NCBI GenBank assembly: GCA_031289055.1
Contig: JAITQE010000016.1
Span: forward strand, 1-64,000
DNA from: Candidatus Endomicrobiellum porotermitis
Lineage (GTDB): Bacteria > Elusimicrobiota > Endomicrobiia > Endomicrobiales > Endomicrobiaceae
Length of the DNA: 64,000 bases
Direction: 5' to 3'
Part shown: piece after piece, positions 1 to 64,000 of the stretch
Numbering within the stretch: the first letter of the stretch is position 1
How the letters are laid out: every line of letters begins with the position of its first letter
Position numbers and translations under genes: made by a program
The notes under the pieces: generated by a model
Told to the model about the DNA's origin: nothing
Seen by the model: the letters and a program-made list of their open reading frames with translations, nothing else
Database searches by the model: none

Positions 1-1066
1 CTAGTAAATCCCGATAATCACTAACCGTCAATTTTATCTGGGGAACTTGTCCATTGGGCGAACTCGGATGTTGCGCTTCCATGTAAGCTTTCAAATGCTG
101 TCCGTTTAAATCGCGCATATGCTGGTAGTTAGCTGGGTCGCGGGCGTAGGCTAGCAGCTTGTCCTCGTAAAACATTTTTTGGCGGTCGTCTAGGTTTATT
201 CCAGCGTTGTCTTGCGAGCTAACTAAGCGTTGCCAAGCGGCAAGACCTTTGTTTATGCCCAAACTAAAAAGCTGTCGTGGCGTTAAGGCTTGCCTGTACG
301 CTTCTTCGGGCGTTCTTGCGTTTCTAGCTCGCTCTGCGCCAGCGGCTCGTTCGCTAGCTTCCTCTTTTCGTCTTCGCGATTGTTCTTCGTAGGCGTGTAT
401 TTTTATCTGTCCTACCAGTCTCTCGTAATGACGCCGCTCTGATGGTGAAATGTCTCGGCTAACGCTAGTCGGAAAAACGTCATTTATAAAATGGTCAACG
501 TCGCCGTGAAGAATTGCGTAGTGATTTCCTGGATTTTCTAAATATTTTTGAATGCGCGCAACAACTTCCGTCCGCCTTCTGTCGTGTTGCTCTAAAAGGG
601 GTTGCCTGTCTCCTTCCGCATAAGTATAAATCCTCTCAGCGAGGGTTGGAGCTATATCTTTAATCACGTCGTAGATTATAAGTGACGCAATCTGTCCCCC
701 AGCTCTTACAGGTTCAGGAGCGTCGTCGCCTCTGCCCGCCGCGACGGGACCCGGTATTGGGTCGGCGGCGTCCATCACTTCTTGCAATACTTCCGCAACA
801 TCATGCGCTTGCTTCGGCATCATATGCACAAGTTGCGTTAGCATTATGTCGTTCAACGCGTCAATATCCCTCCCCCGCACTGCTTCTATTGCTTCGGGCG
901 CGCCTAAAATTCGTTGTAGCGGTTGGATAAACTCTTCGTCTCCAATCCTCTTTTCATTTAATCTGCGCTCTAACTCGGTACGAAATTCTTCCAGCTCCCA
1001 CCACGCGTTTGCCCCCGAACTGAAACTTAAAAAAATGATTAAACATAATGCGATAATCCTTTTCAT
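1..1066 (-). CDS. Secreted protein of unknown function, C-terminus cut by window edge
   Basis: An open frame runs from an ATG at 1066 down to base 1 without a stop, about 355 codons. The N-terminus (MKRIIALCLIIFLSF, then an ANA-type site near residue 21) is a clear Sec signal peptide, so the product is exported. The mature part is rich in charged helix-forming residues and I do not recognise a family. Base composition is odd: several 60-base lines exceed 60% G+C (42 of 60 in 721-780) against roughly a third in neighbouring genes. A purine-rich ribosome site precedes the ATG. A 14-codon leader ORF (1063-1107) with its own ribosome site ends in an ATGA overlap with this start, which suggests coupled translation. 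The gene may be acquired or specialised; function is unknown. Confidence 0.75.
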   Translation of the reverse strand, partial: MKRIIALCLIIFLSFSSGANAWWELEEFRTELERRLNEKRIGDEEFIQPLQRILGAPEAIEAVRGRDIDALNDIMLTQLVHMMPKQAHDVAEVLQEVMDAADPIPGPVAAGRGDDAPEPVRAGGQIASLIIYDVIKDIAPTLAERIYTYAEGDRQPLLEQHDRRRTEVVARIQKYLENPGNHYAILHGDVDHFINDVFPTSVSRDISPSERRHYERLVGQIKIHAYEEQSRRRKEEASERAAGAERARNARTPEEAYRQALTPRQLFSLGINKGLAAWQRLVSSQDNAGINLDDRQKMFYEDKLLAYARDPANYQHMRDLNGQHLKAYMEAQHPSSPNGQVPQIKLTVSDYRDLL

Positions 1067-1305
1067 TTCATTCCCCCTTCTTTTTTTGGACTAGCGACCA
1101 ACTTCATTCTTCTTTCCTTTGAAGAAAAAATAAAACTTTACTAAATCAATTCTCTGCGGCAAACCTAATTGCTATTTAAAACCCAGCTAAGCCTCTTTTA
1201 ACGCTATGTTTCTAAAGCTAAGACCCATCCTCCAACGCAGGCAAGAAAAAACTTATCCGTATTGTATATTACTAATTTGCAAAAATCAAAAATAAATTTT
1301 TAAAG

Positions 1306-4300
1306 TTATAAATCTTTTTCTTTCAGCTCCGCGTCACTATAGTCCGCCATTCTTTTATCAGGCCTGCCTGCGCTTTTACGAAAGAAGCGTCTAATTTTAT
1401 CCATATACTCAAATATTGACGGGATCACTATCAACGTAAGTATTGTAGAGCTTATTACTCCGCCGATAACGACAATACCCATACCTCTTCTAAAATGACC
1501 TACTTCGCTAAGACCCAAAGCAGTAGGAAGCATTCCCGCAATAAGAGCAAAAGAAGTCATAAGTATAGGGCGAAATCTTATGTTTCCCGCTTTTATTATT
1601 GAATCGTCTATATCCAACCCCGCTCTCATTTGTTGTTGAGCATAGTCAACCAAAAGAATAGAATTCTTTGCCACAATTCCAAGCAACATTATCATGCCTA
1701 TCATTGTAAACATGTCTATAGGCTGACGAGATATCAACAAGGCAATAATCCCGCCGATAATTGCAAGAGGAAGAGCCGTCATAATTGTAAAGGGCGTTAT
1801 TACAGATTCATATAAACTTGCAAGAACCATAAATATGAACGCTATTGAAAGAGCGCCGGCTATTATTATGCTCTTAAACATATCTTTCATATCTTCGGCA
1901 TTGCCCGATAAATTCAAAACTATATTTTTATATTTATCAGAATTTTGAGGGTCGGACTTCAATTCGTTAAATATCATTACCGCGTCTTTTTGTATTTCGC
2001 CTATCGCTCCGCCTGAAGCGACGTTTCCTTCAACAGTAACGTAACGAGTTCTGTCTTTTCTAAATATCTGCGTCGGACCTGCCGACAACTTTGTATAAGC
2101 TACATTTTTAAGCCTTATAAGTTTATTATTAACATTATTTACATATATAGAGTCAAAACTCTTGGCGATATCTTTTTCGCTATCTTCGTATTGAACTCTT
2201 ATATCGTACTCAAGACCATGCTCTCTGTACTTGCCAGCTAAAGCTCCATCAATCATAGCCCTTACTTCGCTTCCTACAATCACGGAGCTTACGCCGTACT
2301 TTTCCATTTTCTTGGTGTCCAGCTCAATACGGACTTCAGGTTTTCCGGGCTTATAATTGGAATGTACGTCAACAAACTTCGGAATACCTCTATATCTCTT
2401 AATAAGCTGTTGCGCCGCGCCATACAATACGTCAATATTTGCGCCTCTAAGCTCAACTACAAACTCACTTTGGTTTCCTCCGCCAAGCGACCGCCTTACT
2501 ATTGAAATTTCAAGTTCATTACCGTATTTATCGTTTAGCGCTTTTCTCAAATAATCTTTCATTTCTGAAGTAGTGCGCGTTCTCTTAACAGAACTTTCTA
2601 ACTTTTCTTTTTCGCCAAACAACTTTGTAATAAAGGCACTCTTAGATTCATTTGGAACCATTTTGACATAAATACTTGCATGATTAGAGAGGTTAGAAAA
2701 CATATCGCCTCCCCCTATGGTTGAAGAAACAAGCTCAATATCGGAATCGCTCATAACTATATCTTCTATATCTCTGGCATATTTATCCATTTGATCCAAT
2801 GAAGTTCCCGGCTCTGCGGTTAAGTTAATATTAAACTCGCCCCATTCCGAAGCAGGCATAAATGTTGTCTTAATGTACTTTTTTGCTATGCCTATAGTGG
2901 AAATAAAAACAATCAAAGAAATAATTAATGTCGCAAATTTCCAACTTAATATAAAATGTCTTTGTTTACCAGCCAATTTAACAGGAATATTTAACACATC
3001 TTTTTTGACTATAAACGTTATGAGAACCTTATATATATCTTCACAAAAAGCAAAGACCGAGTTAAACCAATCCACAGTAACCCGTCTGAAAATTTTTACA
3101 ACAAAGTCGCCGATTTGTTTGAATTTTGACTTTTTGTCGGCTTTAGCTTTATCGTGGTCAGGAATAATGTAAGCTGAAAGCATAGGAGCTATTGTTAAAG
3201 CGTCTATAACAGAAATAATCATTGCAAATACTACGGTTAATCCGAATTCTTTAAAAAACCTTCCCATTATTCCGCTTAAAAAAGCAACTGGCAAGAACAC
3301 TGCTATAACTGTGCTTGTTGTGGCTATAACGGCCAAAGTAACTTCATTAGTACCGTCAATTGCTGACTTTATTGGGTTTGACCCTTCTTCATAATGCCTA
3401 AAAATATTTTCGCAGACGACAATAGCATCGTCGATCAGCAAACCTACGGCAAGAGATAAAGACATTAAAGAAAGCACATTCAAGCTAAAATCGAAAGCAT
3501 ACATAAACACAAAAGAGCCTATCAAGCTATTGGGCAAAGCCAAAGCCGTTATAAGAGTAGAACGCCAGCTTCCCAAAAAGAAATAAACCACAACTATTGC
3601 AAGAAAAATGCCTTCTATTATTGTAGACCTTACGTCTTCAATATTCATTCTTACGCCGCGCGCTTGATCGGAAATAAGCGTAAGCTTAGGACTGCCGTTA
3701 TATTTTTTATATTTTTCGTTGGCTTGAGCCATTCCTTTTATTATTCCATCGGAGACAGCCACATCGTTTCCTTTAGCCTGTCTGTAAACCGCAAGCAAGA
3801 GAGACGGTTGATATATTATTTCGCCGTTTTCTTTGGTATCAAGCCTTGCTCTTGAAACTTCCGAAACTACGCCGTCGCTAACTTTTGCAACGTCTTTCAC
3901 GACAACAGGCTTATCGTTGCCCATGAAATTTACTACTACATCGTTTATCTGCTCTACAGATTTAAACTCGCCCATAGTTCTAAAAGATATTTCTTTACTA
4001 CCTCTATTTACTTTTCCTGCTGGGATATTTAAAGCGTTAGACTTAATTCTAGTAGCCAAAGCGGTAAGAGTCAGCTCATGTTCTTTAAGTTTTCTCCTGT
4101 CAGCGTTTATGTGAATTTCTCTTTTGGAGCCGCCTATTATGTTTACCTGAGAAACTCCCGAAACCTGCGCTAAATCTTTTGAAACTATATCATCTGCAAA
4201 GTCATACAATTCTTTCGGTCTCATGCCTTCGGATTTCAAGCTCAACATTACTATAGGCATTGAGTTCATATCCACTTTTATTATCAAAGGAGCGTCTATA

Positions 4301-4665
4301 TCTTCAGGCAAATCATTTCTTATCCGCCCTATTTTATCTCTTACCTCTTGAGCCGCAACATCTGGATTTTTTGTAAGTTCAAACTCGCCGAAAACTATTG
4401 AAACGTTATCTTGATTTGTGGAATAAGAATGTTTAAGACCAGCTACTCCGCTCAAAGCGTCTTCAACAGGCTTTGTAACAAGCTGCTCAATTTCCGCAAC
4501 GCCCGCTCCTTTATAAGTTGTAACTATAACCACGTAAGGAAATTCAACATCAGGAAACATTCTTACGCTTAGCTTGCTCAAAGAAACAAACCCTAAAATA
4601 ATAAGCGTCATAAGTAAAGCGAAAATAAAAGTCGGACGTTTAATTGATAATCTTGCCAAATTCAT
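1306..4665 (-). CDS. RND-family efflux transporter (AcrB/HAE1-like permease)
   Basis: This is a proton-driven inner-membrane pump of the resistance-nodulation-division family, which exports drugs, lipids or other amphiphiles through a TolC-type channel. At 1119 residues it has the usual size. The N-terminus has the typical start followed by a first membrane helix and a porter segment (FPDVEFPYVVIVTTYKGAG). The paired acidic residues of TM4 are present at D412-D413 in GLLIDDAIVVCEN, as in proton-coupled RND pumps. The two-fold pattern of six-helix blocks and large periplasmic loops is evident. It lies 31 bases downstream of the TolC-like gene, in the same direction. A periplasmic adaptor gene, normally found beside these two, is absent, so the adaptor must lie elsewhere or be lost. 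Substrate cannot be inferred. Confidence 0.93.
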   Translation of the reverse strand: MNLARLSIKRPTFIFALLMTLIILGFVSLSKLSVRMFPDVEFPYVVIVTTYKGAGVAEIEQLVTKPVEDALSGVAGLKHSYSTNQDNVSIVFGEFELTKNPDVAAQEVRDKIGRIRNDLPEDIDAPLIIKVDMNSMPIVMLSLKSEGMRPKELYDFADDIVSKDLAQVSGVSQVNIIGGSKREIHINADRRKLKEHELTLTALATRIKSNALNIPAGKVNRGSKEISFRTMGEFKSVEQINDVVVNFMGNDKPVVVKDVAKVSDGVVSEVSRARLDTKENGEIIYQPSLLLAVYRQAKGNDVAVSDGIIKGMAQANEKYKKYNGSPKLTLISDQARGVRMNIEDVRSTIIEGIFLAIVVVYFFLGSWRSTLITALALPNSLIGSFVFMYAFDFSLNVLSLMSLSLAVGLLIDDAIVVCENIFRHYEEGSNPIKSAIDGTNEVTLAVIATTSTVIAVFLPVAFLSGIMGRFFKEFGLTVVFAMIISVIDALTIAPMLSAYIIPDHDKAKADKKSKFKQIGDFVVKIFRRVTVDWFNSVFAFCEDIYKVLITFIVKKDVLNIPVKLAGKQRHFILSWKFATLIISLIVFISTIGIAKKYIKTTFMPASEWGEFNINLTAEPGTSLDQMDKYARDIEDIVMSDSDIELVSSTIGGGDMFSNLSNHASIYVKMVPNESKSAFITKLFGEKEKLESSVKRTRTTSEMKDYLRKALNDKYGNELEISIVRRSLGGGNQSEFVVELRGANIDVLYGAAQQLIKRYRGIPKFVDVHSNYKPGKPEVRIELDTKKMEKYGVSSVIVGSEVRAMIDGALAGKYREHGLEYDIRVQYEDSEKDIAKSFDSIYVNNVNNKLIRLKNVAYTKLSAGPTQIFRKDRTRYVTVEGNVASGGAIGEIQKDAVMIFNELKSDPQNSDKYKNIVLNLSGNAEDMKDMFKSIIIAGALSIAFIFMVLASLYESVITPFTIMTALPLAIIGGIIALLISRQPIDMFTMIGMIMLLGIVAKNSILLVDYAQQQMRAGLDIDDSIIKAGNIRFRPILMTSFALIAGMLPTALGLSEVGHFRRGMGIVVIGGVISSTILTLIVIPSIFEYMDKIRRFFRKSAGRPDKRMADYSDAELKEKDL

Positions 4666-4696
4666 AACTTTCTACCTTGTATTTTTTATTTTTAAA

Positions 4697-6142
4697 TTAA
4701 AAAACTTCGTTAACGCCGCTGTAAAAAGCTTTTGCTTGCTCATTTATTTGAATAAGCTCCAGTATGCCTTTAAAAACATTAAGAGCGGCAGAGTCCAAAT
4801 CTTCTTCGCTCTTCAAAACCATATACGTAGTAGCTCTTCCTTTTTTTAAAAGACTTCTGTCTTCTTCGTAACGCTGCTTTTGTATTTTTTCAACTTCAAC
4901 GGCAAGGTCCATCCTTATTCTTGCATTATTCCAATTGTCAACCAACTGAATCCAATCGTTGTTTTCTTTTACAACTGCGCTTTCAGCCGCTGTCTGGGCA
5001 GAAACTCTTGCGGCTTCATAACCTTTATCTATGGCTTTTCTAAGTTTAAAGTCTAACGGCAGAGCATATTTCAAACCTAAGGAATAGGACGGTCTGTCGC
5101 CGTTTTTTACATGATCAAAAGATTTGCCTGAAGATTGTTCAACGCCGTTAACGGAATATTTACCTTCTAAAATCAACTCAGCCCCTCGGCTTCTTTGAGA
5201 CGCTTCTTGGTCATACAAAGCGGTATTTATGTCTTCCAAAGCCGCAAGAACGTCAGCTCTTGCGCCTTTCTTTGTAAGAGTCCTGTCAATTTTAAACGAA
5301 TTACCCTTATCTTCAAATTTCTCAACGTCATACCTTACTCTATCGTCTTTAATATTTAAGAACTGGTTAAACGTTCTGTTGTCTCTATTTTCGTCTTCAT
5401 AAGCAAGTTTTAAATTCAATTCGCCAGACTTTACCGCCGCCTGCGCCTGAAGCAAATCGGATCTCTCAGCCAAATCCATATTGTATCTTCTTTGATTCCA
5501 GTACAAAAGCCTTTTTTTTCTGTCAAACGATACTTTTCTAAAATCTATTACAGTTCTTGCATAGGACAAGTTCCAATAAGATATTTTCGCATCTAATAAA
5601 AGTTTTTGTTTTTTACATTCCAATAAATACAGGGCTGATTTTGCGCTTGCTTTTTGTTTGGCAAGGATTGCTTTTGTAGAGCCGCCGTTTATATCTTTCC
5701 ACAGAGACTGCTGCACTCTGACAAAAGGAGCGACATCGCTTACGTTATAGCGAGGCTCGCCAAGCGCCCCGCCGGAAACATAATCATAAGTCCCATAAAT
5801 CCCATTAATTCCTAAAGAAAATTGCGTTCCGGTTCCAAATTGTTTATTTAGAGACGCGTCGTAATTCCAATTTGACGCTTCATTAAATTTGGCAAGCTGA
5901 TTATAAGGTCTACCGCTTTTATCATCGCTGTAACTTACGCCCACGCTAAGAGAATATGCGTACACCATTTCTATCTCGGCAAGTTTGCCTTTTACCGCGT
6001 CAATACTTGCTTGAATGGATTTCAAATCGCTATTATTTTTAGCAACCATATTCAGATAGCCGTCAATTGTTAACATCTCTCCGTAAGCAAAACTTGCAGC
6101 AAAACAAAATGTAAAAACAAACAAGAATCTAAACTTCTTCAT
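4697..6142 (-). CDS. TolC-family outer-membrane efflux protein
   Basis: The product is a 481-residue outer-membrane channel of the OEP/TolC family. Residues 1-21 form a signal peptide (MKKFRFLFVFTFCFAASFAYG). The remainder has the two-fold repeat of long amphipathic helices with periodic Ala, Glu and Leu that build the periplasmic alpha-barrel, including stretches such as RSDLLQAQAAVKSGELNLK and a matching second half near residues 380-470. It is the promoter-proximal gene of a pair with the RND pump. Together they should form two parts of a tripartite exporter. Length and domain order are normal and the frame is intact. Confidence 0.88.
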   Translation of the reverse strand: MKKFRFLFVFTFCFAASFAYGEMLTIDGYLNMVAKNNSDLKSIQASIDAVKGKLAEIEMVYAYSLSVGVSYSDDKSGRPYNQLAKFNEASNWNYDASLNKQFGTGTQFSLGINGIYGTYDYVSGGALGEPRYNVSDVAPFVRVQQSLWKDINGGSTKAILAKQKASAKSALYLLECKKQKLLLDAKISYWNLSYARTVIDFRKVSFDRKKRLLYWNQRRYNMDLAERSDLLQAQAAVKSGELNLKLAYEDENRDNRTFNQFLNIKDDRVRYDVEKFEDKGNSFKIDRTLTKKGARADVLAALEDINTALYDQEASQRSRGAELILEGKYSVNGVEQSSGKSFDHVKNGDRPSYSLGLKYALPLDFKLRKAIDKGYEAARVSAQTAAESAVVKENNDWIQLVDNWNNARIRMDLAVEVEKIQKQRYEEDRSLLKKGRATTYMVLKSEEDLDSAALNVFKGILELIQINEQAKAFYSGVNEVF

Positions 6143-6178
6143 AAAAAATTTTCTCCAATAATTATCTTGCGCTCTTAG

Positions 6179-7558
6179 CTACGCAAGCTCCAACAAAACA
6201 ATAGTTTCCGCATGGTATGTCTGCGGAAACATATCAACCGGAACAATCTGTTTGACCTTATATATAGTACACCTTTCAATTATAATTTGCAAATCTCTAG
6301 CAAGAGTAGAAGGATTGCAAGAAACGTAAACTATTCTCTTAGCATTTGAGTCCAACAAGAAATTTATAACGTCTTTAGTAAGACCGCTCCGCGGAGGATC
6401 TACAATTATAACGTCAAATGTTGACCCGTTTTCGCTAACCCATTGCTCTGCGGTCATTGCGTAGAATTCAGCGTTAGAAATATTATTTGCCGTAGCATTT
6501 TCTTTGGCGTTTTCAATAGCCTGCTCAACCTGTTCTATTCCAACGATCTTTTTTACATTATGAGCCATAGAAATGCCGATTGCGCCCGTACCGCAGTATA
6601 AATCAAGCAAAACGTATTCTTTGGACGGGCTTAGCAGCTTCAAAACCTCATTATACAAAACTTCCGCTCCTTTTGAATTTGTTTGGAAAAAGGAAAACGG
6701 CGAGATGTTGAAAAAATAATCTTTTCCACCGACGGTAAGTTTTTCTGTAATGTACGGCTTCCCATACGCAAGAGTAGTCCTATCAGATACCACAGCATCC
6801 GACTTTCTTCCGTTTATCGTCAAATAAACGCTGTCTACGAACTCTGCTAGTTCTTTTACAAGAGGCTCTAAAAACAACTGCTCTTGATCGGTATTATTTG
6901 TAACTATATTTATAAGGAATTGATTATTGTTTGCGGCTTTGCGCAAAACTAAATGTCTAAAAAATCCTTCATGCGTCTTATTTTTATACGCCGGAATATT
7001 ATTTTTATTAGCAAAAATTTTCACTGTTTCCGCCGCACGTAAAAAATCTTTATCCGCTATAAAACACGGAGGAACAGATATATATTTATTGAAGCTTCCT
7101 CTGCGGTGAAGCCCTAAATACGTTTTAAAATCGCCATCGACCAAACCGTCTTTATAAGAGTTAAAAAAACTAAATTCCATCTTGTTTCTGTAAAACCATA
7201 TGTTTGGACTTGTTAAAATTTCAGAAATATTAACGCCTGTGAAATCTAAAAGTTCCGAAACATACGCTTGTTTATATTTGATTTGATTTTCATACGAAAT
7301 ATTTTGAAAAGAACAACCGCCGCATAGCCCAAAAGACGGACATAGAGGAAACGTCCTTTCGGAAGACTTAGAAGTAATTTCTTTTACTAATCCTTCCCTA
7401 AACGACTTTTTATCCCTTATCACCGACACGTCTGCGCGTTCATTGGGAAGAAGTCCTTCGGCAAACAACGCAATTCCGTCATCGCATCTGCAAAGAGATC
7501 TTCCTGGAAAAACAATTTTTTCGCATATTACAGTTATAATTTTATTTTTTAAAGACAT
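6179..7558 (-). CDS. rlmD: RlmD/TrmA-family RNA (uracil-5-)-methyltransferase
   Basis: The 459-residue protein is an SAM-dependent RNA m5U methyltransferase of the TrmA/RumA family, most likely acting on 23S rRNA. An N-terminal TRAM-like segment is followed by the iron-sulfur motif CPSFGLCGGCSF near residues 72-83, a central domain, and a Rossmann catalytic domain with QTNSKGAEVLYN, the SAM-binding LLDLYCGTGAIG, VDPPRSGL, and the catalytic cysteine in YVSCNPSTLARDL. All expected residues are present. The start ATG overlaps the end of a 38-codon ORF on the same strand. Distinguishing RlmD from RlmCD or TrmA by eye is not certain, but the Cys cluster favours RlmD-type enzymes. Confidence 0.88.
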   Translation of the reverse strand: MSLKNKIITVICEKIVFPGRSLCRCDDGIALFAEGLLPNERADVSVIRDKKSFREGLVKEITSKSSERTFPLCPSFGLCGGCSFQNISYENQIKYKQAYVSELLDFTGVNISEILTSPNIWFYRNKMEFSFFNSYKDGLVDGDFKTYLGLHRRGSFNKYISVPPCFIADKDFLRAAETVKIFANKNNIPAYKNKTHEGFFRHLVLRKAANNNQFLINIVTNNTDQEQLFLEPLVKELAEFVDSVYLTINGRKSDAVVSDRTTLAYGKPYITEKLTVGGKDYFFNISPFSFFQTNSKGAEVLYNEVLKLLSPSKEYVLLDLYCGTGAIGISMAHNVKKIVGIEQVEQAIENAKENATANNISNAEFYAMTAEQWVSENGSTFDVIIVDPPRSGLTKDVINFLLDSNAKRIVYVSCNPSTLARDLQIIIERCTIYKVKQIVPVDMFPQTYHAETIVLLELA

Positions 7559-7665
7559 GAACCCGTATCTTCTTTTAAAGTCTGAATTTCCTTCCTCGCG
7601 CTTTCCAAATCTACCAGCATCCGCTCAAAGTTCGCCAATCTTAACTTTAACTTTAAGTTTTTCAT
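7549..7665 (-). CDS. Possible small ORF upstream of rlmD (38 aa)
   Basis: A 38-codon frame begins MKNLKLKLRLANFERML and continues as a charged, probably helical segment (VDLESARKEIQTLKED). It ends ten bases into the downstream methyltransferase gene, so the two could be translationally coupled. No family is recognised. It could be a real coiled-coil microprotein, a leader peptide, or chance. No strong ribosome site stands out before its ATG. Confidence 0.25.
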   Translation of the reverse strand: MKNLKLKLRLANFERMLVDLESARKEIQTLKEDTGSCL

Positions 7666-7738
7666 AAAGCTTAGAGTTGTTTATAGTCCGAGCAATCTGC
7701 GCGACAAATACCGAAATATTTTTTGAATCCAAGCATCC

Positions 7739-8236
7739 TTATCTGTAGTTAACAAACTGAAGAGGCAATGAAAATGACGCTTCTTTTAGATATGCTATGA
7801 CTTGTTGCAAATCGTCTTTTTTAGAAGAAATAACTTTTACTTTTGAACCGTCTATTTGTGTTTGAACTTTTATTTTTGAATCTTTTATAAGTTTTACAAG
7901 CTCTTTTGCTTTATCCGTAGATAAACCAGAAATAATTTCCGCAGCCTGTCTTATGTATCCTTCAAAAGCTTTCTCTTGAGATTTATAATCAAGAGCTTTT
8001 ATTGAAACCCATCTCTTTGCAAAACGCCCCTCTAAGATGTCTTTCAATGCTTTCATTTTAAAATCGTCGTCGGCAACAAGAGTTATTTTTTTATCATTTT
8101 TGTTAAGTTCTATTGAAGATTTGCCTCCCTTAAAGTCAAATCTGTTCGCGAGCTCTTTTTGAGCTTGATTGACGGCGTTATCAACTTCCATCATATTTAC
8201 TTCGGAAACTATATCAAAAGAAAACTTATCAGCCAT
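7739..8236 (-). CDS. yajQ: YajQ family nucleotide-binding protein
   Basis: The protein has 165 residues, the normal length of the YajQ/UPF0234 family, and opens with the family signature of the form FDIVSEVNMMEVDNAVNQA. The segment RFDFKGGKSSIELNK and the C-terminal LPLQFVNYR are also characteristic. Family members have two ferredoxin-like folds, and some bind cyclic di-GMP or RNA. The cellular role in this organism is not known. It is a small cytoplasmic protein in a minus-strand run downstream of the cysteine desulfurase. Confidence 0.93.
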   Translation of the reverse strand: MADKFSFDIVSEVNMMEVDNAVNQAQKELANRFDFKGGKSSIELNKNDKKITLVADDDFKMKALKDILEGRFAKRWVSIKALDYKSQEKAFEGYIRQAAEIISGLSTDKAKELVKLIKDSKIKVQTQIDGSKVKVISSKKDDLQQVIAYLKEASFSLPLQFVNYR

Positions 8237-8275
8237 TCAATCCCCCACCCCGAAAATTCGTAATAAAATTATTCT

Positions 8276-8389
8276 TTATTTTCCCCGCCCGCTACTTTTT
8301 CCCGATATTATAATAATGTACGCAAAGAAAAATATAAACGCCGCCATAAACAAGTACGCCGGCCAATCTGACGCAAAATCAACGTACAT
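8276..8389 (-). CDS. Single-pass membrane microprotein, 37 aa
   Basis: A short frame with a very strong ribosome site (AGGAGG about six bases before the ATG at 8389) encodes 37 residues. It has a short polar start (MYVDFASDWPAY), one hydrophobic helix (LFMAAFIFFFAYIIIIS) and a basic Gly/Ser/Lys tail (GKSSGRGK). The layout predicts an inner-membrane peptide with the positive tail in the cytoplasm. It sits between the nifS/iscS-like gene and yajQ in the same direction. Shape and size recall FixQ/CcoQ-like subunits or small pump regulators, but no homology is claimed. The ribosome site and clean membrane profile make it more credible than most ORFs of this length. Confidence 0.6.
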   Translation of the reverse strand: MYVDFASDWPAYLFMAAFIFFFAYIIIISGKSSGRGK

Positions 8390-8481
8390 AGCTGCCCTCC
8401 TATTATTAGAAATACAGGAACTATTCTACTTTTTTTAACGTGCCTTCTCAAATATTTTTATTGCAGATAAGAGCGGAAGTT

Positions 8482-9669
8482 TCAACGCTTTTGATTCCAA
8501 ACAGGAGACATAGAGCGCAAGTCTGACACTATTTTCGGCAATACTTTAAGAACATACTCGACGTCTTCTTCAGTATTGTAACGCCCAAAAGAAAAACGTA
8601 TAGCGCCTTGAGCCGCGACAGGGTCTACGCGCATTGACGATAATACATGAGAAGGTTCTGACGAGCCTGAAGCGCACGCAGAACCTGTTGAAACAGCTAT
8701 GCCTTTCATGTCAAGCATAAGAAGCAACGCTTCCCCTTCTATATAGTTAAAACTTATATTTAAAATATTTGAGACCGCTCTCGCTCCGCTTCCATTCGCA
8801 GTTGCTTCAGGTATAACTTCCAAAATACCTTTTTTCAGCTTTTCCTTTAAACACAAAATATGTTTCTCATTATTTTCAATAGCGGCGTTAGATATTTCCA
8901 AAGCTTTCGCACAACCCACTATAGACGCGGTATTTTCTGTTCCAGGACGAAGTCCATTTTCGTGATGACCTCCAAACGTTATTGGAGATATTTTTACGCC
9001 TTTTTTAACGTATAAAACGCCTATACCTTTAGGTCCATTAAATTTGTGGGCAGACATAGCAAGCATATCGACGCCCAATTTTTTAACATCAAGACGAAGT
9101 TTGCCCGCAGTCTGAACGGCATCTGTATGAAAATATATTTTACTTTTTCTTGTTTCATTGATTTTCTTAAGCTCGTTAGCAATAATTTCTATAGGCTGAA
9201 TTGCGCCTACCTCGTTGTTGGCGTGCATTATGCTTACAAAAACGGTGTCTTCTTTTACGGCTTTTCTAAAATCCTCTACAGAAACAACGCCATCTTTATC
9301 CACGCCTAGATACGTAACTTCATATCCTATTTTTTCAAGATGCTTGCAAGAGTATAAAACAGCGTGATGCTCTATTCTTGTAGTGATAATATGTCCTTTT
9401 TTGCCATAAGCGTTTAACAAGCCAAATATCGCAATATTATCAGACTCGGTGCCGCAACCAGTAAACAATATTTCTTCAGGGCTTGCATTTAACAACTCCG
9501 CCACTTTCGCTCTTGAATTGTCAATAGCAGTTTTTGCCTGCCTGCCGAAAAAATGAAAACTTGAGGGATTGCCGTAAATATCCCTAAAATACGTCCGCAT
9601 TTCCTTTATAACTTCAGGGGCAACAGCAGTGGTAGAGCTATTGTCCAAATATACTTTTCTCTGTTTCAT
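8482..9669 (-). CDS. Cysteine desulfurase (NifS/IscS type)
   Basis: This PLP enzyme removes sulfur from cysteine and passes it as a persulfide to iron-sulfur cluster and thio-modification pathways. The 395-residue protein begins VYLDNSSTTAVAPEV, typical of class V aminotransferase-fold desulfurases. The PLP lysine is K209 in MSAHKFNGPKG and the catalytic cysteine is C332 in STGSACASGSSEPSH. A single desulfurase here would be needed to supply the clusters of the nearby hydrogenase. No iscU/nifU scaffold gene is adjacent. It follows mltG by a nine-base gap in the same direction. Confidence 0.94.
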   Translation of the reverse strand: MKQRKVYLDNSSTTAVAPEVIKEMRTYFRDIYGNPSSFHFFGRQAKTAIDNSRAKVAELLNASPEEILFTGCGTESDNIAIFGLLNAYGKKGHIITTRIEHHAVLYSCKHLEKIGYEVTYLGVDKDGVVSVEDFRKAVKEDTVFVSIMHANNEVGAIQPIEIIANELKKINETRKSKIYFHTDAVQTAGKLRLDVKKLGVDMLAMSAHKFNGPKGIGVLYVKKGVKISPITFGGHHENGLRPGTENTASIVGCAKALEISNAAIENNEKHILCLKEKLKKGILEVIPEATANGSGARAVSNILNISFNYIEGEALLLMLDMKGIAVSTGSACASGSSEPSHVLSSMRVDPVAAQGAIRFSFGRYNTEEDVEYVLKVLPKIVSDLRSMSPVWNQKR

Positions 9670-9678
9670 GCCAAATTC

Positions 9679-10626
9679 CTATTTTTTATTCTTCGCAATC
9701 CGTTTATTTTTTACGTGTTCCGCAAAAGTTTTGGCAAAAAAATGACTGCCGTCGCCAGCCGAAACAAAATACAAAACGCCAGACGCCGCCGGATATAGAG
9801 CAGCTTTTATTGATTGTATTCCCGGATTGCTTATAGGTCCCGGAGGCAAACCAAAATGCAAATAGGTATTATATGGAGATTTAAACTTGGTATCTTCCAA
9901 AGAAAGCTTATCTTTTACAACGCCCATAGCATACAAAACAGTGGTGCAAGATTGCAACATCATTTTCTTTTTAAGTCTATTATAAAAAACTGCAGCTATA
10001 ACGCTTCTTTCTTCTGGTTTAACAGCTTCTTTTTCAATAATTGACGCCATAGTAATTATGTCTTTTAAAGGAACATTTAACTCTTTTGCCCTTTTGTACA
10101 TATCAGGCTTAATCTTTTTGTTAAACTCATCGCGCATCATGTCAATCAATTCTTCTTCGCTAATTCCGGGACTTATAAAATAAGTCTCAGGCATAAGATA
10201 TCCTTCTAAATTTCTGTTCGTCGCAATTCTAATAAACTTATCTTTATCAATTTTTACTTTATCGGCAATAATATCGGCTGTTTGCTTTATATTGTTTCCT
10301 TCCGGAATCGTAATTCTAATAAAATTCTTGGAATTGCTCTTTAATTTTTTTAAGATTGCCAATATGCCCTCATTACCTGACAGCTCATACACACCGGCTT
10401 TTAACTTTCCTTGCGAATTTGTAAGTTTTACAAAAAATAAAAATAATTTCTTTGAAATTATTAAATTTTCTTTTTCTAAACGAGAGGCAACTGCTAAAAA
10501 ATTTTCTCCTTTTTCAGCAACGAATGAAGTTTTACCTCCAGTTGCGGCAATAAAGCCCACGCAAAAAAATGCCGTAAAAAAAACTATAAAAACGACCGAT
10601 ATAATAACAACTATCTTTTTAGCCAC
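9679..10626 (-). CDS. mltG: Endolytic murein transglycosylase MltG
   Basis: MltG cleaves nascent peptidoglycan strands at the inner membrane and sets glycan chain length. The protein has 315 residues with one N-terminal transmembrane helix (IVVIISVVFIVFFTAFFCVGF) and then a LysM-like and YceG domain. Diagnostic segments include SIIEKEAVKPEERSVIA, with the catalytic glutamate, VFYNRLKKKMMLQ, and GLPPGPISNPG near the C-terminus. Its start overlaps the end of the NYN nuclease gene by 16 bases, so the two are co-transcribed. It shows that the organism still makes peptidoglycan. Confidence 0.94.
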   Translation of the reverse strand: MAKKIVVIISVVFIVFFTAFFCVGFIAATGGKTSFVAEKGENFLAVASRLEKENLIISKKLFLFFVKLTNSQGKLKAGVYELSGNEGILAILKKLKSNSKNFIRITIPEGNNIKQTADIIADKVKIDKDKFIRIATNRNLEGYLMPETYFISPGISEEELIDMMRDEFNKKIKPDMYKRAKELNVPLKDIITMASIIEKEAVKPEERSVIAAVFYNRLKKKMMLQSCTTVLYAMGVVKDKLSLEDTKFKSPYNTYLHFGLPPGPISNPGIQSIKAALYPAASGVLYFVSAGDGSHFFAKTFAEHVKNKRIAKNKK

Positions 10627-11096
10627 AGTTTTATAAATTCCTTGTTAATAATATCTTTTTCATTATTATCAAAATACTCTTTTGCTCTTTTAATATTCTT
10701 TGTTTTAAAACCTTTAGCTAAAAAAGTTTCAACCGTTTCATGTTTAGCTCCGCCTGAAGAAGTCCTCCTGCGGAGACCTTTGTCGTTTGTTACAACAGTT
10801 ATTTCGTACGGATTTTGAGATTCGTCAACAAGTTCTGCAATAATATCGTCGGCAGATAAAATACCGCAGCTGAATATTATTTCAATGTCGCCGACTTGGG
10901 ATTTATTATATTCGCCCGCTTCGTACGGATTTTTTGATTTGCAGTCAAAAACCACCGTAACAGAATTTCTAAGACTTCCGCTAGATCTGCCGGATTGTAT
11001 AAATTCAACGAATCTATTTCTCCTTTCTTCCAATGAGGAAGCGGAAAATTCGCCGCTTGAATTTATCACATTATAACCGTCAATTATATAATGCAT
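10611..11096 (-). CDS. NYN/YacP-like (Rae1-type) nuclease
   Basis: The 161-residue protein opens MHYIIDGYNVINSS, the signature of the YacP/NYN branch of PIN-fold nucleases, with an acidic residue in the first strand (D6). VTVVFDCKS and the later ITVVTNDKGLRRRTSS supply further conserved acidic and basic positions. In Bacillus the family member Rae1 cuts mRNA on the ribosome. Whether this one does the same is inference. It overlaps mltG by 16 bases. Confidence 0.85.
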   Translation of the reverse strand: MHYIIDGYNVINSSGEFSASSLEERRNRFVEFIQSGRSSGSLRNSVTVVFDCKSKNPYEAGEYNKSQVGDIEIIFSCGILSADDIIAELVDESQNPYEITVVTNDKGLRRRTSSGGAKHETVETFLAKGFKTKNIKRAKEYFDNNEKDIINKEFIKLWLKR

Positions 11097-11720
11097 ATAT
11101 TATCTTTTACTTTCATCCATCATGCCTAATTGTAAAAACAAAAGCTATAAAAATCAAGGTATTTCCTTACTAAAAAAGAAAGTAAATCTTACAAAAATTT
11201 CGCAAAAAAATAACCTTATTAATATCCTACACTTAATATCATCAATGAACTCAATGATATTAAGTATTATGAAAAAGATACTTTGCTTTCTAAACATGAA
11301 AAAAGTAGTTAGTTTGTTAGTTATATGTGGTTTATATGAGCATTATAAAAAGCATTTTATCTTTCATCAAATATATGTATTGGTTATATACATATACGAC
11401 ATTTTAGAACTTTGAAATATTATTTTGTAAAGGCGTTTTTAGATTTAACGCAAAAGGCGGGCGTTTACTGTTGTAATACACTAAATACAGTATCGCTTAC
11501 TATACTAGTGGAAAACAAATCAATATTATGTATGAAAATATTCCTGTCATTTTTGAAGGACGATTTAGAAAATTGCGAAAAAAGAGATTGGCAAAAGTTT
11601 TTACCGGTCTTTTTTTGTTTTAACGATTTCGTCCTATTTTGCTAATTATTTATTAGATTTTGAGCTTAGTTGATTTAACTAGTTTTTTCTTTGAAAACTA
11701 ATTGTTTTCATTCTTAACAT
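11097..11720 (+). other. AT-rich intergenic region with broken coding traces
   Basis: No convincing gene is seen. Two plus-strand frames (11122-11415 and 11412-11645) have low-complexity, Lys/Ile-rich products without family features. Between 11524 and 11693 the phrase MYENIPVIFEGRFRKLRKK, then after a one-base shift LTISSYFANYLLDFELS, looks like a degraded protein end, but I cannot name it. The stretch is best read as decaying non-coding DNA. Confidence 0.35.
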
Positions 11721-12137
11721 TCAATTTACATCTAAGTATGTTTGTAAAATTAGAGCGGCAGCTATCTTGTCTTTAAGCCCTTTGCGCTTTTCTCTGGAGA
11801 CATCGCCTTCTTCTATAAGTATTCTTTCAGCTTGAACGGTTGTAAGCCTTTCATCAATAGTAGTCGCTTCAACATCAGAAGAAAGAGTTTTAATTTCATC
11901 AACAGCTTTGCGGACGGTTTCAGCCATTTCGCCTTCCGTGCCGTTCATATTAATAGGAAGCCCGAACACAACAACAGAAACATTGTTGGCTTTGGCTATT
12001 TCCAAAAGTTTTGCAGCATTTTTTTTAAGAGAACCGCTTTCTATAGTGTCAAAAGGGCTTGCGGTAATTCTCAACAAATCCGTCATGGCAAGACCTATTC
12101 TTTTAAGTCCGTAGTCAACTCCCATCACTCTGCTCAT
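11721..12137 (-). CDS. ruvX: Putative Holliday junction resolvase / pre-16S rRNA nuclease RuvX (YqgF)
   Basis: The 138-residue RNase H-fold nuclease starts MSRVMGVDYGLKRIGLAMTD, with the catalytic aspartate in GVDYG. VVFGLPINMNGTEG and the acidic motif TIDERLTTVQAERIL are conserved family segments. YqgF/RuvX processes the 5' end of 16S rRNA and has been proposed to resolve Holliday junctions. It sits ten bases downstream of hydA in the same direction. The functional link with the hydrogenase is probably only positional. Confidence 0.94.
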   Translation of the reverse strand: MSRVMGVDYGLKRIGLAMTDLLRITASPFDTIESGSLKKNAAKLLEIAKANNVSVVVFGLPINMNGTEGEMAETVRKAVDEIKTLSSDVEATTIDERLTTVQAERILIEEGDVSREKRKGLKDKIAAALILQTYLDVN

Positions 12138-12147
12138 ACCGATTCCT

Positions 12148-14130
12148 TTATTTTTTTAGCTCTTCTTTTACGGCATTTTCAACGCCGTCAGGAGCGCAAC
12201 GTTCAAATGTCTCGCCGTTTATTTTTACAACAGGACCCTTTGAACACCGCTCCAAACATATTAAAGCCTGCGCATTTACAGCGCCTTTAAACTTGTCGCC
12301 CTCTACTATCCGTTTTAGAATTTTTTTTGAACCTTTTCTTAAACAGTTATTGCCTACGCACACTTCTACGTTAACAGCTTTGTCTGAAGGAGATTTAAAA
12401 ATTTCTAAAGTCTCTTTAAATCTTTTTCTGTACTTATAGCTCGTATGCAAATATTCACGAGCTTTTTTACTTCCAGGCTTTTCAAGATAATCTTTGTACA
12501 TCTTTTGGACATACGGATTGTCTTGAGGTTTATGCAATTCCATAATTTTATCATTTTCGTATAAAACTTTGCTTCTTCTTTTTCTCACAGCCAAGTCCAA
12601 GTAAACAGGCTGCCCCGCTCCGCCAACGCACCCTCCCGGACATGCCATGACTTCAACAAAATCGTATCTTTTCTTATCGGCTCTAATATCCCTTAAAACT
12701 CTTCTGGCATTTTTTAATCCGTATACAATAGCTAATTTAAGCTCTTTGCCGCCGACTTTTAGTTTTGCTTCTCTTACGCCATTTTCGCCTCTGACAAAAT
12801 TAAACTCTTCAGATTCATCGCCGTTACTGTTCATGATATTTCTTAAAACAGATTCCGTAACGCCGCCCGAATTGCCAAATATTACGCCGCCGCCCGTTTT
12901 AAAACCCAAAGGCGTGTCAAATGCCGAAGCTTCGAGATCCGTAAAATGCAAACCCGCTTCTTCAATCATTAAAGCAAGCTCTTGAGTGGTTATAACATAA
13001 TCAATATCTACAACCCCGTCCTTTGCAAGCTCAGCCCTTCTTGCTTCGTATTTTTTTGCAGTACACGGCATTACGGAAACAACGACCAACTCTTCTTTTG
13101 AAATGCCTAAAACTTCAGGCATTATTCTCCTTGCAATAGAACCGTACATTCCTTGGGGGGACCGGCAAGTTGAAAGATGTTTAATAAAGTCTGGATAGTA
13201 TTGTTCTACAAATCTTACCCAAGCCGGGCAACAAGAAGTAAACATCGGCATATGGTCGTCTTTTTTTAAACGTTCTAAAAATTCATTCGCTTCTTCTACA
13301 ATCGTCATGTCAGCAGTAAACGAAATATCAAAAACTTTTGCAAAGCCCATGCTTCGCAAAGCCGTAACAATTTTACCGGCTATTTCCGTTCCGTTCTCTT
13401 CAGTAACGCCAAAAACCTCGCCTAAAGCCGCCCTCACCGCTGGAGCTACGGCTATTATAACTTTTTTCTTTTCATTGCTTAGAGCTTTCCATATTTCTCT
13501 AAATTCTGCTTTTGGCAATATTGCGCCTGTTGGGCACACTCTTGAGCATTGCCCGCAATAAACGCATTCCGAAGATTCTAAATCCATTTCAAAAGCCGGG
13601 CAGATTTTAGACCTAGAACCACGCCCGACAAAGCCTAAAGCTCCTATACTTTGTATTTCATCACAAAATCTCACGCAATCCCCGCAAAGAATACACTTAC
13701 CATTGTCTCTTACTAAAGCGTAAGTTGAAACATCTTTAGGCTCTTTACGAGCAATATTTTTAAATCTAACTTCTTCTATGCCAAGCCTTCTTGCTAAAGA
13801 CTGAAGTTTGCAGCTTTCGCTTTTAGCGCACATTGTGCATTCTCTGTCATGGCTTGCAAGCAAAAGCTCTACAGTAATCTTTCTCATCTCTATTAACCGT
13901 TCGGTATTTGTTTTTATATCCGCATTAGGCTCAGGCGGAGTAGAACACGCTGACATTATGCCTCTTCCGGCAACTTCCACCATGCAGAGTCTGCACGCCC
14001 CATGAATACTAAGCTCAGAATGATAGCAGAACGTTGGAAGTTCTATATGTTCTTTCCTGATAATTTCCAACAGATTTCTCTCGTCGGTGAATTCAACCTT
14101 TTTGCCGTTTATGGTTAGGTGTTTTTCCAT
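12148..14130 (-). CDS. hydA: [FeFe] hydrogenase catalytic subunit HydA, bifurcating type
   Basis: HydA makes or oxidises H2 on its H-cluster. The 660-residue chain has an N-terminal [2Fe-2S] domain (CYHSELSIHGACRLCMVEV), a His/Cys [4Fe-4S] motif (SHDRECTMCAKSESC), two [4Fe-4S] ferredoxin motifs (CILCGDCVRFC, CVYCGQCSRVC), then the H-cluster domain with cysteines C300 (TSCCPAWV), C356 (MPCTAKKYE), C497 and C501 (MACPGGCVGG). A C-terminal thioredoxin-like [2Fe-2S] domain (CVGNNCLRKGS ... CLERCSKGP) is typical of the multi-subunit, NADH- and ferredoxin-dependent group. It ends the operon after hydC and hydB-like genes. All ligands are present, so it should be active given HydEFG maturases, which are not in this window. 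Confidence 0.95.
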   Translation of the reverse strand: MEKHLTINGKKVEFTDERNLLEIIRKEHIELPTFCYHSELSIHGACRLCMVEVAGRGIMSACSTPPEPNADIKTNTERLIEMRKITVELLLASHDRECTMCAKSESCKLQSLARRLGIEEVRFKNIARKEPKDVSTYALVRDNGKCILCGDCVRFCDEIQSIGALGFVGRGSRSKICPAFEMDLESSECVYCGQCSRVCPTGAILPKAEFREIWKALSNEKKKVIIAVAPAVRAALGEVFGVTEENGTEIAGKIVTALRSMGFAKVFDISFTADMTIVEEANEFLERLKKDDHMPMFTSCCPAWVRFVEQYYPDFIKHLSTCRSPQGMYGSIARRIMPEVLGISKEELVVVSVMPCTAKKYEARRAELAKDGVVDIDYVITTQELALMIEEAGLHFTDLEASAFDTPLGFKTGGGVIFGNSGGVTESVLRNIMNSNGDESEEFNFVRGENGVREAKLKVGGKELKLAIVYGLKNARRVLRDIRADKKRYDFVEVMACPGGCVGGAGQPVYLDLAVRKRRSKVLYENDKIMELHKPQDNPYVQKMYKDYLEKPGSKKAREYLHTSYKYRKRFKETLEIFKSPSDKAVNVEVCVGNNCLRKGSKKILKRIVEGDKFKGAVNAQALICLERCSKGPVVKINGETFERCAPDGVENAVKEELKK

Positions 14131-14134
14131 TTGT

Positions 14135-16009
14135 TTAACCCCTTGCCACAGCGCCGAATTTGCATGAAGCCATACAAACGCCGCATTTAACGCATTTTAA
14201 ACCGTCAACTATGTGGTTTTTTCCCTTCTCGCCGCTAATTGCTTTAACAGGACATTTTGACGCGCATACTCCGCAACCGACGCATTTGTCGGTTATTGTA
14301 TAACTCAGTAAATTTACGCATTCTCCAGCTGGACATCTCTTGTCTTTGACATGAGCATCATACTCGTCTCTAAAATACCTTAACGTAGACAAAACCGGAT
14401 TAGGAGCAGTTTTTCCCAAACCGCACAAAGATCCAGCCATAACGGCTTTTGCAAGCTGCTCAAGAAGAACAAGCGTTTCCTCGTTTGCTTTGCCGTTTGT
14501 AATATCTGTAAGCATTAAAAGCATTTGCTTAGTGCCTTCTCTGCACAAAACGCATTTACCGCAAGATTCATTTTGGGTAAACTGCATAAAAAACTTTGAA
14601 ACATTTACCATACAATTATGTTTGCTCATAACTACAAGCCCGCCGGAACCAACCATCGCTCCGACTTTTTTTAACGACTCAAATTCTAGCGGAAGGTCTA
14701 AATGCTCTTTTGTAAGACAACCTCCAGACGGACCGCCTATCTGCACAGCTTTAAAGTTGTCTTCTTTAACTTCCCCATTATCGTTGGTAACGCCGCCGGC
14801 AATATCAAATATTATGCGTTTTAAAGTCGCTCCTAAAGGAACTTCTATAAGACCAGCGTTTGCGACATTTCCGGTTAGCGCAAATGTTTTTGTGCCGGGA
14901 GAATTTTCAGTTCCTATTTTTCTGAATTCCTCCGCCCCATAATTTATTATTATCGGGACCGCGGCAAGCGTTTCAACGTTGTTTATAGCTGTAGGTTTTC
15001 CCCATAAACCGCTTTGAGCTGGAAAAGGAGGTTTTGGCAACGGCATTCCGCGTTTTCCCTCAACAGAAGCTATTAAGGCTGTTTCTTCGCCGCAGACAAA
15101 AGCGCCGGCTCCTTCCATAACATGAAGTTTAAAGTTACGATTTGATCCAAAAATATTTTCTCCCAAAACGCCTATATCTGTAGCGTCTTTTACGGCTCTG
15201 TTCATTCTTTCAACCGCAAGACCATATTCAGTTCTTACGTATATGTAACACTCGTCGGCTCCCATTGCTTTTGCCGCTATTATCAACCCTTCAATGACGC
15301 TGTGCGGATTTCCTTCCATAACGCTTCTATCCATAAAAGCCCCGGGGTCGCCTTCGTCTCCGTTACAAATTATGTATTTTTTTGAACCTTCTTGTTTTCT
15401 TGTTATATCCCACTTTCTTCCAGTTAAAAAACCAGCTCCGCCACGCCCTCTTAAGCCTGATTCTAAAACAACGGCGCAAACTTCTTTATCTGTCATCTCA
15501 GTATAGGCTTTTTTTGCAGCGGCATATCCGCCGTTAGCTATGTAGTCTCTAATATTTTCAGGGTCTATAACGCCGCATTGTTTAAGAACCATTCTATGCT
15601 GTTTTTGATAAAAAGGAATTTCTTCCTGTCCTTTACATACCGCGTTGCCGTTGCGATAACAGAGCTTCTCTATAAGCTCGTCGTTTTTAACGCTTTTTTC
15701 TAAAATTTCTTTCACGTCTTCGGGTTTAACTTTCGTGTAAAGTATGCCTGCCGGCAAAATATTTATTAAAGGTCCATTTTGACAAAATCCCTGACAACCG
15801 CTTTTTGAAAAAAATGAACCTCTATTTTCCTTTTTCAGTTCAATATGAGCATCTATACCGAGTTCTTTAGCCGTATCAACCAGACTCTTAAAAACTTTAA
15901 TAGAACCGTTTGCCACGCATCCCGTACCAGCGCAGACAATGACTCTTTTCGTTATATTATCTCTTGAAGACAGAAATTCTTGAGTTATTTTTGCCAAATC
16001 AATCGTCAT
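14135..16009 (-). CDS. hydB: Hydrogenase flavoprotein subunit HydB (NuoF-like)
   Basis: HydB binds NADH and FMN and is the bifurcation site in trimeric hydrogenases. The 624-residue protein has an N-terminal thioredoxin-like [2Fe-2S] domain (CAGTGCVANGS ... GCQGFCQNGP), the NuoF core with GRGGAGFLTGRKW for NADH and CNGDEGDPGAFMDR for FMN, an SLBB domain, the [4Fe-4S] motif SCGKCVLCREGTKQ (C483, C486, C489), and two extra C-terminal ferredoxin clusters (CVGCGVCASKCP, CVKCGVCMASC). Those added N- and C-terminal modules separate HydB from respiratory NuoF. It starts four bases inside the end of hydC and ends four bases before hydA. Confidence 0.95.
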   Translation of the reverse strand: MTIDLAKITQEFLSSRDNITKRVIVCAGTGCVANGSIKVFKSLVDTAKELGIDAHIELKKENRGSFFSKSGCQGFCQNGPLINILPAGILYTKVKPEDVKEILEKSVKNDELIEKLCYRNGNAVCKGQEEIPFYQKQHRMVLKQCGVIDPENIRDYIANGGYAAAKKAYTEMTDKEVCAVVLESGLRGRGGAGFLTGRKWDITRKQEGSKKYIICNGDEGDPGAFMDRSVMEGNPHSVIEGLIIAAKAMGADECYIYVRTEYGLAVERMNRAVKDATDIGVLGENIFGSNRNFKLHVMEGAGAFVCGEETALIASVEGKRGMPLPKPPFPAQSGLWGKPTAINNVETLAAVPIIINYGAEEFRKIGTENSPGTKTFALTGNVANAGLIEVPLGATLKRIIFDIAGGVTNDNGEVKEDNFKAVQIGGPSGGCLTKEHLDLPLEFESLKKVGAMVGSGGLVVMSKHNCMVNVSKFFMQFTQNESCGKCVLCREGTKQMLLMLTDITNGKANEETLVLLEQLAKAVMAGSLCGLGKTAPNPVLSTLRYFRDEYDAHVKDKRCPAGECVNLLSYTITDKCVGCGVCASKCPVKAISGEKGKNHIVDGLKCVKCGVCMASCKFGAVARG

Positions 16010-16485
16010 CTCGCCTCCGTTATCTCGTCTATAAGACCAACAACTTTATCCGGAGTCATTTGACCGTAAACATTTTTGTTCACAACTACCGCCGGAGCAA
16101 GCCCGCAAGCCCCAAGACATGCGACGCTTTCAATTGTAAACATCATGTCTTTTGTGGTGTTTTCGTTTTCTTTCAAGCCCAGTTTTTTTCTTATAGCGTC
16201 TATAATAGCAGCGGATTTCTTTACATGGCAAGCCGTTCCATTACAAACTCTTACGATATTCTTTCCTTTTGGTTTTAAGGCAAAATGAGAGTAAAATGTA
16301 GCGACGCCATAAACTACCGCGGGAGACACACTAAGAGATGATGATATAAAAGACATGACTTCTTCAGGAAGGTATCTGTATTCTTCCTGCACAGACTGAA
16401 GGATAGGTATAAGTCTTGACTTGTCAAAATTATTTTCTTCCAGAATACGGCAAACTGCTTCAAACTTAACGTAATTTGACGTCAT
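16006..16485 (-). CDS. hydC: Hydrogenase [2Fe-2S] subunit HydC (NuoE-like)
   Basis: This 159-residue thioredoxin-fold [2Fe-2S] protein corresponds to NuoE/HydC. Cluster ligands are visible in RVCNGTACHVKKS and SVACLGACGLAPAVVVN. The protein relays electrons between the flavoprotein and catalytic subunits. It is the first gene of the hydC-hydB-hydA operon and overlaps hydB by four bases. Together the three genes match the bifurcating hydrogenases of anaerobic fermenters, which use NADH and reduced ferredoxin jointly to make H2. Confidence 0.95.
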   Translation of the reverse strand: MTSNYVKFEAVCRILEENNFDKSRLIPILQSVQEEYRYLPEEVMSFISSSLSVSPAVVYGVATFYSHFALKPKGKNIVRVCNGTACHVKKSAAIIDAIRKKLGLKENENTTKDMMFTIESVACLGACGLAPAVVVNKNVYGQMTPDKVVGLIDEITEAR

Positions 16486-16550
16486 TTGATCCGCTCCTTA
16501 GAGTGACGCATGAGTTATTGCAGTAAAATAAAGACCGATAAAATTTTATA

Positions 16551-16859
16551 TCAAACTTTTAATAAATTGATTTTTCCAAAAAAAATTTTTATTATTTCAA
16601 CAATTTTTTTAAAAATTTCTATTATTTTTTCAAAGTTAAAATTGCTTGCAATAACGTGCGATTTGCGGTATATAGCGGATAAGTTATCGCCTACGTCAAT
16701 ATATTTAGCTTCGTTTTGTCTTGCGGATTTATAAGGGTCTTCAAGGACAGTTTCTTTAGGCGAGGGAGTATGACCACTCTTTTCCGCGGCAAAAACAAAA
16801 ATATTGCCGCAAAAAATAACTGTTAAAAACAATACGATAAAATTTTTATCCGTTCTCAT
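16551..16859 (-). CDS. Small secreted or periplasmic protein of unknown function
   Basis: The 102-residue product starts with a signal peptide (MRTDKNFIVLFLTVIFCG, probable cleavage at FAA near residue 25). The mature part has a polar linker and an Ile/Phe/Lys-rich amphipathic C-terminus (FEKIIEIFKKIVEIIKIFF). It overlaps the 3' end of the antiporter gene by 14 bases, so it is likely translated from the same mRNA. No family is recognised. The C-terminal helix might associate with a membrane. Confidence 0.55.
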   Translation of the reverse strand: MRTDKNFIVLFLTVIFCGNIFVFAAEKSGHTPSPKETVLEDPYKSARQNEAKYIDVGDNLSAIYRKSHVIASNFNFEKIIEIFKKIVEIIKIFFGKINLLKV

Positions 16860-18021
16860 TTTGTTTTGATAAAAGATACTTAAGTATTATAGGCGTTATA
16901 AAAGTAGTAAGCATTATAACGGCTACCAAAGCGCTGTATTCATTTGAACCGAAAACATTATTTTTAAAGCCTATACCCGCAAATATCAAACCTACTTCTC
17001 CGCGCGGAACCATTGATACGCCTATTAAAAACTTATTTATACCTTTCTTTAGAACTACAAAACCCGCCGCGGCTTTGCCTATGAAAGCAACTACAAAAAG
17101 CGCTACAACCAAAAATAATATTTCTCTATTAGCGGCTACAAAAGGATTAAACGCAATTATGTCAACGTTAGTTCCCATCAATACAAAAAACACTGGGACA
17201 AAAAAAGCATACATAGGCTTTATATCTCTTCTTATCTCTTCAGACTGCTTAGTTGTTGAAAGAACAAGTCCCGCAACAAAAGCTCCGACTATTGAAGCAA
17301 GACCAACTTTGGTTGCAAATGCCGAGACGACAAAACAAAAAGCGATTCCTATAACAAATATTACATGCTCTTGTTTCATTTTTGAAACAAGTCTAAATAT
17401 CGTTGGAGCTATAAGAATTCCCGCCGCCACAGACAATACTAAAAACAATACAGCAGTTCCGCTTATTGAGGCTATTGTTCCAAAAGTAATTGTTCCGCCT
17501 TGAACAAGCTTTAAAGCTACAGCTAAAATAGCAAGACCTATAACGTCATCAATAACCGCCGCCCCTAGAACTATTTTGGCTTCTTTAGTTTCAAGACGTT
17601 TTAAATCCATAAACACTCTGGCGGTAATACCCACGGACGTAGCCGTAAGCACAGCGCCGGCAAAAATTGCCTGCGTACTTGAAAGTTCAAAATATAAAAA
17701 TACAAAATATCCAAGAAAGTAAGGAACAATAACTCCAACAAAGGCTACAGCTGCAGCCCACCCGCCGGCTTTTAAAAATTCTTTTATGTCTGTTGAAAGG
17801 CCAACTTCAAAAAGAAGAATCACAGCGCCAAGCTCTGATACGCTTGTTAAAACAGGAGTTTCATGAACAAGACCCAATACGCTAGGACCTACAAGAACGC
17901 CTGCTAAAAGCTCGCCCATTATAGAGCTTTGTCCTAGTTTTAAAGCTATTTCTCCAAAAATTTTAGCAAATAAAAGAATACTCGCTAAAGTTATCAAAAA
18001 TCCAAAAATATCGCACATCAA
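16846..18021 (-). CDS. CPA2-family cation:proton antiporter (NapA/Kef-like)
   Basis: A 391-residue integral membrane protein with about a dozen hydrophobic helices. The start (FAKIFGEIALKLGQSSIMGELLAG) and LGPSVLGL-type segment (VGPSVLGLV) match the Na+/H+ exchanger family. The ion-binding pair is an Asp-Asp in AAVIDDVIGLAIL, as in electrogenic NapA-type antiporters. It lacks the C-terminal TrkA-N domain of KefB/C. It should exchange Na+ or K+ for protons at the inner membrane. It lies 14 bases downstream of thyX. Confidence 0.88.
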   Translation of the reverse strand: MMCDIFGFLITLASILLFAKIFGEIALKLGQSSIMGELLAGVLVGPSVLGLVHETPVLTSVSELGAVILLFEVGLSTDIKEFLKAGGWAAAVAFVGVIVPYFLGYFVFLYFELSSTQAIFAGAVLTATSVGITARVFMDLKRLETKEAKIVLGAAVIDDVIGLAILAVALKLVQGGTITFGTIASISGTAVLFLVLSVAAGILIAPTIFRLVSKMKQEHVIFVIGIAFCFVVSAFATKVGLASIVGAFVAGLVLSTTKQSEEIRRDIKPMYAFFVPVFFVLMGTNVDIIAFNPFVAANREILFLVVALFVVAFIGKAAAGFVVLKKGINKFLIGVSMVPRGEVGLIFAGIGFKNNVFGSNEYSALVAVIMLTTFITPIILKYLLSKQNENG

Positions 18022-18035
18022 TTAGCCTCTATATA

Positions 18036-18701
18036 TTAATTTTTCCAAGGTTTACCGCAAGCAAAAGTTTCATGGCAACCTTCCCTTGCGCAGTCAGGTC
18101 CCGCATCTTCAAAAAGCAAAAGAGCTTCTTTTCTTGCAAGATTTAACATGCGGCATGCCATATCTTTTATTTCCCATTGCGCCCTATTACAGCATCTTAA
18201 TGAAAAGAAATGCCTTAATTCTCTGGCATTCATAGTAATTATTATTTGCGTAACCGCAGCGTTTGGCAAAACATATCTTGCGTCTTCTGCAGGAATGCCG
18301 GCACCTAAAAATTCCTTATATAAATTTTCAGTATTTTTTAAAAAATTATTATATTTTTTCAAAAGTTTTTCATCTTTTTTTATGGTTGGAGGAAACACAA
18401 AATCAACGCCAGACTTAAACTTTACATACCTTTGGCTTTGAACCGAAAAAGAAGCTATTCTGTGTCTTGTAAGCTGAGCGAGCAAAGCGCGCGACACGCC
18501 TTCAACGCCAAAAGTAAAAGACGCATGCTCAAGCACGGAATGGTGACCGGAAGAAATAACTTTGCCCAACAAGTCTCTAACCTTTTCAGACGTAAGATTT
18601 TCGTCAATATTGTCAATAGTTGACGCGCTGTAACACAGTCTGGCGGCAACCGCGCACATTCTCTCGGCGTCTTTGGTAGATTTTAAAAGTTTTACGTTCA
18701 T
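18036..18701 (-). CDS. thyX: FAD-dependent thymidylate synthase ThyX
   Basis: ThyX makes dTMP from dUMP using FAD, NADPH and methylene-tetrahydrofolate. The 221-residue protein has the ThyX signature RHRIASFSVQSQRY at residues 79-92 and the conserved EHASFTFGVEGVSRALLAQL before it. RELRHFFSLRCCNRAQWEI gives the C-terminal substrate-binding region. A dCMP deaminase gene at 23636 could feed dUMP to this enzyme. The frame is intact and of typical length. Confidence 0.96.
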   Translation of the reverse strand: MNVKLLKSTKDAERMCAVAARLCYSASTIDNIDENLTSEKVRDLLGKVISSGHHSVLEHASFTFGVEGVSRALLAQLTRHRIASFSVQSQRYVKFKSGVDFVFPPTIKKDEKLLKKYNNFLKNTENLYKEFLGAGIPAEDARYVLPNAAVTQIIITMNARELRHFFSLRCCNRAQWEIKDMACRMLNLARKEALLLFEDAGPDCAREGCHETFACGKPWKN

Positions 18702-18714
18702 TTTTATAAAATTA

Positions 18715-20043
<1,329 letters not shown>

Positions 20044-20101
20044 TTAAAAGTCTAAAGGGTTTATAGTGTTTGGCGTGGACACGCCCATGTTGATAACATA
20101 C

Positions 20102-20173
20102 GCTCCCAACGAGATTTGAACTCGTGTCGCAGGATTGAAAATCCTGTGTCCTAGACCACTAGACGATGGGAGC
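20102..20173 (-). tRNA. tRNA-Glu (anticodon TTC)
   Basis: A full cloverleaf folds on the minus strand: a seven-base acceptor stem (GCTCCCA against TGGGAGC), a D arm, an anticodon stem AGGAT/ATCCT around the loop TTTTCAA, and a T arm with GTTCAAATC. The anticodon is TTC, glutamate. CCA is not encoded. It is the second of a tRNA-Lys/tRNA-Glu pair. Confidence 0.96.
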
Positions 20174-20177
20174 AAAT

Positions 20178-20249
20178 GAGCCCGGTGCGGCTCGAACGCA
20201 CGACAACCTCATTAAAAGTGAGGTGCTCTACCGGCTGAGCTACGGGCCC
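20178..20249 (-). tRNA. tRNA-Lys (anticodon TTT)
   Basis: The minus strand folds as a 72-base tRNA with acceptor stem GGGCCCG/CGGGCTC (one G-T pair), anticodon loop CTTTTAA and T arm with GTTCGAGCC. The anticodon TTT reads lysine. It is four bases upstream of tRNA-Glu, and both are likely read from the promoter at 20317-20345. Confidence 0.96.
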
Positions 20250-20316
20250 TTCAAATGATTTAAAAGGATTTTAAATCTTAATAGAACTAAACAACCTTGT
20301 CGCTAACGATTTGCAA

Positions 20317-20345
20317 AGACTAGCATAAAAATTTATTTTTGTCAA
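20317..20345 (-). promoter_or_regulatory. Sigma70-type promoter of the tRNA-Lys/tRNA-Glu pair
   Basis: On the minus strand a perfect -35 box TTGACA (20340-20345) is followed after 17 bases by TAGTCT (20317-20322), about 68 bases upstream of tRNA-Lys. The stretch 20346-20528 beyond it holds no gene that I recognise. Confidence 0.6.
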
Positions 20346-20528
20346 ACAATTTTACGCAAAAAACAAGAAAACGCCGTCGGAAAACAGAAGAAAGACTGCT
20401 TCAACTCTTGATTATCCAACTATAAAGCGGCAGCTTCTTAAAACAGCGCTCGTTGGCATAATAAATTGAGCGACTAAAGCAGGTTGTTGTAACATTCTTT
20501 ACAAATTTACGCCATATTGAACTTACTT

Positions 20529-22640
20529 TTACTGCAAAGCCGAGAAATCTAAAAATTCCGCGAAGATATCCTTTGTATAATTTAACAAAGATATTCTATT
20601 TGATTTTATTTTAACATCTTCTGCCATTACCATAATTTTTTCAAAAAATCCATCAACGCTAGGTTTTATTTCTAAAACCTTATCAAAAATTTCGGCATAT
20701 TTATTTTGAGAAATGTATCCAACAACTTCTGCTTTTGTCTTTTTTACGCAATCAAATAGATTTTTCTCCGCATCTTCTACTAATAAACTTTCATTTATAG
20801 CGTCCAAAACGGCAATATTTTGTTTTTTTGCCTGACTTAAAATATTGTTTATTCTCTTAAAAACGGCAGAAATAGACGAAAAATCGCCTTTTTGTCTTGC
20901 ATTCTTCAAAGCTGCAAGCTTTGGAAGCAAAGAACCCAAATCTTTAAATTTGTTATTGCCTAAAACGCCGAGTACAGATTTAACCTCGTCAAAACTATAG
21001 CCTTCAGATTCAAGAATACCTTCTATTCTTTGGCGTAAAAAATTAATAAGTTTCTCATAAGATGTTTTAGATTTTGGATTACTTTTTACATTTTCCGGCA
21101 AAAATTCAAACGCTTTTTCAATTGCAGAGCTTAATTCTTTATTAGGAAGAATCTCCGCGACAATTCTTATAAATCCTACGCCTGCTCTTCTAATCCCGTA
21201 AGGATCGGCCGAACCTGAAGGCTCAAGCCCGATTGAAAAATTTGCAGCTAACGTGTCTATTTTATCAGCCAAAGATATTAAAGAAGCCAATTTATTTGAA
21301 GGAAGTTTTCCCGACGCGCTTAAAGGCCAGTAATGTTGCTCAACAGATTCTGCGACATCGGCAGATTCTCCTGATTTCAAAGCGTAAATTTTGCCCATAG
21401 CGCCCTGAAGTTCAGGATATTCAAATACCATTTCGCTTACTAAATCAGCTTTTGAAAGCATCACAGACCTTTCAAGAGACGTTTCATCTATTTGCATGCT
21501 AAATTCTTTATTGAAAAAAGACGCTATCTTTTTTACCCTCTCCATTTTTTCATAAACAGTTCCTATCTCTTTATGAAAAACAACGCCTTTAAGCTTTTCA
21601 ATATTAGCGTCAAGTCCGTTTTTTAAATCGTTTTTATAAAAAAATTCAGCGTCCGCAAGCCTTGCAGTAACAACTCTTTCATATCCTTCCTTAGCTATAT
21701 CCAAATAGGTAGAAACGCCATTTTTAACGCCAATAAAACAATTTAAAAATTTCCCGTTTTTGTCGTTGACCGCAAAACACTTTTGGCTTTTTTTCATACA
21801 TACAGCGAGAACTTCCGGAGGCAAATCCAAATACTTTTCGTCAAAATTGCAAAGAACTGCCGACGGATATTCAACCAAGTAATTTACTTCGTCAACTAAA
21901 TTCTCATCAGAAATAACGCTGCCGACGCCTTTGACTACAGACTCTATAGATTTTTTCATTTCTTCGCGTCTTGCGTTTTGATCAACCAAAACGGATTTAT
22001 TTTTTAATGCAGTTATATAGTTTTCAGGATAATCTATTTTTATTTTAGATCTGCCGTAAGTATGAAGACCTATCGTCCAATTGGAAGAGTCAACGCCGGC
22101 TATTTTAAATTTAATTATCTTCTTGCCAAAAAGCGCTATTATGTTTCTTATAGGTCTTGCAAACTTAAACCCGCTTTCTTCCCATACCATAGCTTTAGGA
22201 AAAGATATGCCGCTTATTATCTTTGGAAAAATAACGGTTAAGAGCTTTCCCGTTTTTTCTCCTTTTGTATTTTTTGTAAAAGAAAGATACTCGCCCTTTT
22301 CCGTAATCCTTTTATTTAGTTTGTCAGAGGTAGTTCCGTTTTTTGCAGCAAAACCTTTAGCCGCTTGAGTCCACTGTCCATTTGCATCTTTTGCGACCTT
22401 CCACGAAGGTCCCAAAATTTCTTCAGTCTTATCTTCGCTTTTAACAACCAAATTTTCAACAATCAATGTAAATCTTCTTGGCGTGGCAAAGGTTTTTACT
22501 GAGCCGTGTTTTATATTTAAACTTGCAAATTCCTTTAAAGCCGTTTGTTCAATTTGTTTTAAAGCAGGTTCAATATACGACGTAGGAATTTCTTCCGTTC
22601 CTATTTCAAGCAAAGCTATTCTTTCATTATTATTAGACAT
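20529..22640 (-). CDS. glyS: Glycyl-tRNA synthetase beta subunit GlyS
   Basis: GlyS binds tRNA-Gly and works with GlyQ in the bacterial alpha2beta2 glycyl-tRNA synthetase. The 703-residue protein starts with the typical RIALLEIGTEEIPTSYIEPAL and has the conserved PKAMVWEESGFKFARPIRN. The segment LSKADLVSEMVFEYPELQG and the following SLADKIDTLAANFSIG mark the HD-like domain, and a helical anticodon-binding tail ends the chain. Length is normal. It lies 27 bases downstream of glyQ. Confidence 0.96.
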   Translation of the reverse strand: MSNNNERIALLEIGTEEIPTSYIEPALKQIEQTALKEFASLNIKHGSVKTFATPRRFTLIVENLVVKSEDKTEEILGPSWKVAKDANGQWTQAAKGFAAKNGTTSDKLNKRITEKGEYLSFTKNTKGEKTGKLLTVIFPKIISGISFPKAMVWEESGFKFARPIRNIIALFGKKIIKFKIAGVDSSNWTIGLHTYGRSKIKIDYPENYITALKNKSVLVDQNARREEMKKSIESVVKGVGSVISDENLVDEVNYLVEYPSAVLCNFDEKYLDLPPEVLAVCMKKSQKCFAVNDKNGKFLNCFIGVKNGVSTYLDIAKEGYERVVTARLADAEFFYKNDLKNGLDANIEKLKGVVFHKEIGTVYEKMERVKKIASFFNKEFSMQIDETSLERSVMLSKADLVSEMVFEYPELQGAMGKIYALKSGESADVAESVEQHYWPLSASGKLPSNKLASLISLADKIDTLAANFSIGLEPSGSADPYGIRRAGVGFIRIVAEILPNKELSSAIEKAFEFLPENVKSNPKSKTSYEKLINFLRQRIEGILESEGYSFDEVKSVLGVLGNNKFKDLGSLLPKLAALKNARQKGDFSSISAVFKRINNILSQAKKQNIAVLDAINESLLVEDAEKNLFDCVKKTKAEVVGYISQNKYAEIFDKVLEIKPSVDGFFEKIMVMAEDVKIKSNRISLLNYTKDIFAEFLDFSALQ

Positions 22641-22667
22641 TTTTTGCTCCGCGATTTTTATAAAATT

Positions 22668-23540
22668 CTATTTATTTTCAACAACGTTCAAATTGACGCC
22701 TTCAGCCATTGTTAAATATTTTTCAGCGACAGATTTTGCCATAGTTCTAACTCTAAGAATATAACCAACTCTTTCAGACGCTGAAATTGCGCCCCTAGCG
22801 TCAAGCAAATTAAACAAGTGGGAACATTTCATAACAACATCATATGCTGGAAGAGGAAGTTTTTTTTGAATAAGATTCTTCGCTTCATTTTCCCAGTCGG
22901 TAAAATGCTTTTTCAACATATCAATATCAGCTTTTTCAAAATTATAAGTAGACCACTGTTTTTCATCTTCAAAATGAATATCGCCATAAGTCACAGTATC
23001 GTTCCATTGCAATTTATATACGTTGTTTTTCTTTTGAACATGCATAGCAAGACGTTCAGTGCCGTATGTAATTTCAACCGAAATAGGATTTAGAGATATT
23101 CCTCCAACCTGTTGAAAGTAAGTAAACTGCGCAGCTTCCATACCGTCAATCCACACTTCCCAACCAAGCCCCCAAGCGCCAAGAGTCGGAGATTCCCAAT
23201 CGTCTTCAACAAATCTTATATCGTGTTTTTTGGGATCCAAACCTATTGCTTTTAAACTTTCCAAATAAATTTGTTGTATATTTTTTGGAGCGGGCTTCAT
23301 AATTACCTGAAATTGATAATAATGTTGAAGCCTGTTAGGATTTTCGCCGTATCTGCCGTCAGTAGGTCTTCTGGAAGGCTCCACATAAGCTGCGCTCCAT
23401 GGCTTAGAACCCAAAGCCCGCAAAAAAGTAGCGGGGTTAAAAGTGCCGGCGCCTTTTTCTAAATCATAAGGCTGCCATACAAGACAACCCTGTTTTGCCC
23501 AAAATTTCTGTAAAGTCATAATAATTTCTTGAAAATTCAT
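22668..23540 (-). CDS. glyQ: Glycyl-tRNA synthetase alpha subunit GlyQ
   Basis: GlyQ holds the class II catalytic core that activates glycine. The 290-residue protein has the near-invariant start [17 protein letters not shown], the block [18 protein letters not shown], and the motif [18 protein letters not shown]. It lies directly upstream of glyS in the same direction. The heterotetrameric form is the common bacterial type. The frame is complete. Confidence 0.97.
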
Positions 23541-23600
23541 ACTATCTCCCGATTACCGCGCGACTCTAAATCAGATGAACATTCTAACAAAAAAAATATG

Positions 23601-23629
23601 TTGACACAATACGGATTTTTTAGTTAAAT
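23601..23629 (+). promoter_or_regulatory. Promoter of the dCMP deaminase gene, predicts a leaderless mRNA
   Basis: A perfect -35 TTGACA (23601-23606), a 17-base spacer and TTAAAT (23624-23629) stand just upstream of the ATG at 23636. A start seven bases past the -10 box would place transcription at or next to the start codon, and no ribosome site is visible. Confidence 0.55.
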
Positions 23630-23635
23630 TGCCTC

Positions 23636-24139
23636 ATGACAATAGATGAAAAGAACGCTGCTATAAATAAGCGTCCTTCCTGGGATGAATATTTCATGAA
23701 ATTGGCATGGCTTGTTGCGGAAAGATCCACCTGCGAACGTCATCATGTCGGAGCCGTTATTGTAAGAGATAAGAGAATTCTTACCACCGGCTACAACGGC
23801 GCAGCCTCCGGAACAAAAGATTGTTTGTCTCTGGGCTGTTTGAGAAACGCCATGAACATACCGTCAGGTCAAAGACATGAAATATGCAGAGCTATACACG
23901 CTGAGCAAAACGCAATTATTCAAGGCGGGTATCATGGAATAAATATCAAAGGTTCAACTCTTTACTGCACCCATTCTCCTTGCACTCTATGCGCAAAAAT
24001 GATAGCAAACGCTGGAATAAAAAAAGTTGTCGCAGACATAGAATACCCCGATAATACTTTTAAGGAACTTTTCTCAGAGGCAGAAGTAGAGTTTTCTGCT
24101 TTGCGCTTAAACAATCTCTTTATAGCGCAAGTTATATAA
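23636..24139 (+). CDS. dCMP deaminase (ComEB-like)
   Basis: This cytidine/deoxycytidylate deaminase-fold protein converts dCMP to dUMP, the ThyX substrate. The 167-residue sequence has the zinc site H88-A-E90 in IHAEQNAII and C116-x2-C119 in SPCTLCAK. The phrase GAASGTKDCLSLGC matches the extra zinc-binding insertion of dCMP deaminases. It is a lone plus-strand gene facing the HAD phosphatase gene, with a hairpin terminator between them. Confidence 0.9.
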   Translation: MTIDEKNAAINKRPSWDEYFMKLAWLVAERSTCERHHVGAVIVRDKRILTTGYNGAASGTKDCLSLGCLRNAMNIPSGQRHEICRAIHAEQNAIIQGGYHGINIKGSTLYCTHSPCTLCAKMIANAGIKKVVADIEYPDNTFKELFSEAEVEFSALRLNNLFIAQVI

Positions 24140-24201
24140 ACGCGTAGGAGATGAGTTGAAATAACCGGAGGAGATTTTAAAGAAATAAGAAACCGGCGCA
24201 C

Positions 24202-24245
24202 AAAAGAGGCGAAGCTAGTTATTTAGGCTTATCCTCTTTTTTTTG
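24202..24245. terminator. Bidirectional terminator between converging genes
   Basis: AAAGAGG at 24203-24209 pairs with CCTCTTT near 24233-24239, with a further AAGCTA/TAGGCTT pairing inside (one bulge). A run of Ts follows on the plus strand and a run of As precedes it, so it can serve both the deaminase and phosphatase genes. Confidence 0.65.
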
Positions 24246-24256
24246 TTTATACAGTT

Positions 24257-24898
24257 TTATAACGCGATGTCTATTATTTCTTGAGGGGTTTTTACTATAA
24301 AGTCAGGTTTATACGATTCTATTTGCTCAAGACCGCAGTACCCATAAGAGACGGCAATAGACGCAACTCCTGCAGCTTTCGCTACTAAAAAATCGTTTGC
24401 GCTGTCGCCGATCATGACTGTTTTTGAAAGGTCAGACTTTGTGGTTTTTACTAATTCAAGAACTGTTTTTGGATCAGGCTTTCTTACGTCTAAAGTGTCT
24501 CCGCCCCAAACTTCAACAAAATAACCGACAAGTCCAAGCTCTTTCATAATTTCTTTTGCGTAAACTTCATTTTTATTAGTTAGAATAGCTTTCTTTTTAT
24601 CTTTTAAAGATTCCAACATTTCTTTGACGCCGCTAAACATAACGGTGGTATCAAGCATACGCCGTTTGTAATAAGACTTAAATCCTTCAACGGCGTTTTG
24701 TCTAAATTTTTCGCCTTTGTCAGGAATAGCTTCTGATATAAGAGCATTTATTCCGCTTCCTAAATAAGAACGTATCTGTTTTAAAGACAAACGCTCAAGT
24801 CCGTTGTCTTCTCTTACCAAATTAACCGAAGAAGCAATATCGCCTAAAGAATCTACAAGCGTTCCGTCCAAATCGTAAATTAAAAAATCAAATCCCAT
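24257..24898 (-). CDS. HAD-family phosphatase (phosphoglycolate phosphatase-like)
   Basis: The 213-residue haloacid-dehalogenase enzyme has motif I IYDLDGTLVDSLGDI with two catalytic aspartates, motif II AILTNKN, a lysine motif (VRKPDPKTV), and motif IV VMIGDSANDFLVAKAAG. An alpha-helical cap lies between residues 15 and 80. The layout fits Gph/PpaX enzymes, which remove phosphate from phosphoglycolate or similar small molecules. The substrate is uncertain. Confidence 0.85.
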   Translation of the reverse strand: MGFDFLIYDLDGTLVDSLGDIASSVNLVREDNGLERLSLKQIRSYLGSGINALISEAIPDKGEKFRQNAVEGFKSYYKRRMLDTTVMFSGVKEMLESLKDKKKAILTNKNEVYAKEIMKELGLVGYFVEVWGGDTLDVRKPDPKTVLELVKTTKSDLSKTVMIGDSANDFLVAKAAGVASIAVSYGYCGLEQIESYKPDFIVKTPQEIIDIAL

Positions 24899-24957
24899 AA
24901 CTTTAAGTCCTTTATAACCGCTTTATTAACCCCGGCAATATCTGAACCTCGCCTTCA

Positions 24958-25225
24958 TTATTGAGATAAAACGCGTATAGTATATCCGCATTTGCCAACC
25001 TTATGAGAAACAAAACTATCGTCTTGAGAAAGTTCTATAAGATGCTCTTGGCTAACAACTTCAAGCATAGCTTTCGGGTTATGGCATGTTTTTTCCCACA
25101 TATCCATTCTTCTAAACAGCTCAAACGCGTCGCTGTTCCAACACCCCCACATATTATCGGCAATCGCAATTAAAGGATTTAAATTATCAGGAAGGTTAGA
25201 GGCACGCCTACAAATGTCTTTACAT
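24958..25225 (-). pseudogene. Remnant of an alpha-glucan phosphorylase N-terminus
   Basis: The frame MWGCWNSDAFELFRRMD followed by DMWEKTCHNPKAMLEV and VSQEHLIELSQDDSFVSH matches the N-terminal domain of the GlgP/MalP branch of alpha-glucan phosphorylases (family pattern of the form NPDAIELFRR..W...HNP..L...SQERLEEL). Upstream the same protein continues as NLPDNLNPLIAIAD and, after a frameshift, KTFVGVP, so the true start was near 25225. The remainder, about 500 or more residues with the PLP site, is gone and a stop follows. This is a clear gene relic. The identification rests on remembered family sequence, not on an alignment. Confidence 0.7.
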
Positions 25226-25301
25226 TTTTAGCGGTATAAGTTTCTTGCTTTTCATTTTAAATCTATTTTAAGAACGATACGGTATAACGCTGTAATCATA
25301 C

Positions 25302-25374
25302 GCCCTGAAGAGGAGTTGAACCTCCAGCCTTATCCTTAGGACGGATCTGCTCTGTCCAGTTGAGCTATCAGGGC
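25302..25374 (-). tRNA. tRNA-Arg (anticodon CCT)
   Basis: The minus strand folds as a 73-base tRNA with acceptor stem GCCCTGA/TCAGGGC, D arm TAGCTCAACTGG, anticodon loop GTCCTAA and T arm with GTTCAACTC. The anticodon CCT reads AGG arginine codons. The loop starts with G where C or U is usual. Confidence 0.93.
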
Positions 25375-25390
25375 ATGCAAGGATTTAAAA

Positions 25391-25559
25391 TTAGCTATAG
25401 AAAAACATTATGCATTCGCAAACCGCGTCTCTAACCGTATTCTTAATTTTTGACTCTACATCCACTTTACTCTTCGCTTTAACTTCTTTCTCAGGAATAG
25501 GTTCAATTTTTCTGATTGCTTCAAAATAAAGTCCTATAAGGAGCAAATCTTACGTTCAT
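25391..25559 (-). pseudogene. Broken small gene between two tRNA genes
   Basis: A good ribosome site (AAAGGAG) precedes ATG at 25559, which opens MNVRFAPYRTLF and stops at once. Another frame continues as FEAIRKIEPIPEKEVKAK and KVDVESKIKNTVRDAVCE to a stop at 25391. One small indel would join them into a protein of about 55 residues. It is most likely a recently frameshifted small gene of unknown function. Confidence 0.35.
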
Positions 25560-25577
25560 TTTGGCTCCTTTAAAAAT

Positions 25578-25650
25578 CGGGGCGACTGGATTTGAACCAG
25601 CGACCTCACGGTCCCGAACCGAGCGCTCTAGCCAACTGAGCCACGCCCCG
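25578..25650 (-). tRNA. tRNA-Pro (anticodon CGG)
   Basis: The minus strand gives acceptor stem CGGGGCG/CGCCCCG, the anticodon loop TTCGGGA and T arm GGTTCAAATCC. The anticodon CGG reads proline. It lies just upstream of panD on the same strand and shares its acceptor stem with the tRNA-Pro(GGG) gene at 42522. Confidence 0.95.
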
Positions 25651-25670
25651 AAAATATTATAAGCATTAGT

Positions 25671-26012
25671 TTATTTTATTTTTGTAATCTTATTCTCTTT
25701 ATCTACAAAAACAATTTTAGGGTCAATAGGTTTGTCTGAAAGCGTAAAACCCATTATTATTACCTCTTCGCCAGCTTTTATAAGATGAGCGGCTGCGCCG
25801 TTCATGCAAATTACGCCTGAACCAGGTTTTCCAGGAATTACGTAAGTTTCAAGCCTTGCGCCTGAACTATTTGACACCACCAAAACTTTTTCGCCTATCC
25901 AAAGACCAGCTTTATCGCAAAGCTCAGTATCTATTGTTATACTGCCTTTGTATTCCAAATTGGCTTCCGTCACCGTAGCCTTAAAAATCTTTGAACTTAA
26001 AACAAACTTCAT
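25671..26012 (-). CDS. panD: Aspartate 1-decarboxylase PanD
   Basis: PanD makes beta-alanine for pantothenate and CoA. The 113-residue proenzyme has the self-cleavage site G23-S24 in YKGSITID, where Ser becomes the pyruvoyl group, plus the conserved NGAAAHL and the basic/aromatic N-terminus. Length is slightly short of the usual 120-130. panB and panC are not nearby, so beta-alanine either joins a pathway encoded elsewhere or pantoate is imported. Confidence 0.94.
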   Translation of the reverse strand: MKFVLSSKIFKATVTEANLEYKGSITIDTELCDKAGLWIGEKVLVVSNSSGARLETYVIPGKPGSGVICMNGAAAHLIKAGEEVIIMGFTLSDKPIDPKIVFVDKENKITKIK

Positions 26013-26059
26013 CTAAAACTCCTCCGAACTCAATTTACGGCGATATTATAGCATTTGCA

Positions 26060-27082
26060 TCAATTTTTGTTAATAGTAATCGCTCTTTGAGGGAAAGGAA
26101 TTTCTATTCCAACCTCGCCAAATTTATTGTATAAATTCCTCAAAACTTCGCTCTTTATAAAGGCTTTGGCATAAACCGTTTTAACCCTAAAATACAAAAT
26201 AAAATTTATAGAAGAATCCCCAAAATCTGTAAACTGAACAATAGGCTGATAAGTTTTAGAAGCGGAATCATATTTGTCCATTATCTCTTTAGCCGCAAGT
26301 TTGGCAACTTCTTCAACTTGGTCTAAATTGCTTCCATAGGCTACGCCACAGGTTATTGAAGACGTAACCTCTGATTTTTTGAAATGATAACTCGTAACTA
26401 TAGCCGAAGATATTTTTCTATTTGGAACAACAATTGTAGCGTTTGTTATCTCTTTCATAAGAGTTGTTCTCCAGTTAACCTCAACAACAATGCCTTCTTG
26501 TCCAGAATCAAGCTTAATATAGTCATCCCTTGCAATTTGTTTGCTGGCAAGAATATTTATACCGGCAAAAAAATTGGCGAGAGTCTCTTGAAGAGCCAAT
26601 GCAACCGCAAGAGAGCCTATGCCTAAAGCGGTCAAAATCGGCGTCAACTTCACTCCGGCTTGATTTAATATCAAAACCAAGCCTATAAACGTTATAAAAA
26701 ACTTTAATATATTTGAACCGATTCTTTCTTGAATTGCTCTGTGGAAAAGTTTGGAAACCACCGACGCAATCAAGATAACTATAGAGAAAGCAAATATTCC
26801 GTAAAAAATTTTATCAATAATAGCGTCTTTAGTATTTATAGGAGCTTTCAGAATCCCGACATAAAGAGCTATGAGAAAAAACCAAAAAGAAATATAACTG
26901 CTTGTTATTACTACAATTTTATCGTGAAAGACCAACCCTATCTTTGCAAGAATATTTTGCGCAAACCTTGCCACGTACCTCTTAAACAAAAAACCTATTG
27001 CAAATATGAGAGCAAATAGAGACGCGCTCTCAACCCACAAAAGACTTTTTGCTAATATATGATTCCAACCTTGCGATAACAT
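26060..27082 (-). CDS. MscS-family mechanosensitive channel
   Basis: The 340-residue membrane protein has four or five hydrophobic helices and the MscS pore region (LTALGIGSLAVALALQETLANFFAG), followed by the beta domain with GQEGIVVEVNWRTTLMKE and VVPNRKISSAIVTSY. Such channels release solutes on hypo-osmotic shock. It lies two bases downstream of the DksA-like gene. Confidence 0.92.
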   Translation of the reverse strand: MLSQGWNHILAKSLLWVESASLFALIFAIGFLFKRYVARFAQNILAKIGLVFHDKIVVITSSYISFWFFLIALYVGILKAPINTKDAIIDKIFYGIFAFSIVILIASVVSKLFHRAIQERIGSNILKFFITFIGLVLILNQAGVKLTPILTALGIGSLAVALALQETLANFFAGINILASKQIARDDYIKLDSGQEGIVVEVNWRTTLMKEITNATIVVPNRKISSAIVTSYHFKKSEVTSSITCGVAYGSNLDQVEEVAKLAAKEIMDKYDSASKTYQPIVQFTDFGDSSINFILYFRVKTVYAKAFIKSEVLRNLYNKFGEVGIEIPFPQRAITINKN

Positions 27083-27084
27083 TA

Positions 27085-27435
27085 TTATCTTTTAGGATTT
27101 TCAGCTTCTTCCTGACACTTTATGCAATACCTAGTCCAAGGAATAGCTTTCAATCTTTTTGCAGGAATGTCCTCGCCGCAACACTCGCATGAGCCATAAG
27201 CGTCTTTCTCTATTTTAGCAAGAGCGTCATTTACGGCGTTCAATGTTATCTTATCGCCCGCGGCAAGTTCAAAAAACATTTCTTTATCGCTGTTTTGTCC
27301 TGCAGTATCTATTTCGTCTCCGACATTCATATTGTCGGAATCTATATCTCTTTGAGCATTATTTGTTTTATTTAAAAGTTCGGCTTTCTTTTCTATTAAA
27401 AGCTTTTTTATTTCCGCTAAATCCTTTTTATTCAT
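27085..27435 (-). CDS. DksA/TraR-family zinc-finger protein
   Basis: The 116-residue protein has a coiled-coil N-terminal half and a four-cysteine zinc finger: C83 and C86 in GSCECCGEDIP, C104 and C107 in RYCIKCQEE. Members bind the secondary channel of RNA polymerase and modulate (p)ppGpp-sensitive promoters, or have unclear roles. The fit is closer to short YteA/DksA-like proteins than to E. coli DksA. It lies between the decarboxylase and mscS genes. Confidence 0.88.
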   Translation of the reverse strand: MNKKDLAEIKKLLIEKKAELLNKTNNAQRDIDSDNMNVGDEIDTAGQNSDKEMFFELAAGDKITLNAVNDALAKIEKDAYGSCECCGEDIPAKRLKAIPWTRYCIKCQEEAENPKR

Positions 27436-27446
27436 CGCACTCTCCG

Positions 27447-28931
27447 TTAGAAGTTTGTAAACACTTTAACCATTCTCAATTTATCGTTTTCTTGACCGCT
27501 TACTCTTATATCCTTAGACGCCGTCTCTATAAGATAATCGCATATTTCTTGCGTTATTCTTTCTCCAGGTATTACTACAGGTATTCCCGGAGGATAAGGC
27601 GTCAAAGTTTGGGCAGCAATGTGTCCGACCGCATTCTTTAAGCTCACCTTTGTTACGCTGTTTGAAAGAAACACGTCTCTAGGATTCATAACCATTTCTG
27701 TAGCCAAAGACGGAATCTTAAGTATCCAGTTTTTTTGTTTGCCGCGATATTTTTTACTTATGCTTTCAAGCGCTTTTACAAAAGCCTCCACGTCAGCTTT
27801 AATTGTTCCGTAGCCAGAAATAGCTACAAGATTAAACAAATCGGCGTAATCAAGTTGTATATTATATTCTTTAGCTAAAATACTTTCAATTTCATAACCC
27901 GAAAGTCCAGTTTTTGTAACGTTTACGGTAAGTTTTGTTACGTCTAAATCAAAACCGCTTTTATTCATCTCTTGTCTGGTAAAACATTTCATATTCTGAA
28001 TATTTTTGTTTATGTAAGAACGCCCCATTTCGGCAGCATCTATAACGCTATCAAAAATTTTTTTCCCTTGCAAAACGACTTGCCTTCTCGCTAAGTCAAG
28101 ACTTGCTAGAGTTAAGTAATTTGGACTTGTAGTTTGAAGCATTGAAACTATTTTCTTTACTCTATTAAAATCAACAAGTTTTGAATTAAAGTGCAACGCC
28201 GAACCTTGCGACATTGCCGATAAAATTTTGTGCGTCGACTGAACGCATAAACCTGCTCCAGCTTCAACGGCGGATTCGGGCAACTGATCGTTAAAATGCA
28301 AGTGCGCGCCGTGCGCTTCATCAACAAGGAGAATCTTGCCTCTCCTATGGCATAAATCAGCAATTTTGCTCAACTCGGTAACAACGCCATTATAGGTGGG
28401 ACTTGTTACAAAGACAGCTTTTGCTTCAGGGTATTTATCCAAAGCATCTTTAACCTGATCGTAAGTCATGCTAAAAATCAAGTCCAGATTTTGATCTATC
28501 TCAGGTTGAACCCAAATAGGCCAAACGCCAGACATAATAATTCCAGCCATTATAGACTTATGAGAACTCCTTGAAACTATTATCGAGTCGCCAGGATTAC
28601 ATGCCGAAAGAAACATAGCCATGTTGCCGACGGAAGTTCCATTTACTAAAAACAAAGAACGCTCAACGCCATACGCTTCTGCCATAAGTTCTTGAGCTTT
28701 TTTTATCTGTCCAACGGGATCATGCAAAGAATCTACTTCGTCAAAAACCGTAACGTCAAACTTAAAAACTTTTTCGCCAACATAATCTTTTAATTCTTTA
28801 TCTATGCTTCTTCCGTTCTTGTGTCCTGGACAATGGAAAGATATAACGTCTCTTTTCGCATGTCCTAGAAGCGTATCAAATAACGGAGCTTTAGATTGTT
28901 TCGCTAAATTCAAGTTTTTTACTTTTTTCAT
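27447..28931 (-). CDS. Orn/Lys/Arg decarboxylase-family PLP enzyme
   Basis: The 494-residue enzyme resembles the short, SpeA-like or Cad/LdcC-type fold I decarboxylases of Gram-positives and anaerobes. It has VTVFDEVDSLHDPVG, FLVNGTSVGNMAMFLS, VDEAHGAHLHF and the PLP lysine in VQSTHKILSAMSQGSALH. The C-terminus holds YPPGIPVVIPGE. I set the start at ATG 28931; the longer frame to 28988 runs into the tRNA-Val gene and is not plausible. The substrate (arginine, lysine or ornithine) is not certain. The product would be a polyamine or its precursor. Confidence 0.9.
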   Translation of the reverse strand: MKKVKNLNLAKQSKAPLFDTLLGHAKRDVISFHCPGHKNGRSIDKELKDYVGEKVFKFDVTVFDEVDSLHDPVGQIKKAQELMAEAYGVERSLFLVNGTSVGNMAMFLSACNPGDSIIVSRSSHKSIMAGIIMSGVWPIWVQPEIDQNLDLIFSMTYDQVKDALDKYPEAKAVFVTSPTYNGVVTELSKIADLCHRRGKILLVDEAHGAHLHFNDQLPESAVEAGAGLCVQSTHKILSAMSQGSALHFNSKLVDFNRVKKIVSMLQTTSPNYLTLASLDLARRQVVLQGKKIFDSVIDAAEMGRSYINKNIQNMKCFTRQEMNKSGFDLDVTKLTVNVTKTGLSGYEIESILAKEYNIQLDYADLFNLVAISGYGTIKADVEAFVKALESISKKYRGKQKNWILKIPSLATEMVMNPRDVFLSNSVTKVSLKNAVGHIAAQTLTPYPPGIPVVIPGERITQEICDYLIETASKDIRVSGQENDKLRMVKVFTNF

Positions 28932-28952
28932 TATGCCGTCTACCCTTAGAAT

Positions 28953-29025
28953 GCCCGGTAGAAGACTCGAACTTCTGACCCCTTCCATGTCAAGAAAGTA
29001 CTCTAACCAGCTGAGCTAACCGGGC
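28953..29025 (-). tRNA. tRNA-Val (anticodon GAC)
   Basis: The 73-base minus-strand cloverleaf has acceptor stem GCCCGGT/ACCGGGC, anticodon stem CTTTC/GGAAG around TTGACAT, and T arm GTTCGAGTC. The anticodon GAC reads valine. Its 3' end lies 21 bases from the start of the decarboxylase gene. Confidence 0.94.
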
Positions 29026-29055
29026 AGCATATGATTTTACATGAATCATGAATAA

Positions 29056-29126
29056 GGTGCGGACCGGAATTGAACCGGTGAATAACAGTTTTGCAGACTG
29101 CTCCCTTACCGCTTGGGTACCGCACC
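29056..29126 (-). tRNA. tRNA-Cys (anticodon GCA)
   Basis: The 71-base minus-strand gene has acceptor stem GGTGCGG/CCGCACC, the anticodon loop CTGCAAA and T arm GGTTCAATTCC. The anticodon GCA reads cysteine. It lies upstream of tRNA-Val on the same strand. Confidence 0.95.
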
Positions 29127-29220
29127 AGTGGGCTATGCTATATGTTGGGCAAGTATATTAAAAACAGCGTTCTCTAGTCAAATTTTTGCATTGTTTTTTC
29201 GCAAAAACAATATTTTATTT

Positions 29221-29250
29221 TTGATTTTCTCAGAATCAATGTACTATAAT
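29221..29250 (+). promoter_or_regulatory. Promoter of the ybgC-tadA run
   Basis: TTGATT (29221-29226), an 18-base spacer and a perfect TATAAT (29245-29250) lie 29 bases before the ybgC ATG. This sits in the divergent gap between the minus-strand tRNA-Cys and the plus-strand genes. Confidence 0.6.
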
Positions 29251-29278
29251 TCGTTCAGAACAATCAACGGATAAAATT

Positions 29279-29677
29279 ATGAACTCATTAAAATTGAGAA
29301 TCGCTTACGCCGATACGGACCAAATGGGAATGGTTTATTATGCGAATTATTTAACGTTCTTTGAGCTAGGACGCACAGAGCTTCTCAGAGAGACAGGTCT
29401 TGAATATAAAGCAATAGAAGAACGCGGTTTTTATTTCCCTGTTATACACGCTGAGTGCAAATACTTAGCTCCCGCAAAATACGACGACATTATAGAAATA
29501 GAAACTAAGCTGTCAGAAATAACCGCAGCAAGCATAACTTGTTCCTACGAGGTAAAATGCGACGGAAAACTCTTAGTTTCAGGAAAAACAAAACACTATT
29601 TTGTAAATAAAGATTTAAAGCCTGTCCGGTTTCCAAAAGACATAAAAGAACTATTGGAAAAGAATCTTGAAAAATAA
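29279..29677 (+). CDS. YbgC-type acyl-CoA thioesterase (hotdog fold)
   Basis: The 132-residue hotdog-fold protein has the 4-hydroxybenzoyl-CoA thioesterase signature YADTDQMGMVYYANYLTFFE, including the catalytic aspartate in DTDQMG, and FELGRTELLRE. It hydrolyses short-chain or phospholipid-related acyl-CoA/ACP thioesters in the cytoplasm. It begins a plus-strand run with tadA, which overlaps it by 11 bases if a TTG start is used. Confidence 0.9.
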   Translation: MNSLKLRIAYADTDQMGMVYYANYLTFFELGRTELLRETGLEYKAIEERGFYFPVIHAECKYLAPAKYDDIIEIETKLSEITAASITCSYEVKCDGKLLVSGKTKHYFVNKDLKPVRFPKDIKELLEKNLEK

Positions 29678-30146
29678 ACAATTCAAAGATGCTTCTTACT
29701 TCATGTCTCAGGCTTTAAAGGAAGCCCAAAAAGCTTATGAACGTGGCGAAGTTCCGGTAGGAGCGGTTATAACTTTTGATAATGAGATAATTTCCCGAGG
29801 ATTTAATAAATGTATTATGCTGTCCGATCCCACAGCTCACGCGGAAATTATTGCTCTTCGCAAAGCCTCTAAAAAATTAAAGAACTATCGTTTGAACGAT
29901 TGCCGTATATATGTTACAATTGAACCCTGCCCGATGTGCGCAGGCGCTCTTGTAAACGCAAGAATAAAAAAAATTATTTTTGGCTCATACGACGTAAAAT
30001 CCGGAGCTTGCAAAAGCGTATTTGAAATAATAAACAATAAAAAACTCAATCATCAGATAGAGTTTGCCGGCGAAAAAAAAGAATATTTAAGCGCAGAATG
30101 CGCCGGAATAATTAAAAAGTTTTTCAAAGAAAAACGTAAAAAATAA
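29667..30146 (+). CDS. tadA: tRNA adenosine(34) deaminase TadA
   Basis: TadA converts A34 to inosine in tRNA-Arg(ACG). The zinc deaminase site is visible as H58-A-E60 in PTAHAEIIALR and C88-x2-C91 in EPCPMCAGALVNARI. The frame opens with TTG at 29667, giving 159 residues; an ATG at 29703 gives 147 residues and starts closer to the usual position, and neither has a strong ribosome site. The stop is only two bases before the mature tmRNA sequence, so the two may share a transcript. Confidence 0.93.
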   Translation: MKNKQFKDASYFMSQALKEAQKAYERGEVPVGAVITFDNEIISRGFNKCIMLSDPTAHAEIIALRKASKKLKNYRLNDCRIYVTIEPCPMCAGALVNARIKKIIFGSYDVKSGACKSVFEIINNKKLNHQIEFAGEKKEYLSAECAGIIKKFFKEKRKK

Positions 30147-30148
30147 AC

Positions 30149-30536
30149 GGGGGTGAACAGGATTCGACGGGAGTGGCAGAGGTAATGACAGCAGGCCGGA
30201 GTTGGTCGATGGCTCCGCAAAAATCGACTGAAAAATAAACAACAAAACTGTTGTTCCTACGCACAACGTTAACTCCTTTATGGGCTTTGGCGTTTTGCCG
30301 ATAGCTGTTTAAGGCGGCTTCGTTTTGCTCTAAACACCTGCTATAGGGATAAAACGACAAGAGCAGGTTAGTTTTAAGCGGCTTGCGTCGTCAGTTTAAA
30401 ATGAAATCAAACGGCGCTGGTTTATAACGTAGTACCGTCCGATTACGGCGTTATAAACGAGATAAATTTTCGGACTAAGCCTGTAGCGGTCTTACTAAAA
30501 CATTTTCGGACGCGGGTTCAATTCCCGCCACCTCCA
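30149..30536 (+). ncRNA. ssrA: tmRNA (ssrA)
   Basis: The 5' end GGGGGTGAACAGGATTCGAC and the 3' end with GGGTTCAATTCCCGCC and CACCTCC form the tRNA-like half (acceptor GGGGGTG/CACCTCC). A first pseudoknot is visible: CGGAG pairs with CTCCG, and GTCGAT with ATCGAC. Aligning the stretch after the pseudoknot with E. coli tmRNA puts the resume codon at AAC 30241. That frame runs 23 codons, starting NKTVV and ending LPIAV, to a TAA at 30310-30312. The tag is longer than usual and does not end in ALAA. CCA is not encoded. The RNA rescues stalled ribosomes and tags their products for proteolysis. Confidence 0.95.
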
Positions 30537-30661
30537 TCTTATTTAACGATGATTAAACGGTAGGAAATAATTCAGCGAATTAGTTTGCTTTAGAGCAGCT
30601 AATTGAAGAAAAAGAAAGAATAAAACTCAGCATAAAGCTGGATATTTTTTTAATTTTCCGT

Positions 30662-30667
30662 TATAAT
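30662..30667 (+). promoter_or_regulatory. -10 box upstream of tRNA-Gln
   Basis: A perfect TATAAT at 30662-30667 lies 24 bases before tRNA-Gln; no good -35 is seen. Just before it, CAGC-ATAAA-GCTG with a T run (about 30628-30651) may terminate the tmRNA transcript. Confidence 0.4.
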
Positions 30668-30690
30668 TTCATCTCTAATAGTCAATTAAT

Positions 30691-30766
30691 TGCCCGATGG
30701 TGTAATTGGTAACACGTCTGCCTCTGGAGCAGAAGTCTCCTGGTTCGAGTCCAGGTCGGGCAGCCA
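30691..30766 (+). tRNA. tRNA-Gln (anticodon CTG), CCA encoded
   Basis: The plus strand folds with acceptor stem TGCCCGA/TCGGGCA, anticodon stem TCTGC/GCAGA around CTCTGGA, and T arm GGTTCGAGTCC. The anticodon CTG reads glutamine. Unlike the other tRNAs here a CCA end is present in the DNA. A transposase scrap follows within ten bases. Confidence 0.95.
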
Positions 30767-30767
30767 A

Positions 30768-30862
30768 TTCAAAGTATTGACAATAATAGACGCATATACG
30801 AGAAAAAGCGTTGCGCTTGAAGTTGACGCGTTAATAAACGGAGCAAAAACAAGTTTACCCCC
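30768..30862 (+). mobile_element. Scrap of an IS3-type transposase integrase core
   Basis: The translation FKVLTIIDAYTRKSVALEV followed by DALINGAKT matches the start of the rve integrase core of IS3-family OrfB proteins (pattern L.IIDEYTRE.LA.EVD.S..G), including the first catalytic Asp in IID. Only about 30 codons remain, flanked by stops. It abuts the 3' end of tRNA-Gln. Confidence 0.6.
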
Positions 30863-31577
30863 CCCTAATAAGTTTTTAAGACAACAGTCTTTTTTGACAT
30901 CTTTACAAACCGATTGCGCTAACTTATATATTGGCTTATGTGAGGGAAGGTCAATAATATAAATACCTTAAAATTTGATCCACTTTTAAATAATAATAAT
31001 AATAAAGGAAAGAAGAGTGAGCTTGAACCCATTTGACTATAATATAAAGTTACTAGCAGACAAATATTTAATTGAAATTGAAAACTTATTTTCAGAAGAT
31101 AAAGCAGATGTTTTGTTTTATTTTGGATATATAGCTAAACTATTTGAAACAAAATTTAGAATTGTTGTTGAAGCATTTTATCAAAGACTATATATAACAT
31201 ACACAAACTTCATTCACACAAGGTTATATATATAAACTATAAAATATTGAGGAAATTATGAAAAAAAAGAAAATATTATTGATTTTAATCAAATAATTGC
31301 TTCAAATCCTAGTATAGATATGAAAAAAATAAAGCCTTATATACGTAAAGAAGAATATATTATTGGCTCGACAGAAAAAATTGATATGCAAGGATCTAAA
31401 GGTTTTTGTTGTTTTGAAACAAAAGGTTTTTTGAATAATAAAAAGTATTGAAAATCACAGCTGTTTTAATAATCAAAGCTAGCTATTTTTTCTAAATGTT
31501 TGCCAATTTTAATTCCTCTCATTCAAATCTAGAAATCCAATTTAAATTCTTTTGTTCTTATCTTGTTTATATAACAA
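30863..31577 (+). other. Decayed AT-rich region with coding fragments
   Basis: Two plus-strand fragments look protein-like. At 31017-31235 a GTG-start frame with a purine-rich ribosome site gives 72 residues (MSLNPFDYNIKLLADKY, then IENLFSEDKADVLFYFGYI) that fade into low complexity. At about 31251-31451 another frame reads ENIIDFNQIIASNPSIDMK and then KIKPYIRKEEYIIGSTEKI. Neither is recognised. The first could be the N-terminus of a Clp-fold serine-protease-like protein, but that is a guess. I read the stretch as gene remains. Confidence 0.4.
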
Positions 31578-32654
31578 TTATTTGACATATTCGTTTAGAG
31601 GTTTTACTCTGTATTGAGGCGTTGGCATTTTATCAGTAGTCACATATCCCGAATTGGCATTTATAACGTCAGGAATTCTTCCTACTATCGTCGCGCAAGT
31701 AAGCTCTACAGTGGCGGGTCTGTTAATTAAGACTTCCGTATTAGGCTCACCCTGTAATATCCAATCGTTTTGGTCAAATTCTTCAGGAGCGTAGACCTTG
31801 CCTATACATTCGGATTCTATTGTTATTCCCTCTTTTGTTTCTGTCGTAACAACCGCAGACATTCCAGTTGCGTTTCCGGCTTTTACCGTCATTTTAAGGG
31901 TTGAACTTTTTAAATCTTCACTATATGTTTGAGGAACAGTTTTTTGAGTTTGTCTTGTTACCGTAAGCCCAAGTTTATCGCAGAGCCAACCGTTGACATT
32001 CCACATGTACGACGGCAGATATTTTCCAGAATCTATAATCTTTTTTCTTTCTTCGTCGCTTACTTTATCTACAGAAGCAATTTTCTTGTCAAAAGTTTCC
32101 AAATCCAATCCCGCCCCATGCGCTTCTGCCAAAGCTATGCCGTAGTCTTCAACATTGTAACTTGATTTGCCTTTGATTTTTTTTATTGTCTGAGTAGAGC
32201 CAGATAAAACAGTTATAAGATTACCCCAGAAAACATCCTGGTATCCTGAACCGCAAATAGTACAATTGTTTTTCTTGGCAAAAGAATCTATTTCAGAAGT
32301 TAAAGATGGAGATGAATTTTGAGGATAAAACGCTTCTTCGCAAGTTGAAATTGCATTAACGCCTGTTTTAGCGCATGTTAAAAATGCTTCTTTTAAATCC
32401 TGCATGAGGCTCATTGTGGTAACTATGCAAATGTCAGGCTTATCCGCTTTAAAAATATCTTCCGATTCTTTGGCGCCTTTTATTATAACGCCTTTTTTAC
32501 CGCCGCCTATAATATCGCCTATATCTTTGCCTATAACTTCAGGACGTACGTCAAATGCGGCAACTATTTCCCCGCCTTTCTCGTATACATACCTCATTGC
32601 GTAAACCGACATCTTACCGCATCCATACTGAGCAACTTTTACTTTCCTGTCCAT
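31578..32654 (-). CDS. DapB-fold NAD(P)-dependent dehydrogenase, 2,4-diaminopentanoate dehydrogenase-like
   Basis: The 358-residue protein has an N-terminal Rossmann segment (KVKVAQYGCGKMSVYAMRYV) and the dihydrodipicolinate-reductase-like core of the amine dehydrogenase group that includes 2,4-diaminopentanoate dehydrogenase (CICVTT-like DICIVTTMSLM; STCEEAFYP; GSGYQDVFWGNL). It is longer than DapB and lacks that enzyme's lysine-pathway context. In ornithine-fermenting anaerobes the relative oxidatively deaminates 2,4-diaminopentanoate. No other ornithine-fermentation gene is nearby. It is intact within a decayed area, which suggests selection. Confidence 0.75.
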   Translation of the reverse strand: MDRKVKVAQYGCGKMSVYAMRYVYEKGGEIVAAFDVRPEVIGKDIGDIIGGGKKGVIIKGAKESEDIFKADKPDICIVTTMSLMQDLKEAFLTCAKTGVNAISTCEEAFYPQNSSPSLTSEIDSFAKKNNCTICGSGYQDVFWGNLITVLSGSTQTIKKIKGKSSYNVEDYGIALAEAHGAGLDLETFDKKIASVDKVSDEERKKIIDSGKYLPSYMWNVNGWLCDKLGLTVTRQTQKTVPQTYSEDLKSSTLKMTVKAGNATGMSAVVTTETKEGITIESECIGKVYAPEEFDQNDWILQGEPNTEVLINRPATVELTCATIVGRIPDVINANSGYVTTDKMPTPQYRVKPLNEYVK

Positions 32655-33109
32655 AAAAGCCTCCTTTTGCCCTATTAATATGATAGAAAATAGTTTACAC
32701 CCTCTTTTTCTTATTATATAATATTTATATAATATTATATAATATCTTTAAGATTAAGTTTTACAAATTATTTACGTTTAAACTTATGTGCAGGCTAACT
32801 ATAGCGCTAGAATAACTGCATGAAAAGCTTCACGGTTATATTCATTATTTTATGCGTTTTAATTTCACAGTCTTGCGGCAAAAATTCAAATGGAAGAGAC
32901 AACCGTTAACCCTGCAAAAATACGCTTTCGCGTTGAAAGTTGCGCAAATCTTAGAAAACCTTGCGAAGCCTTATCGCGGCGTAATTTGATATTCTTTCTT
33001 GCGGCGTTAACCGTCAATCAAAACTTGTTTACTTTTGAAGGACGTATTGGCAGCGGCGATAACGATAATGCTCTATTCAACAGATATTAAATATCATCTA
33101 TTAACCTTA
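32655..33109. other. Intergenic region with a tiny lipoprotein-like ORF
   Basis: The first part is almost pure A/T around 32713-32752 with several TATAAT-like boxes, perhaps promoters for the dehydrogenase gene. At 32820-32909 a 29-codon plus-strand ORF (MKSFTVIFIILCVLISQSCG) has a lipoprotein signal with lipobox ISQSC and then stops, either a truncated lipoprotein gene or an entericidin-like peptide. The rest to the HU promoter shows nothing recognisable. Confidence 0.4.
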
Positions 33110-33138
33110 TTGACATCATTGGTAAAATTTATTATAAA
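33110..33138 (+). promoter_or_regulatory. Promoter of the HU gene
   Basis: A perfect TTGACA (33110-33115), a 17-base spacer and TATAAA (33133-33138) precede the HU gene, leaving a leader of about 55 bases with a GGAGG ribosome site. Confidence 0.7.
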
Positions 33139-33199
33139 AAGAATACGTTTTGAAAAATAGATTCTTTTTTGTATTCACTTTTGCGGAGGTATCAAGCTG

Positions 33200-33469
33200 A
33201 TGAAAAAACCTGATGTAATTAAACAGGTTGCCAATGTTTCGGGATTAACGCAAGGAGACGCAAATAAAGCAATAAAATCTTTGGTTAAAGTTATACAAAC
33301 GACATTAAAAAACGACGGCGTAATATCCTTGTCAGGACTAGGATCTTTTAGAACCAAATCTCGCAAAGCAAGACAAGGCAGAAATCCAAAAACCGGAGAA
33401 ATTATCCCTATTCCGCCGGGAAAGAAAGTTTCGTTTAAACCTACGACAACGCTGAGGAAAATAATATAA
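33200..33469 (+). CDS. HU-family DNA-binding protein
   Basis: The 89-residue histone-like protein has the HU/IHF fold signature: an N-terminal helix pair (VIKQVANVSGLTQGDANKAIK), then ISLSGLGSFRTKSRKARQGRNPKTGE, with the DNA-bending arm (GRNPKTGEIIPIPP) and the end KVSFKPT. It binds and bends DNA and compacts the chromosome. It has a consensus promoter and a GGAGG ribosome site. It is followed by the aminotransferase gene after 14 bases. Confidence 0.95.
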   Translation: MKKPDVIKQVANVSGLTQGDANKAIKSLVKVIQTTLKNDGVISLSGLGSFRTKSRKARQGRNPKTGEIIPIPPGKKVSFKPTTTLRKII

Positions 33470-33483
33470 CTTGAGCAACTCAC

Positions 33484-34680
33484 ATGATAAATATAGAACC
33501 GTCTAAAAATCTGTCAAAATTGCCGCCATATCTTTTTACAAAAATAAATCAAATAAAAAAAGAAGCCTACGATAAAAATCTTGACGTTATAGATTTGGGT
33601 ATGGGAAATCCCGATTTACCCACGCCTCGCCATATAGTAGATAGATTGTGCGACACAGTAAAACACCACAAAAACACACATAAATATCCTCAAGCTAAAG
33701 GCATGCCTAAGTTCAGAAAAACGATAACGGAGTGGATGTCCAGACGTTTTGGAGTGGAACTTGATTCCGAAAACGAAATTTTAACGCTTATAGGATCTAA
33801 AGAGGGAATAGCGCACTTGTGCATGTCTTATTTAAATCCCGGAGATTTAGTTTTAGCGGGCGATCCGGCTTATCCTGTGCATTTTAACGGCGCGGTTTTA
33901 GCCGGCGGAAAAATCTATTCAATGCCTTTGCTTGAGAAAAATAATTACTTGCCTGACTTTGCGAAAATCCCCGAGAAAACGGCTCAAAAAGCCAAAATAA
34001 TGTTTTTAAATTATCCCAACAACCCTACAACGGCTGTTGTTGAAGACAATAACTTTTGGAAAGAGGCTATAAAATTTTGCAAAAAATATAATATTCTGCT
34101 TATATCAGACAACGCATACTCGGAATTAACTTTCGGCAATTATTGCGCTCCTTCAATTTTTGAGTTCTCTGGAGCAAAAGACGTAGCTCTGGAATTTCAT
34201 TCGTTTTCAAAAACTTTTAATATGGCTGGCTGGAGGCTTGGTTGGGTTTGCGGAGCAAAAAAACTACTGTACCCGTTGGAAAAGTTTAAATCCTTTTTAG
34301 ATTACGGTTCTCCGTCTTTTATGCAGCTTGCGGGAGTAGCAGCGTTGAATGGTCCGCAAGATTGCGTTAGAGAGCTGTCAAGCATTTACGAAAGAAGAAT
34401 GAAGAAGATGATTCACGGTCTTCAAAAACTGGGGTGGAAAGCAAAAGAAACAAAAGGGACTATGTATATATGGGTCAGGCTTCCAGATTATTTGACTAAA
34501 GAAGGCTCTCTCTCACTAGCAGAAAGACTTGTAAAAGAAACAGGCGTTGTTGTTTCTCCGGGAGTAGGTTTTGGCAAACATGGCGAAGGATACGTGAGAA
34601 TGTCTCTAGTAACGCACGACAAAAGATTTCACGACGCTCTTCTTAGAATTGGCAAATTTACAAAAGCCGCAATGAAATAA
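33484..34680 (+). CDS. Class I/II aminotransferase (AlaC/aspartate aminotransferase-like)
   Basis: The 398-residue PLP enzyme of fold type I has DVIDLGMGNPDLPTP at the N-terminus, the substrate loop NYPNNPTTAV, and the PLP lysine in EFHSFSKTFNMAGWRLGW. The C-terminal arginine region is VVVSPGVGFGKHGEGYVRMS. The overall pattern is closest to AlaC-type glutamate-pyruvate or aspartate aminotransferases. It precedes homoserine dehydrogenase by 14 bases, so a role in supplying or using aspartate-family amino acids is plausible. The exact substrate is unresolved. Confidence 0.9.
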   Translation: MINIEPSKNLSKLPPYLFTKINQIKKEAYDKNLDVIDLGMGNPDLPTPRHIVDRLCDTVKHHKNTHKYPQAKGMPKFRKTITEWMSRRFGVELDSENEILTLIGSKEGIAHLCMSYLNPGDLVLAGDPAYPVHFNGAVLAGGKIYSMPLLEKNNYLPDFAKIPEKTAQKAKIMFLNYPNNPTTAVVEDNNFWKEAIKFCKKYNILLISDNAYSELTFGNYCAPSIFEFSGAKDVALEFHSFSKTFNMAGWRLGWVCGAKKLLYPLEKFKSFLDYGSPSFMQLAGVAALNGPQDCVRELSSIYERRMKKMIHGLQKLGWKAKETKGTMYIWVRLPDYLTKEGSLSLAERLVKETGVVVSPGVGFGKHGEGYVRMSLVTHDKRFHDALLRIGKFTKAAMK

Positions 34681-34694
34681 TAAACGAGGCATTT

Positions 34695-35975
34695 ATGAAA
34701 CAATATATTAACGTCGGACTTATAGGTTACGGAACGGTAGGAAAAGGCGTAGTTAAAATTTTGGAAGAAAACAAAAAAATAGCTTTAAGAAAAGTGGGCA
34801 AACCTATTCGCGTAAAATCAATATGCGATTTAAGACCTATAGACAGACCTGAACTTTACGTAAAAAATTTTAGAGACATAATAAAAGATCCGGAAATAGA
34901 CTTAATTGTTGAGCTTATCGGCGGATATGAACCTGCAAGAACAATACTAATAGAAGCTCTTAAAGCCGGCAAAAACGTAGTAACTGCAAACAAAGCTGTT
35001 CTTGCAAAGTATTGGGACCAAATTTTTACAACAGCTCAAGACTCTCAAACGTCAATATACTACGAAGCCTCTGTTGGCGGCGTAATACCCGTAGTCCAAG
35101 GTTTAAGCAAAGGGCTTGCTTCGGAAGAAATTCTTGAAATAAAAGGAATTTTAAACGGCACAACAAACTTTATTTTAAGCGAAATGACAAAAAACGGCAT
35201 AACTTATGAAGATGCTTTGAAAAGCGCGCAAAGCGCGGGGTTTGCCGAAGCGGACCCATCTTTTGACGTTAACGGTATAGATACGGCAAATAAACTCGCA
35301 ATTCTTTCTTCTCTCGCTTGGGGAGGTTGGATAAAGGCAAAAGACATATCCGTCAAAGGCATATCAGATTTGGATATTGAAGACGTTTTAATAACTCAAA
35401 ATTTTGGTTACGACGTAAAGCTTATAGGTTCCGCTGAAAAAACAAAAGACGGAGTGGATCTTTCCGTACAGCCTTGTCTTGTAAATCACGATCATGCGTT
35501 TGCAACGGTTGAAAATGAATATAACGCCGTTATGATTACAGGAAAAGATTCCGACGACGTTCTATTCTACGGCAAAGGAGCTGGACAGCAGCCCGCTGCA
35601 AGCTCCGTAGTGTCGGACATTATAAATCTTTCAAAGTTTATCGTTACAAATACGGCTGGAATTATCCCCGACGTCGTTTATGATAAAAAAATAAAAATTA
35701 AAGTTCTTCCCTCAGGCAAAAGCAAAGCATCTTACTATTTGAGGTTCGCTATTTTGGACAAGCATGTGCTATCAAAGATTTCTGGAATTCTTGGTAAGTT
35801 TAAAGTTTCAATCGCAAGCCTTACCCAGTCTGATATAAGCGACAACGGTTGCGCCCAGATAATTATAATTACGCATAAAACTTGCAGAAAGAATTTGGAA
35901 AAGGCTTTAAAACAAATTAACGCTACGAAGTCTATAGTAAAATCCAAAGTCGTAAAAATTAAAATAGAGATTTAA
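34695..35975 (+). CDS. hom: Homoserine dehydrogenase
   Basis: This NAD(P)-dependent enzyme reduces aspartate semialdehyde to homoserine for threonine and methionine. The 426 residues hold an N-terminal Rossmann motif (VGLIGYGTVGKGVVKIL), the catalytic region GILNGTTNFILSEM and KSAQSAGFAEADPSFDVNG, and a C-terminal ACT domain (YYLRFAILDKHVLSKISGIL) that usually mediates feedback by threonine. It is the third gene in the HU-aminotransferase-hom run. Confidence 0.95.
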   Translation: MKQYINVGLIGYGTVGKGVVKILEENKKIALRKVGKPIRVKSICDLRPIDRPELYVKNFRDIIKDPEIDLIVELIGGYEPARTILIEALKAGKNVVTANKAVLAKYWDQIFTTAQDSQTSIYYEASVGGVIPVVQGLSKGLASEEILEIKGILNGTTNFILSEMTKNGITYEDALKSAQSAGFAEADPSFDVNGIDTANKLAILSSLAWGGWIKAKDISVKGISDLDIEDVLITQNFGYDVKLIGSAEKTKDGVDLSVQPCLVNHDHAFATVENEYNAVMITGKDSDDVLFYGKGAGQQPAASSVVSDIINLSKFIVTNTAGIIPDVVYDKKIKIKVLPSGKSKASYYLRFAILDKHVLSKISGILGKFKVSIASLTQSDISDNGCAQIIIITHKTCRKNLEKALKQINATKSIVKSKVVKIKIEI

Positions 35976-36116
35976 ATAAACCAAAACGGCGTTATTTACC
36001 ACAATGACAAACTTATAATAGGCAAGTCTGCCCTATAGCGTACGGAACAAAGTTTTTGTTTAATGCAGGAAATCATAATTCCTATTCTTTAGCAAATTTT
36101 CCTTTTGCAGTTTTTG

Positions 36117-36162
36117 AAAACTCGGTCAACCGTTATTTCTAATAGGTTGACCGAGTTTTTTA
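36117..36162 (+). terminator. Rho-independent terminator after hom
   Basis: A 13-base perfect stem, AACTCGGTCAACC (36119-36131) with GGTTGACCGAGTT (36145-36157), is followed by Ts. The right arm also contains the -35 box used for bioB. Confidence 0.85.
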
Positions 36163-36175
36163 TATGTTATATAAT
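36147..36175 (+). promoter_or_regulatory. Promoter of bioB, -35 box inside the upstream terminator
   Basis: TTGACC (36147-36152), a 17-base spacer and a perfect TATAAT (36170-36175) precede bioB by 33 bases. The -35 hexamer lies in the 3' arm of the hom terminator hairpin, so termination and initiation signals overlap. Confidence 0.65.
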
Positions 36176-36208
36176 CGTTAATATTAACGTCATAAACGAG
36201 GCTTACAA

Positions 36209-37159
36209 ATGGAAAATCTGATAATTGAAATTTTAAACGGCAAACAAATAAATAAAGACGAGTCGCTTAAGCTTTTTGATTTAGAAATAGAAGATCTATG
36301 TTTTGCGGCGGCAAAAATAAGAAAAAAATATAAGGGCGATAGAGTAAAAGTTTGCTCCATTATAAACGCCAAATCAGGGCAATGCGGCGAAGATTGCAAA
36401 TTCTGCGCTCAGTCGTCTTTTAACAAAACCGACGTAAAAGTCTATCCTCTTCTTGATACAAAAAAAATAAAAGAGATTTCCGAAAAAGCGTTAGAAAACG
36501 TCGGCTGTTTTGGCATTGTTTCAAGCGGGAACGCTTTAAATGGCAATGAGATAGACAAATTATGCGAAATGTTTAAAAAACATAAAAAATCGTCGCATCT
36601 TGGCGTTTCAATAGGAAGAATATCCGACGAAAGCTTTCGCAAACTTAAAGAAGCCGGCATAAAAAAAATGCACCACAATCTTGAGACTTCTGCTAATTTT
36701 TATCCAAATATATGCTCTACGCATAACTATCAAGAGAGAATAGACACATTAAAAAGAGCAAAAAATTTTGGTTTTGAGCTTTGCTCGGGGGGACTGTTCG
36801 GCATAGGGGAAAGCCTAACAGACAGAGTAGATTTGGCGTTTACTCTAAAAGAAATAGGCTCAGACAGCGTCCCTATGAACTTTTTTATGCCGATAAAAGG
36901 CACTGCGCTTGAATATTTGCCCACAATAAAACCTATTGAAATTTTAAAAACCATAGCTGTGTTTAGAATAATATTGCAAACGCCGGATATTATGGTTTGC
37001 GGAGGCAGAGAAGTAAATTTGAGAGATTTACAGTCATGGATATTTCAAGCAGGCGCAAACGGCATGATGACAGGCGGTTACCTTACCACAACCGCTAGAG
37101 ACATTGTTACAGATAAACAAATGGTTAAAGATTTAGGTTTAGAGCTTGAATCCGAATAA
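36209..37159 (+). CDS. bioB: Biotin synthase BioB
   Basis: BioB is a radical SAM enzyme that inserts sulfur into dethiobiotin. The 316-residue protein has the radical SAM cysteines C59, C63 and C66 in SGQCGEDCKFCAQSS, the HHNLETS motif that contributes to the second cluster, and GIGESLTDRVDLAFTLKEI. The Arg ligand region VCGGREVNLRDLQ and the C-terminal TGGYLTT are conserved. bioA, bioD and bioF are not here, so it may act on imported dethiobiotin or with distant genes. Confidence 0.96.
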   Translation: MENLIIEILNGKQINKDESLKLFDLEIEDLCFAAAKIRKKYKGDRVKVCSIINAKSGQCGEDCKFCAQSSFNKTDVKVYPLLDTKKIKEISEKALENVGCFGIVSSGNALNGNEIDKLCEMFKKHKKSSHLGVSIGRISDESFRKLKEAGIKKMHHNLETSANFYPNICSTHNYQERIDTLKRAKNFGFELCSGGLFGIGESLTDRVDLAFTLKEIGSDSVPMNFFMPIKGTALEYLPTIKPIEILKTIAVFRIILQTPDIMVCGGREVNLRDLQSWIFQAGANGMMTGGYLTTTARDIVTDKQMVKDLGLELESE

Positions 37160-37224
37160 TTTATATAATTCAGGTTATTGTTATTCAACAATTAAAACTA
37201 AAGTTTTGCCCGCTGCAAAAATTA

Positions 37225-37253
37225 TTGGTAATACTTTTTCAAAATAGTATAAT
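37225..37253 (+). promoter_or_regulatory. Promoter of the EndoQ-UvrD fusion gene
   Basis: TTGGTA (37225-37230), a 17-base spacer and a perfect TATAAT (37248-37253) precede the ATG by 38 bases. A GAGGA ribosome site follows. Confidence 0.6.
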
Positions 37254-37291
37254 TTCGCTTCCTATTGCCTGAGTTTATCTGAGGATTTTTA

Positions 37292-40246
37292 ATGTTTTTC
37301 TATGCCGATCTGCACATACATTCAAAATATTCCCGAGCAACCAGCAAGAGCTGTAATATAGAAGAACTTGCCGTATGGGCGCAAAAGAAAGGCTTAAGCG
37401 TCATATCAACAGGCGATTTTACCCATCCTGCATGGTTTAACGAAATAAAGGAAAAGCTTATTCCCGCCGAACTCGGCGTTTTCAAACTAAAAGACGATAT
37501 TGATAGACGCATTTTCAAAAATAACTATCTATTAAGATTTCTGCTGTCAGTTGAGATATCAACTATATACAAAAAGGGCGAAAAAACAAGAAAAGTTCAT
37601 CATATTGTATTTGTTCCTGATTTTAAAAGCGTTGAAAATTTTAGACAAAAACTTTCTACTGTCGGAAACATAGTTTCTGACGGTCGCCCCATATTAGGCT
37701 TGGATTCAAGAGATCTGCTTGAAATTGTTTTAGAATCGGGAGAAGGTTCATATATAGTTCCAGCGCATATTTGGACGCCGTGGTTTTCAGCGTTAGGCTC
37801 AAGGTCGGGCTTTGATTCTATAAAAGATTGCTATGCAGATCTTGCGGACCATATTTTCGCAGTAGAAACTGGACTGTCCTCCGATCCAGAAATGAATTGG
37901 CGAGTTTCCAGTCTTGACAAATACAGACTAATATCTAATTCTGACGCGCATTCCCCTTCCAAGCTCGCCCGCGAAGCTACAGTTTTTGATACAGACCCCG
38001 ACTATTTCTCTATCAGAAAAGCGCTAAAAACCGGAGAAGGCTATGTCGGCACAATAGAATTTTTCCCTGAGGAAGGGAAATACTATGAAGACGGGCATAG
38101 AAAATGCAACGTTTGCCTAAGCCCCCAAGAAACAATAAAATTTAAAGGAATATGTCCAGTCTGCAATAAACCTCTGACAATAGGAGTTATGCATAGGGTT
38201 AACGAGCTAGCTGATCGTAAAGGTAAAGACTTTACAATTCCACAAACAGCAGGAAAAGTATTTAGTCTTGTGCCTTTACAGGAAATTCTTGCTGAAATTA
38301 TGCAAGTTGGAGGTTCCAGTAAGTCGGTAAATATTACATATGAAAAGTTAATACAAAAATTAGGTCCCGAGTTGGCTATTTTAAGAGATATGCCTATAGA
38401 TGAAATATCAAAAGCATATTCTTCGCTCCTTGGAGAAGCAATTTTGCGATTAAGGGGCGGCAAAGTTATAAAACAAGCGGGGTACGACGGCGAATACGGC
38501 GTTATAAAACTGTTTGAACAAGAAGAGCTTGTAAAAAGTAATTTTACAAACTTAACGTTTGATATGGAAATACCTATTAAACCTAAACTCAAAAAAAGAG
38601 AAAAAAAATCTGTCAGCTTACCTAAAAAAGAAATAGAAATGTCAGAATTGAATTATCAAAGTCGCAATTATGATACGCCTGCTGTGGAAAACAAGGGAGT
38701 ACTCTCAGTCCTTGACGAGTATCAATTAAGCGCAGTAAAAAACGCGAACAAGCAGCTTTTAATAATTGCAGGTCCCGGATCAGGCAAGACTACGGTATTG
38801 ACAAAACGCATAGCTTATATGGTTTTAGAAAACAATATTTCTCCTGAAAACTGCCTTGCCATAACATTTACGCGCAGAGCGACTCATGAAATGAACGACA
38901 GATTGAATCTTTTGTTCCCTGAAAATTACGGCGATATAAACATTCATACTTTCCATTCTTTATGTTTTTCCATTTTAAAAGAAAATTCTGACAAAGCGGG
39001 ACTAAGCTCTAATTTTCAAGTGGCAGATAAGCGTGAAATTAATTTATCTATGCGACAACCTCAACCAGATAATATGCTGGATTTTGATGATTTGATAATA
39101 TTTACAGTAAAACTTCTTAACGATAACCCTGATATTGCCAAGTTGTATCGGAGTAGGTTTAAATATATTTCAGTTGACGAATACCAAGATATTGACGCAA
39201 TGCAGTATGAGTTAATTAGATTATTAGCGCTTTCAGACGGAAACTTATGCGTAATAGGAGATCCTAATCAGGCGATTTACGGATTTAGAGGAGGGGATTC
39301 AAAATTTTTCAACAGTTTTAGTTTAGATTATCCTTACTGTCAAGTAATTAATTTAAAGAATAACTATCGTTCTACTGGAACTATTGTTAATGCTTCAAAT
39401 CAAATTATTAGTTCATCGCACATGACGGCGAAATATGATAAACCTCATGAAAAAATTACCATACATACGGCCCCTACTGACAAATCAGAAGCCGAATTTG
39501 TTGTCAGCGCTATTGAAAGTCTGATTGGCGGACATAGCTTCTTTTCTATAGACACTAATAGGTCTTTTGGAGAGGAAACTAATCTTTCGTTTTCGGACTT
39601 TGCTGTTTTATACCGTACATCCTCGCAGCTGGATCCCATAGTTGAGGCATTGCAAAGATCAGGCATGCCTTTTGTAAAATTATCCAACGATTTGTTGCGC
39701 GACAAAAAACAAGTTGTAAAGCTGTTGAGCCAATTAACAGACGATGAACCGGTTATAGAGCAGCTTAACAAGCTTTCTGAGGAATTCAATGAAAAAATTG
39801 ACGGCCATATCCTGCGATACTTTGTCAAACTAGCGCAAACTTATATAACAAAAAATGAATTTATTCATGAAGCGTCTCTTTTATCTGAAATAGACACCTT
39901 TGATAAAAGAGCTGATAGAATTTCGTTATTGACATTGCATTCTTCAAAGGGATTGGAATTTAAATGCGTTTTTATAGTTGGCATTGAACGCGACATAATT
40001 CCTTTTTACCGCGCTCAAAAAGCTTGTGAAGTTGAAGAAGAAAGACGCTTATTATACGTTGGCATGACAAGAGCCGAACAAAGGCTATTCCTAACTCGTT
40101 GCGTCAAAAGAAAATGGCTAGGAACTTATAAAAACATGGCTCCTTCTCCATTCTTAGAAAAAATTGAAAGCGGGCTGCTAAGGTTTAGTAAACTTGAAAA
40201 AACATTTCAAGCAAAAAAACAATATAGCCAGCTTGATTTATTTTAA
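37292..40246 (+). CDS. Endonuclease Q-like PHP domain fused to UvrD/PcrA-type helicase
   Basis: One intact 984-residue chain joins two repair modules. Residues 1-300 are a PHP nuclease of the endonuclease Q type: H8-x-H10 in ADLHIHSKYS, STGDFTHPAWF, VPAHIWTPWFS, SNSDAHSPSKLAREATVF, and a four-cysteine zinc knuckle C272/C275/C288/C291 (CNVCLSPQE ... CPVC) followed by the HRVNELADRKG family segment. Residues 480-970 are a superfamily 1A helicase: Walker A GPGSGKTT (494-501), VDEYQD (628-633), GDPNQAIYGFRG, NLKNNYRS, TLHSSKGLEFKCVFI and RRLLYVGMTRAEQ. Known EndoQ enzymes nick DNA 5' of deaminated bases; UvrD unwinds from nicks. The fusion suggests nick-and-unwind repair in one protein; that is inference. 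It has its own promoter and ribosome site. Confidence 0.88.
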   Translation: MFFYADLHIHSKYSRATSKSCNIEELAVWAQKKGLSVISTGDFTHPAWFNEIKEKLIPAELGVFKLKDDIDRRIFKNNYLLRFLLSVEISTIYKKGEKTRKVHHIVFVPDFKSVENFRQKLSTVGNIVSDGRPILGLDSRDLLEIVLESGEGSYIVPAHIWTPWFSALGSRSGFDSIKDCYADLADHIFAVETGLSSDPEMNWRVSSLDKYRLISNSDAHSPSKLAREATVFDTDPDYFSIRKALKTGEGYVGTIEFFPEEGKYYEDGHRKCNVCLSPQETIKFKGICPVCNKPLTIGVMHRVNELADRKGKDFTIPQTAGKVFSLVPLQEILAEIMQVGGSSKSVNITYEKLIQKLGPELAILRDMPIDEISKAYSSLLGEAILRLRGGKVIKQAGYDGEYGVIKLFEQEELVKSNFTNLTFDMEIPIKPKLKKREKKSVSLPKKEIEMSELNYQSRNYDTPAVENKGVLSVLDEYQLSAVKNANKQLLIIAGPGSGKTTVLTKRIAYMVLENNISPENCLAITFTRRATHEMNDRLNLLFPENYGDINIHTFHSLCFSILKENSDKAGLSSNFQVADKREINLSMRQPQPDNMLDFDDLIIFTVKLLNDNPDIAKLYRSRFKYISVDEYQDIDAMQYELIRLLALSDGNLCVIGDPNQAIYGFRGGDSKFFNSFSLDYPYCQVINLKNNYRSTGTIVNASNQIISSSHMTAKYDKPHEKITIHTAPTDKSEAEFVVSAIESLIGGHSFFSIDTNRSFGEETNLSFSDFAVLYRTSSQLDPIVEALQRSGMPFVKLSNDLLRDKKQVVKLLSQLTDDEPVIEQLNKLSEEFNEKIDGHILRYFVKLAQTYITKNEFIHEASLLSEIDTFDKRADRISLLTLHSSKGLEFKCVFIVGIERDIIPFYRAQKACEVEEERRLLYVGMTRAEQRLFLTRCVKRKWLGTYKNMAPSPFLEKIESGLLRFSKLEKTFQAKKQYSQLDLF

Positions 40247-41325
40247 GGTTAAAAATTCATTTGTACGCATAATCCCGCTCATATCGCTTAACGCTTCTTT
40301 TTTCTCATTTGGGACAAAATATTTTAAAATTCTCATCGCTATGCCCAAATCTGAATGTTTCGGAACTTTGGTTGACAACCTTTCTATTGTCTTTACCATC
40401 CCTTTTTGATTTGAACTTAATCTCTCTAACTCTGATTTCCCAAAAATTGATACTTCTAAACGCTCCGACCGCTCGCAATCTGTCGTCTCTAAAGACTGTG
40501 GAACCTCTGCCTTTGTTACGCCTATCCCATCTTCAAATGCCGACGCGCTTACCTCGCTCGCTAAATTCGCGCTCCCTCTCAAATCGGAACCTGTTTTACC
40601 GTCAACGACTGATCTTACTGTCTGCTCTTCTCTTTGCCCTATAGGCTCTTCTTCTTCTTTCGGTAAAAGCGCTATCCAACGCCCTTCGTACTCATATTCT
40701 ATATCGTGATTTGTCGTTGTTAATAAAGAGCCAAACCTCCCTTCTAGACTTCCGTACCTTATCAACATATATGCTTTTTTTCTGCAATCCCCGGTTTCCA
40801 TTATATGCAGTCTGCTATTTTCCCCTAAACTTACGTTACCAGTCGCTATTATCTGGTCGCTTCTTGACCATTTTCCTTCATTTCTGTCGTCAAATATGTC
40901 CATACTCAATGTCCCGTTTTGAGTATAGCTTCTAACCATGCACAATGTCCTCGCTACCATTTACTGTGTTAAATACGCCGTCTTGCCCTACTCTTAAATT
41001 ATCAGTTATTTGTAATGGCGTATTCGCTCCCAAATTAAATACGCTTCTATCGTTTATGCTTAAGTTAGGTATTATTGACTCTTCCCTACAACTTAAGTTA
41101 AATTGCCCATTCCCTTTGATTGTTATAACGGCATTTATGGTGGCGCAACTGCTTTCTGTCGTTATTGCGTCAAACATATTCACAACGCTATTATCCCGAC
41201 TATTAAAATTTATCAAAGCGTTGTCTTTTAAATGTAGCGCGTTTGATCTGCCTCCCGTCGCATTCCCCCCTAAATTCCGTCGTCTTCCCGTCAACCGTTT
41301 CTATGTTTAATACGCCTCCATCCAT
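40238..41325 (-). pseudogene. Autotransporter-like beta-helix protein, frameshifted
   Basis: Three minus-strand frames read as one protein: ATG 41325 starts MDGGVLNIETVDGKTTEFRG, then after a G6 tract the next frame reads GNATGGRSNALHLKDNALIN and repeats such as SIND-RSVFNLGANTPLQ and NLRVGQDGVFN. A second shift near 40945 leads into YTQNGTLSMDIFDD and SDQIIATGNVSLGENSRLHI. This is the pattern of a right-handed beta-helix passenger of autotransporters. No beta-barrel is left; the last part is a charged tail. A one-base loss in the G6 tract would fix the first shift, so slippage is possible there, but the second break makes a pseudogene more likely. The 5' end also seems lost. Confidence 0.65.
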
Positions 41326-41668
41326 ATATATCGCTCCGCCTTTCTTTATACTCCTTTCTTTGGAGATTCAAACGCGAAAGCCGCGCGAAGTTTACGCAAT
41401 CCCAAATATTCTTATTATAACGCGCAAACGACTAAAATCATATCGCTTTATCGCCCAATTTAAAGTTTTTATTATTTCGCAATCGGTAGTTGTATTATTA
41501 ACGACTATTTATTTTTTCCCAGTAGTCGGTAGAACGTAGCGAAGATTTGCGGAGGATATTGACAAAGACTTATTCTCTAAAAGTTCTGAAAAACTTTTTG
41601 CTTTCTTTTGAAAAAATTATTTATGACGCAAGATATTCTTTCTAGCCGCGAACATTGTGACAAACATT
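41326..41668. other. Intergenic stretch without recognisable gene
   Basis: The 340 bases upstream of the autotransporter remnant contain no open frame with family features on either strand. It probably holds further decayed passenger or flanking DNA. Confidence 0.4.
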
Positions 41669-42018
41669 TTATACTCTGTCGCCGTTTATTAAACCAACTA
41701 TCCCATATCCCCTATTCTTCTTTTGCCAATTAAACAACGTTGACCGTTTAACTTCGTATGCTTCTTGCTTAACGTTTAATCCTTCCCTTTGATAAAACAA
41801 CTCTATCTTTTCACGCTCTTGCTCTACTTTATCAAAATTTTCTTTTGCTACCGCTCTTTCAAGTTCTTTTATCTCTCTTTCCTGCGCCATCTTGTAAAAC
41901 TTGTTGCAATACCGCGTTGAACCCTCGCATAATGAAGGAAAGGCGTATAGCGGCTTAAGCCGCTATACGCCTTTCCTTCATTATGCTATTTCAGTCCAAT
42001 ATGTCTTTGAGATTTTAT
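41669..42018 (-). mobile_element. Decayed IS481-like element, copy 1 (N-terminal transposase fragment)
   Basis: A 73-codon minus-strand frame begins MAQEREIKELERAVAKE and contains the helix-turn-helix segment ELFYQREGLNVKQEAYEVK with RSTLFNWQKKNRG, as in the N-terminus of IS481-type transposases. The integrase core is missing. From about 41735 to 42018 the DNA repeats the segment at about 46808-47072, including the outer end (CTTTGAGATTTTA). A perfect 60-base palindrome lies in the leader between the element end and the ORF. Confidence 0.65.
41927..41986. repeat. Perfect 60-bp palindrome at the end of the IS copy
   Basis: Bases 41927-41956 are the exact reverse complement of 41957-41986, with no loop (centre CTT/AAG). 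The arms carry the phrase GGCGTATAGCGGC. In the second element copy the same place has only an imperfect version. As RNA it would form a 30-base-pair hairpin just upstream of the transposase start. Confidence 0.9.
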
Positions 42019-42064
42019 ATCGTTATAAAAAAACCTAAATTAAACTTATATTTTTTTATTTTTT

Positions 42065-42390
42065 AGAACGTAACTTATAACATTTTTTTTAAGACTTTGA
42101 TAATATAGTTTTAGTCCTCTTTCATATTCATATTTCCACTCATTACAACCTAGTATTGTTTTATAAAATTAAGAATATTTTCGTAAGTTCTCAATGATAA
42201 TTTATGTATCTTTTCTTTATTCACATAACAAAAAAATACAAACCAAATTACACTCATTCGTAATTGCTACTGTTAAATTTAAGCTATCAAAACAATATTT
42301 ATTTTTTTCAAAATTAATGATTACTTCATTTCTTTCATCTCGGTTATAATTTACAAAAAAACCTAAAATGTCAAAATTTTGTAAGGGTTC
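42065..42390 (-). pseudogene. Remnant of a radical SAM (SPASM-type) enzyme N-terminus
   Basis: Reading the minus strand across one or two small indels gives EPLQNFDILGFFVNYNRDE, then DSLNLTVAITNECNLVC, IFCYVNKEKIHKLSLRTYE and ENILNFIKQY. The CNLVCIFC stretch is a complete CxxxCxxC radical SAM cluster motif preceded by the beta strand LNLTVAITNECN typical of SPASM peptide-modifying enzymes. Internal stops and loss of the rest show it is dead. Its substrate cannot be known; such enzymes often mature peptides or sulfatases. Confidence 0.6.
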
Positions 42391-42521
42391 TTAACATATT
42401 GGACTTTATGGGATCAAGAAGCGACTGTTTTAAGATGAAATCTGTAGGATAGAAAAAATTTAAGCTCTTATGGAACTACTTTATATTTAAGAAGTTCGAT
42501 GTCGTCGGTATTTTTAAGCGT

Positions 42522-42594
42522 CGGGGCGACTGGACTTGAACCAGCGACCTCTCCCACCCCAAGGGAGTGCGCTAGCCAACTGCGCCACGCCCCG
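42522..42594 (-). tRNA. tRNA-Pro (anticodon GGG)
   Basis: The 73-base minus-strand cloverleaf has acceptor CGGGGCG/CGCCCCG, anticodon stem CTCCC/GGGAG around TTGGGGT, and T arm GGTTCAAGTCC. The anticodon GGG reads proline. It resembles the CGG isoacceptor at 25578. Confidence 0.95.
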
Positions 42595-42686
42595 ATCTAA
42601 AACATCAAGCATAATTCCTTTTTGGAAAAGCTCAACTAAAAGAAGGAATGCCGCTAATGGGTTTTCGCTACAACCGCAGTATTATA

Positions 42687-43064
42687 CTACTTTTTTAACA
42701 ATTTTAAAATATATTTCAACTCGCTTTTAATATTTTGTAAAAATTCGCTGTCGGGAACATTCTCTAATTTATTGAATTCTAAATTCTTCTGCGCATCTTT
42801 ATATCTTTTGCGTTTATCGCCTATTAAATATTTCTTTGCGCCCTCTATACTGTACTTTTGATTGTAAAGCAAGTCTTTAATCTTAAAAACCAGTTCAACT
42901 TCTTCCTTGCGATACTTCCTACGTCCCGAAGTTTTTCTAACAGGTCGCAATAAACCGAACTCATTTTCCCAATATCTCAACGTATGCTTGGGAACAAGAG
43001 TTATCTGAGACGCTTCTCCTATAGAAAAATACTCTTTGTCAGGCATAGGCGGAATTTGAGGCAT
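42687..43064 (-). CDS. MerR-family regulator
   Basis: The 125-residue protein has the MerR winged helix at its N-terminus: YFSIGEASQITLVPKHTLRYWENEFG, then RPVRKTSGRRKYRKEEVELV. A short helical C-terminal part without a recognisable sensor follows. It overlaps the upstream IHF/HU-like gene by 26 bases. This HU/IHF-MerR gene pair occurs in several bacterial groups, often after pheT. Regulatory targets are unknown. Confidence 0.9.
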   Translation of the reverse strand: MPQIPPMPDKEYFSIGEASQITLVPKHTLRYWENEFGLLRPVRKTSGRRKYRKEEVELVFKIKDLLYNQKYSIEGAKKYLIGDKRKRYKDAQKNLEFNKLENVPDSEFLQNIKSELKYILKLLKK

Positions 43065-43338
43065 TCACTTCCTCTCTAGTCAAAAAAAAATCTTTTGACG
43101 GCTTAAACCTTATCTTTTTCATCGGAGCAATTACAAGTTTTTCTCCAGTCTTGGGATTTCTGCCGTTTTTTGTTTTTGTTTCAAAGGCATTAAAACTGCC
43201 AAAACCGGTTATTACTACTTTTTCCGAATTTTTTAACGCAACTGCCATCTCTTCAAAAACTTTATTGACAGCTAAATCCGCCTCTTTTTTAGAACTCAAA
43301 ACTTTTGATAACGCTGCGGCTATATCGTTCTTTGTCAT
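43039..43338 (-). CDS. HU/IHF-family DNA-binding protein
   Basis: The 99-residue protein has the HU/IHF fold: KNDIAAALSKVLSSKKEADLA, then EKVVITGFGSFNAFETKTK and the arm GRNPKTGEKLVIAPMKKIRF. It is a second, distinct member besides the HU gene at 33200 and resembles IHF-alpha in placement next to a MerR gene. It bends DNA. It is followed by the overlapping merR-like gene. Confidence 0.93.
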   Translation of the reverse strand: MTKNDIAAALSKVLSSKKEADLAVNKVFEEMAVALKNSEKVVITGFGSFNAFETKTKNGRNPKTGEKLVIAPMKKIRFKPSKDFFLTREEVNASNSAYA

Positions 43339-43349
43339 TTTTTACCGCC

Positions 43350-44342
43350 CTATTCCTGTTTAGCGTCCCTTTTCATCAGATCGTTTACCGCGTCAACAGG
43401 TTTTTTATTTTCAAACAAAACGTAGTAAACCTCGTTTATTATTGGAAGTTCTATATTAAGTTTTTTGCCCAACTCGTAAGCGCTAACTGCATTTTTTACG
43501 CCTTCGGCTATCATGCCGAGTCTATTTTGCGCTTCTCCCCACGATATGCCTTCGCCGACAGCTTGCCCGACAGCTCTGTTTCTTGAATGTTTAGAAAAAC
43601 AAGTAACCATTAAATCGCCAAGACCAGACAAACCGTAAAAAGTTTGCTCTTTTCCGCCTAAAACAACGCCTATTTTTACAAGTTCTCTCAAACCCCTTGA
43701 AACTATGGCGGCTTTAGTGTTGTCGCCGTATTTTAAACCGTCCACTATCCCAGAAGCCACGGCAAAAACATTTTTTAACGCCGCGCCTATCTCCACGCCG
43801 ACAATATCGTCTTGAGTATAAACTCTGAAATAATCGTTCACAAAAAGATTTCTACATTTTTCAGCAGTTTCAAGACTTACAGAAGCCGACGTAACGACAG
43901 TTGGAATTTTCCTGCAGACTTCTTCGGCATGACTAGGACCTGAAAGAACGGCTATGTCGTTATAAACCCCGTTAAAAACATCTTCTATCGCTTCAGACAT
44001 TCTTAAAAGAGTTTCGTTCTCAACGCCTTTCGTAGCGCTCATTATAAGTTTGCCTTTCAACGATATGCCGTTGCCTTTTAACAAAACGCATGTAGACCTC
44101 ATATGTTGCGACGGAACGGCAAACAAAACAGCTTCCGCAGCCTCAACGCTTTCCAAAATGTTAGTTACGGCTATTCCTTTTGGCAATTCAACGCCATCTT
44201 CAAACGGTTTTATTTTTCTGTTATTTAAATCTTCCGCCCTTTTTGCATCAAACTCCCAAATAGTTACCTTATGTCCGTTGTCAGCCAAAAGAACGGCTAA
44301 AGTCGCCCCCCACGAGCCAGCGCCCAAAACAGTTATTTTCAT
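43350..44342 (-). CDS. gpsA: Glycerol-3-phosphate dehydrogenase [NAD(P)+] GpsA
   Basis: GpsA makes sn-glycerol 3-phosphate from DHAP for phospholipids. The 330-residue protein has the Rossmann start ITVLGAGSWGATLAVLLADN, FAVPSQHMR, the catalytic-lysine region in EIGAALKNVFAVASG, and GLSGLGDLMVTCFS. The start codon follows the plsY stop directly, so the two steps of phosphatidic-acid synthesis are encoded together. Confidence 0.96.
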   Translation of the reverse strand: MKITVLGAGSWGATLAVLLADNGHKVTIWEFDAKRAEDLNNRKIKPFEDGVELPKGIAVTNILESVEAAEAVLFAVPSQHMRSTCVLLKGNGISLKGKLIMSATKGVENETLLRMSEAIEDVFNGVYNDIAVLSGPSHAEEVCRKIPTVVTSASVSLETAEKCRNLFVNDYFRVYTQDDIVGVEIGAALKNVFAVASGIVDGLKYGDNTKAAIVSRGLRELVKIGVVLGGKEQTFYGLSGLGDLMVTCFSKHSRNRAVGQAVGEGISWGEAQNRLGMIAEGVKNAVSAYELGKKLNIELPIINEVYYVLFENKKPVDAVNDLMKRDAKQE

Positions 44343-44942
44343 TTATTTCCTCTTAAATATTTTAAATCTATTCTCCGCGCCATTTTTTAATCTCTTAATG
44401 TTTGCTCTGTGTTTATAAATAATAAGCAATGAAGCCGCGAAAGAAAAAAGAATAGGCTCCATTGCGTATCCTGAAAAATACGCAGCCAAAGGAAGACTTA
44501 CCGCCGCGACAATTGAACCCAAAGCCACATATCCCCAAAGCAAAAAGACTAATCCAAAAATAACAAAAGCAATTAAGCAAGGCAACGGCATTAAAGCCAA
44601 AAATACTCCAAATCCCGTAGCTATGCCTTTTCCGCCTTTAAAATTTAAAAACACAGTAAACATATGCCCGACTATAGCGACTGCCGCTACAGCGACGGAA
44701 TATGAAAAAGAATCATCTATAAATATTGCAAAATAAACAGGAACAAAACCTTTTAAAGTATCCAAAACGAATACCGCAAGACCCGCGCCCGCTCCAATAG
44801 ATCTAAAAATGTTTGTAGTTCCCGGATTTCCAGAACCTACTTTACGTATGTCAACTTTTTTTACGGCTTTGGCTATTATATAAGCAAATGGGAGCGAACC
44901 GCATAAATAAGCAAAAATTAAATATAGAAATTTTATTAACAT
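44343..44942 (-). CDS. plsY: Acyl-phosphate glycerol-3-phosphate acyltransferase PlsY
   Basis: PlsY transfers an acyl group from acyl-phosphate to glycerol 3-phosphate in the inner membrane. The 199-residue protein has about five to seven helices and the three family motifs: CGSLPFAYIIAK near the start, GSGNPGTTNIFRSIG, and the FNFKGGKGIATGFG segment. It lies between der and gpsA with no gap on either side. Confidence 0.95.
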   Translation of the reverse strand: MLIKFLYLIFAYLCGSLPFAYIIAKAVKKVDIRKVGSGNPGTTNIFRSIGAGAGLAVFVLDTLKGFVPVYFAIFIDDSFSYSVAVAAVAIVGHMFTVFLNFKGGKGIATGFGVFLALMPLPCLIAFVIFGLVFLLWGYVALGSIVAAVSLPLAAYFSGYAMEPILFSFAASLLIIYKHRANIKRLKNGAENRFKIFKRK

Positions 44943-44943
44943 T

Positions 44944-46266
44944 TTATTGTTCCATTTTTTTTCTGTAGTATTTTCTAAAATTTAACGCTATAGGCGTACC
45001 GCGAAAACCAAATCTATCTCTTAAACAATTTTCAAGAAATCTCTCGTAGGAAAAATGGACAAGTTCCATGTCGTTAACAGAAAAGATAAACGCGGGAGGT
45101 CTTGCCGCAACTTGAGCGTATTCTTTTAACTTCAAAGTTTTGCCTTTGCTGGTATAGGGCTTTCTTGCTAAAGCGTCCCTTATAACTTCATTAAGTTCTT
45201 CTTGAGTCAACTGTTTTGAATATTGTTGAAAAACTATTTCAGCTTCTTGAAAAACCCTTTCAAGCCTTTGCCCCGTCTTTGCAGATATAAAAATAATATC
45301 CGCCCAACTCATAAATTTTATCCTCTCTCTGAGCTGCTCTTCAAAATATTTTGCAGCTTCTTCTTTTTCTTCTATCAAATCCCACTTGTTTATAGCTACT
45401 ATAACAGGTTTATTCTTTTCCATTAAAAGTCTTGCTATTTTCACTTCTGTTTCGCCAATGCCCTGCGATGCGTCGGCAACCAAAACGGCGATATCAGCAT
45501 CTTCAATGGCATAATCCGTGCTTAGAGTGGAAAGATATTCCATATCATCTTTTGTTTTGCTGCCTCTATGTAAGCCCGCTGTGTCTATAACGATATATTC
45601 TTTGTCTTTTACGCGGACATGCGCCGTAAGAGAATCTCTTGTGGCGCCTGGCACATCGTGGACTATGCTTCTTTCTTCCTTTGTAGCAGAATTGATAAAA
45701 GACGACTTCCCTACGTTAGGCTTACCGACAAAAATAATCTTTAAAAGCTCTTGAGTTTTTTTTGTTCTCCTGTCGTACTTTATATTATCCCAAATTTTAT
45801 CAAGCAAATCGTGTATGCTTCTGCCGTGGTTTGCGGACACAAAAACTACGTCATCAAAACCAAGCTCGTAAAATTCATATCCTTTAACTTCTTCAGCTTG
45901 CGCGTCTATTTTATTTACTACAAGAATTGTTTTCTTTTCGCTAAGCCTTATTTGTCGCGCAATTTGAGTATCCGTAGGGTGAATGCCAGTTTTCCCGTCA
46001 ACTACAAACAAAATTATATTAGACTGCTCAACCGCTATATCTAACTGGCGAGACATATCCGCAGAAAACACAGAAACGTCTTTACTCCAACCTGCAGTAT
46101 CAGTAACGATAAATTTCTTATCTTTCCACGAAACTTCATAGTCGTTTCTGTCTCTAGTTGTTCCGGGAGTCTTGTGTATAATAGCCTTTTTTCTGCCTAT
46201 GAGTCTGTTAAAAAGAGTAGATTTGCCTACATTTGGTCTGCCTACTATAGCAACTTTTGTTAACAT
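44944..46266 (-). CDS. der: Ribosome-assembly GTPase Der (EngA)
   Basis: Der is a double GTPase for 50S maturation. Two G domains are visible: the first with VAIVGRPNVGKSTLFNRL, DTAGW and NKID; the second with IFVGKPNVGKSSFINS, DTAGLHRGS and NKWD. A KH-like C-terminal domain follows. I use the ATG at 46266 (440 residues) rather than one four codons upstream, because MLTKVAIVGRPNVG matches the usual start. It heads the der-plsY-gpsA run. Confidence 0.95.
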   Translation of the reverse strand: MLTKVAIVGRPNVGKSTLFNRLIGRKKAIIHKTPGTTRDRNDYEVSWKDKKFIVTDTAGWSKDVSVFSADMSRQLDIAVEQSNIILFVVDGKTGIHPTDTQIARQIRLSEKKTILVVNKIDAQAEEVKGYEFYELGFDDVVFVSANHGRSIHDLLDKIWDNIKYDRRTKKTQELLKIIFVGKPNVGKSSFINSATKEERSIVHDVPGATRDSLTAHVRVKDKEYIVIDTAGLHRGSKTKDDMEYLSTLSTDYAIEDADIAVLVADASQGIGETEVKIARLLMEKNKPVIVAINKWDLIEEKEEAAKYFEEQLRERIKFMSWADIIFISAKTGQRLERVFQEAEIVFQQYSKQLTQEELNEVIRDALARKPYTSKGKTLKLKEYAQVAARPPAFIFSVNDMELVHFSYERFLENCLRDRFGFRGTPIALNFRKYYRKKMEQ

Positions 46267-46333
46267 CAAAAACCCCATAAATTTTTTATCTTAAAACCGC
46301 CAATATTTTACCATATCGGCAATAAAAAAAACT

Positions 46334-47072
46334 AGTCGTAAAGACCAGTTTCATACTCTGCATTTAAAAGCTTATGCGTATAACGAAGCGGCGTTTGATA
46401 ATTTAAATTTCCGCGATATCTTTGCGTATATACCGCAATAAGCAATCCCGTATTCTTTCGTTTGCTTCTTTGCAATCTTCTATCCAATCTTCATTTCTGT
46501 AAATAAATTGTTCTTTTATCGTCCTGTTAAATCCTTCTATATAAGCATTGCTTTTGGGACTTCGCTGATAATTCCAAAAATGCGTTGATTTATTTCTTTC
46601 TAACTATTCGCGCACGTATCCGTCAAATTCGCTTACCTTGTCCGTCTATATCCTCTTTATTTCAAACGGATAATATCTTTGTAATTTTTCAAAGAAATCT
46701 GCCGCCTTTTGACTCTTTAGTCTATCGTATTCACAACTAAATCCTATCCGTCCTTTTATGTCTATCGCATTTATTAAATACCCTTTTTTCCATATATATT
46801 TAAACAGCTTCTCGCTTAACGTTTAATCCTTTCCTTTGATAAAACAACTCTATCTTTTCACGCTCTTGCTCTACTTTACCAAAATTTTCTTTTGCTACCT
46901 ACCGATCTTTCAAGTTCTTTTATCTATCCTGCCTGCGCCAGCTTGTAAAACTTGTTGCAATACCGCGTTGAACCCTCGCGTAATTTTTGTCTAAGGCGTA
47001 TAGCGGCTTAACCCTCTATACGCCTTTCCTTCATTATGCTATTTCAATCCAATATGGTCTTTGAGATTTTAC
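46334..47072 (-). mobile_element. Decayed IS481-like element, copy 2 (C-terminal integrase core)
   Basis: Across stops and frameshifts the minus strand encodes an rve integrase core: YLINAIDIKGRIGFSCEYD, AADFFEKLQRYYPFEIKRI, TDKVSEFDGYVRE, THFWNYQRSPKSNAYIEGFN, RTIKEQFIYRNEDW and NLNYQTPLRYTHKLLNAE. The order matches IS481/IS3-type transposases, with the catalytic TDNGSEF-like motif altered to TDKVSEF. The N-terminal half is joined by an internal deletion near 46805. Short inverted ends are visible: AAAGACCA at 46342-46349 and its complement TGGTCTTT at 47055-47062. The element is dead. Confidence 0.75.
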
Positions 47073-47125
47073 AGCCTTTTATAAATAAAAAAACTGCACC
47101 TAAATCAATAAGTGTGGTTTTAGAA

Positions 47126-47533
47126 CTATTTGGCTATTCTACTATTTTTTTCTTTAAATAAATATTTAACAACTAATATTGCAAGGCCTATTATCTGTAC
47201 AAAAGTTTCAGCAAAGAAAGTTAATATTATTGTTTTATAATCTAAAACATTAAACCATCCACAGCGCCTTCCAAAGCCCATTAATAAAATTAATATAACT
47301 TGAGACCATATGAGAACTCTTATTATTTCCTTAATAAATATCGACCACTTCTTTCGCATCTCAAAGAATTCACTTTCGCCTTCAGCCGCGCGTTTCTTTC
47401 TGTATAATTCAATATTATCAACACTAGTCTTCTTATTCTTATTAGCATACTTTTCTAATTCATGTGGAGATAGATTAACCGGCAACTTTATAGTAGCTTT
47501 TACCTTTTCTATTTCTTCATTTTTATCTGGCAT
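47126..47533 (-). CDS. Two-helix membrane protein paired with ImmA/IrrE-like protease
   Basis: The 135-residue protein has a charged N-terminal half of about 65 residues (ATIKLPVNLSPHELEKYAN, then RKKRAAEGESEFFEM) and two transmembrane helices, about residues 69-88 and 101-125, with a short loop and a basic tail. The N-terminal half is presumably cytoplasmic. No family is recognised. It starts 17 bases after the stop of the metalloprotease gene, in the same direction, so the two likely form an operon. Possible roles are a membrane toxin, holin-like effector or membrane anchor for the protease; none is shown by the sequence. Confidence 0.7.
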   Translation of the reverse strand: MPDKNEEIEKVKATIKLPVNLSPHELEKYANKNKKTSVDNIELYRKKRAAEGESEFFEMRKKWSIFIKEIIRVLIWSQVILILLMGFGRRCGWFNVLDYKTIILTFFAETFVQIIGLAILVVKYLFKEKNSRIAK

Positions 47534-47550
47534 ATTTCTATCCTATCTAT

Positions 47551-48045
47551 TTAAATATTTATCATCCTGTAAGCCATAAATTGTTTTGAAACCTGAAAAA
47601 GATCGGCAAGTCTATCTATATCTGCGTCGGGGCATGACCCAAGTGTGTATAAATATAAATATTTAGGTATTAATAGCTCTGCCGCAAAAACGTTAGCTTC
47701 TTTCTCTTCTACTGCTGTAGTATTTTGATTTGCTTGCCTCAGTAATACTTGTTTAGAGGGGTGGGTTTCAAACAAAGTTCTATGCAACACCCAATGTCCA
47801 AGCTCATGGGCTTTGGTAAAATTCTGTCTTCCATAACTATCTTCCAAATTTACATATATTGCCTTTTCCGGTATATCCAAAAAACCAGAAACATCATTGA
47901 ATTTTTCGCCGAATACAACCTTTTCTATTTTTAGCCCTTCTTTCATTATCAAATCATCAACGTCAACTGGCGGGACAACTGTATTTGTCTCTTTCAATAA
48001 TGCAAGGGCTTTCTGTTTTGCGTTGTTATAATCTGGTGTCTCCAC
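47551..48045 (-). CDS. ImmA/IrrE-family (M78) metallo-endopeptidase
   Basis: The 164-residue protein has the zinc motif HELGH at H80-E81-x2-H84 in FTKAHELGHWVLH and the downstream glutamate E116 in EEKEANVFAAELLIP, which is the usual third ligand. The end (DIDRLADLFQVSKQFMAYRM) is the typical helix-turn-helix-like tail. ImmA cleaves an ICE repressor and IrrE cleaves the DdrO repressor; here no XRE-type repressor gene is adjacent. The only partner is the two-helix membrane protein gene downstream. It lies among mobile-element remains. Confidence 0.88.
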   Translation of the reverse strand: METPDYNNAKQKALALLKETNTVVPPVDVDDLIMKEGLKIEKVVFGEKFNDVSGFLDIPEKAIYVNLEDSYGRQNFTKAHELGHWVLHRTLFETHPSKQVLLRQANQNTTAVEEKEANVFAAELLIPKYLYLYTLGSCPDADIDRLADLFQVSKQFMAYRMINI

Positions 48046-48213
48046 TTTCTTTCTCCTGTTTGATTATATAAGTAAATAAAAAAACAAACCACTAAATCAA
48101 ACTTATACAGTCTTCATTAAAAATTTGTCACTGGCACCCAACATTAAATATACGCCACTTTACCGGTTCATTACGTACTATAATATCTATAGCACTTTTA
48201 TTATCTAGTGTCA

Positions 48214-48390
48214 ACCTGAATCAGATAGGCTTCAAAATTCTTACCGTCGTTTGTCCTTAATAATTGCATATTCGGCTTATTCGGACTGAAAGGGATACCC
48301 CAAAGAAATATGAAGCCATTGTTTGCCCCCGACCTACTATTCAAAATGTAGTTAACATAACCACATATACCTCTAATCTAACATGCTGAA
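48214..48390 (-). pseudogene. C-terminal fragment of an unidentified protein gene
   Basis: A minus-strand frame of about 58 codons reads GYVNYILNSRSGANNGFIF, LWGIPFSPNKPNMQLLRTN and DGKNFEAYLIQVDTR to a stop, with a stop just upstream and no start. It looks like the end of a secreted or pilin-like protein, but I do not recognise it. Confidence 0.35.
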
Positions 48391-48391
48391 A

Positions 48392-48540
48392 CAAGATTGC
48401 GGGTCAAGCCCGCAATGACGGACATTGGAGCGCAGATACTCTACTAAAATAGTTATGCTAAACTTGTCATCGTCTTTCCGGCGAAAGCCGGAATCTCTAC
48501 ACCATCTGAGCGCGGGTCAGTCCTGCAATGACGGACACTG
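48392..48540. repeat. Cluster of palindromic dispersed-type repeats
   Basis: Two related units lie at 48392-48427 and 48507-48540, sharing CAATGACGGACA and a GCGGGTCA core; the first contains ATTGCGGG/CCCGCAAT as a hairpin (48396-48416). Between them, TTCCGGC-GAAA-GCCGGAA (48476-48493) is a perfect hairpin with a GAAA loop within CTTTCCGGCGAAAGCCGG. Repeats of this style are scattered through many bacterial genomes. The rest of 48541-48757 shows nothing I can identify. Confidence 0.65.
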
Positions 48541-48757
48541 TTTTTTAGAGACTGATAAGCAATGCCAAACCGCGCTAATCTTATTGATTAACGCTGATTA
48601 TAACGATGAGTTAGGATTAGATTAAAAGGACCATTTGCTAAAGAGGCATGAATTGGCAAAGAAGATAGGAATAAGCTTTTTTTTGCCATATATAAACGTC
48701 ATCGGAGAAAAAGAAAAAACCCGTTTTTACTCGGAGTTTTGAATTTATTTATTATAA

Positions 48758-48828
48758 GCGGGCGATGGGACTTGAACCCACGACCTTCTCGTTGGCAACG
48801 AGACGTTCTACCGCTGAACTACACCCGC
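48758..48828 (-). tRNA. tRNA-Gly (anticodon GCC)
   Basis: The minus strand folds into a 71-base tRNA with acceptor GCGGGTG/CGCCCGC, anticodon loop TTGCCAA in a CTCG/CGAG stem, and T arm GGTTCAAGTCC. The anticodon GCC reads glycine. Confidence 0.96.
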
Positions 48829-48852
48829 AAAAATTGTTAAGATTTCAAAAAT

Positions 48853-48933
48853 GCTGAGGACGGGATTTGAACCCGCATCCGGTTAAGGACACGCCCCTCA
48901 AACGTGCGCGTATGCCAGTTCCGCCACCCCAGC
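48853..48933 (-). tRNA. tRNA-Leu (anticodon GAG)
   Basis: The 81-base minus-strand gene has acceptor GCTGGGG/CCTCAGC, anticodon stem CACGT/GCGTG around TTGAGGG, a long variable arm, and T arm GGTTCAAATCC. The anticodon GAG reads leucine. It lies just downstream of secG. Confidence 0.94.
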
Positions 48934-48938
48934 GTTCG

Positions 48939-49250
48939 CTACTTACTTACAGGCTCCACCGGAGCGCTTACAGGGATATTTGAAAGTCGATCTACGATAG
49001 ACATCATGCTTACGTTTGTGGAAAGTTTCGTAAGCATCAGAGATGTAAACAAAAACACACAAGCCATAACTATTGTCAACTTCTTTATAAAAGCCATGCC
49101 AGAAGGCGCATTAAAAATCTGATCGGAACCGCCGCCGCCAAAAATACCAGCCATTCCCCCGCTTTTCCCAGCTTGCAGAAGAACTACGAAAATCAATCCT
49201 ATGCATACTGAATAATGAGCAAACTTAAAGGCAAAAAATAAAAGATTCAT
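48939..49250 (-). CDS. secG: Preprotein translocase subunit SecG
   Basis: SecG is a small two-helix subunit of the SecYEG channel. The 103 residues start MNLLFFAFKFAHYSVCIGLI, with the conserved VVLLQAGKSGGMAGIFGGGG loop and a second helix (IVMACVFLFTSLML). I set the start at ATG 49250; the longer frame begins with a TTG that lies inside the promoter. The -10 box ends ten bases before the ATG, which predicts a leaderless transcript. tRNA-Leu and tRNA-Gly follow on the same strand and may be co-transcribed. Confidence 0.93.
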   Translation of the reverse strand: MNLLFFAFKFAHYSVCIGLIFVVLLQAGKSGGMAGIFGGGGSDQIFNAPSGMAFIKKLTIVMACVFLFTSLMLTKLSTNVSMMSIVDRLSNIPVSAPVEPVSK

Positions 49251-49259
49251 AATAGCGGC

Positions 49260-49288
49260 ATTATACAACAAAAGATCAAAATTGTCAA
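49260..49288 (-). promoter_or_regulatory. Consensus promoter of secG
   Basis: On the minus strand TTGACA (49283-49288), a 17-base spacer and TATAAT (49260-49265) form a perfect sigma70 promoter. Initiation about seven bases downstream falls next to the ATG at 49250. Confidence 0.85.
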
Positions 49289-49357
49289 ACTATTTTATGT
49301 TCCGTCGTCGCTCTCAAGATGAGAAACGATTAAAGCGCCGACAAAAAAATCATCTTT

Positions 49358-50608
49358 TTATTTTTTATCTGGAAGAGCGGCTAGACCTGGAAGTTCTTTC
49401 CCTTCCAAGAATTCCAACGACGCGCCGCCGCCGGTAGAAATATGGCTTATTCTTTTGTCAACTCCGGCTTTTTTAACAGCTGAAACAGAGTCTCCGCCGC
49501 CGACAACAGATATCGCGCCTTCATCAGTTGCTTCCGCCACAAGTTCAGCCACAGCCACCGTCCCCTTAGAAAACTCGTCTATTTCAAAAATTCCTAAAGG
49601 TCCATTCCACACTATTGTCTTTGCAAATTTAATAACTTCAGCAAATTTTTCTATTGATTTACTTCCAATATCTACGCCCATAAAACCTTCATGGATAGCC
49701 TCGTCAACAGTACTCTCGACTTTAGCGGCAGAAGGAACAGATTTGTTCGCAAAATCAACTTTATTAGTTATAACGTGATCTACGGGAAGCAAAAAATCAA
49801 CTTTTCTTTCCTTAGCTTTTTTCAAAAGTTCAAGAGCCAAATCAAGTTTATCATCCTCAACTAAAGAAATACCCGCGTTTACGCCTTGAGCTTTCAAGAA
49901 AGTATAAGCCATTGCTCCGCCTATAATAATTGCGTCTACTTTTCCCAAAAGATTTTCTATAACGCTTATTTTGTCAGATACTTTTGCGCCGCCAAGAATT
50001 GCCAAGAAAGGTCTCGCAGGATTCTCTAGAGTTTCGCCTAAAAACTTCAATTCTTTCTCAACTAGGAGACCTGCAGCCGCATCTTTAACATATTTAACAA
50101 TTCCTGCTGTGGAAGCGTGCGATCTGTGAACGGTTCCAAACGCGTCCTGAACAAAAACTTCTCCCATTGAAGCAAGTTCTTTTGAAAAAGCGTTCATTGC
50201 CGCTTTATCTTTTTCACCTGAAGCATTTTTTCCCTCTTCTTCAGGGTGAAATCTTAAATTTTCAAGCAAGAGTATTTCTCCAGACTTCAAATCTGCAGCC
50301 GCTTTTTTAGACTCAGCGCTTATACAATCCCCTCCGACAAACTTAACAGGCTTACCCAAAACTTCGCCTAAACGCGCAGCTACAGGCTTTAAACTCATTT
50401 CAGGAACAACTTTGCCTTTTGGTCTACCTAAATGCGACATAAGGATTATAGCGGCGTCTTTCTTCAAAAGATATTCTATCGTAGGAATAGCGGCAACAAT
50501 CCTCTTATCATTTGTTATTTTAAGATTTGCGTCAAGCGGCGCGTTATAATCCACTCTAACCAAAACCTTCTTTCCCTTCACATTAATATCGGCAAGCGTC
50601 TTTTTCAT
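49358..50608 (-). CDS. pgk: Phosphoglycerate kinase Pgk
   Basis: Pgk makes ATP from 1,3-bisphosphoglycerate. The 416-residue monomer has the two-domain family pattern: VLVRVDYNAPLD and LMSHLGRPKG in the N domain, VQDAFGTVHRSHAS, LAILGGAKVSDKI and the nucleotide-site segment VWNGPLGIFE, ending with SVVGGGDSVSA and STGGGASLEFLEG. It lies downstream of gap on the same strand, as in many glycolytic operons. Confidence 0.97.
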   Translation of the reverse strand: MKKTLADINVKGKKVLVRVDYNAPLDANLKITNDKRIVAAIPTIEYLLKKDAAIILMSHLGRPKGKVVPEMSLKPVAARLGEVLGKPVKFVGGDCISAESKKAAADLKSGEILLLENLRFHPEEEGKNASGEKDKAAMNAFSKELASMGEVFVQDAFGTVHRSHASTAGIVKYVKDAAAGLLVEKELKFLGETLENPARPFLAILGGAKVSDKISVIENLLGKVDAIIIGGAMAYTFLKAQGVNAGISLVEDDKLDLALELLKKAKERKVDFLLPVDHVITNKVDFANKSVPSAAKVESTVDEAIHEGFMGVDIGSKSIEKFAEVIKFAKTIVWNGPLGIFEIDEFSKGTVAVAELVAEATDEGAISVVGGGDSVSAVKKAGVDKRISHISTGGGASLEFLEGKELPGLAALPDKK

Positions 50609-50627
50609 TTAAGACTCCGTTTGACCA

Positions 50628-50667
50628 AAGACCGCGCGGCGCAAAGCCAATGCGCAAGCGCGGTCTT
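50628..50667 (-). other. Strong intercistronic hairpin between gap and pgk
   Basis: AAGACCGCGC (50628-50637) pairs perfectly with GCGCGGTCTT (50658-50667), and an inner GCGCA/TGCGC pair extends the stem. No good T run follows on the minus strand, so it is more likely an mRNA processing or stability element than a terminator. Confidence 0.5.
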
Positions 50668-50749
50668 ATAGTTATTATGATTTCTGTTTCACAATACTAG
50701 TTACGCAAGTAACACATATCGCCGGCATTGTTGATTTATTTAAAACAAA

Positions 50750-51814
<1,065 letters not shown>

Positions 51815-51834
51815 TTACCGCATTTGCTCTAAAT

Positions 51835-51862
51835 GGTATAAAAATACGACGATTTTTGTCAA
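51835..51862 (-). promoter_or_regulatory. Probable promoter of gap
   Basis: On the minus strand TTGACA (51857-51862) and TATACC (51835-51840) are 16 bases apart, about 78 bases before the gap start. It lies just below the 3' end of nth. Confidence 0.5.
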
Positions 51863-51876
51863 ATTTAAGAAATGTC

Positions 51877-52530
51877 TTACGCCGTCGGAACAACCTTTTT
51901 TGCAAAAGGGCAAATTTTGTTCAAAGGACAACCCGCGTGGTTCGGATTTCTTGCTTTGCAAATCCTTCTTCCCAAAGTCTGCACAAGCAAAGAAAATTCC
52001 GTCCAATATTTACTAGGAACTACCGCCATTAAATCCTTTTCTATCTTAACAGGATCTTCATACTTTGTAAGTTTAAGCAAGTTTGCTATTCTTATAACGT
52101 GCGTATCAACGGCAATCCCTTCTGTTTTGCCAAAAGCATGCCCTAAAACAACATTAGCCGTCTTTCTTGCAACGCCCGCAAGCTTAAGAAGCTCTTTCAT
52201 CGTTTGCGGCACTTTGCCGCCGTATAAACTTAATACAATTTGGGCAGACTTTATAATATTTTTGGCTTTGTTCCTAAAAAACCCAGCCGATTTTATACAA
52301 GTTTCAAATTCAGATACGTTTGCTTCGGCGTAATCTTTCAAATCTTTGTACTTCTTAAAAAGATTTTCCGTTACTTTATTCACTCTTTCATCAGCACACT
52401 GGGCAGACAATATTACAGCCGTTAAAAGCTCAAAAGGATTTGAAAACTTTAGAGGGCATTTTATATTTCCATATGTTTTTTTCAAAATTTTTATTATTTT
52501 TAAAACGTATCTTTTCTTATCTTTTTCCAT
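51877..52530 (-). CDS. nth: Endonuclease III Nth
   Basis: Nth removes oxidised pyrimidines and nicks the abasic site. The 217-residue helix-hairpin-helix protein has ILSAQCADERVNKVT, the HhH segment with catalytic lysine LLKLAGVARKTANVVLGHAFG, the catalytic aspartate in GIAVDTHVIRIANLL, and the [4Fe-4S] cysteines in the C-terminal CKARNPNHAGCPLNKICPF. All key residues are present. Confidence 0.95.
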   Translation of the reverse strand: MEKDKKRYVLKIIKILKKTYGNIKCPLKFSNPFELLTAVILSAQCADERVNKVTENLFKKYKDLKDYAEANVSEFETCIKSAGFFRNKAKNIIKSAQIVLSLYGGKVPQTMKELLKLAGVARKTANVVLGHAFGKTEGIAVDTHVIRIANLLKLTKYEDPVKIEKDLMAVVPSKYWTEFSLLVQTLGRRICKARNPNHAGCPLNKICPFAKKVVPTA

Positions 52531-52715
52531 TTATAATACCAACAGTGAATTTTATCACGCATAACCAAACTGTTTGTTGCAAGCAAAGCGCCGTTAAACA
52601 ATGGGTTATATTGTCAAAATTTCATTACCCTTTGGCTATCTTTTCTAAAATAATGTGGAAACCCGGCAGCTGCCATTGCCGTATTCGCATAAGACGAAAA
52701 CTTCATTCCATATCT

Positions 52716-53609
52716 TCATTTTTTCAACACATAGTTGTTGGATTCTAATCTTTCGCACGTATTGCTAAGTTTTTCTATAGCGTTTTTATTGATGAAATAA
52801 AATATCAAATCTTTATTTTTGTTTAGAATAAAAGAGCTTATATCTACAGACGGATACCATTTTCCGGCAGATTCAAAAGCTCTGCATTCGGCCGGCAAAT
52901 ATTCTTGTCTTAAAGTATAAGAATAATCCGGCTTTAAATTTAGTTCTGTAAATATTTTACTGTTGTGCGCAGCAGGGAAAACGCCTTTATATACGCCTGT
53001 GTAATTGGCTAGCATATCTGAAACATCCGACGGAGATTTGTCGTGTCTGCTCCCGAACGAAACTACCAAAGCTTTGTTATCCTTATTGACAAAATTGACA
53101 AAATATACGTTCAATATGACAGTAGGCTTTTCTACCTCAAAAACTCCCAAATTCTGAACAAAATAACCTTTGTCGGATTCTTGCTCTTTAATTTCATATT
53201 CAACGTAAATATTATTTTTTTTCATATAAACTTGATTTACAGCAATATCGTGCAGGGTTACGGAAGGTTTCTCGGCAATAATAATTAAAATATTTTTGCC
53301 AAAATCTGGAAAAATAACGGTATTGGATATTGTTTTGGCAATGCCGAACAAACTTTTAAATTTGCTTACTGAATTTGCTGTAAAGAAATTTATATTGTTA
53401 GGAAGCTTAACGCTGTTTTTAAGAAAAAATCCAGAGCGTTTTCTAAATTGCAAAAACTGCTTCCGCTCGGGTTCTAGCTCTACATCTTTCAATTCTACTT
53501 CTTTCATAGGAGTTGTTTTTAAAGTTTTGCGCTCCTGAGCGATAGACAAACAACCTGAAATAATAAAAGAGACCAATAGAAAAACAATAAGAACGAACGT
53601 TTTTTTCAT
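52716..53609 (-). CDS. Lipoprotein of unknown function
   Basis: The 297-residue product has a lipoprotein signal with lipobox IISGC near residue 20 (MKKTFVLIVFLLVSFIISGC). The mature part is mostly beta-rich with no family I can name; it includes VELEPERKQFLQFRKRSGF and a C-terminal region with YTGVYKGVFPAAHNSKIF and SYTLRQEYLPAECRAFESAG, which resembles the NlpE/copper-resistance lipocalin-like pattern (small-molecule-type barrel, weak guess). It is probably anchored in the outer or inner membrane. Confidence 0.75.
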   Translation of the reverse strand: MKKTFVLIVFLLVSFIISGCLSIAQERKTLKTTPMKEVELKDVELEPERKQFLQFRKRSGFFLKNSVKLPNNINFFTANSVSKFKSLFGIAKTISNTVIFPDFGKNILIIIAEKPSVTLHDIAVNQVYMKKNNIYVEYEIKEQESDKGYFVQNLGVFEVEKPTVILNVYFVNFVNKDNKALVVSFGSRHDKSPSDVSDMLANYTGVYKGVFPAAHNSKIFTELNLKPDYSYTLRQEYLPAECRAFESAGKWYPSVDISSFILNKNKDLIFYFINKNAIEKLSNTCERLESNNYVLKK

Positions 53610-53951
53610 TATTCGCCTCTATTATAAAGATTCTAACGAAATTTTTCGCCTACAGTTTAGTATATAGCTTAGGCTTTTTCAAGCAATTCTCTTATTTTGT
53701 TATTTCAAGGATAAAAATTACATCTATTTCCTAACAAAAATAAAGAAATAACGCGTACATAAGAAATTTATCCTGAGTTCATCTAAGCAGACCTTTCTTT
53801 TTGAGCTTTTTCGCTCTCAAAAATCCTCTTTTTTCATCTATCCAACCAATAAACTCAGGTAAAAAGTTCACATAATTTTTAAATGAAATAATTGAAAGCG
53901 ATAAAAAATAAATTATTTTATATTAAAGACAATTTTTATAAGGATATTTAT
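53610..53951. other. AT-rich intergenic region
   Basis: No intact gene is seen. CCTGAGTT at 53772 can pair with AACTCAGG at 53846-53853, and TTTTGAGC/GCTCTCAAAA lies within. The minus strand over 53779-53870 also reads NFLPEFIGWIDEKRGFLRAK before a stop, so a coding scrap is an alternative. Confidence 0.35.
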
Positions 53952-54318
53952 ATGAAAAAGTTTTAAGTTTAGCAGTTGTTTTAATATTGATATTTACGAC
54001 GATGAAGGGGTTTTATGAGTATAGCGCTCTATGAGCAACCCGCAAACGCAGACAGGAAGAACAATAATGGGAACATTATTAGGAGGAGTTGTAGGACTGT
54101 TATCAGGAAAAGTTATGGGAATGTTATCAGGACTTGCGTTAAGATATTTTTTAAACAGATCTATTTATGATGCTAACGCGGCGATGGATGTGATGGAGAT
54201 ATCGTCGCATTTTGGGTCATTAATTGGACTTGTGTCAGAGAGGATACACAGGGGGGGGGCAATTAAGGGCGCAGGACTAGTCGCAGCTATAATCGGGAAC
54301 TTGGAAATCGATGATTGA
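53952..54318 (+). pseudogene. Exported glycine-zipper protein, broken after the signal peptide
   Basis: An AAGGAT ribosome site precedes ATG 53952. Allowing a one-base indel after MKKF, the frame reads LSLAVVLILIFTTMKGF, a signal peptide; another shift near 54030 leads into an open frame (54031-54318) with GTLLGGVVGLLSGKVMGML and GLIGLVSERIHRGGAIKG. The body has Gly-rich membrane-inserting segments. It is either a recently inactivated secreted protein or the 95-residue body alone is still made. Family unknown. Confidence 0.45.
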
Positions 54319-54342
54319 TTCCATAGTTTTCAAGCTTAGGCA

Positions 54343-55005
54343 TTAAGATTTGGCATTCATTTTCTGCAAGAATATGCTTACCGCGGGGCGGCGTATATAG
54401 CTTGTTAGATAAGATTCAACGTAATTCCAAATTTTTTCATCTTCTATTTCTTCAATAAAATCCACATCGTATCCGGAACAAGTTGAAAGTTTTCTTATAT
54501 CCATTGCTATGCGTTTGTCAATAAATGACCAGTTATTCCTTATATAGTCTGAAAATGAATACCCTGAGAGCTTCAAAAATCGTAAAATGAATGCGGTTAA
54601 AGCTCTTTTTGGGTATTTGCAAACGTTAAGTATTTCCCAAATCCTTACTATTAAATCGTATTTTTTGGTATTTTCAAGATATGAAGGCGCAAATTTGTCG
54701 CCGACTTCAGCCGCATATAAAGCGTACAAATTTCGCATAAAATTGTTTTTCATTGTTGTGTTATTGTTAATAATAATAGCGCCGGTAATTTTTGGTCTTA
54801 TTGAAAAGCAACTGTTACTGTTAAAGATATGAAATTCGCTTTCCGTAAGAGGTTCCGTAGCGGCTGAAAGTTTTGCAGCTATCTTTTTAGCGCTAGGGAC
54901 AACAGCTTGAATCTTTCCCCACTGATTACAATAAACTGTAATAAGTTTGTCATGCTCGCCATGTATTTTAGAATTTAAAACAAGCCCTTTTATTGTGTAG
55001 TACAT
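54343..55005 (-). CDS. recO: DNA repair protein RecO
   Basis: RecO helps load RecA on SSB-coated DNA. The 220-residue protein has the OB-fold start YTIKGLVLNSKIHGEHDKLI with TVYCNQWGKIQAVVPSAKK, followed by a helical domain. The zinc-finger cysteines of some RecO proteins are absent, as in many homologs. It overlaps the upstream CorC-like gene by 16 bases. Confidence 0.9.
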   Translation of the reverse strand: MYYTIKGLVLNSKIHGEHDKLITVYCNQWGKIQAVVPSAKKIAAKLSAATEPLTESEFHIFNSNSCFSIRPKITGAIIINNNTTMKNNFMRNLYALYAAEVGDKFAPSYLENTKKYDLIVRIWEILNVCKYPKRALTAFILRFLKLSGYSFSDYIRNNWSFIDKRIAMDIRKLSTCSGYDVDFIEEIEDEKIWNYVESYLTSYIRRPAVSIFLQKMNAKS

Positions 55006-56249
55006 TTTTTAAAAATTATTCTTTTTACTTTCTTGGAATCAGCGTCTTGAATTTCTATTAAATAACCATTCCAGTTAATTTTCTCGCCATCTTGAGGTAT
55101 TCTTCCAAACATTTCTAAAATCCACCCATTAATAGCTGAATAGTTTCCTTCGGGAATACCGATACTTAATTCATCATTGACATTTGTTATAGACTCATAC
55201 GCATGTATAATATGTCTGTTGCCCGTTGGTATTATAGTTTTTTCTCTGAAATCATGTTCGTCCAACACGTCTCCAACAATCTCTTCCAATAAATCCTCTA
55301 TTGAAGCAAGACCTATCGTATATCCGAACTCGTCAACCACAATAGCTATATGATGCCGTCCTGTTCTAAACTCTTTAAGAACTTCGCTGATTTTTGCGTT
55401 TTCAGGAGCAAAATACGCGTGACGTATTAAATCTTCAATAATTATAATGTCGGAATTGCGCCAAGCTACGGCCAAATCTTTTGCATATAGTATCCCTATA
55501 ATATTGCCGACATTTTTGCTATATACTGGAACTCTTGAATACTTTGCGGCAATAATCTTTTTAATCATATCGTCTTTTGGTAGACCTATATCTACAGAAA
55601 AAATCTCAGAAATAGGTATCATTACTTGAGATACTTTCATATTTTTGAAATCCATTATATTGCTTACAAGTTCTCTGGACTCGCCTGAAAGCGGAGAAGT
55701 ATTTTCGTCTGACAACAAAAAATCTATCTCGTCGGCTTTGATATGTCTGCTTTCTTTATGTCTTAAAAACAGCTTCATTATTTTGTTTGAAATTGTTAAT
55801 AGAAAACCTATTGGGATTCTAAAAAACGACGCAACCCTTATTATCATAGGCAAAACAAATATGCCCCATTTTTCAGAGTTATATCTTGCTATGGTCTTAG
55901 GCAAAATACTCCCTATCGTTAAAGCCAAAACTATTGAGAGAATCGGAAAAGAAAAATTCAGAATATTAATATTGATTTTGTAACACTCGGCAATATCTGC
56001 CGCAAGAGATGATAAAATAACGCTCATTCCTACAACGGACAAATTCATTCCCATAATCATAGCCGTTATAACTTCTTGAGAATGGTTTTCCCAAAAAACC
56101 GCAATCTTTGAATATTTTATTCCTTTTTCTTTTGTTCTTCTCAAAAAAGCGACGGACAAACTTGTAAGAGCGGTCTCGGAACCGCTGAAAAAACTAAGCG
56201 TCAGCAATAGAGCGCAGAAAAAAACCATTTTAAATACAATTAATATCAT
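54990..56249 (-). CDS. CNNM/CorC-family transporter (DUF21-CBS), paralog 2
   Basis: The 419-residue protein has an N-terminal DUF21 membrane domain of about four helices (FFSGSETALTSLSVAFLRR), two CBS domains (VMIPISEIFSVD ... YSRVPVYSKNVGNIIGILY; HHIAIVVDEFGYTIGLASIED), and a CorC_HlyC C-terminal domain. The family is linked to magnesium or cobalt efflux. It overlaps the next paralog's stop by four bases. Two such genes in tandem suggest a heteromeric transporter or a duplication. Confidence 0.92.
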   Translation of the reverse strand: MILIVFKMVFFCALLLTLSFFSGSETALTSLSVAFLRRTKEKGIKYSKIAVFWENHSQEVITAMIMGMNLSVVGMSVILSSLAADIAECYKININILNFSFPILSIVLALTIGSILPKTIARYNSEKWGIFVLPMIIRVASFFRIPIGFLLTISNKIMKLFLRHKESRHIKADEIDFLLSDENTSPLSGESRELVSNIMDFKNMKVSQVMIPISEIFSVDIGLPKDDMIKKIIAAKYSRVPVYSKNVGNIIGILYAKDLAVAWRNSDIIIIEDLIRHAYFAPENAKISEVLKEFRTGRHHIAIVVDEFGYTIGLASIEDLLEEIVGDVLDEHDFREKTIIPTGNRHIIHAYESITNVNDELSIGIPEGNYSAINGWILEMFGRIPQDGEKINWNGYLIEIQDADSKKVKRIIFKKCTTQ

Positions 56250-57253
56250 AGTTCGTAATCATACTCGTCAAGAATTTCCCCGACAACTTCTTCCAAGACG
56301 TCTTCAAGCGTAACCATTCCCGTTATATTATCATTTTTATCTTTAACAAAAGCTATATGAGTTTTGCCGCTTTGAAATTTTTTCAACAGTTCGTTTACTT
56401 TTTGATCTTCGCTTATATAATACGGCTCTTTAACAAGAGGCCTTATAAAATGTTCTTTATCTTCATGCCACAATTCTAAAATATCTTTTATATGGACATA
56501 GCCGATAATATTATCTTTTGATTTAAGATACACCGGGATTCTACTTCTTGAAGTTTCAACGGCTATATCCAAAAATTCTTTGTCTTCTAAAGACAAGTCT
56601 ACCGAATCTATGTCTTCAAAAGGAACCATTATTTTTTTTACTGACAATCCGCAAAAATCCAAAATTCTTTCCAACATAACGCCTGTTTCTTTGTCTATTT
56701 CACCGCTGTATCCGCCTTCAGAAAGAAGAGCTTTTACCTCTTCTTCGCTTAAAGTATAAGAGTTTCTAGCGACATCTGAAGTTTTCGGCGATAAAAATTC
56801 CGTGAATTTAATAACCGGATATGCAAACGGTTTTAATGCCTTTTCTATTTTTGAAAGGATTGGAACAGACATAACGGTAATTTTCTCGGAATTTTCCCTA
56901 GCATAAAATTTAGGAACAAGCTCGCCGAATATTAAAATAACAAAAGACGTTATTATCCAAGTAACAACGTCAATAATATTTCTATTAATCCCAGAAAACA
57001 ACGTTGTCATAAAATATGCGGACATAAAGCTTGTAAGAATGTCGCATATAACATTTACCGTCAGAATAATTGTAAGAAGATAATAAGGTTGTTCTATCCA
57101 AGACAATAAAGGTTTGAAAAGATTAGGAATTTGAACTATAAGTTTTTTAATTCTGTACTTGGACAAACTAGTAATGCCTATCTCAGCCGCAGATATCCAA
57201 GCCGAAACAATTAAAAGAAAAACTAAAGCAACTAGACTTGCGAAGATAAACAT
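56246..57253 (-). CDS. CNNM/CorC-family transporter (DUF21-CBS), paralog 1
   Basis: The 335-residue protein has the DUF21 segment with WISAAEIGITSLSKYRIKK, membrane helices to about residue 130, and paired CBS repeats (IMVPFEDIDSVDLS, SRSRIPVYLKSKDNIIGYV, THIAFVKDKNDNITGMVTL). The chain stops at LEEVVGEILDEYDYEL, without the C-terminal CorC_HlyC domain that its neighbour keeps. It overlaps ybeY by 22 bases. The role is probably Mg2+ homeostasis. Confidence 0.9.
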   Translation of the reverse strand: MFIFASLVALVFLLIVSAWISAAEIGITSLSKYRIKKLIVQIPNLFKPLLSWIEQPYYLLTIILTVNVICDILTSFMSAYFMTTLFSGINRNIIDVVTWIITSFVILIFGELVPKFYARENSEKITVMSVPILSKIEKALKPFAYPVIKFTEFLSPKTSDVARNSYTLSEEEVKALLSEGGYSGEIDKETGVMLERILDFCGLSVKKIMVPFEDIDSVDLSLEDKEFLDIAVETSRSRIPVYLKSKDNIIGYVHIKDILELWHEDKEHFIRPLVKEPYYISEDQKVNELLKKFQSGKTHIAFVKDKNDNITGMVTLEDVLEEVVGEILDEYDYEL

Positions 57254-57666
57254 TGAAATATTTTATCCTGTTTTGCAAACATTTTAGATTTATTTTCAAC
57301 ATCATAATCGCTATACCCGCAAAGATGAAGCGCACCGTGTATAACAAGATACGCCAATTCTTGCCGCCAAGAGTTCCCGTATCTTTTTGCCTGTTTTTGA
57401 GTGCGATTTTTTGATATATAAATATCTCCGGCAAAATTTTCAAGGATAATTAAAAAAGATATAACGTCGGTTATGCGTCTTACTTTTCTGTATTTTATAT
57501 TTAGTTTTTTTATTTCTTCATCGCTTACCATTATAAAATTTATTTGATATTTTCTCTTTTTTTCAGACTTTAAAGCAAGCTCCGCGGCTTTTTTTAAAAC
57601 TTCAACATGTTCCTTGGGAAAGTAAACAAAGTTTATAAAATTTTTATTTGTATTCAATTCTTGCAT
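57232..57666 (-). CDS. ybeY: rRNA maturation endoribonuclease YbeY, variant metal site
   Basis: YbeY is a zinc-dependent ribonuclease for 16S rRNA maturation and ribosome quality control. The 144-residue protein has the family segments LNIKYRKVRRITDVISF and a metal motif H110-x3-H114 in VIHGALHLCGYSD. The usual third histidine (HGxLHLxGYDH) is replaced by Asp at position 120. Aspartate could still bind a metal. The gene overlaps the 7TM-HD gene upstream and the CNNM gene downstream by about 22 bases, giving a tight operon seen in many bacteria (phoH-ybeY-corC type). Confidence 0.88.
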   Translation of the reverse strand: MQELNTNKNFINFVYFPKEHVEVLKKAAELALKSEKKRKYQINFIMVSDEEIKKLNIKYRKVRRITDVISFLIILENFAGDIYISKNRTQKQAKRYGNSWRQELAYLVIHGALHLCGYSDYDVENKSKMFAKQDKIFQCLSSQV

Positions 57667-59101
57667 GATATATGCTCGTAATAGTTGAAATAATACTGTC
57701 TCTCATTAGTTCTAAATCTTTTAACGTTATTGGACATACTGAAAACTGACCGTCTATAAATTTATTGTTTATTATTTTTTCAACCATGTCTTTTATCCTT
57801 GTCGCAGTAGGGTTATCTATACTCCGACACGCAGCCTCGCAAGAGTCAGCCAACATTATTACTGCGCTGATTTTTGTGGTCGGTTTTGGTCCTGAATATC
57901 TGAAATATTCCGTATCCACACGCAAACCAACTTCCAAAGCTCTGTGATAAAAAGCATGCATGACGGTTGTGCCGTGATGTTGTCGTATAATATTTATAAT
58001 TTCATTATCAATATTATGTTTCTTCGCAAGAAGAACTCCTTCTTTAACATGCGAAATTAATATAATCCGCGACATTTCGGGGTTTAAATTATCGTGAGGA
58101 TTATGTACGGGCGTTTGGTTTTCTATAAAATATAAAGGGTTTTTTAGTTTGCCTACATCGTGGTAATAAGAACATACTCTTGCCAATAGAGAATTCTCGC
58201 CTACAATATTTGCCGCTTGTTCAGCAATATCGGCAGTCATAATTGAATGATGATAAGTGCCAGGCGCTTCGCTCATAAGCCTTTTAAGCAAAGGGTTATT
58301 AAAGTCTGAAAGTTCAATTAGTTTTATATTTGTGGTTCTTGAAAAAACTCTTTCAAATAACGGCATACAAACCAATAAAATCACTATTGAAAAAATCCCG
58401 TTCAAAACGCTATAGAAAAGGTTATATTTAAACTGAAAATTGTCGTAATTGCCAACAAGATAAAACATAGACACTAATACCGAGTTGGCAATAACAGTCT
58501 TGACGGCGACATTGATAAAATCAGATCTTTTGCGTATAGCGTGGACGTTTGCAACAACAAATATTGCGCCGCCAAGCATTGTAAGAAAAATATCAAAACG
58601 CATATCGTTTAAAAACGCCACGCACAAACTTAAACATACGGCATACACGCCGCCCAATCTTAACGATAACAACATTGCAGCCATAATTGAAAACGCCGAC
58701 ACTGGAGAAGCGAAAGGCGATAAATATTCTTTTGAAATCTGAAAAGTCAAAAGAGAATTTATAAAGAGCAAACACATTAAAACAACCGCGTCATTATCAT
58801 CCAAGACAGCTTTTTCTTTGTTTTGAATTTGAGCTGCAAAGAAAACAACAACTGCAATCATAAATATTAAGACTGCAAACATTATCTTTAAATCTACGCC
58901 TACGCCCATTACAAGCATGACGTAAACCGCTATTATCGTAAATATAAAGGAAATAAAAACCGGAATTTTTATTTCCTTTTGAAATAAATTTTTTGATTCC
59001 CTTATAACATGACCTTTTGATTCGGAAGGTTTGAGATCTTTGGCAAGTTTTAAGAGAAAACTTCTTGTCCAAAACCTTATGTTGTTAAATAAATTATTCA
59101 T
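57644..59101 (-). CDS. 7TM-HD phosphohydrolase (PgpH-like, short form)
   Basis: The 485-residue protein has seven or more hydrophobic helices in residues 50-250 and a C-terminal HD domain with PGTYHHSIMTADIAEQAA, CSYYHDVGKLKNPLYF and HHGTTVMHAFY. This matches the PgpH group that hydrolyses cyclic di-AMP. It is shorter than PgpH of Gram-positives, which carries a large extracytoplasmic domain before the helices; here only about 40 N-terminal residues precede the first helix. The membrane part may have a different input. It precedes ybeY with a 23-base overlap. Confidence 0.88.
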   Translation of the reverse strand: MNNLFNNIRFWTRSFLLKLAKDLKPSESKGHVIRESKNLFQKEIKIPVFISFIFTIIAVYVMLVMGVGVDLKIMFAVLIFMIAVVVFFAAQIQNKEKAVLDDNDAVVLMCLLFINSLLTFQISKEYLSPFASPVSAFSIMAAMLLSLRLGGVYAVCLSLCVAFLNDMRFDIFLTMLGGAIFVVANVHAIRKRSDFINVAVKTVIANSVLVSMFYLVGNYDNFQFKYNLFYSVLNGIFSIVILLVCMPLFERVFSRTTNIKLIELSDFNNPLLKRLMSEAPGTYHHSIMTADIAEQAANIVGENSLLARVCSYYHDVGKLKNPLYFIENQTPVHNPHDNLNPEMSRIILISHVKEGVLLAKKHNIDNEIINIIRQHHGTTVMHAFYHRALEVGLRVDTEYFRYSGPKPTTKISAVIMLADSCEAACRSIDNPTATRIKDMVEKIINNKFIDGQFSVCPITLKDLELMRDSIISTITSIYHARIEYK

Positions 59102-59132
59102 TTATTCCTCGACATCGTTTTGGCAGATAAGC

Positions 59133-60899
59133 CTAAGCCTTTGCTTGCTTGACAACAATTCGCACGCCTAATTCTTTAAGCTGTTTTTCGCTTACCGGAG
59201 CGGGAGCGTTAGAAAGAGGATCCGACGCTTTTTGCGTTTTAGGGAATGCTATAACTTCTCTTATGGAATCTTCCCCTGCAATCAACGCGCACATTCTGTC
59301 AAAACCCAAAGCTAAACCGCCATGCGGAGGAGCGCCATAGGTCAATGCGTCAAGCAAAAATCCAAATTTCTCTTTTGCAGATTCGTCTGAAATATTTAGA
59401 ATATCAAAAATCTTCTTTTGAACGTCGCTTCTATGCATTCTTATAGAGCCGCCACCTAGTTCAACGCCGTTCAAAATAACATCGTAAGCTTTAGCTTTTG
59501 CAGTTCCAGCATTTTCTTTATTCAATGAAGCTGCATCTTGCGGCGAAGTGAACGGATGGTGCAATGCCTGCCATCTATGTTCTTCTTTGTTCCATTCCAT
59601 AAGAGGAAAATCCACAATCCACAAAAAATTAAACTTGGACTTGTCTATAAGACCAAGTTCTTTGCCCATTTTAAGCCTTAACGCTCCAAGACCCTGAGCA
59701 ACGATTTTCTCTTCATCTGCAAGAAAAACAATTAAATCGCCCGCTTTTGCTTCAAGCTTGGATATAATTGTTTTTATATCTTCATCTTTAAAATATTTAA
59801 CTATGTTGGACTCGGTTCCAGATTCCGTAATTTTCATCCACGCCAAACCTTTAGCTCCATATTCGCCTACAAACTCGATAAGTCCATCAATATCCGATCG
59901 GGAAAAAGAAGCGCCTTTAGGAATACATAAACCCCTTACAATACCGCCATTAGAAATAACTGACGCAAACACACCAAACCCGCAATCTTTAAGCTCGCTT
60001 GAAAAATCCCTTATTTCCATTTCAAACCTTGTGTCCGGCTTATCAGAGCCGTAACGCAGCATGGCATCGGCGTAAGGCATTCTTTCAAAAGGGGTTCTAA
60101 TATCAATATTTAACGCGTTTTTGAATACCCTTGAAAGCATTCTCTCAATAACGCTCATAACGTCCTTTTCTTCAACAAAAGACATTTCAAGATCTATTTG
60201 GGTAAATTCAAGCTGCCTGTCAGCGCGCAAGTCTTCGTCTCTAAAACACCTCGCTATCTGATAATATTTATCAAAACCTGAAACCATCAAAATCTGTTTA
60301 AAAAGCTGAGGAGACTGCGGCAAGGCAAAGAAACTACCGTGATGCAGCCTTGAAGGCACCAAAAAATCTCTCGCGCCTTCAGGCGTAGATTTGGTTAAGA
60401 AAGGCGTTTCTATTTCTAAAAAGCCTTCGTCATTTAAAAAGTTTCTTACCTCATTTAAAACTCTATGGCGCATTATAAAGTTTTTCTGAAAACTAGGACG
60501 GCGCAAGTCCAAATATCTGTATTTTAATCTCAATTCTTCCGAAGTTTCCGCATAATCCGACACTTCAAAAGGAAGTCCAGGACATGTGTTTAAAATCTCA
60601 ATTTTAGACACTACAAGTTCAACGGAACCTGTAGGCATACTGGGGTTTAACGTTCCTTCAGGTCTTTTTCTTACCAGCCCCTTAACGGATATTACGTATT
60701 CGCTTCTCAAATCCTCGGCTATTTTAAATATCTCTTTATTTTCAGGCTGGAGAACAATTTGCAACAACCCCTCTCTGTCTCTTAAGTCAATAAAAATTAC
60801 GCCTCCATGGTCTCTGCGGGAATGCACCCAGCCGCAAACAACAATATCTTTACCTATACTATCTTCTCTGACATCGCCACAATAACTGCTTCTCTTCAT
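59133..60899 (-). CDS. aspS: Aspartyl-tRNA synthetase AspS
   Basis: The 588-residue bacterial-type AspRS has the OB-fold anticodon domain (CGWVHSRRDHGGVIFIDLRD), class II motif 2 with RCFRDEDLRADRQLEFTQID, the GAD insertion in the middle, and motif 3 GLALGFDRMCALIAG. Segment TPEGARDFLVPSR is also conserved. The protein charges tRNA-Asp and perhaps tRNA-Asn if it is non-discriminating; that cannot be decided by eye. Confidence 0.97.
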   Translation of the reverse strand: MKRSSYCGDVREDSIGKDIVVCGWVHSRRDHGGVIFIDLRDREGLLQIVLQPENKEIFKIAEDLRSEYVISVKGLVRKRPEGTLNPSMPTGSVELVVSKIEILNTCPGLPFEVSDYAETSEELRLKYRYLDLRRPSFQKNFIMRHRVLNEVRNFLNDEGFLEIETPFLTKSTPEGARDFLVPSRLHHGSFFALPQSPQLFKQILMVSGFDKYYQIARCFRDEDLRADRQLEFTQIDLEMSFVEEKDVMSVIERMLSRVFKNALNIDIRTPFERMPYADAMLRYGSDKPDTRFEMEIRDFSSELKDCGFGVFASVISNGGIVRGLCIPKGASFSRSDIDGLIEFVGEYGAKGLAWMKITESGTESNIVKYFKDEDIKTIISKLEAKAGDLIVFLADEEKIVAQGLGALRLKMGKELGLIDKSKFNFLWIVDFPLMEWNKEEHRWQALHHPFTSPQDAASLNKENAGTAKAKAYDVILNGVELGGGSIRMHRSDVQKKIFDILNISDESAKEKFGFLLDALTYGAPPHGGLALGFDRMCALIAGEDSIREVIAFPKTQKASDPLSNAPAPVSEKQLKELGVRIVVKQAKA

Positions 60900-61013
60900 A
60901 ATAAAAGCCTCTTTTAAAACATCTTAAATAATAAAATTAAAACCGCCAACTCTTGCAGAAACCTCTTAAATACAAGATTTATAGAACTAACTCGCAAACT
61001 GTAAAAATACAAA

Positions 61014-61553
61014 TTATTTTGGCAAATTAGCAAAATACAGCAATGCTATAATGGTTTTTGAATCCTTTATATACCCGCCTTTTACCATATCTAAAGCATT
61101 TTTAAAGCTTACTATTTCTTTGCCAACAAACTCATCCTCATCAAGATTAAGGCTGCCTTCTTCAAGGTCAAACGCCGAAAAAATATGCAATAACTCAGTT
61201 GAAAGCGCCGCCGTAGGATAAAAAGACAACAAAAGTTCAAACTTCTTGGCTATACATCCTGTTTCCTCTTCCAACTCTCTTGTTATGCATTCAATAGGGG
61301 TTTCTCCCGCATCAATTTTACCTGCGGGAATCTCGTAAGTTACTTTGCCTACAGCATATCTATACTGTTTAACTAAAACTATATTTTCTTTATCAATAAA
61401 TGGAAGAACCGCTGCTGCTCCAGGGTGTTTTACATATTCCCTTATAGCAAGGTTGCCGTTTGGAAGTTGTACTTCATCGCAAAAAAACTCTGTAAATTTT
61501 CCTTTGTATATTAACTTCTTATTCAAAGGCTTTTCAATCAGATCTTTACTCAT
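61014..61553 (-). CDS. Nudix hydrolase (ADP-ribose pyrophosphatase-like)
   Basis: The 179-residue protein carries a full Nudix box, GKIDAGETPIECITRELEEE followed by TG, with the metal-binding glutamates. The upstream QYRYAVGKVTYEIPAG is typical of ADP-ribose pyrophosphatases (NudF type). It likely cleaves ADP-ribose or a similar nucleotide sugar. It lies just below the dead PEP carboxykinase gene. Confidence 0.92.
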   Translation of the reverse strand: MSKDLIEKPLNKKLIYKGKFTEFFCDEVQLPNGNLAIREYVKHPGAAAVLPFIDKENIVLVKQYRYAVGKVTYEIPAGKIDAGETPIECITRELEEETGCIAKKFELLLSFYPTAALSTELLHIFSAFDLEEGSLNLDEDEFVGKEIVSFKNALDMVKGGYIKDSKTIIALLYFANLPK

Positions 61554-61773
61554 GGCGATATTTTATCATTTTTTACTATAAAACAGAAAAGCCTATCAAT
61601 TTCTTTAGGATAGTGACAATTTTAATAGCTATTCTGCGTATGCTTGCCCCCCCACCCCGAATACTATAATATAAAAGAACACGCTTAGTGAACATGAGAT
61701 AGAGATTGTTAAAAAGCAGACTTATTATTGCTAAGAAAGGGCAATGCGTTTGGGTTTAGCGAAGTAGAATCAG
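61554..61773. other. Intergenic stretch at the end of the pckG remnant
   Basis: A run of seven Cs (CCCCCCC) occurs near 61651. No gene or RNA is recognised; it may hold unrecognisable remains of the truncated PEP carboxykinase. Confidence 0.35.
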
Positions 61774-62511
61774 CTACGGAAAAGGATGCTTCTTTTTTTG
61801 CGGAGATTGCGATGGGTATTTTTTTCTGCGTCCGCCAAAAATTATTACGGAAATAGGCGCGCCTTTAGGATTGTCGTACTCGGGCGAAAGCGTAGGACAG
61901 TTGTAAATTGAAACGGTAAACCTTGAATTTGGGTGAGCAGATGGTTTGCCTGAATTTTTGTTGGACTTTTGACCCTGCCAGTCGGTTAAATCCAAAGGAA
62001 CTTCGTCTGTAGCTCCTTCCCACCAAGCCGCATTTCGGGGTTAACGTCGACTATAGAGTGAACGCCTCTAAAGAACTCGGAAGAATTTCCGATTCTTTCT
62101 ATTGCCTGTTTGCCAACCATAGACATAATTCTCATGCTCAAAGCCATATATGCAGAATCAGTTATTTGAACACAGTTTTTAGCGTATTTTGATTTCGGCG
62201 GACCCATGACAAAGGGAATTTAGGGTCCAACCAATTATTGTTAGGTCCAGCTTGGTCTTTTGTGTCGGAGCGCAAACAAAGGTTAAACGTTCCGTACGGG
62301 CTACATCGTTAGGGTTTGAGCAGTGATAGTAAGAATTTGGATACTCTTGTCCGTTTAATTCTTTTAGGACAACCCTTCCGTCAACTTCAGATTTTTGAGC
62401 AATCTCCGTCAATCTTTCAGCTTCTTCTTGGGAACCGTCCACAATATAAACTTCGTCAGACTGAAAAAGCTCCCGCATTTCTTTTACGAATATCTCTATT
62501 GGCGACGGCAT
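61774..62511 (-). pseudogene. pckG: GTP-type PEP carboxykinase, frameshifted and internally deleted
   Basis: Three minus-strand frames form one decayed PEPCK. The N-terminus (62179-62511) has EVYIVDGSQEEAERLTEIA and SNPNDVARTERLTFVCAPTQ. The next frame has MGPPKSKYAKNCVQITDSAY, ALSMRIMSMVGKQAIERIG and SSEFFRGVHSIVDVNPEMR. The third has WWEGATDEVPLDLTDWQG, AHPNSRFTVSIYNCPTLSP and GAPISVIIFGGRRKK. These are in the right order for GTP-PEPCK. Missing are the segments between PEM and WWEG, including the P-loop and catalytic cysteine region, and everything after GGRR. Less than half of an enzyme of about 600 residues remains. It is certainly inactive. Confidence 0.8.
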
Positions 62512-62559
62512 TTTATCGCTCTCTATATATGAATATTATTGTAGAAACAGCTCTTTTGA

Positions 62560-62597
62560 CAAAAAGCATGTCAAGGCGGGACTTACCCTCCTTGACA
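62560..62597 (-). terminator. Hairpin after ndk
   Basis: GTCAAGGCGGG (62570-62580) pairs with CCCTCCTTGAC (62586-62596) with one mismatch, and the minus strand continues into TGCTTTTTG. It may end the ndk transcript. Confidence 0.45.
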
Positions 62598-62633
62598 ATA
62601 TTTCATATTAAATCGCTAATAGCTAAAAAGAGA

Positions 62634-63146
62634 CTAAGCCCAAACCTCTTTTTCTTCTTTCTCTACAACAACTTTCTTTGTAGGATACATACTCTTAACT
62701 ATTTCTTCAGGCTTAAACCACAACTTGATTTCCCTTTCGGCTTCAGACGATTCTGAAGAGCAGTGAACAACGTTTTCGTATACGCCTTTTGTGGTTATTC
62801 TTCCGTAAGCTCCTCTTATTGACACAGGATCGGCCTCTTCAGGGTTTGTAGCTCCAACGATTTTTCTCATTCTTGCGATACCGTCTTCGCCTTGATATAC
62901 GAAAGCCAAAACTCTATCCCAAGGCTCGCCATAAATTTTGCCCTGTATATAGTCAACTAATTCTCCAAAAAAAGGTCTGTCTTTAAGCTGATAATAATGC
63001 TCCTCAGCTAGTTCTTTACTCACCTTAACAGCCTTCGCGCCTATTATAAGCATTTTTACTTCAGAGAGCTTAGTTAGAATATTTCCTGTCAAAGATTTTT
63101 TTACTCCGTCAGGTTTAATCAAAATTAAAAGCTGTTCAATTGCCAT
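62634..63146 (-). CDS. ndk: Nucleoside diphosphate kinase Ndk
   Basis: Ndk equilibrates nucleoside di- and triphosphates through a phospho-histidine. The 170-residue protein has LLILIKPDGVKKSLTG, RPFFGELVDYI, the segment RKIVGATNPEEADPVSIRG and the active histidine in NVVHCSSESSEAEREI. It is 20-30 residues longer than most bacterial Ndk, because of insertions and a charged C-terminal tail (KKVVVEKEEKEVWA). It overlaps pssA by 11 bases. Confidence 0.94.
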   Translation of the reverse strand: MAIEQLLILIKPDGVKKSLTGNILTKLSEVKMLIIGAKAVKVSKELAEEHYYQLKDRPFFGELVDYIQGKIYGEPWDRVLAFVYQGEDGIARMRKIVGATNPEEADPVSIRGAYGRITTKGVYENVVHCSSESSEAEREIKLWFKPEEIVKSMYPTKKVVVEKEEKEVWA

Positions 63147-63930
63147 TTCCCGCTCCTATATTCTTTTTTTTACGAGCATTGTAATATTTTATTCCAATGC
63201 CGATTAGTCCTGAGAAAACGTATAAACTAAACAATACAAAAATTATATTTTGCGGGAACGTTATCATTAAAAATAAAAGCAATACGACCAAAACCAAAAG
63301 TCTGAAAGTTTTAGGTTTGGACAAATTCATCTTTTTGAAAGAATAATAAGGTACGTTTGAAACCATTAGTAAAGACAAAATAACCATTACAACAGGCATT
63401 GTCTTAAAGAAAATAGGCATGTTTTTCATCAAAATTGGAATTGTTTTGAAAGACAAAGACTGTCCATGATCTGCAAAAAGCTCGTAGCTTAAAACGAAAG
63501 ACAACAACAGTCCTGCAGATGCAGGCGTAGGGAGACCCATAAAAGAATTATGCACTATGCCGTCTTGAGCATGAACATTAAATTTTGCAAGCCTTAAAGC
63601 GCTGCACAAAACAAATAGTATGGCTATAGCCATACCGACTTTTCCCATTGAGCTTAAAACAAGCTGGTACATCATAACAGACGGAGAAAGTCCGAATGAA
63701 ATTAAATCGCTTAAAGAATCTAGCTGAACGCCAAACTCGCTTGTTGTTTTTGTAAGTCTTGCAACTTTTCCGTCAGCCATGTCAAATGCTACCGCAAGCA
63801 CAAGAAACCACGCCGCTTTAGCAAAATCCCCATCTATGGACGACAATATTGACAAATAACCGCAGCTCATGTTTGCGCATGTTAAAAGACTCGGCAGTAT
63901 ATAGATACCCTTCTTCATTTTTTCGCTCAT
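63136..63930 (-). CDS. pssA: CDP-diacylglycerol-serine O-phosphatidyltransferase PssA
   Basis: PssA makes phosphatidylserine in the inner membrane. The protein has the CDP-alcohol phosphotransferase signature DMADGKVARLTKTTSEFG-x3-D-x3-D (SLSDLISFGLSP) and about six to eight helices. ATG 63930 gives 264 residues; a TTG two codons upstream is the alternative. It starts two bases after the stop of a probable psd gene, so both steps to phosphatidylethanolamine are likely in one operon. Confidence 0.94.
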   Translation of the reverse strand: MSEKMKKGIYILPSLLTCANMSCGYLSILSSIDGDFAKAAWFLVLAVAFDMADGKVARLTKTTSEFGVQLDSLSDLISFGLSPSVMMYQLVLSSMGKVGMAIAILFVLCSALRLAKFNVHAQDGIVHNSFMGLPTPASAGLLLSFVLSYELFADHGQSLSFKTIPILMKNMPIFFKTMPVVMVILSLLMVSNVPYYSFKKMNLSKPKTFRLLVLVVLLLFLMITFPQNIIFVLFSLYVFSGLIGIGIKYYNARKKKNIGAGNGN

Positions 63931-63932
63931 GG

Positions 63933-64000
63933 TCAACTTTCTTTATTTATGTTTGCAAAAACAGTCACGCCAGAGACAACTTTATATCCCTGTTTTACTT
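63933..64000 (-). CDS. psd: C-terminus of a probable phosphatidylserine decarboxylase (Psd), cut by window edge
   Basis: Only 21 codons are visible, ending VKQGYKVVSGVTVFANINK and two more residues before TGA. The pattern V..G..V..G.TV.A is the biotinyl-like end of Psd proenzymes, and psd-pssA is a common gene order. The rest lies outside the window. Confidence 0.5.
   Translation of the reverse strand, partial: VKQGYKVVSGVTVFANINKES

Follow-up and report, generated by a model that had tools for sequence, protein, structure and literature searches.

Tags encoded by tmRNAs are commonly regarded as short labels that evolve slowly, and passages of a 2021 review give a bacterial range of 8–35 amino acids (aa) (PMC8012679). 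According to excerpts of two further papers, the tag of Mesoplasma florum is longer and is read by Lon (PMC9382460), and AUAG or AUAA is preferred upstream of the resume codon (PMC4236655). Candidatus Endomicrobiellum, the genus of termite-gut flagellate endosymbionts studied here, has been described as comprising every flagellate endosymbiont of the family Endomicrobiaceae that has been characterised to date, with progressive genome erosion (PMC11257099); the main text of that paper mentions neither tmRNA nor ribosome rescue, ClpX or proteases. A full-text literature search, from which subscription journals were mostly absent, returned no paper that dealt with tmRNA tags of the Endomicrobium group in its title or the start of its abstract, and the tmRNA Website (PMC4383926) may list tags of Endomicrobium strains.

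The window, a stretch of 64,000 nucleotides at the start of contig JAITQE010000016.1 in the Candidatus Endomicrobiellum porotermitis assembly (GCA_031289055.1), carries a genuine and complete one-piece tmRNA gene (ssrA) on the forward strand at positions 30149–30539. The match to Rfam RF00023 is full-length (model positions 1–374; 162.3 bits against a gathering score of 47, E = 1.6e-65), the whole RNA has a fold z-score of −3.5, and this is the single locus above the RF00023 cut-off in the genome (G000; 1.04 Mb, 92% complete). ARAGORN found ten tRNAs in the window and did not call the tmRNA at 30149–30539, suggesting that annotation may be underestimating the number of tmRNAs with long tags. 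The acceptor stem extends to 30535, after which come the discriminator A at 30536 and then TCT, CCA not being encoded. Reading of the sequence by eye placed a G30151-U30533 wobble in this stem, and an acceptor-stem G-U pair is the alanine identity element of tmRNA. An AUAA tetramer with two further bases (ATAAAC; 30235–30240) sets the resume codon, AAC, where a frame of 23 codons opens (NKTVVPTHNVNSFMGFGVLPIAV; 30241–30309) that runs to a TAA stop codon (30310–30312) inside a stem. Between the tag stop and the gene's terminal 75 nt, the Rfam alignment delimits a pseudoknot region of 152 nt (30313–30464). On the same strand, a 159-aa ORF (29667–30146) encoding a deaminase (Pfam PF14437 and PF00383), which we take to be tadA-like, ends 2 nt 5′ of the tmRNA, and a tRNA-Gln (CTG) called by ARAGORN lies downstream at 30691–30766.

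Tags were read in 83 genomes. The order contributed 68, the window included, out of 83 genomes (37 of 41 in the genus, 24 of 35 in other Endomicrobiaceae genera and 7 of 7 in other families), and the remainder came from other orders of the class (10 of 12) and from other classes (5 of 5); three of these tags (G002, G069 and G019) come from incomplete RNAs. In the frame set by the spacer, 62 of the 68 order tags end in Ala-Ala, whereas frame −1, which stays open for a median of 3 codons, gave 0 of 68 and frame +1 gave 1 of 68. For 14 disjoint pairs of tags that matched in length, measured 45 nt or more and diverged by no more than 25%, differences at codon positions 1, 2 and 3 numbered 21, 25 and 52 (p = 4.5e-5). 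The Ala-Ala ends in this frame, together with the third-position excess, indicate that tag length shifts between species while the end motif is still reached in frame, and by this comparison between genomes the frame at 30241–30312 is judged correct. An earlier reading made without comparison to other genomes (the sequence-only reading) had placed a tmRNA here, which the Rfam match and fold bear out, and had given the residues (NKTVV...LPIAV from AAC) and the codon count exactly. Its preference for this frame over the alternatives, which in the window read QQNCCSYAQR and TKLLFLRTTLTPLWALAFCR, agrees with the counts of Ala-Ala ends over the 68 order tags, and its placement of the DNA in Elusimicrobiota was right as well. 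No loss of the tmRNA is claimed for the 15 genomes of the order in which a tag could not be read; two (G079 and G098) are cut by contig ends, and in the remaining 13 a 13-base pattern, which matched in one of two class genomes tried, had no hits, candidate scoring in tagless genomes covering at most 150 candidates per genome.

In relatives from the wider class and phylum the tag is 8–12 aa long (15 tags; e.g. ANTYAYAA), with an Ala-Ala end in 10 of 10 class tags and 0 of 5 phylum tags. In other families of the order (n = 7) the tag is 9 aa in three genomes and 21–24 aa in four. Endomicrobiaceae outside the genus have tags of 18–30 aa (24 tags), often near DKQIVPNSMLKPFMGFGAMPIAA, and a conserved form, about D/N-x-x-IVP...KPFMGFGAMPIAA, is found in many members of these genera; the tag of Endomicrobium proavitum (G070) is 20 aa. 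The range in Candidatus Endomicrobiellum is 14–50 aa (37 tags), with six tags longer than 35 aa, namely those of G013, G026 and G063 (43 each), G006 (47), G019 (49; near a palindromic contig end but kept in the counts) and G032 (50). The Ala-Ala end is kept in 31 of the 37 genus tags, and the tag starts with N or D in 35 of them and in all 24 from other genera of the family. As judged from these sequences, the long tag is common to the Endomicrobiaceae and not private to the window species. The unusual length reported by the sequence-only reading is thus right as to the 23 codons but not as something exceptional, because this length, although roughly double that of most tags, falls within 8–35 aa and is the family norm; likewise, the start is unusual among bacteria but is not peculiar to this tag. 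By the same comparison, the outlying feature of the window tag is its last residue, V for A.

The window tag ends in IAV and so lacks the C-terminal Ala-Ala of a ClpXP-type ssrA degron. Its last codon, GTT (Val), is one base from the GCT (Ala) norm, and of the 52 genomes with ClpXP intact the window genome is the only one whose tag does not end in Ala-Ala, which upholds the earlier description of the end as non-canonical. Five other genus tags depart from Ala-Ala, ending in MVA, LVA, MVA, LFA and SVV. In Salmonella, AAV-ended ssrA tags were degraded at a rate between those of untagged and LVA-ended proteins, and without ClpXP the AAV tags were not degraded at all and the LVA tags in part, but mNeonGreen, among four proteins assayed, showed no difference between the two ends (excerpts of PMC11003136). 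By analogy, the PIAV end probably slows ClpXP degradation, which makes the previously proposed change in protease recognition plausible.

Between its ends, which are mostly held, the tag changes unusually fast in Candidatus Endomicrobiellum. The tmRNA core of the window genome is 0.96 identical to that of G022 and 0.957 identical to that of G025, whereas tag identity is 0.26 (23 versus 35 aa) and 0.42, respectively. Pairs with a core identity of 0.88–0.92 give a median tag identity of 0.32 in the genus (89 pairs) versus 0.74 among the other genera of the family (18 pairs); these pairs are not independent of one another, and the comparison omits four rows, of which three are partial and one is untrimmed. 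One tag is common to G015, G021, G029 and G061 at core identities of 0.95–0.985, and repeats in frame inside tags, a 42-nt unit in G019 and a 12-nt unit in G062, were recognised by eye. Outside the genus, third codon positions hold 34 of 56 differences, a strong excess (p = 2.5e-5), whereas inside it they hold 18 of 42, a weak one (p = 0.13), suggesting that peptide function may be loosened in the genus.

RNA pairing is suggested at both tag ends. The last codons can mostly pair with bases 3′ of the stop, forming in the window a helix-5-like stem (AGCUGUU/GGCGGCU; 30303–30319), and a stem of at least 5 bp was found in 64 of 68 sequences, taking the best stem in each and with no shuffle control. 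The base change from Ala to Val in the window keeps a G-U pair in this stem, and G028 retains the stem as GUUGU/ACAAC; pairing around the stop probably helps to hold the tag end. At the start, a putative 7-bp hairpin (AACAACA/TGTTGTT; 30238–30255) has the resume codon in its 5′ arm. Over 61 genus and family rows, 67.6% of cells pair at this register versus 25–43% when slid, and shuffles reach the covariation score in 53 of 500 cases and the pairing percentage in 72 of 500. The hairpin is therefore unproven as the cause of the conserved IVP codons, its covariation not being clear of the shuffles, and conserved codons alone could explain the register-specific pairing. When the count was confined to 36 of the 61 rows, chosen after hairpins had been seen in them, 76.4% of cells were paired and 20 of 500 shuffles reached the covariation score.

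The genes smpB, clpP, clpX, lon and ftsH are intact in the window genome. SmpB is encoded on contig C21 (28439–28861; 165 bits, model positions 3–141 of 144), and contig C13 carries contiguous genes for trigger factor, clpP, clpX and lon, with domains confirmed by Pfam. ClpX has the RKH and GYVG motifs, and ClpP scores well over the cut-off for PF00574 and strongly but below the curated cut-off for TIGR00493, as in every genome compared. ClpXP absence, which would go with a Lon-read tag of the Mollicute type, was thus not found here. In G032 and in the cultured Endomicrobium proavitum, lon directly follows the trigger-factor gene and clpP and clpX are gone; in G028, trigger factor, clpP and clpX were not found before lon, and in G013 clpP is whole and clpX has many stops. 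Loss or decay of clpP and clpX beside lon was recorded repeatedly (loci L138, L139, L140 and L141). Lon was found in 74 of the 83 order genomes and FtsH in 80, and each in 38 of 38 good ones. Among the genomes whose tag could be read, an end other than Ala-Ala occurs in two of the four ClpXP-lost genomes (G032 and G028, not G070 and G013) versus one of 52 intact genomes, the window, a post hoc contrast that ignores kinship (Fisher p = 0.011; 0.027 within the genus), and in three of 12 genomes scored as neither. The tmRNA-core tree (65 rows), with 25 of its 62 inner branches well supported, is too open for independent origins of these ends to be counted. A decayed second clpX fragment (residues 308–409, broken) was seen on contig C10 of the window genome (L143). 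G024 has, beside an intact locus, a second trigger factor-clpP-clpX-lon locus with clpP and clpX broken (contig C26; L144), suggesting that this bin may hold two strains.

Several other explanations of these tags were weighed. That the resume codon lies in another frame, giving an ordinary short tag, might be argued from the Asn resume codon and the PIAV end, both unusual among bacteria, and from the missing ARAGORN call, but it is contradicted by the confinement of Ala-Ala ends to the spacer-set frame and by the early closure of frame −1, and we regard it as extremely unlikely. An error in the metagenome consensus, with the real tag ending in PIAA like its relatives, would need only the single base that separates GTT from GCT and would fit the isolation of this end among ClpXP-intact genomes. 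However, five further genus tags depart from Ala-Ala, indicating that the end drifts in the genus, and the G-U pair in the stop stem is kept, although this is compatible with an error too; an artefact of this kind seems improbable.

The protease losses bear on two wider alternatives. Long tags might reflect a switch of protease, the tag having been lengthened for reading by Lon as in Mollicutes, and the longer Lon-read tag of Mesoplasma florum, the wide presence of Lon in the order (74 of 83 genomes, 38 of 38 good ones) and the persistence of lon where clpP and clpX are gone point that way. Yet long tags occur in many family members that have clpP and clpX, so length does not follow ClpXP loss, and the Ala-Ala end is kept in most tags; such a switch is therefore rather unlikely. 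It is more conceivable, though short of probable, that the tag middle no longer has a peptide function in the endosymbionts and drifts within limits set by the need to avoid stop codons and by RNA pairing at the ends. The collapse of tag identity in the genus despite high core identity, the weak third-position excess there (18 of 42) and the departures from Ala-Ala, commoner among genomes with ClpXP lost (2 of 4) or not located (3 of 12) than among intact ones (1 of 52), would be expected on that account, whereas the Ala-Ala end in 31 of 37 genus tags and the strong excess outside the genus speak against it. Drift of the middle is also compatible with the explanation that we prefer, a working tmRNA with a family-wide long tag that has a fast middle and is read by ClpXP, with a slowed Val end, or by Lon where clpXP is lost, and this account as a whole we consider highly probable.

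Four of the genus tags (G013, G026, G063 and G006; 43–47 aa) contain a hydrophobic run of 14–15 residues, then basic residues and an (M/V)(P/S)xAA end, and have the four highest 15-residue hydropathy means among the tags (2.15–2.27). With the G063 tag as a protein query, eight genomes gave three matches, all at tmRNA loci, namely its own and those of G013 and G026 (E = 1.4e-9 and 2.8e-6); the G006 tag was not matched. An insert from elsewhere in the genome was rejected, as no protein other than at a tmRNA matched in these eight genomes, and outside the tmRNA loci a DNA search with 90 bases against six genomes yielded nothing but matches of 14–31 bases with E > 0.05. The tmRNA-core tree places all four tags together in a group of 11 rows that has weak support. 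In G013 clpX is broken, in G026 and G063 clpP and clpX are intact, and G006 is among the genomes scored as neither. Some Endomicrobiellum tags might have gained a membrane-embedding segment that sends rescued proteins to the inner membrane and FtsH, which would be trans-translation that sorts as well as tags. This idea, drawn from the hydropathy of the tags, is a long shot; a membrane span would normally be longer than this run, which may be a simple T-rich insertion.

Some other tmRNAs in the set have peculiarities of their own. In three genomes of 0.4–0.5 Mb (G016, G030 and G033; L057, L058 and L059), tmRNAs of 270–307 nt have 36–95 nt between the tag stop and the last 75 nt, versus 152 in the window, and downstream pseudoknots seem to have been lost; the tag still ends in LAA or MAA and smpB is still matched, although in G033 the score falls slightly short of the curated cut-off. 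The G038 tmRNA (L042) is otherwise normal, with the tag ANENLALAA, but its PK1 loop holds an insertion of some 115 nt in which a long inverted repeat was recognised by eye. In G019 (contig C108; L130), the first ~65 nt of the tmRNA are missing after the deaminase gene, near the palindromic contig end, and this tmRNA is possibly an amplification chimera.

Under the preferred explanation, ribosomes stalled in the window species would be rescued by ordinary trans-translation with SmpB, and Ala followed by NKTVVPTHNVNSFMGFGVLPIAV would be appended to the rescued proteins; what goes beyond this, namely tag function, protease routing and slower turnover, we infer. The long tag would have been inherited in common with other Endomicrobiaceae genera, and in Endomicrobiellum its ends would be held by the C-terminal degron and probably also by pairing of the RNA at the stop, with substitutions, in-frame insertions and deletions, and repeats quickly altering the middle. 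ClpXP is the probable reader of the tag in the window species, probably slowed by the Val end, and Lon or FtsH could take its place; in genomes that have lost clpXP, the likeliest reader would be Lon, whose gene comes next in the run. In this family a tag that is long by descent varies and reaches up to 50 codons in an eroding endosymbiont genus, and the matching protease has been lost several times. As E. proavitum is cultured and combines a 20-aa tag with the absence of clpP and clpX, the reader of the tag after ClpXP loss becomes experimentally approachable outside the Mollicutes.

Carsonella (PMC4131195) resembles the present case as an endosymbiont with an odd tag end and a tag frame derived from strain comparison, but its SmpB lacks the central loop and tail, whereas the window SmpB matches nearly the whole model. 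The engineered AAV, ASV and LVA variants of ssrA share with the window tag an end predicted to be a weak degron, here Ala-Val, but the window end is natural and lies inside an unrelated long tag. The extended tags of Mollicutes are likewise long, with Lon available, and ClpXP is lost in some Endomicrobiaceae as well; however, in this family ClpXP is also present with long tags, the end is mostly Ala-Ala and the middle is highly variable. With the canonical one-piece tmRNA the window gene shares the full-length model match, the acceptor G-U, AUAA followed by two bases, the stop stem and SmpB in the genome, and it differs from that of E. coli (tag AANDENYALAA) in a tag of 23 aa that starts with Asn and ends in IAV and not in LAA.
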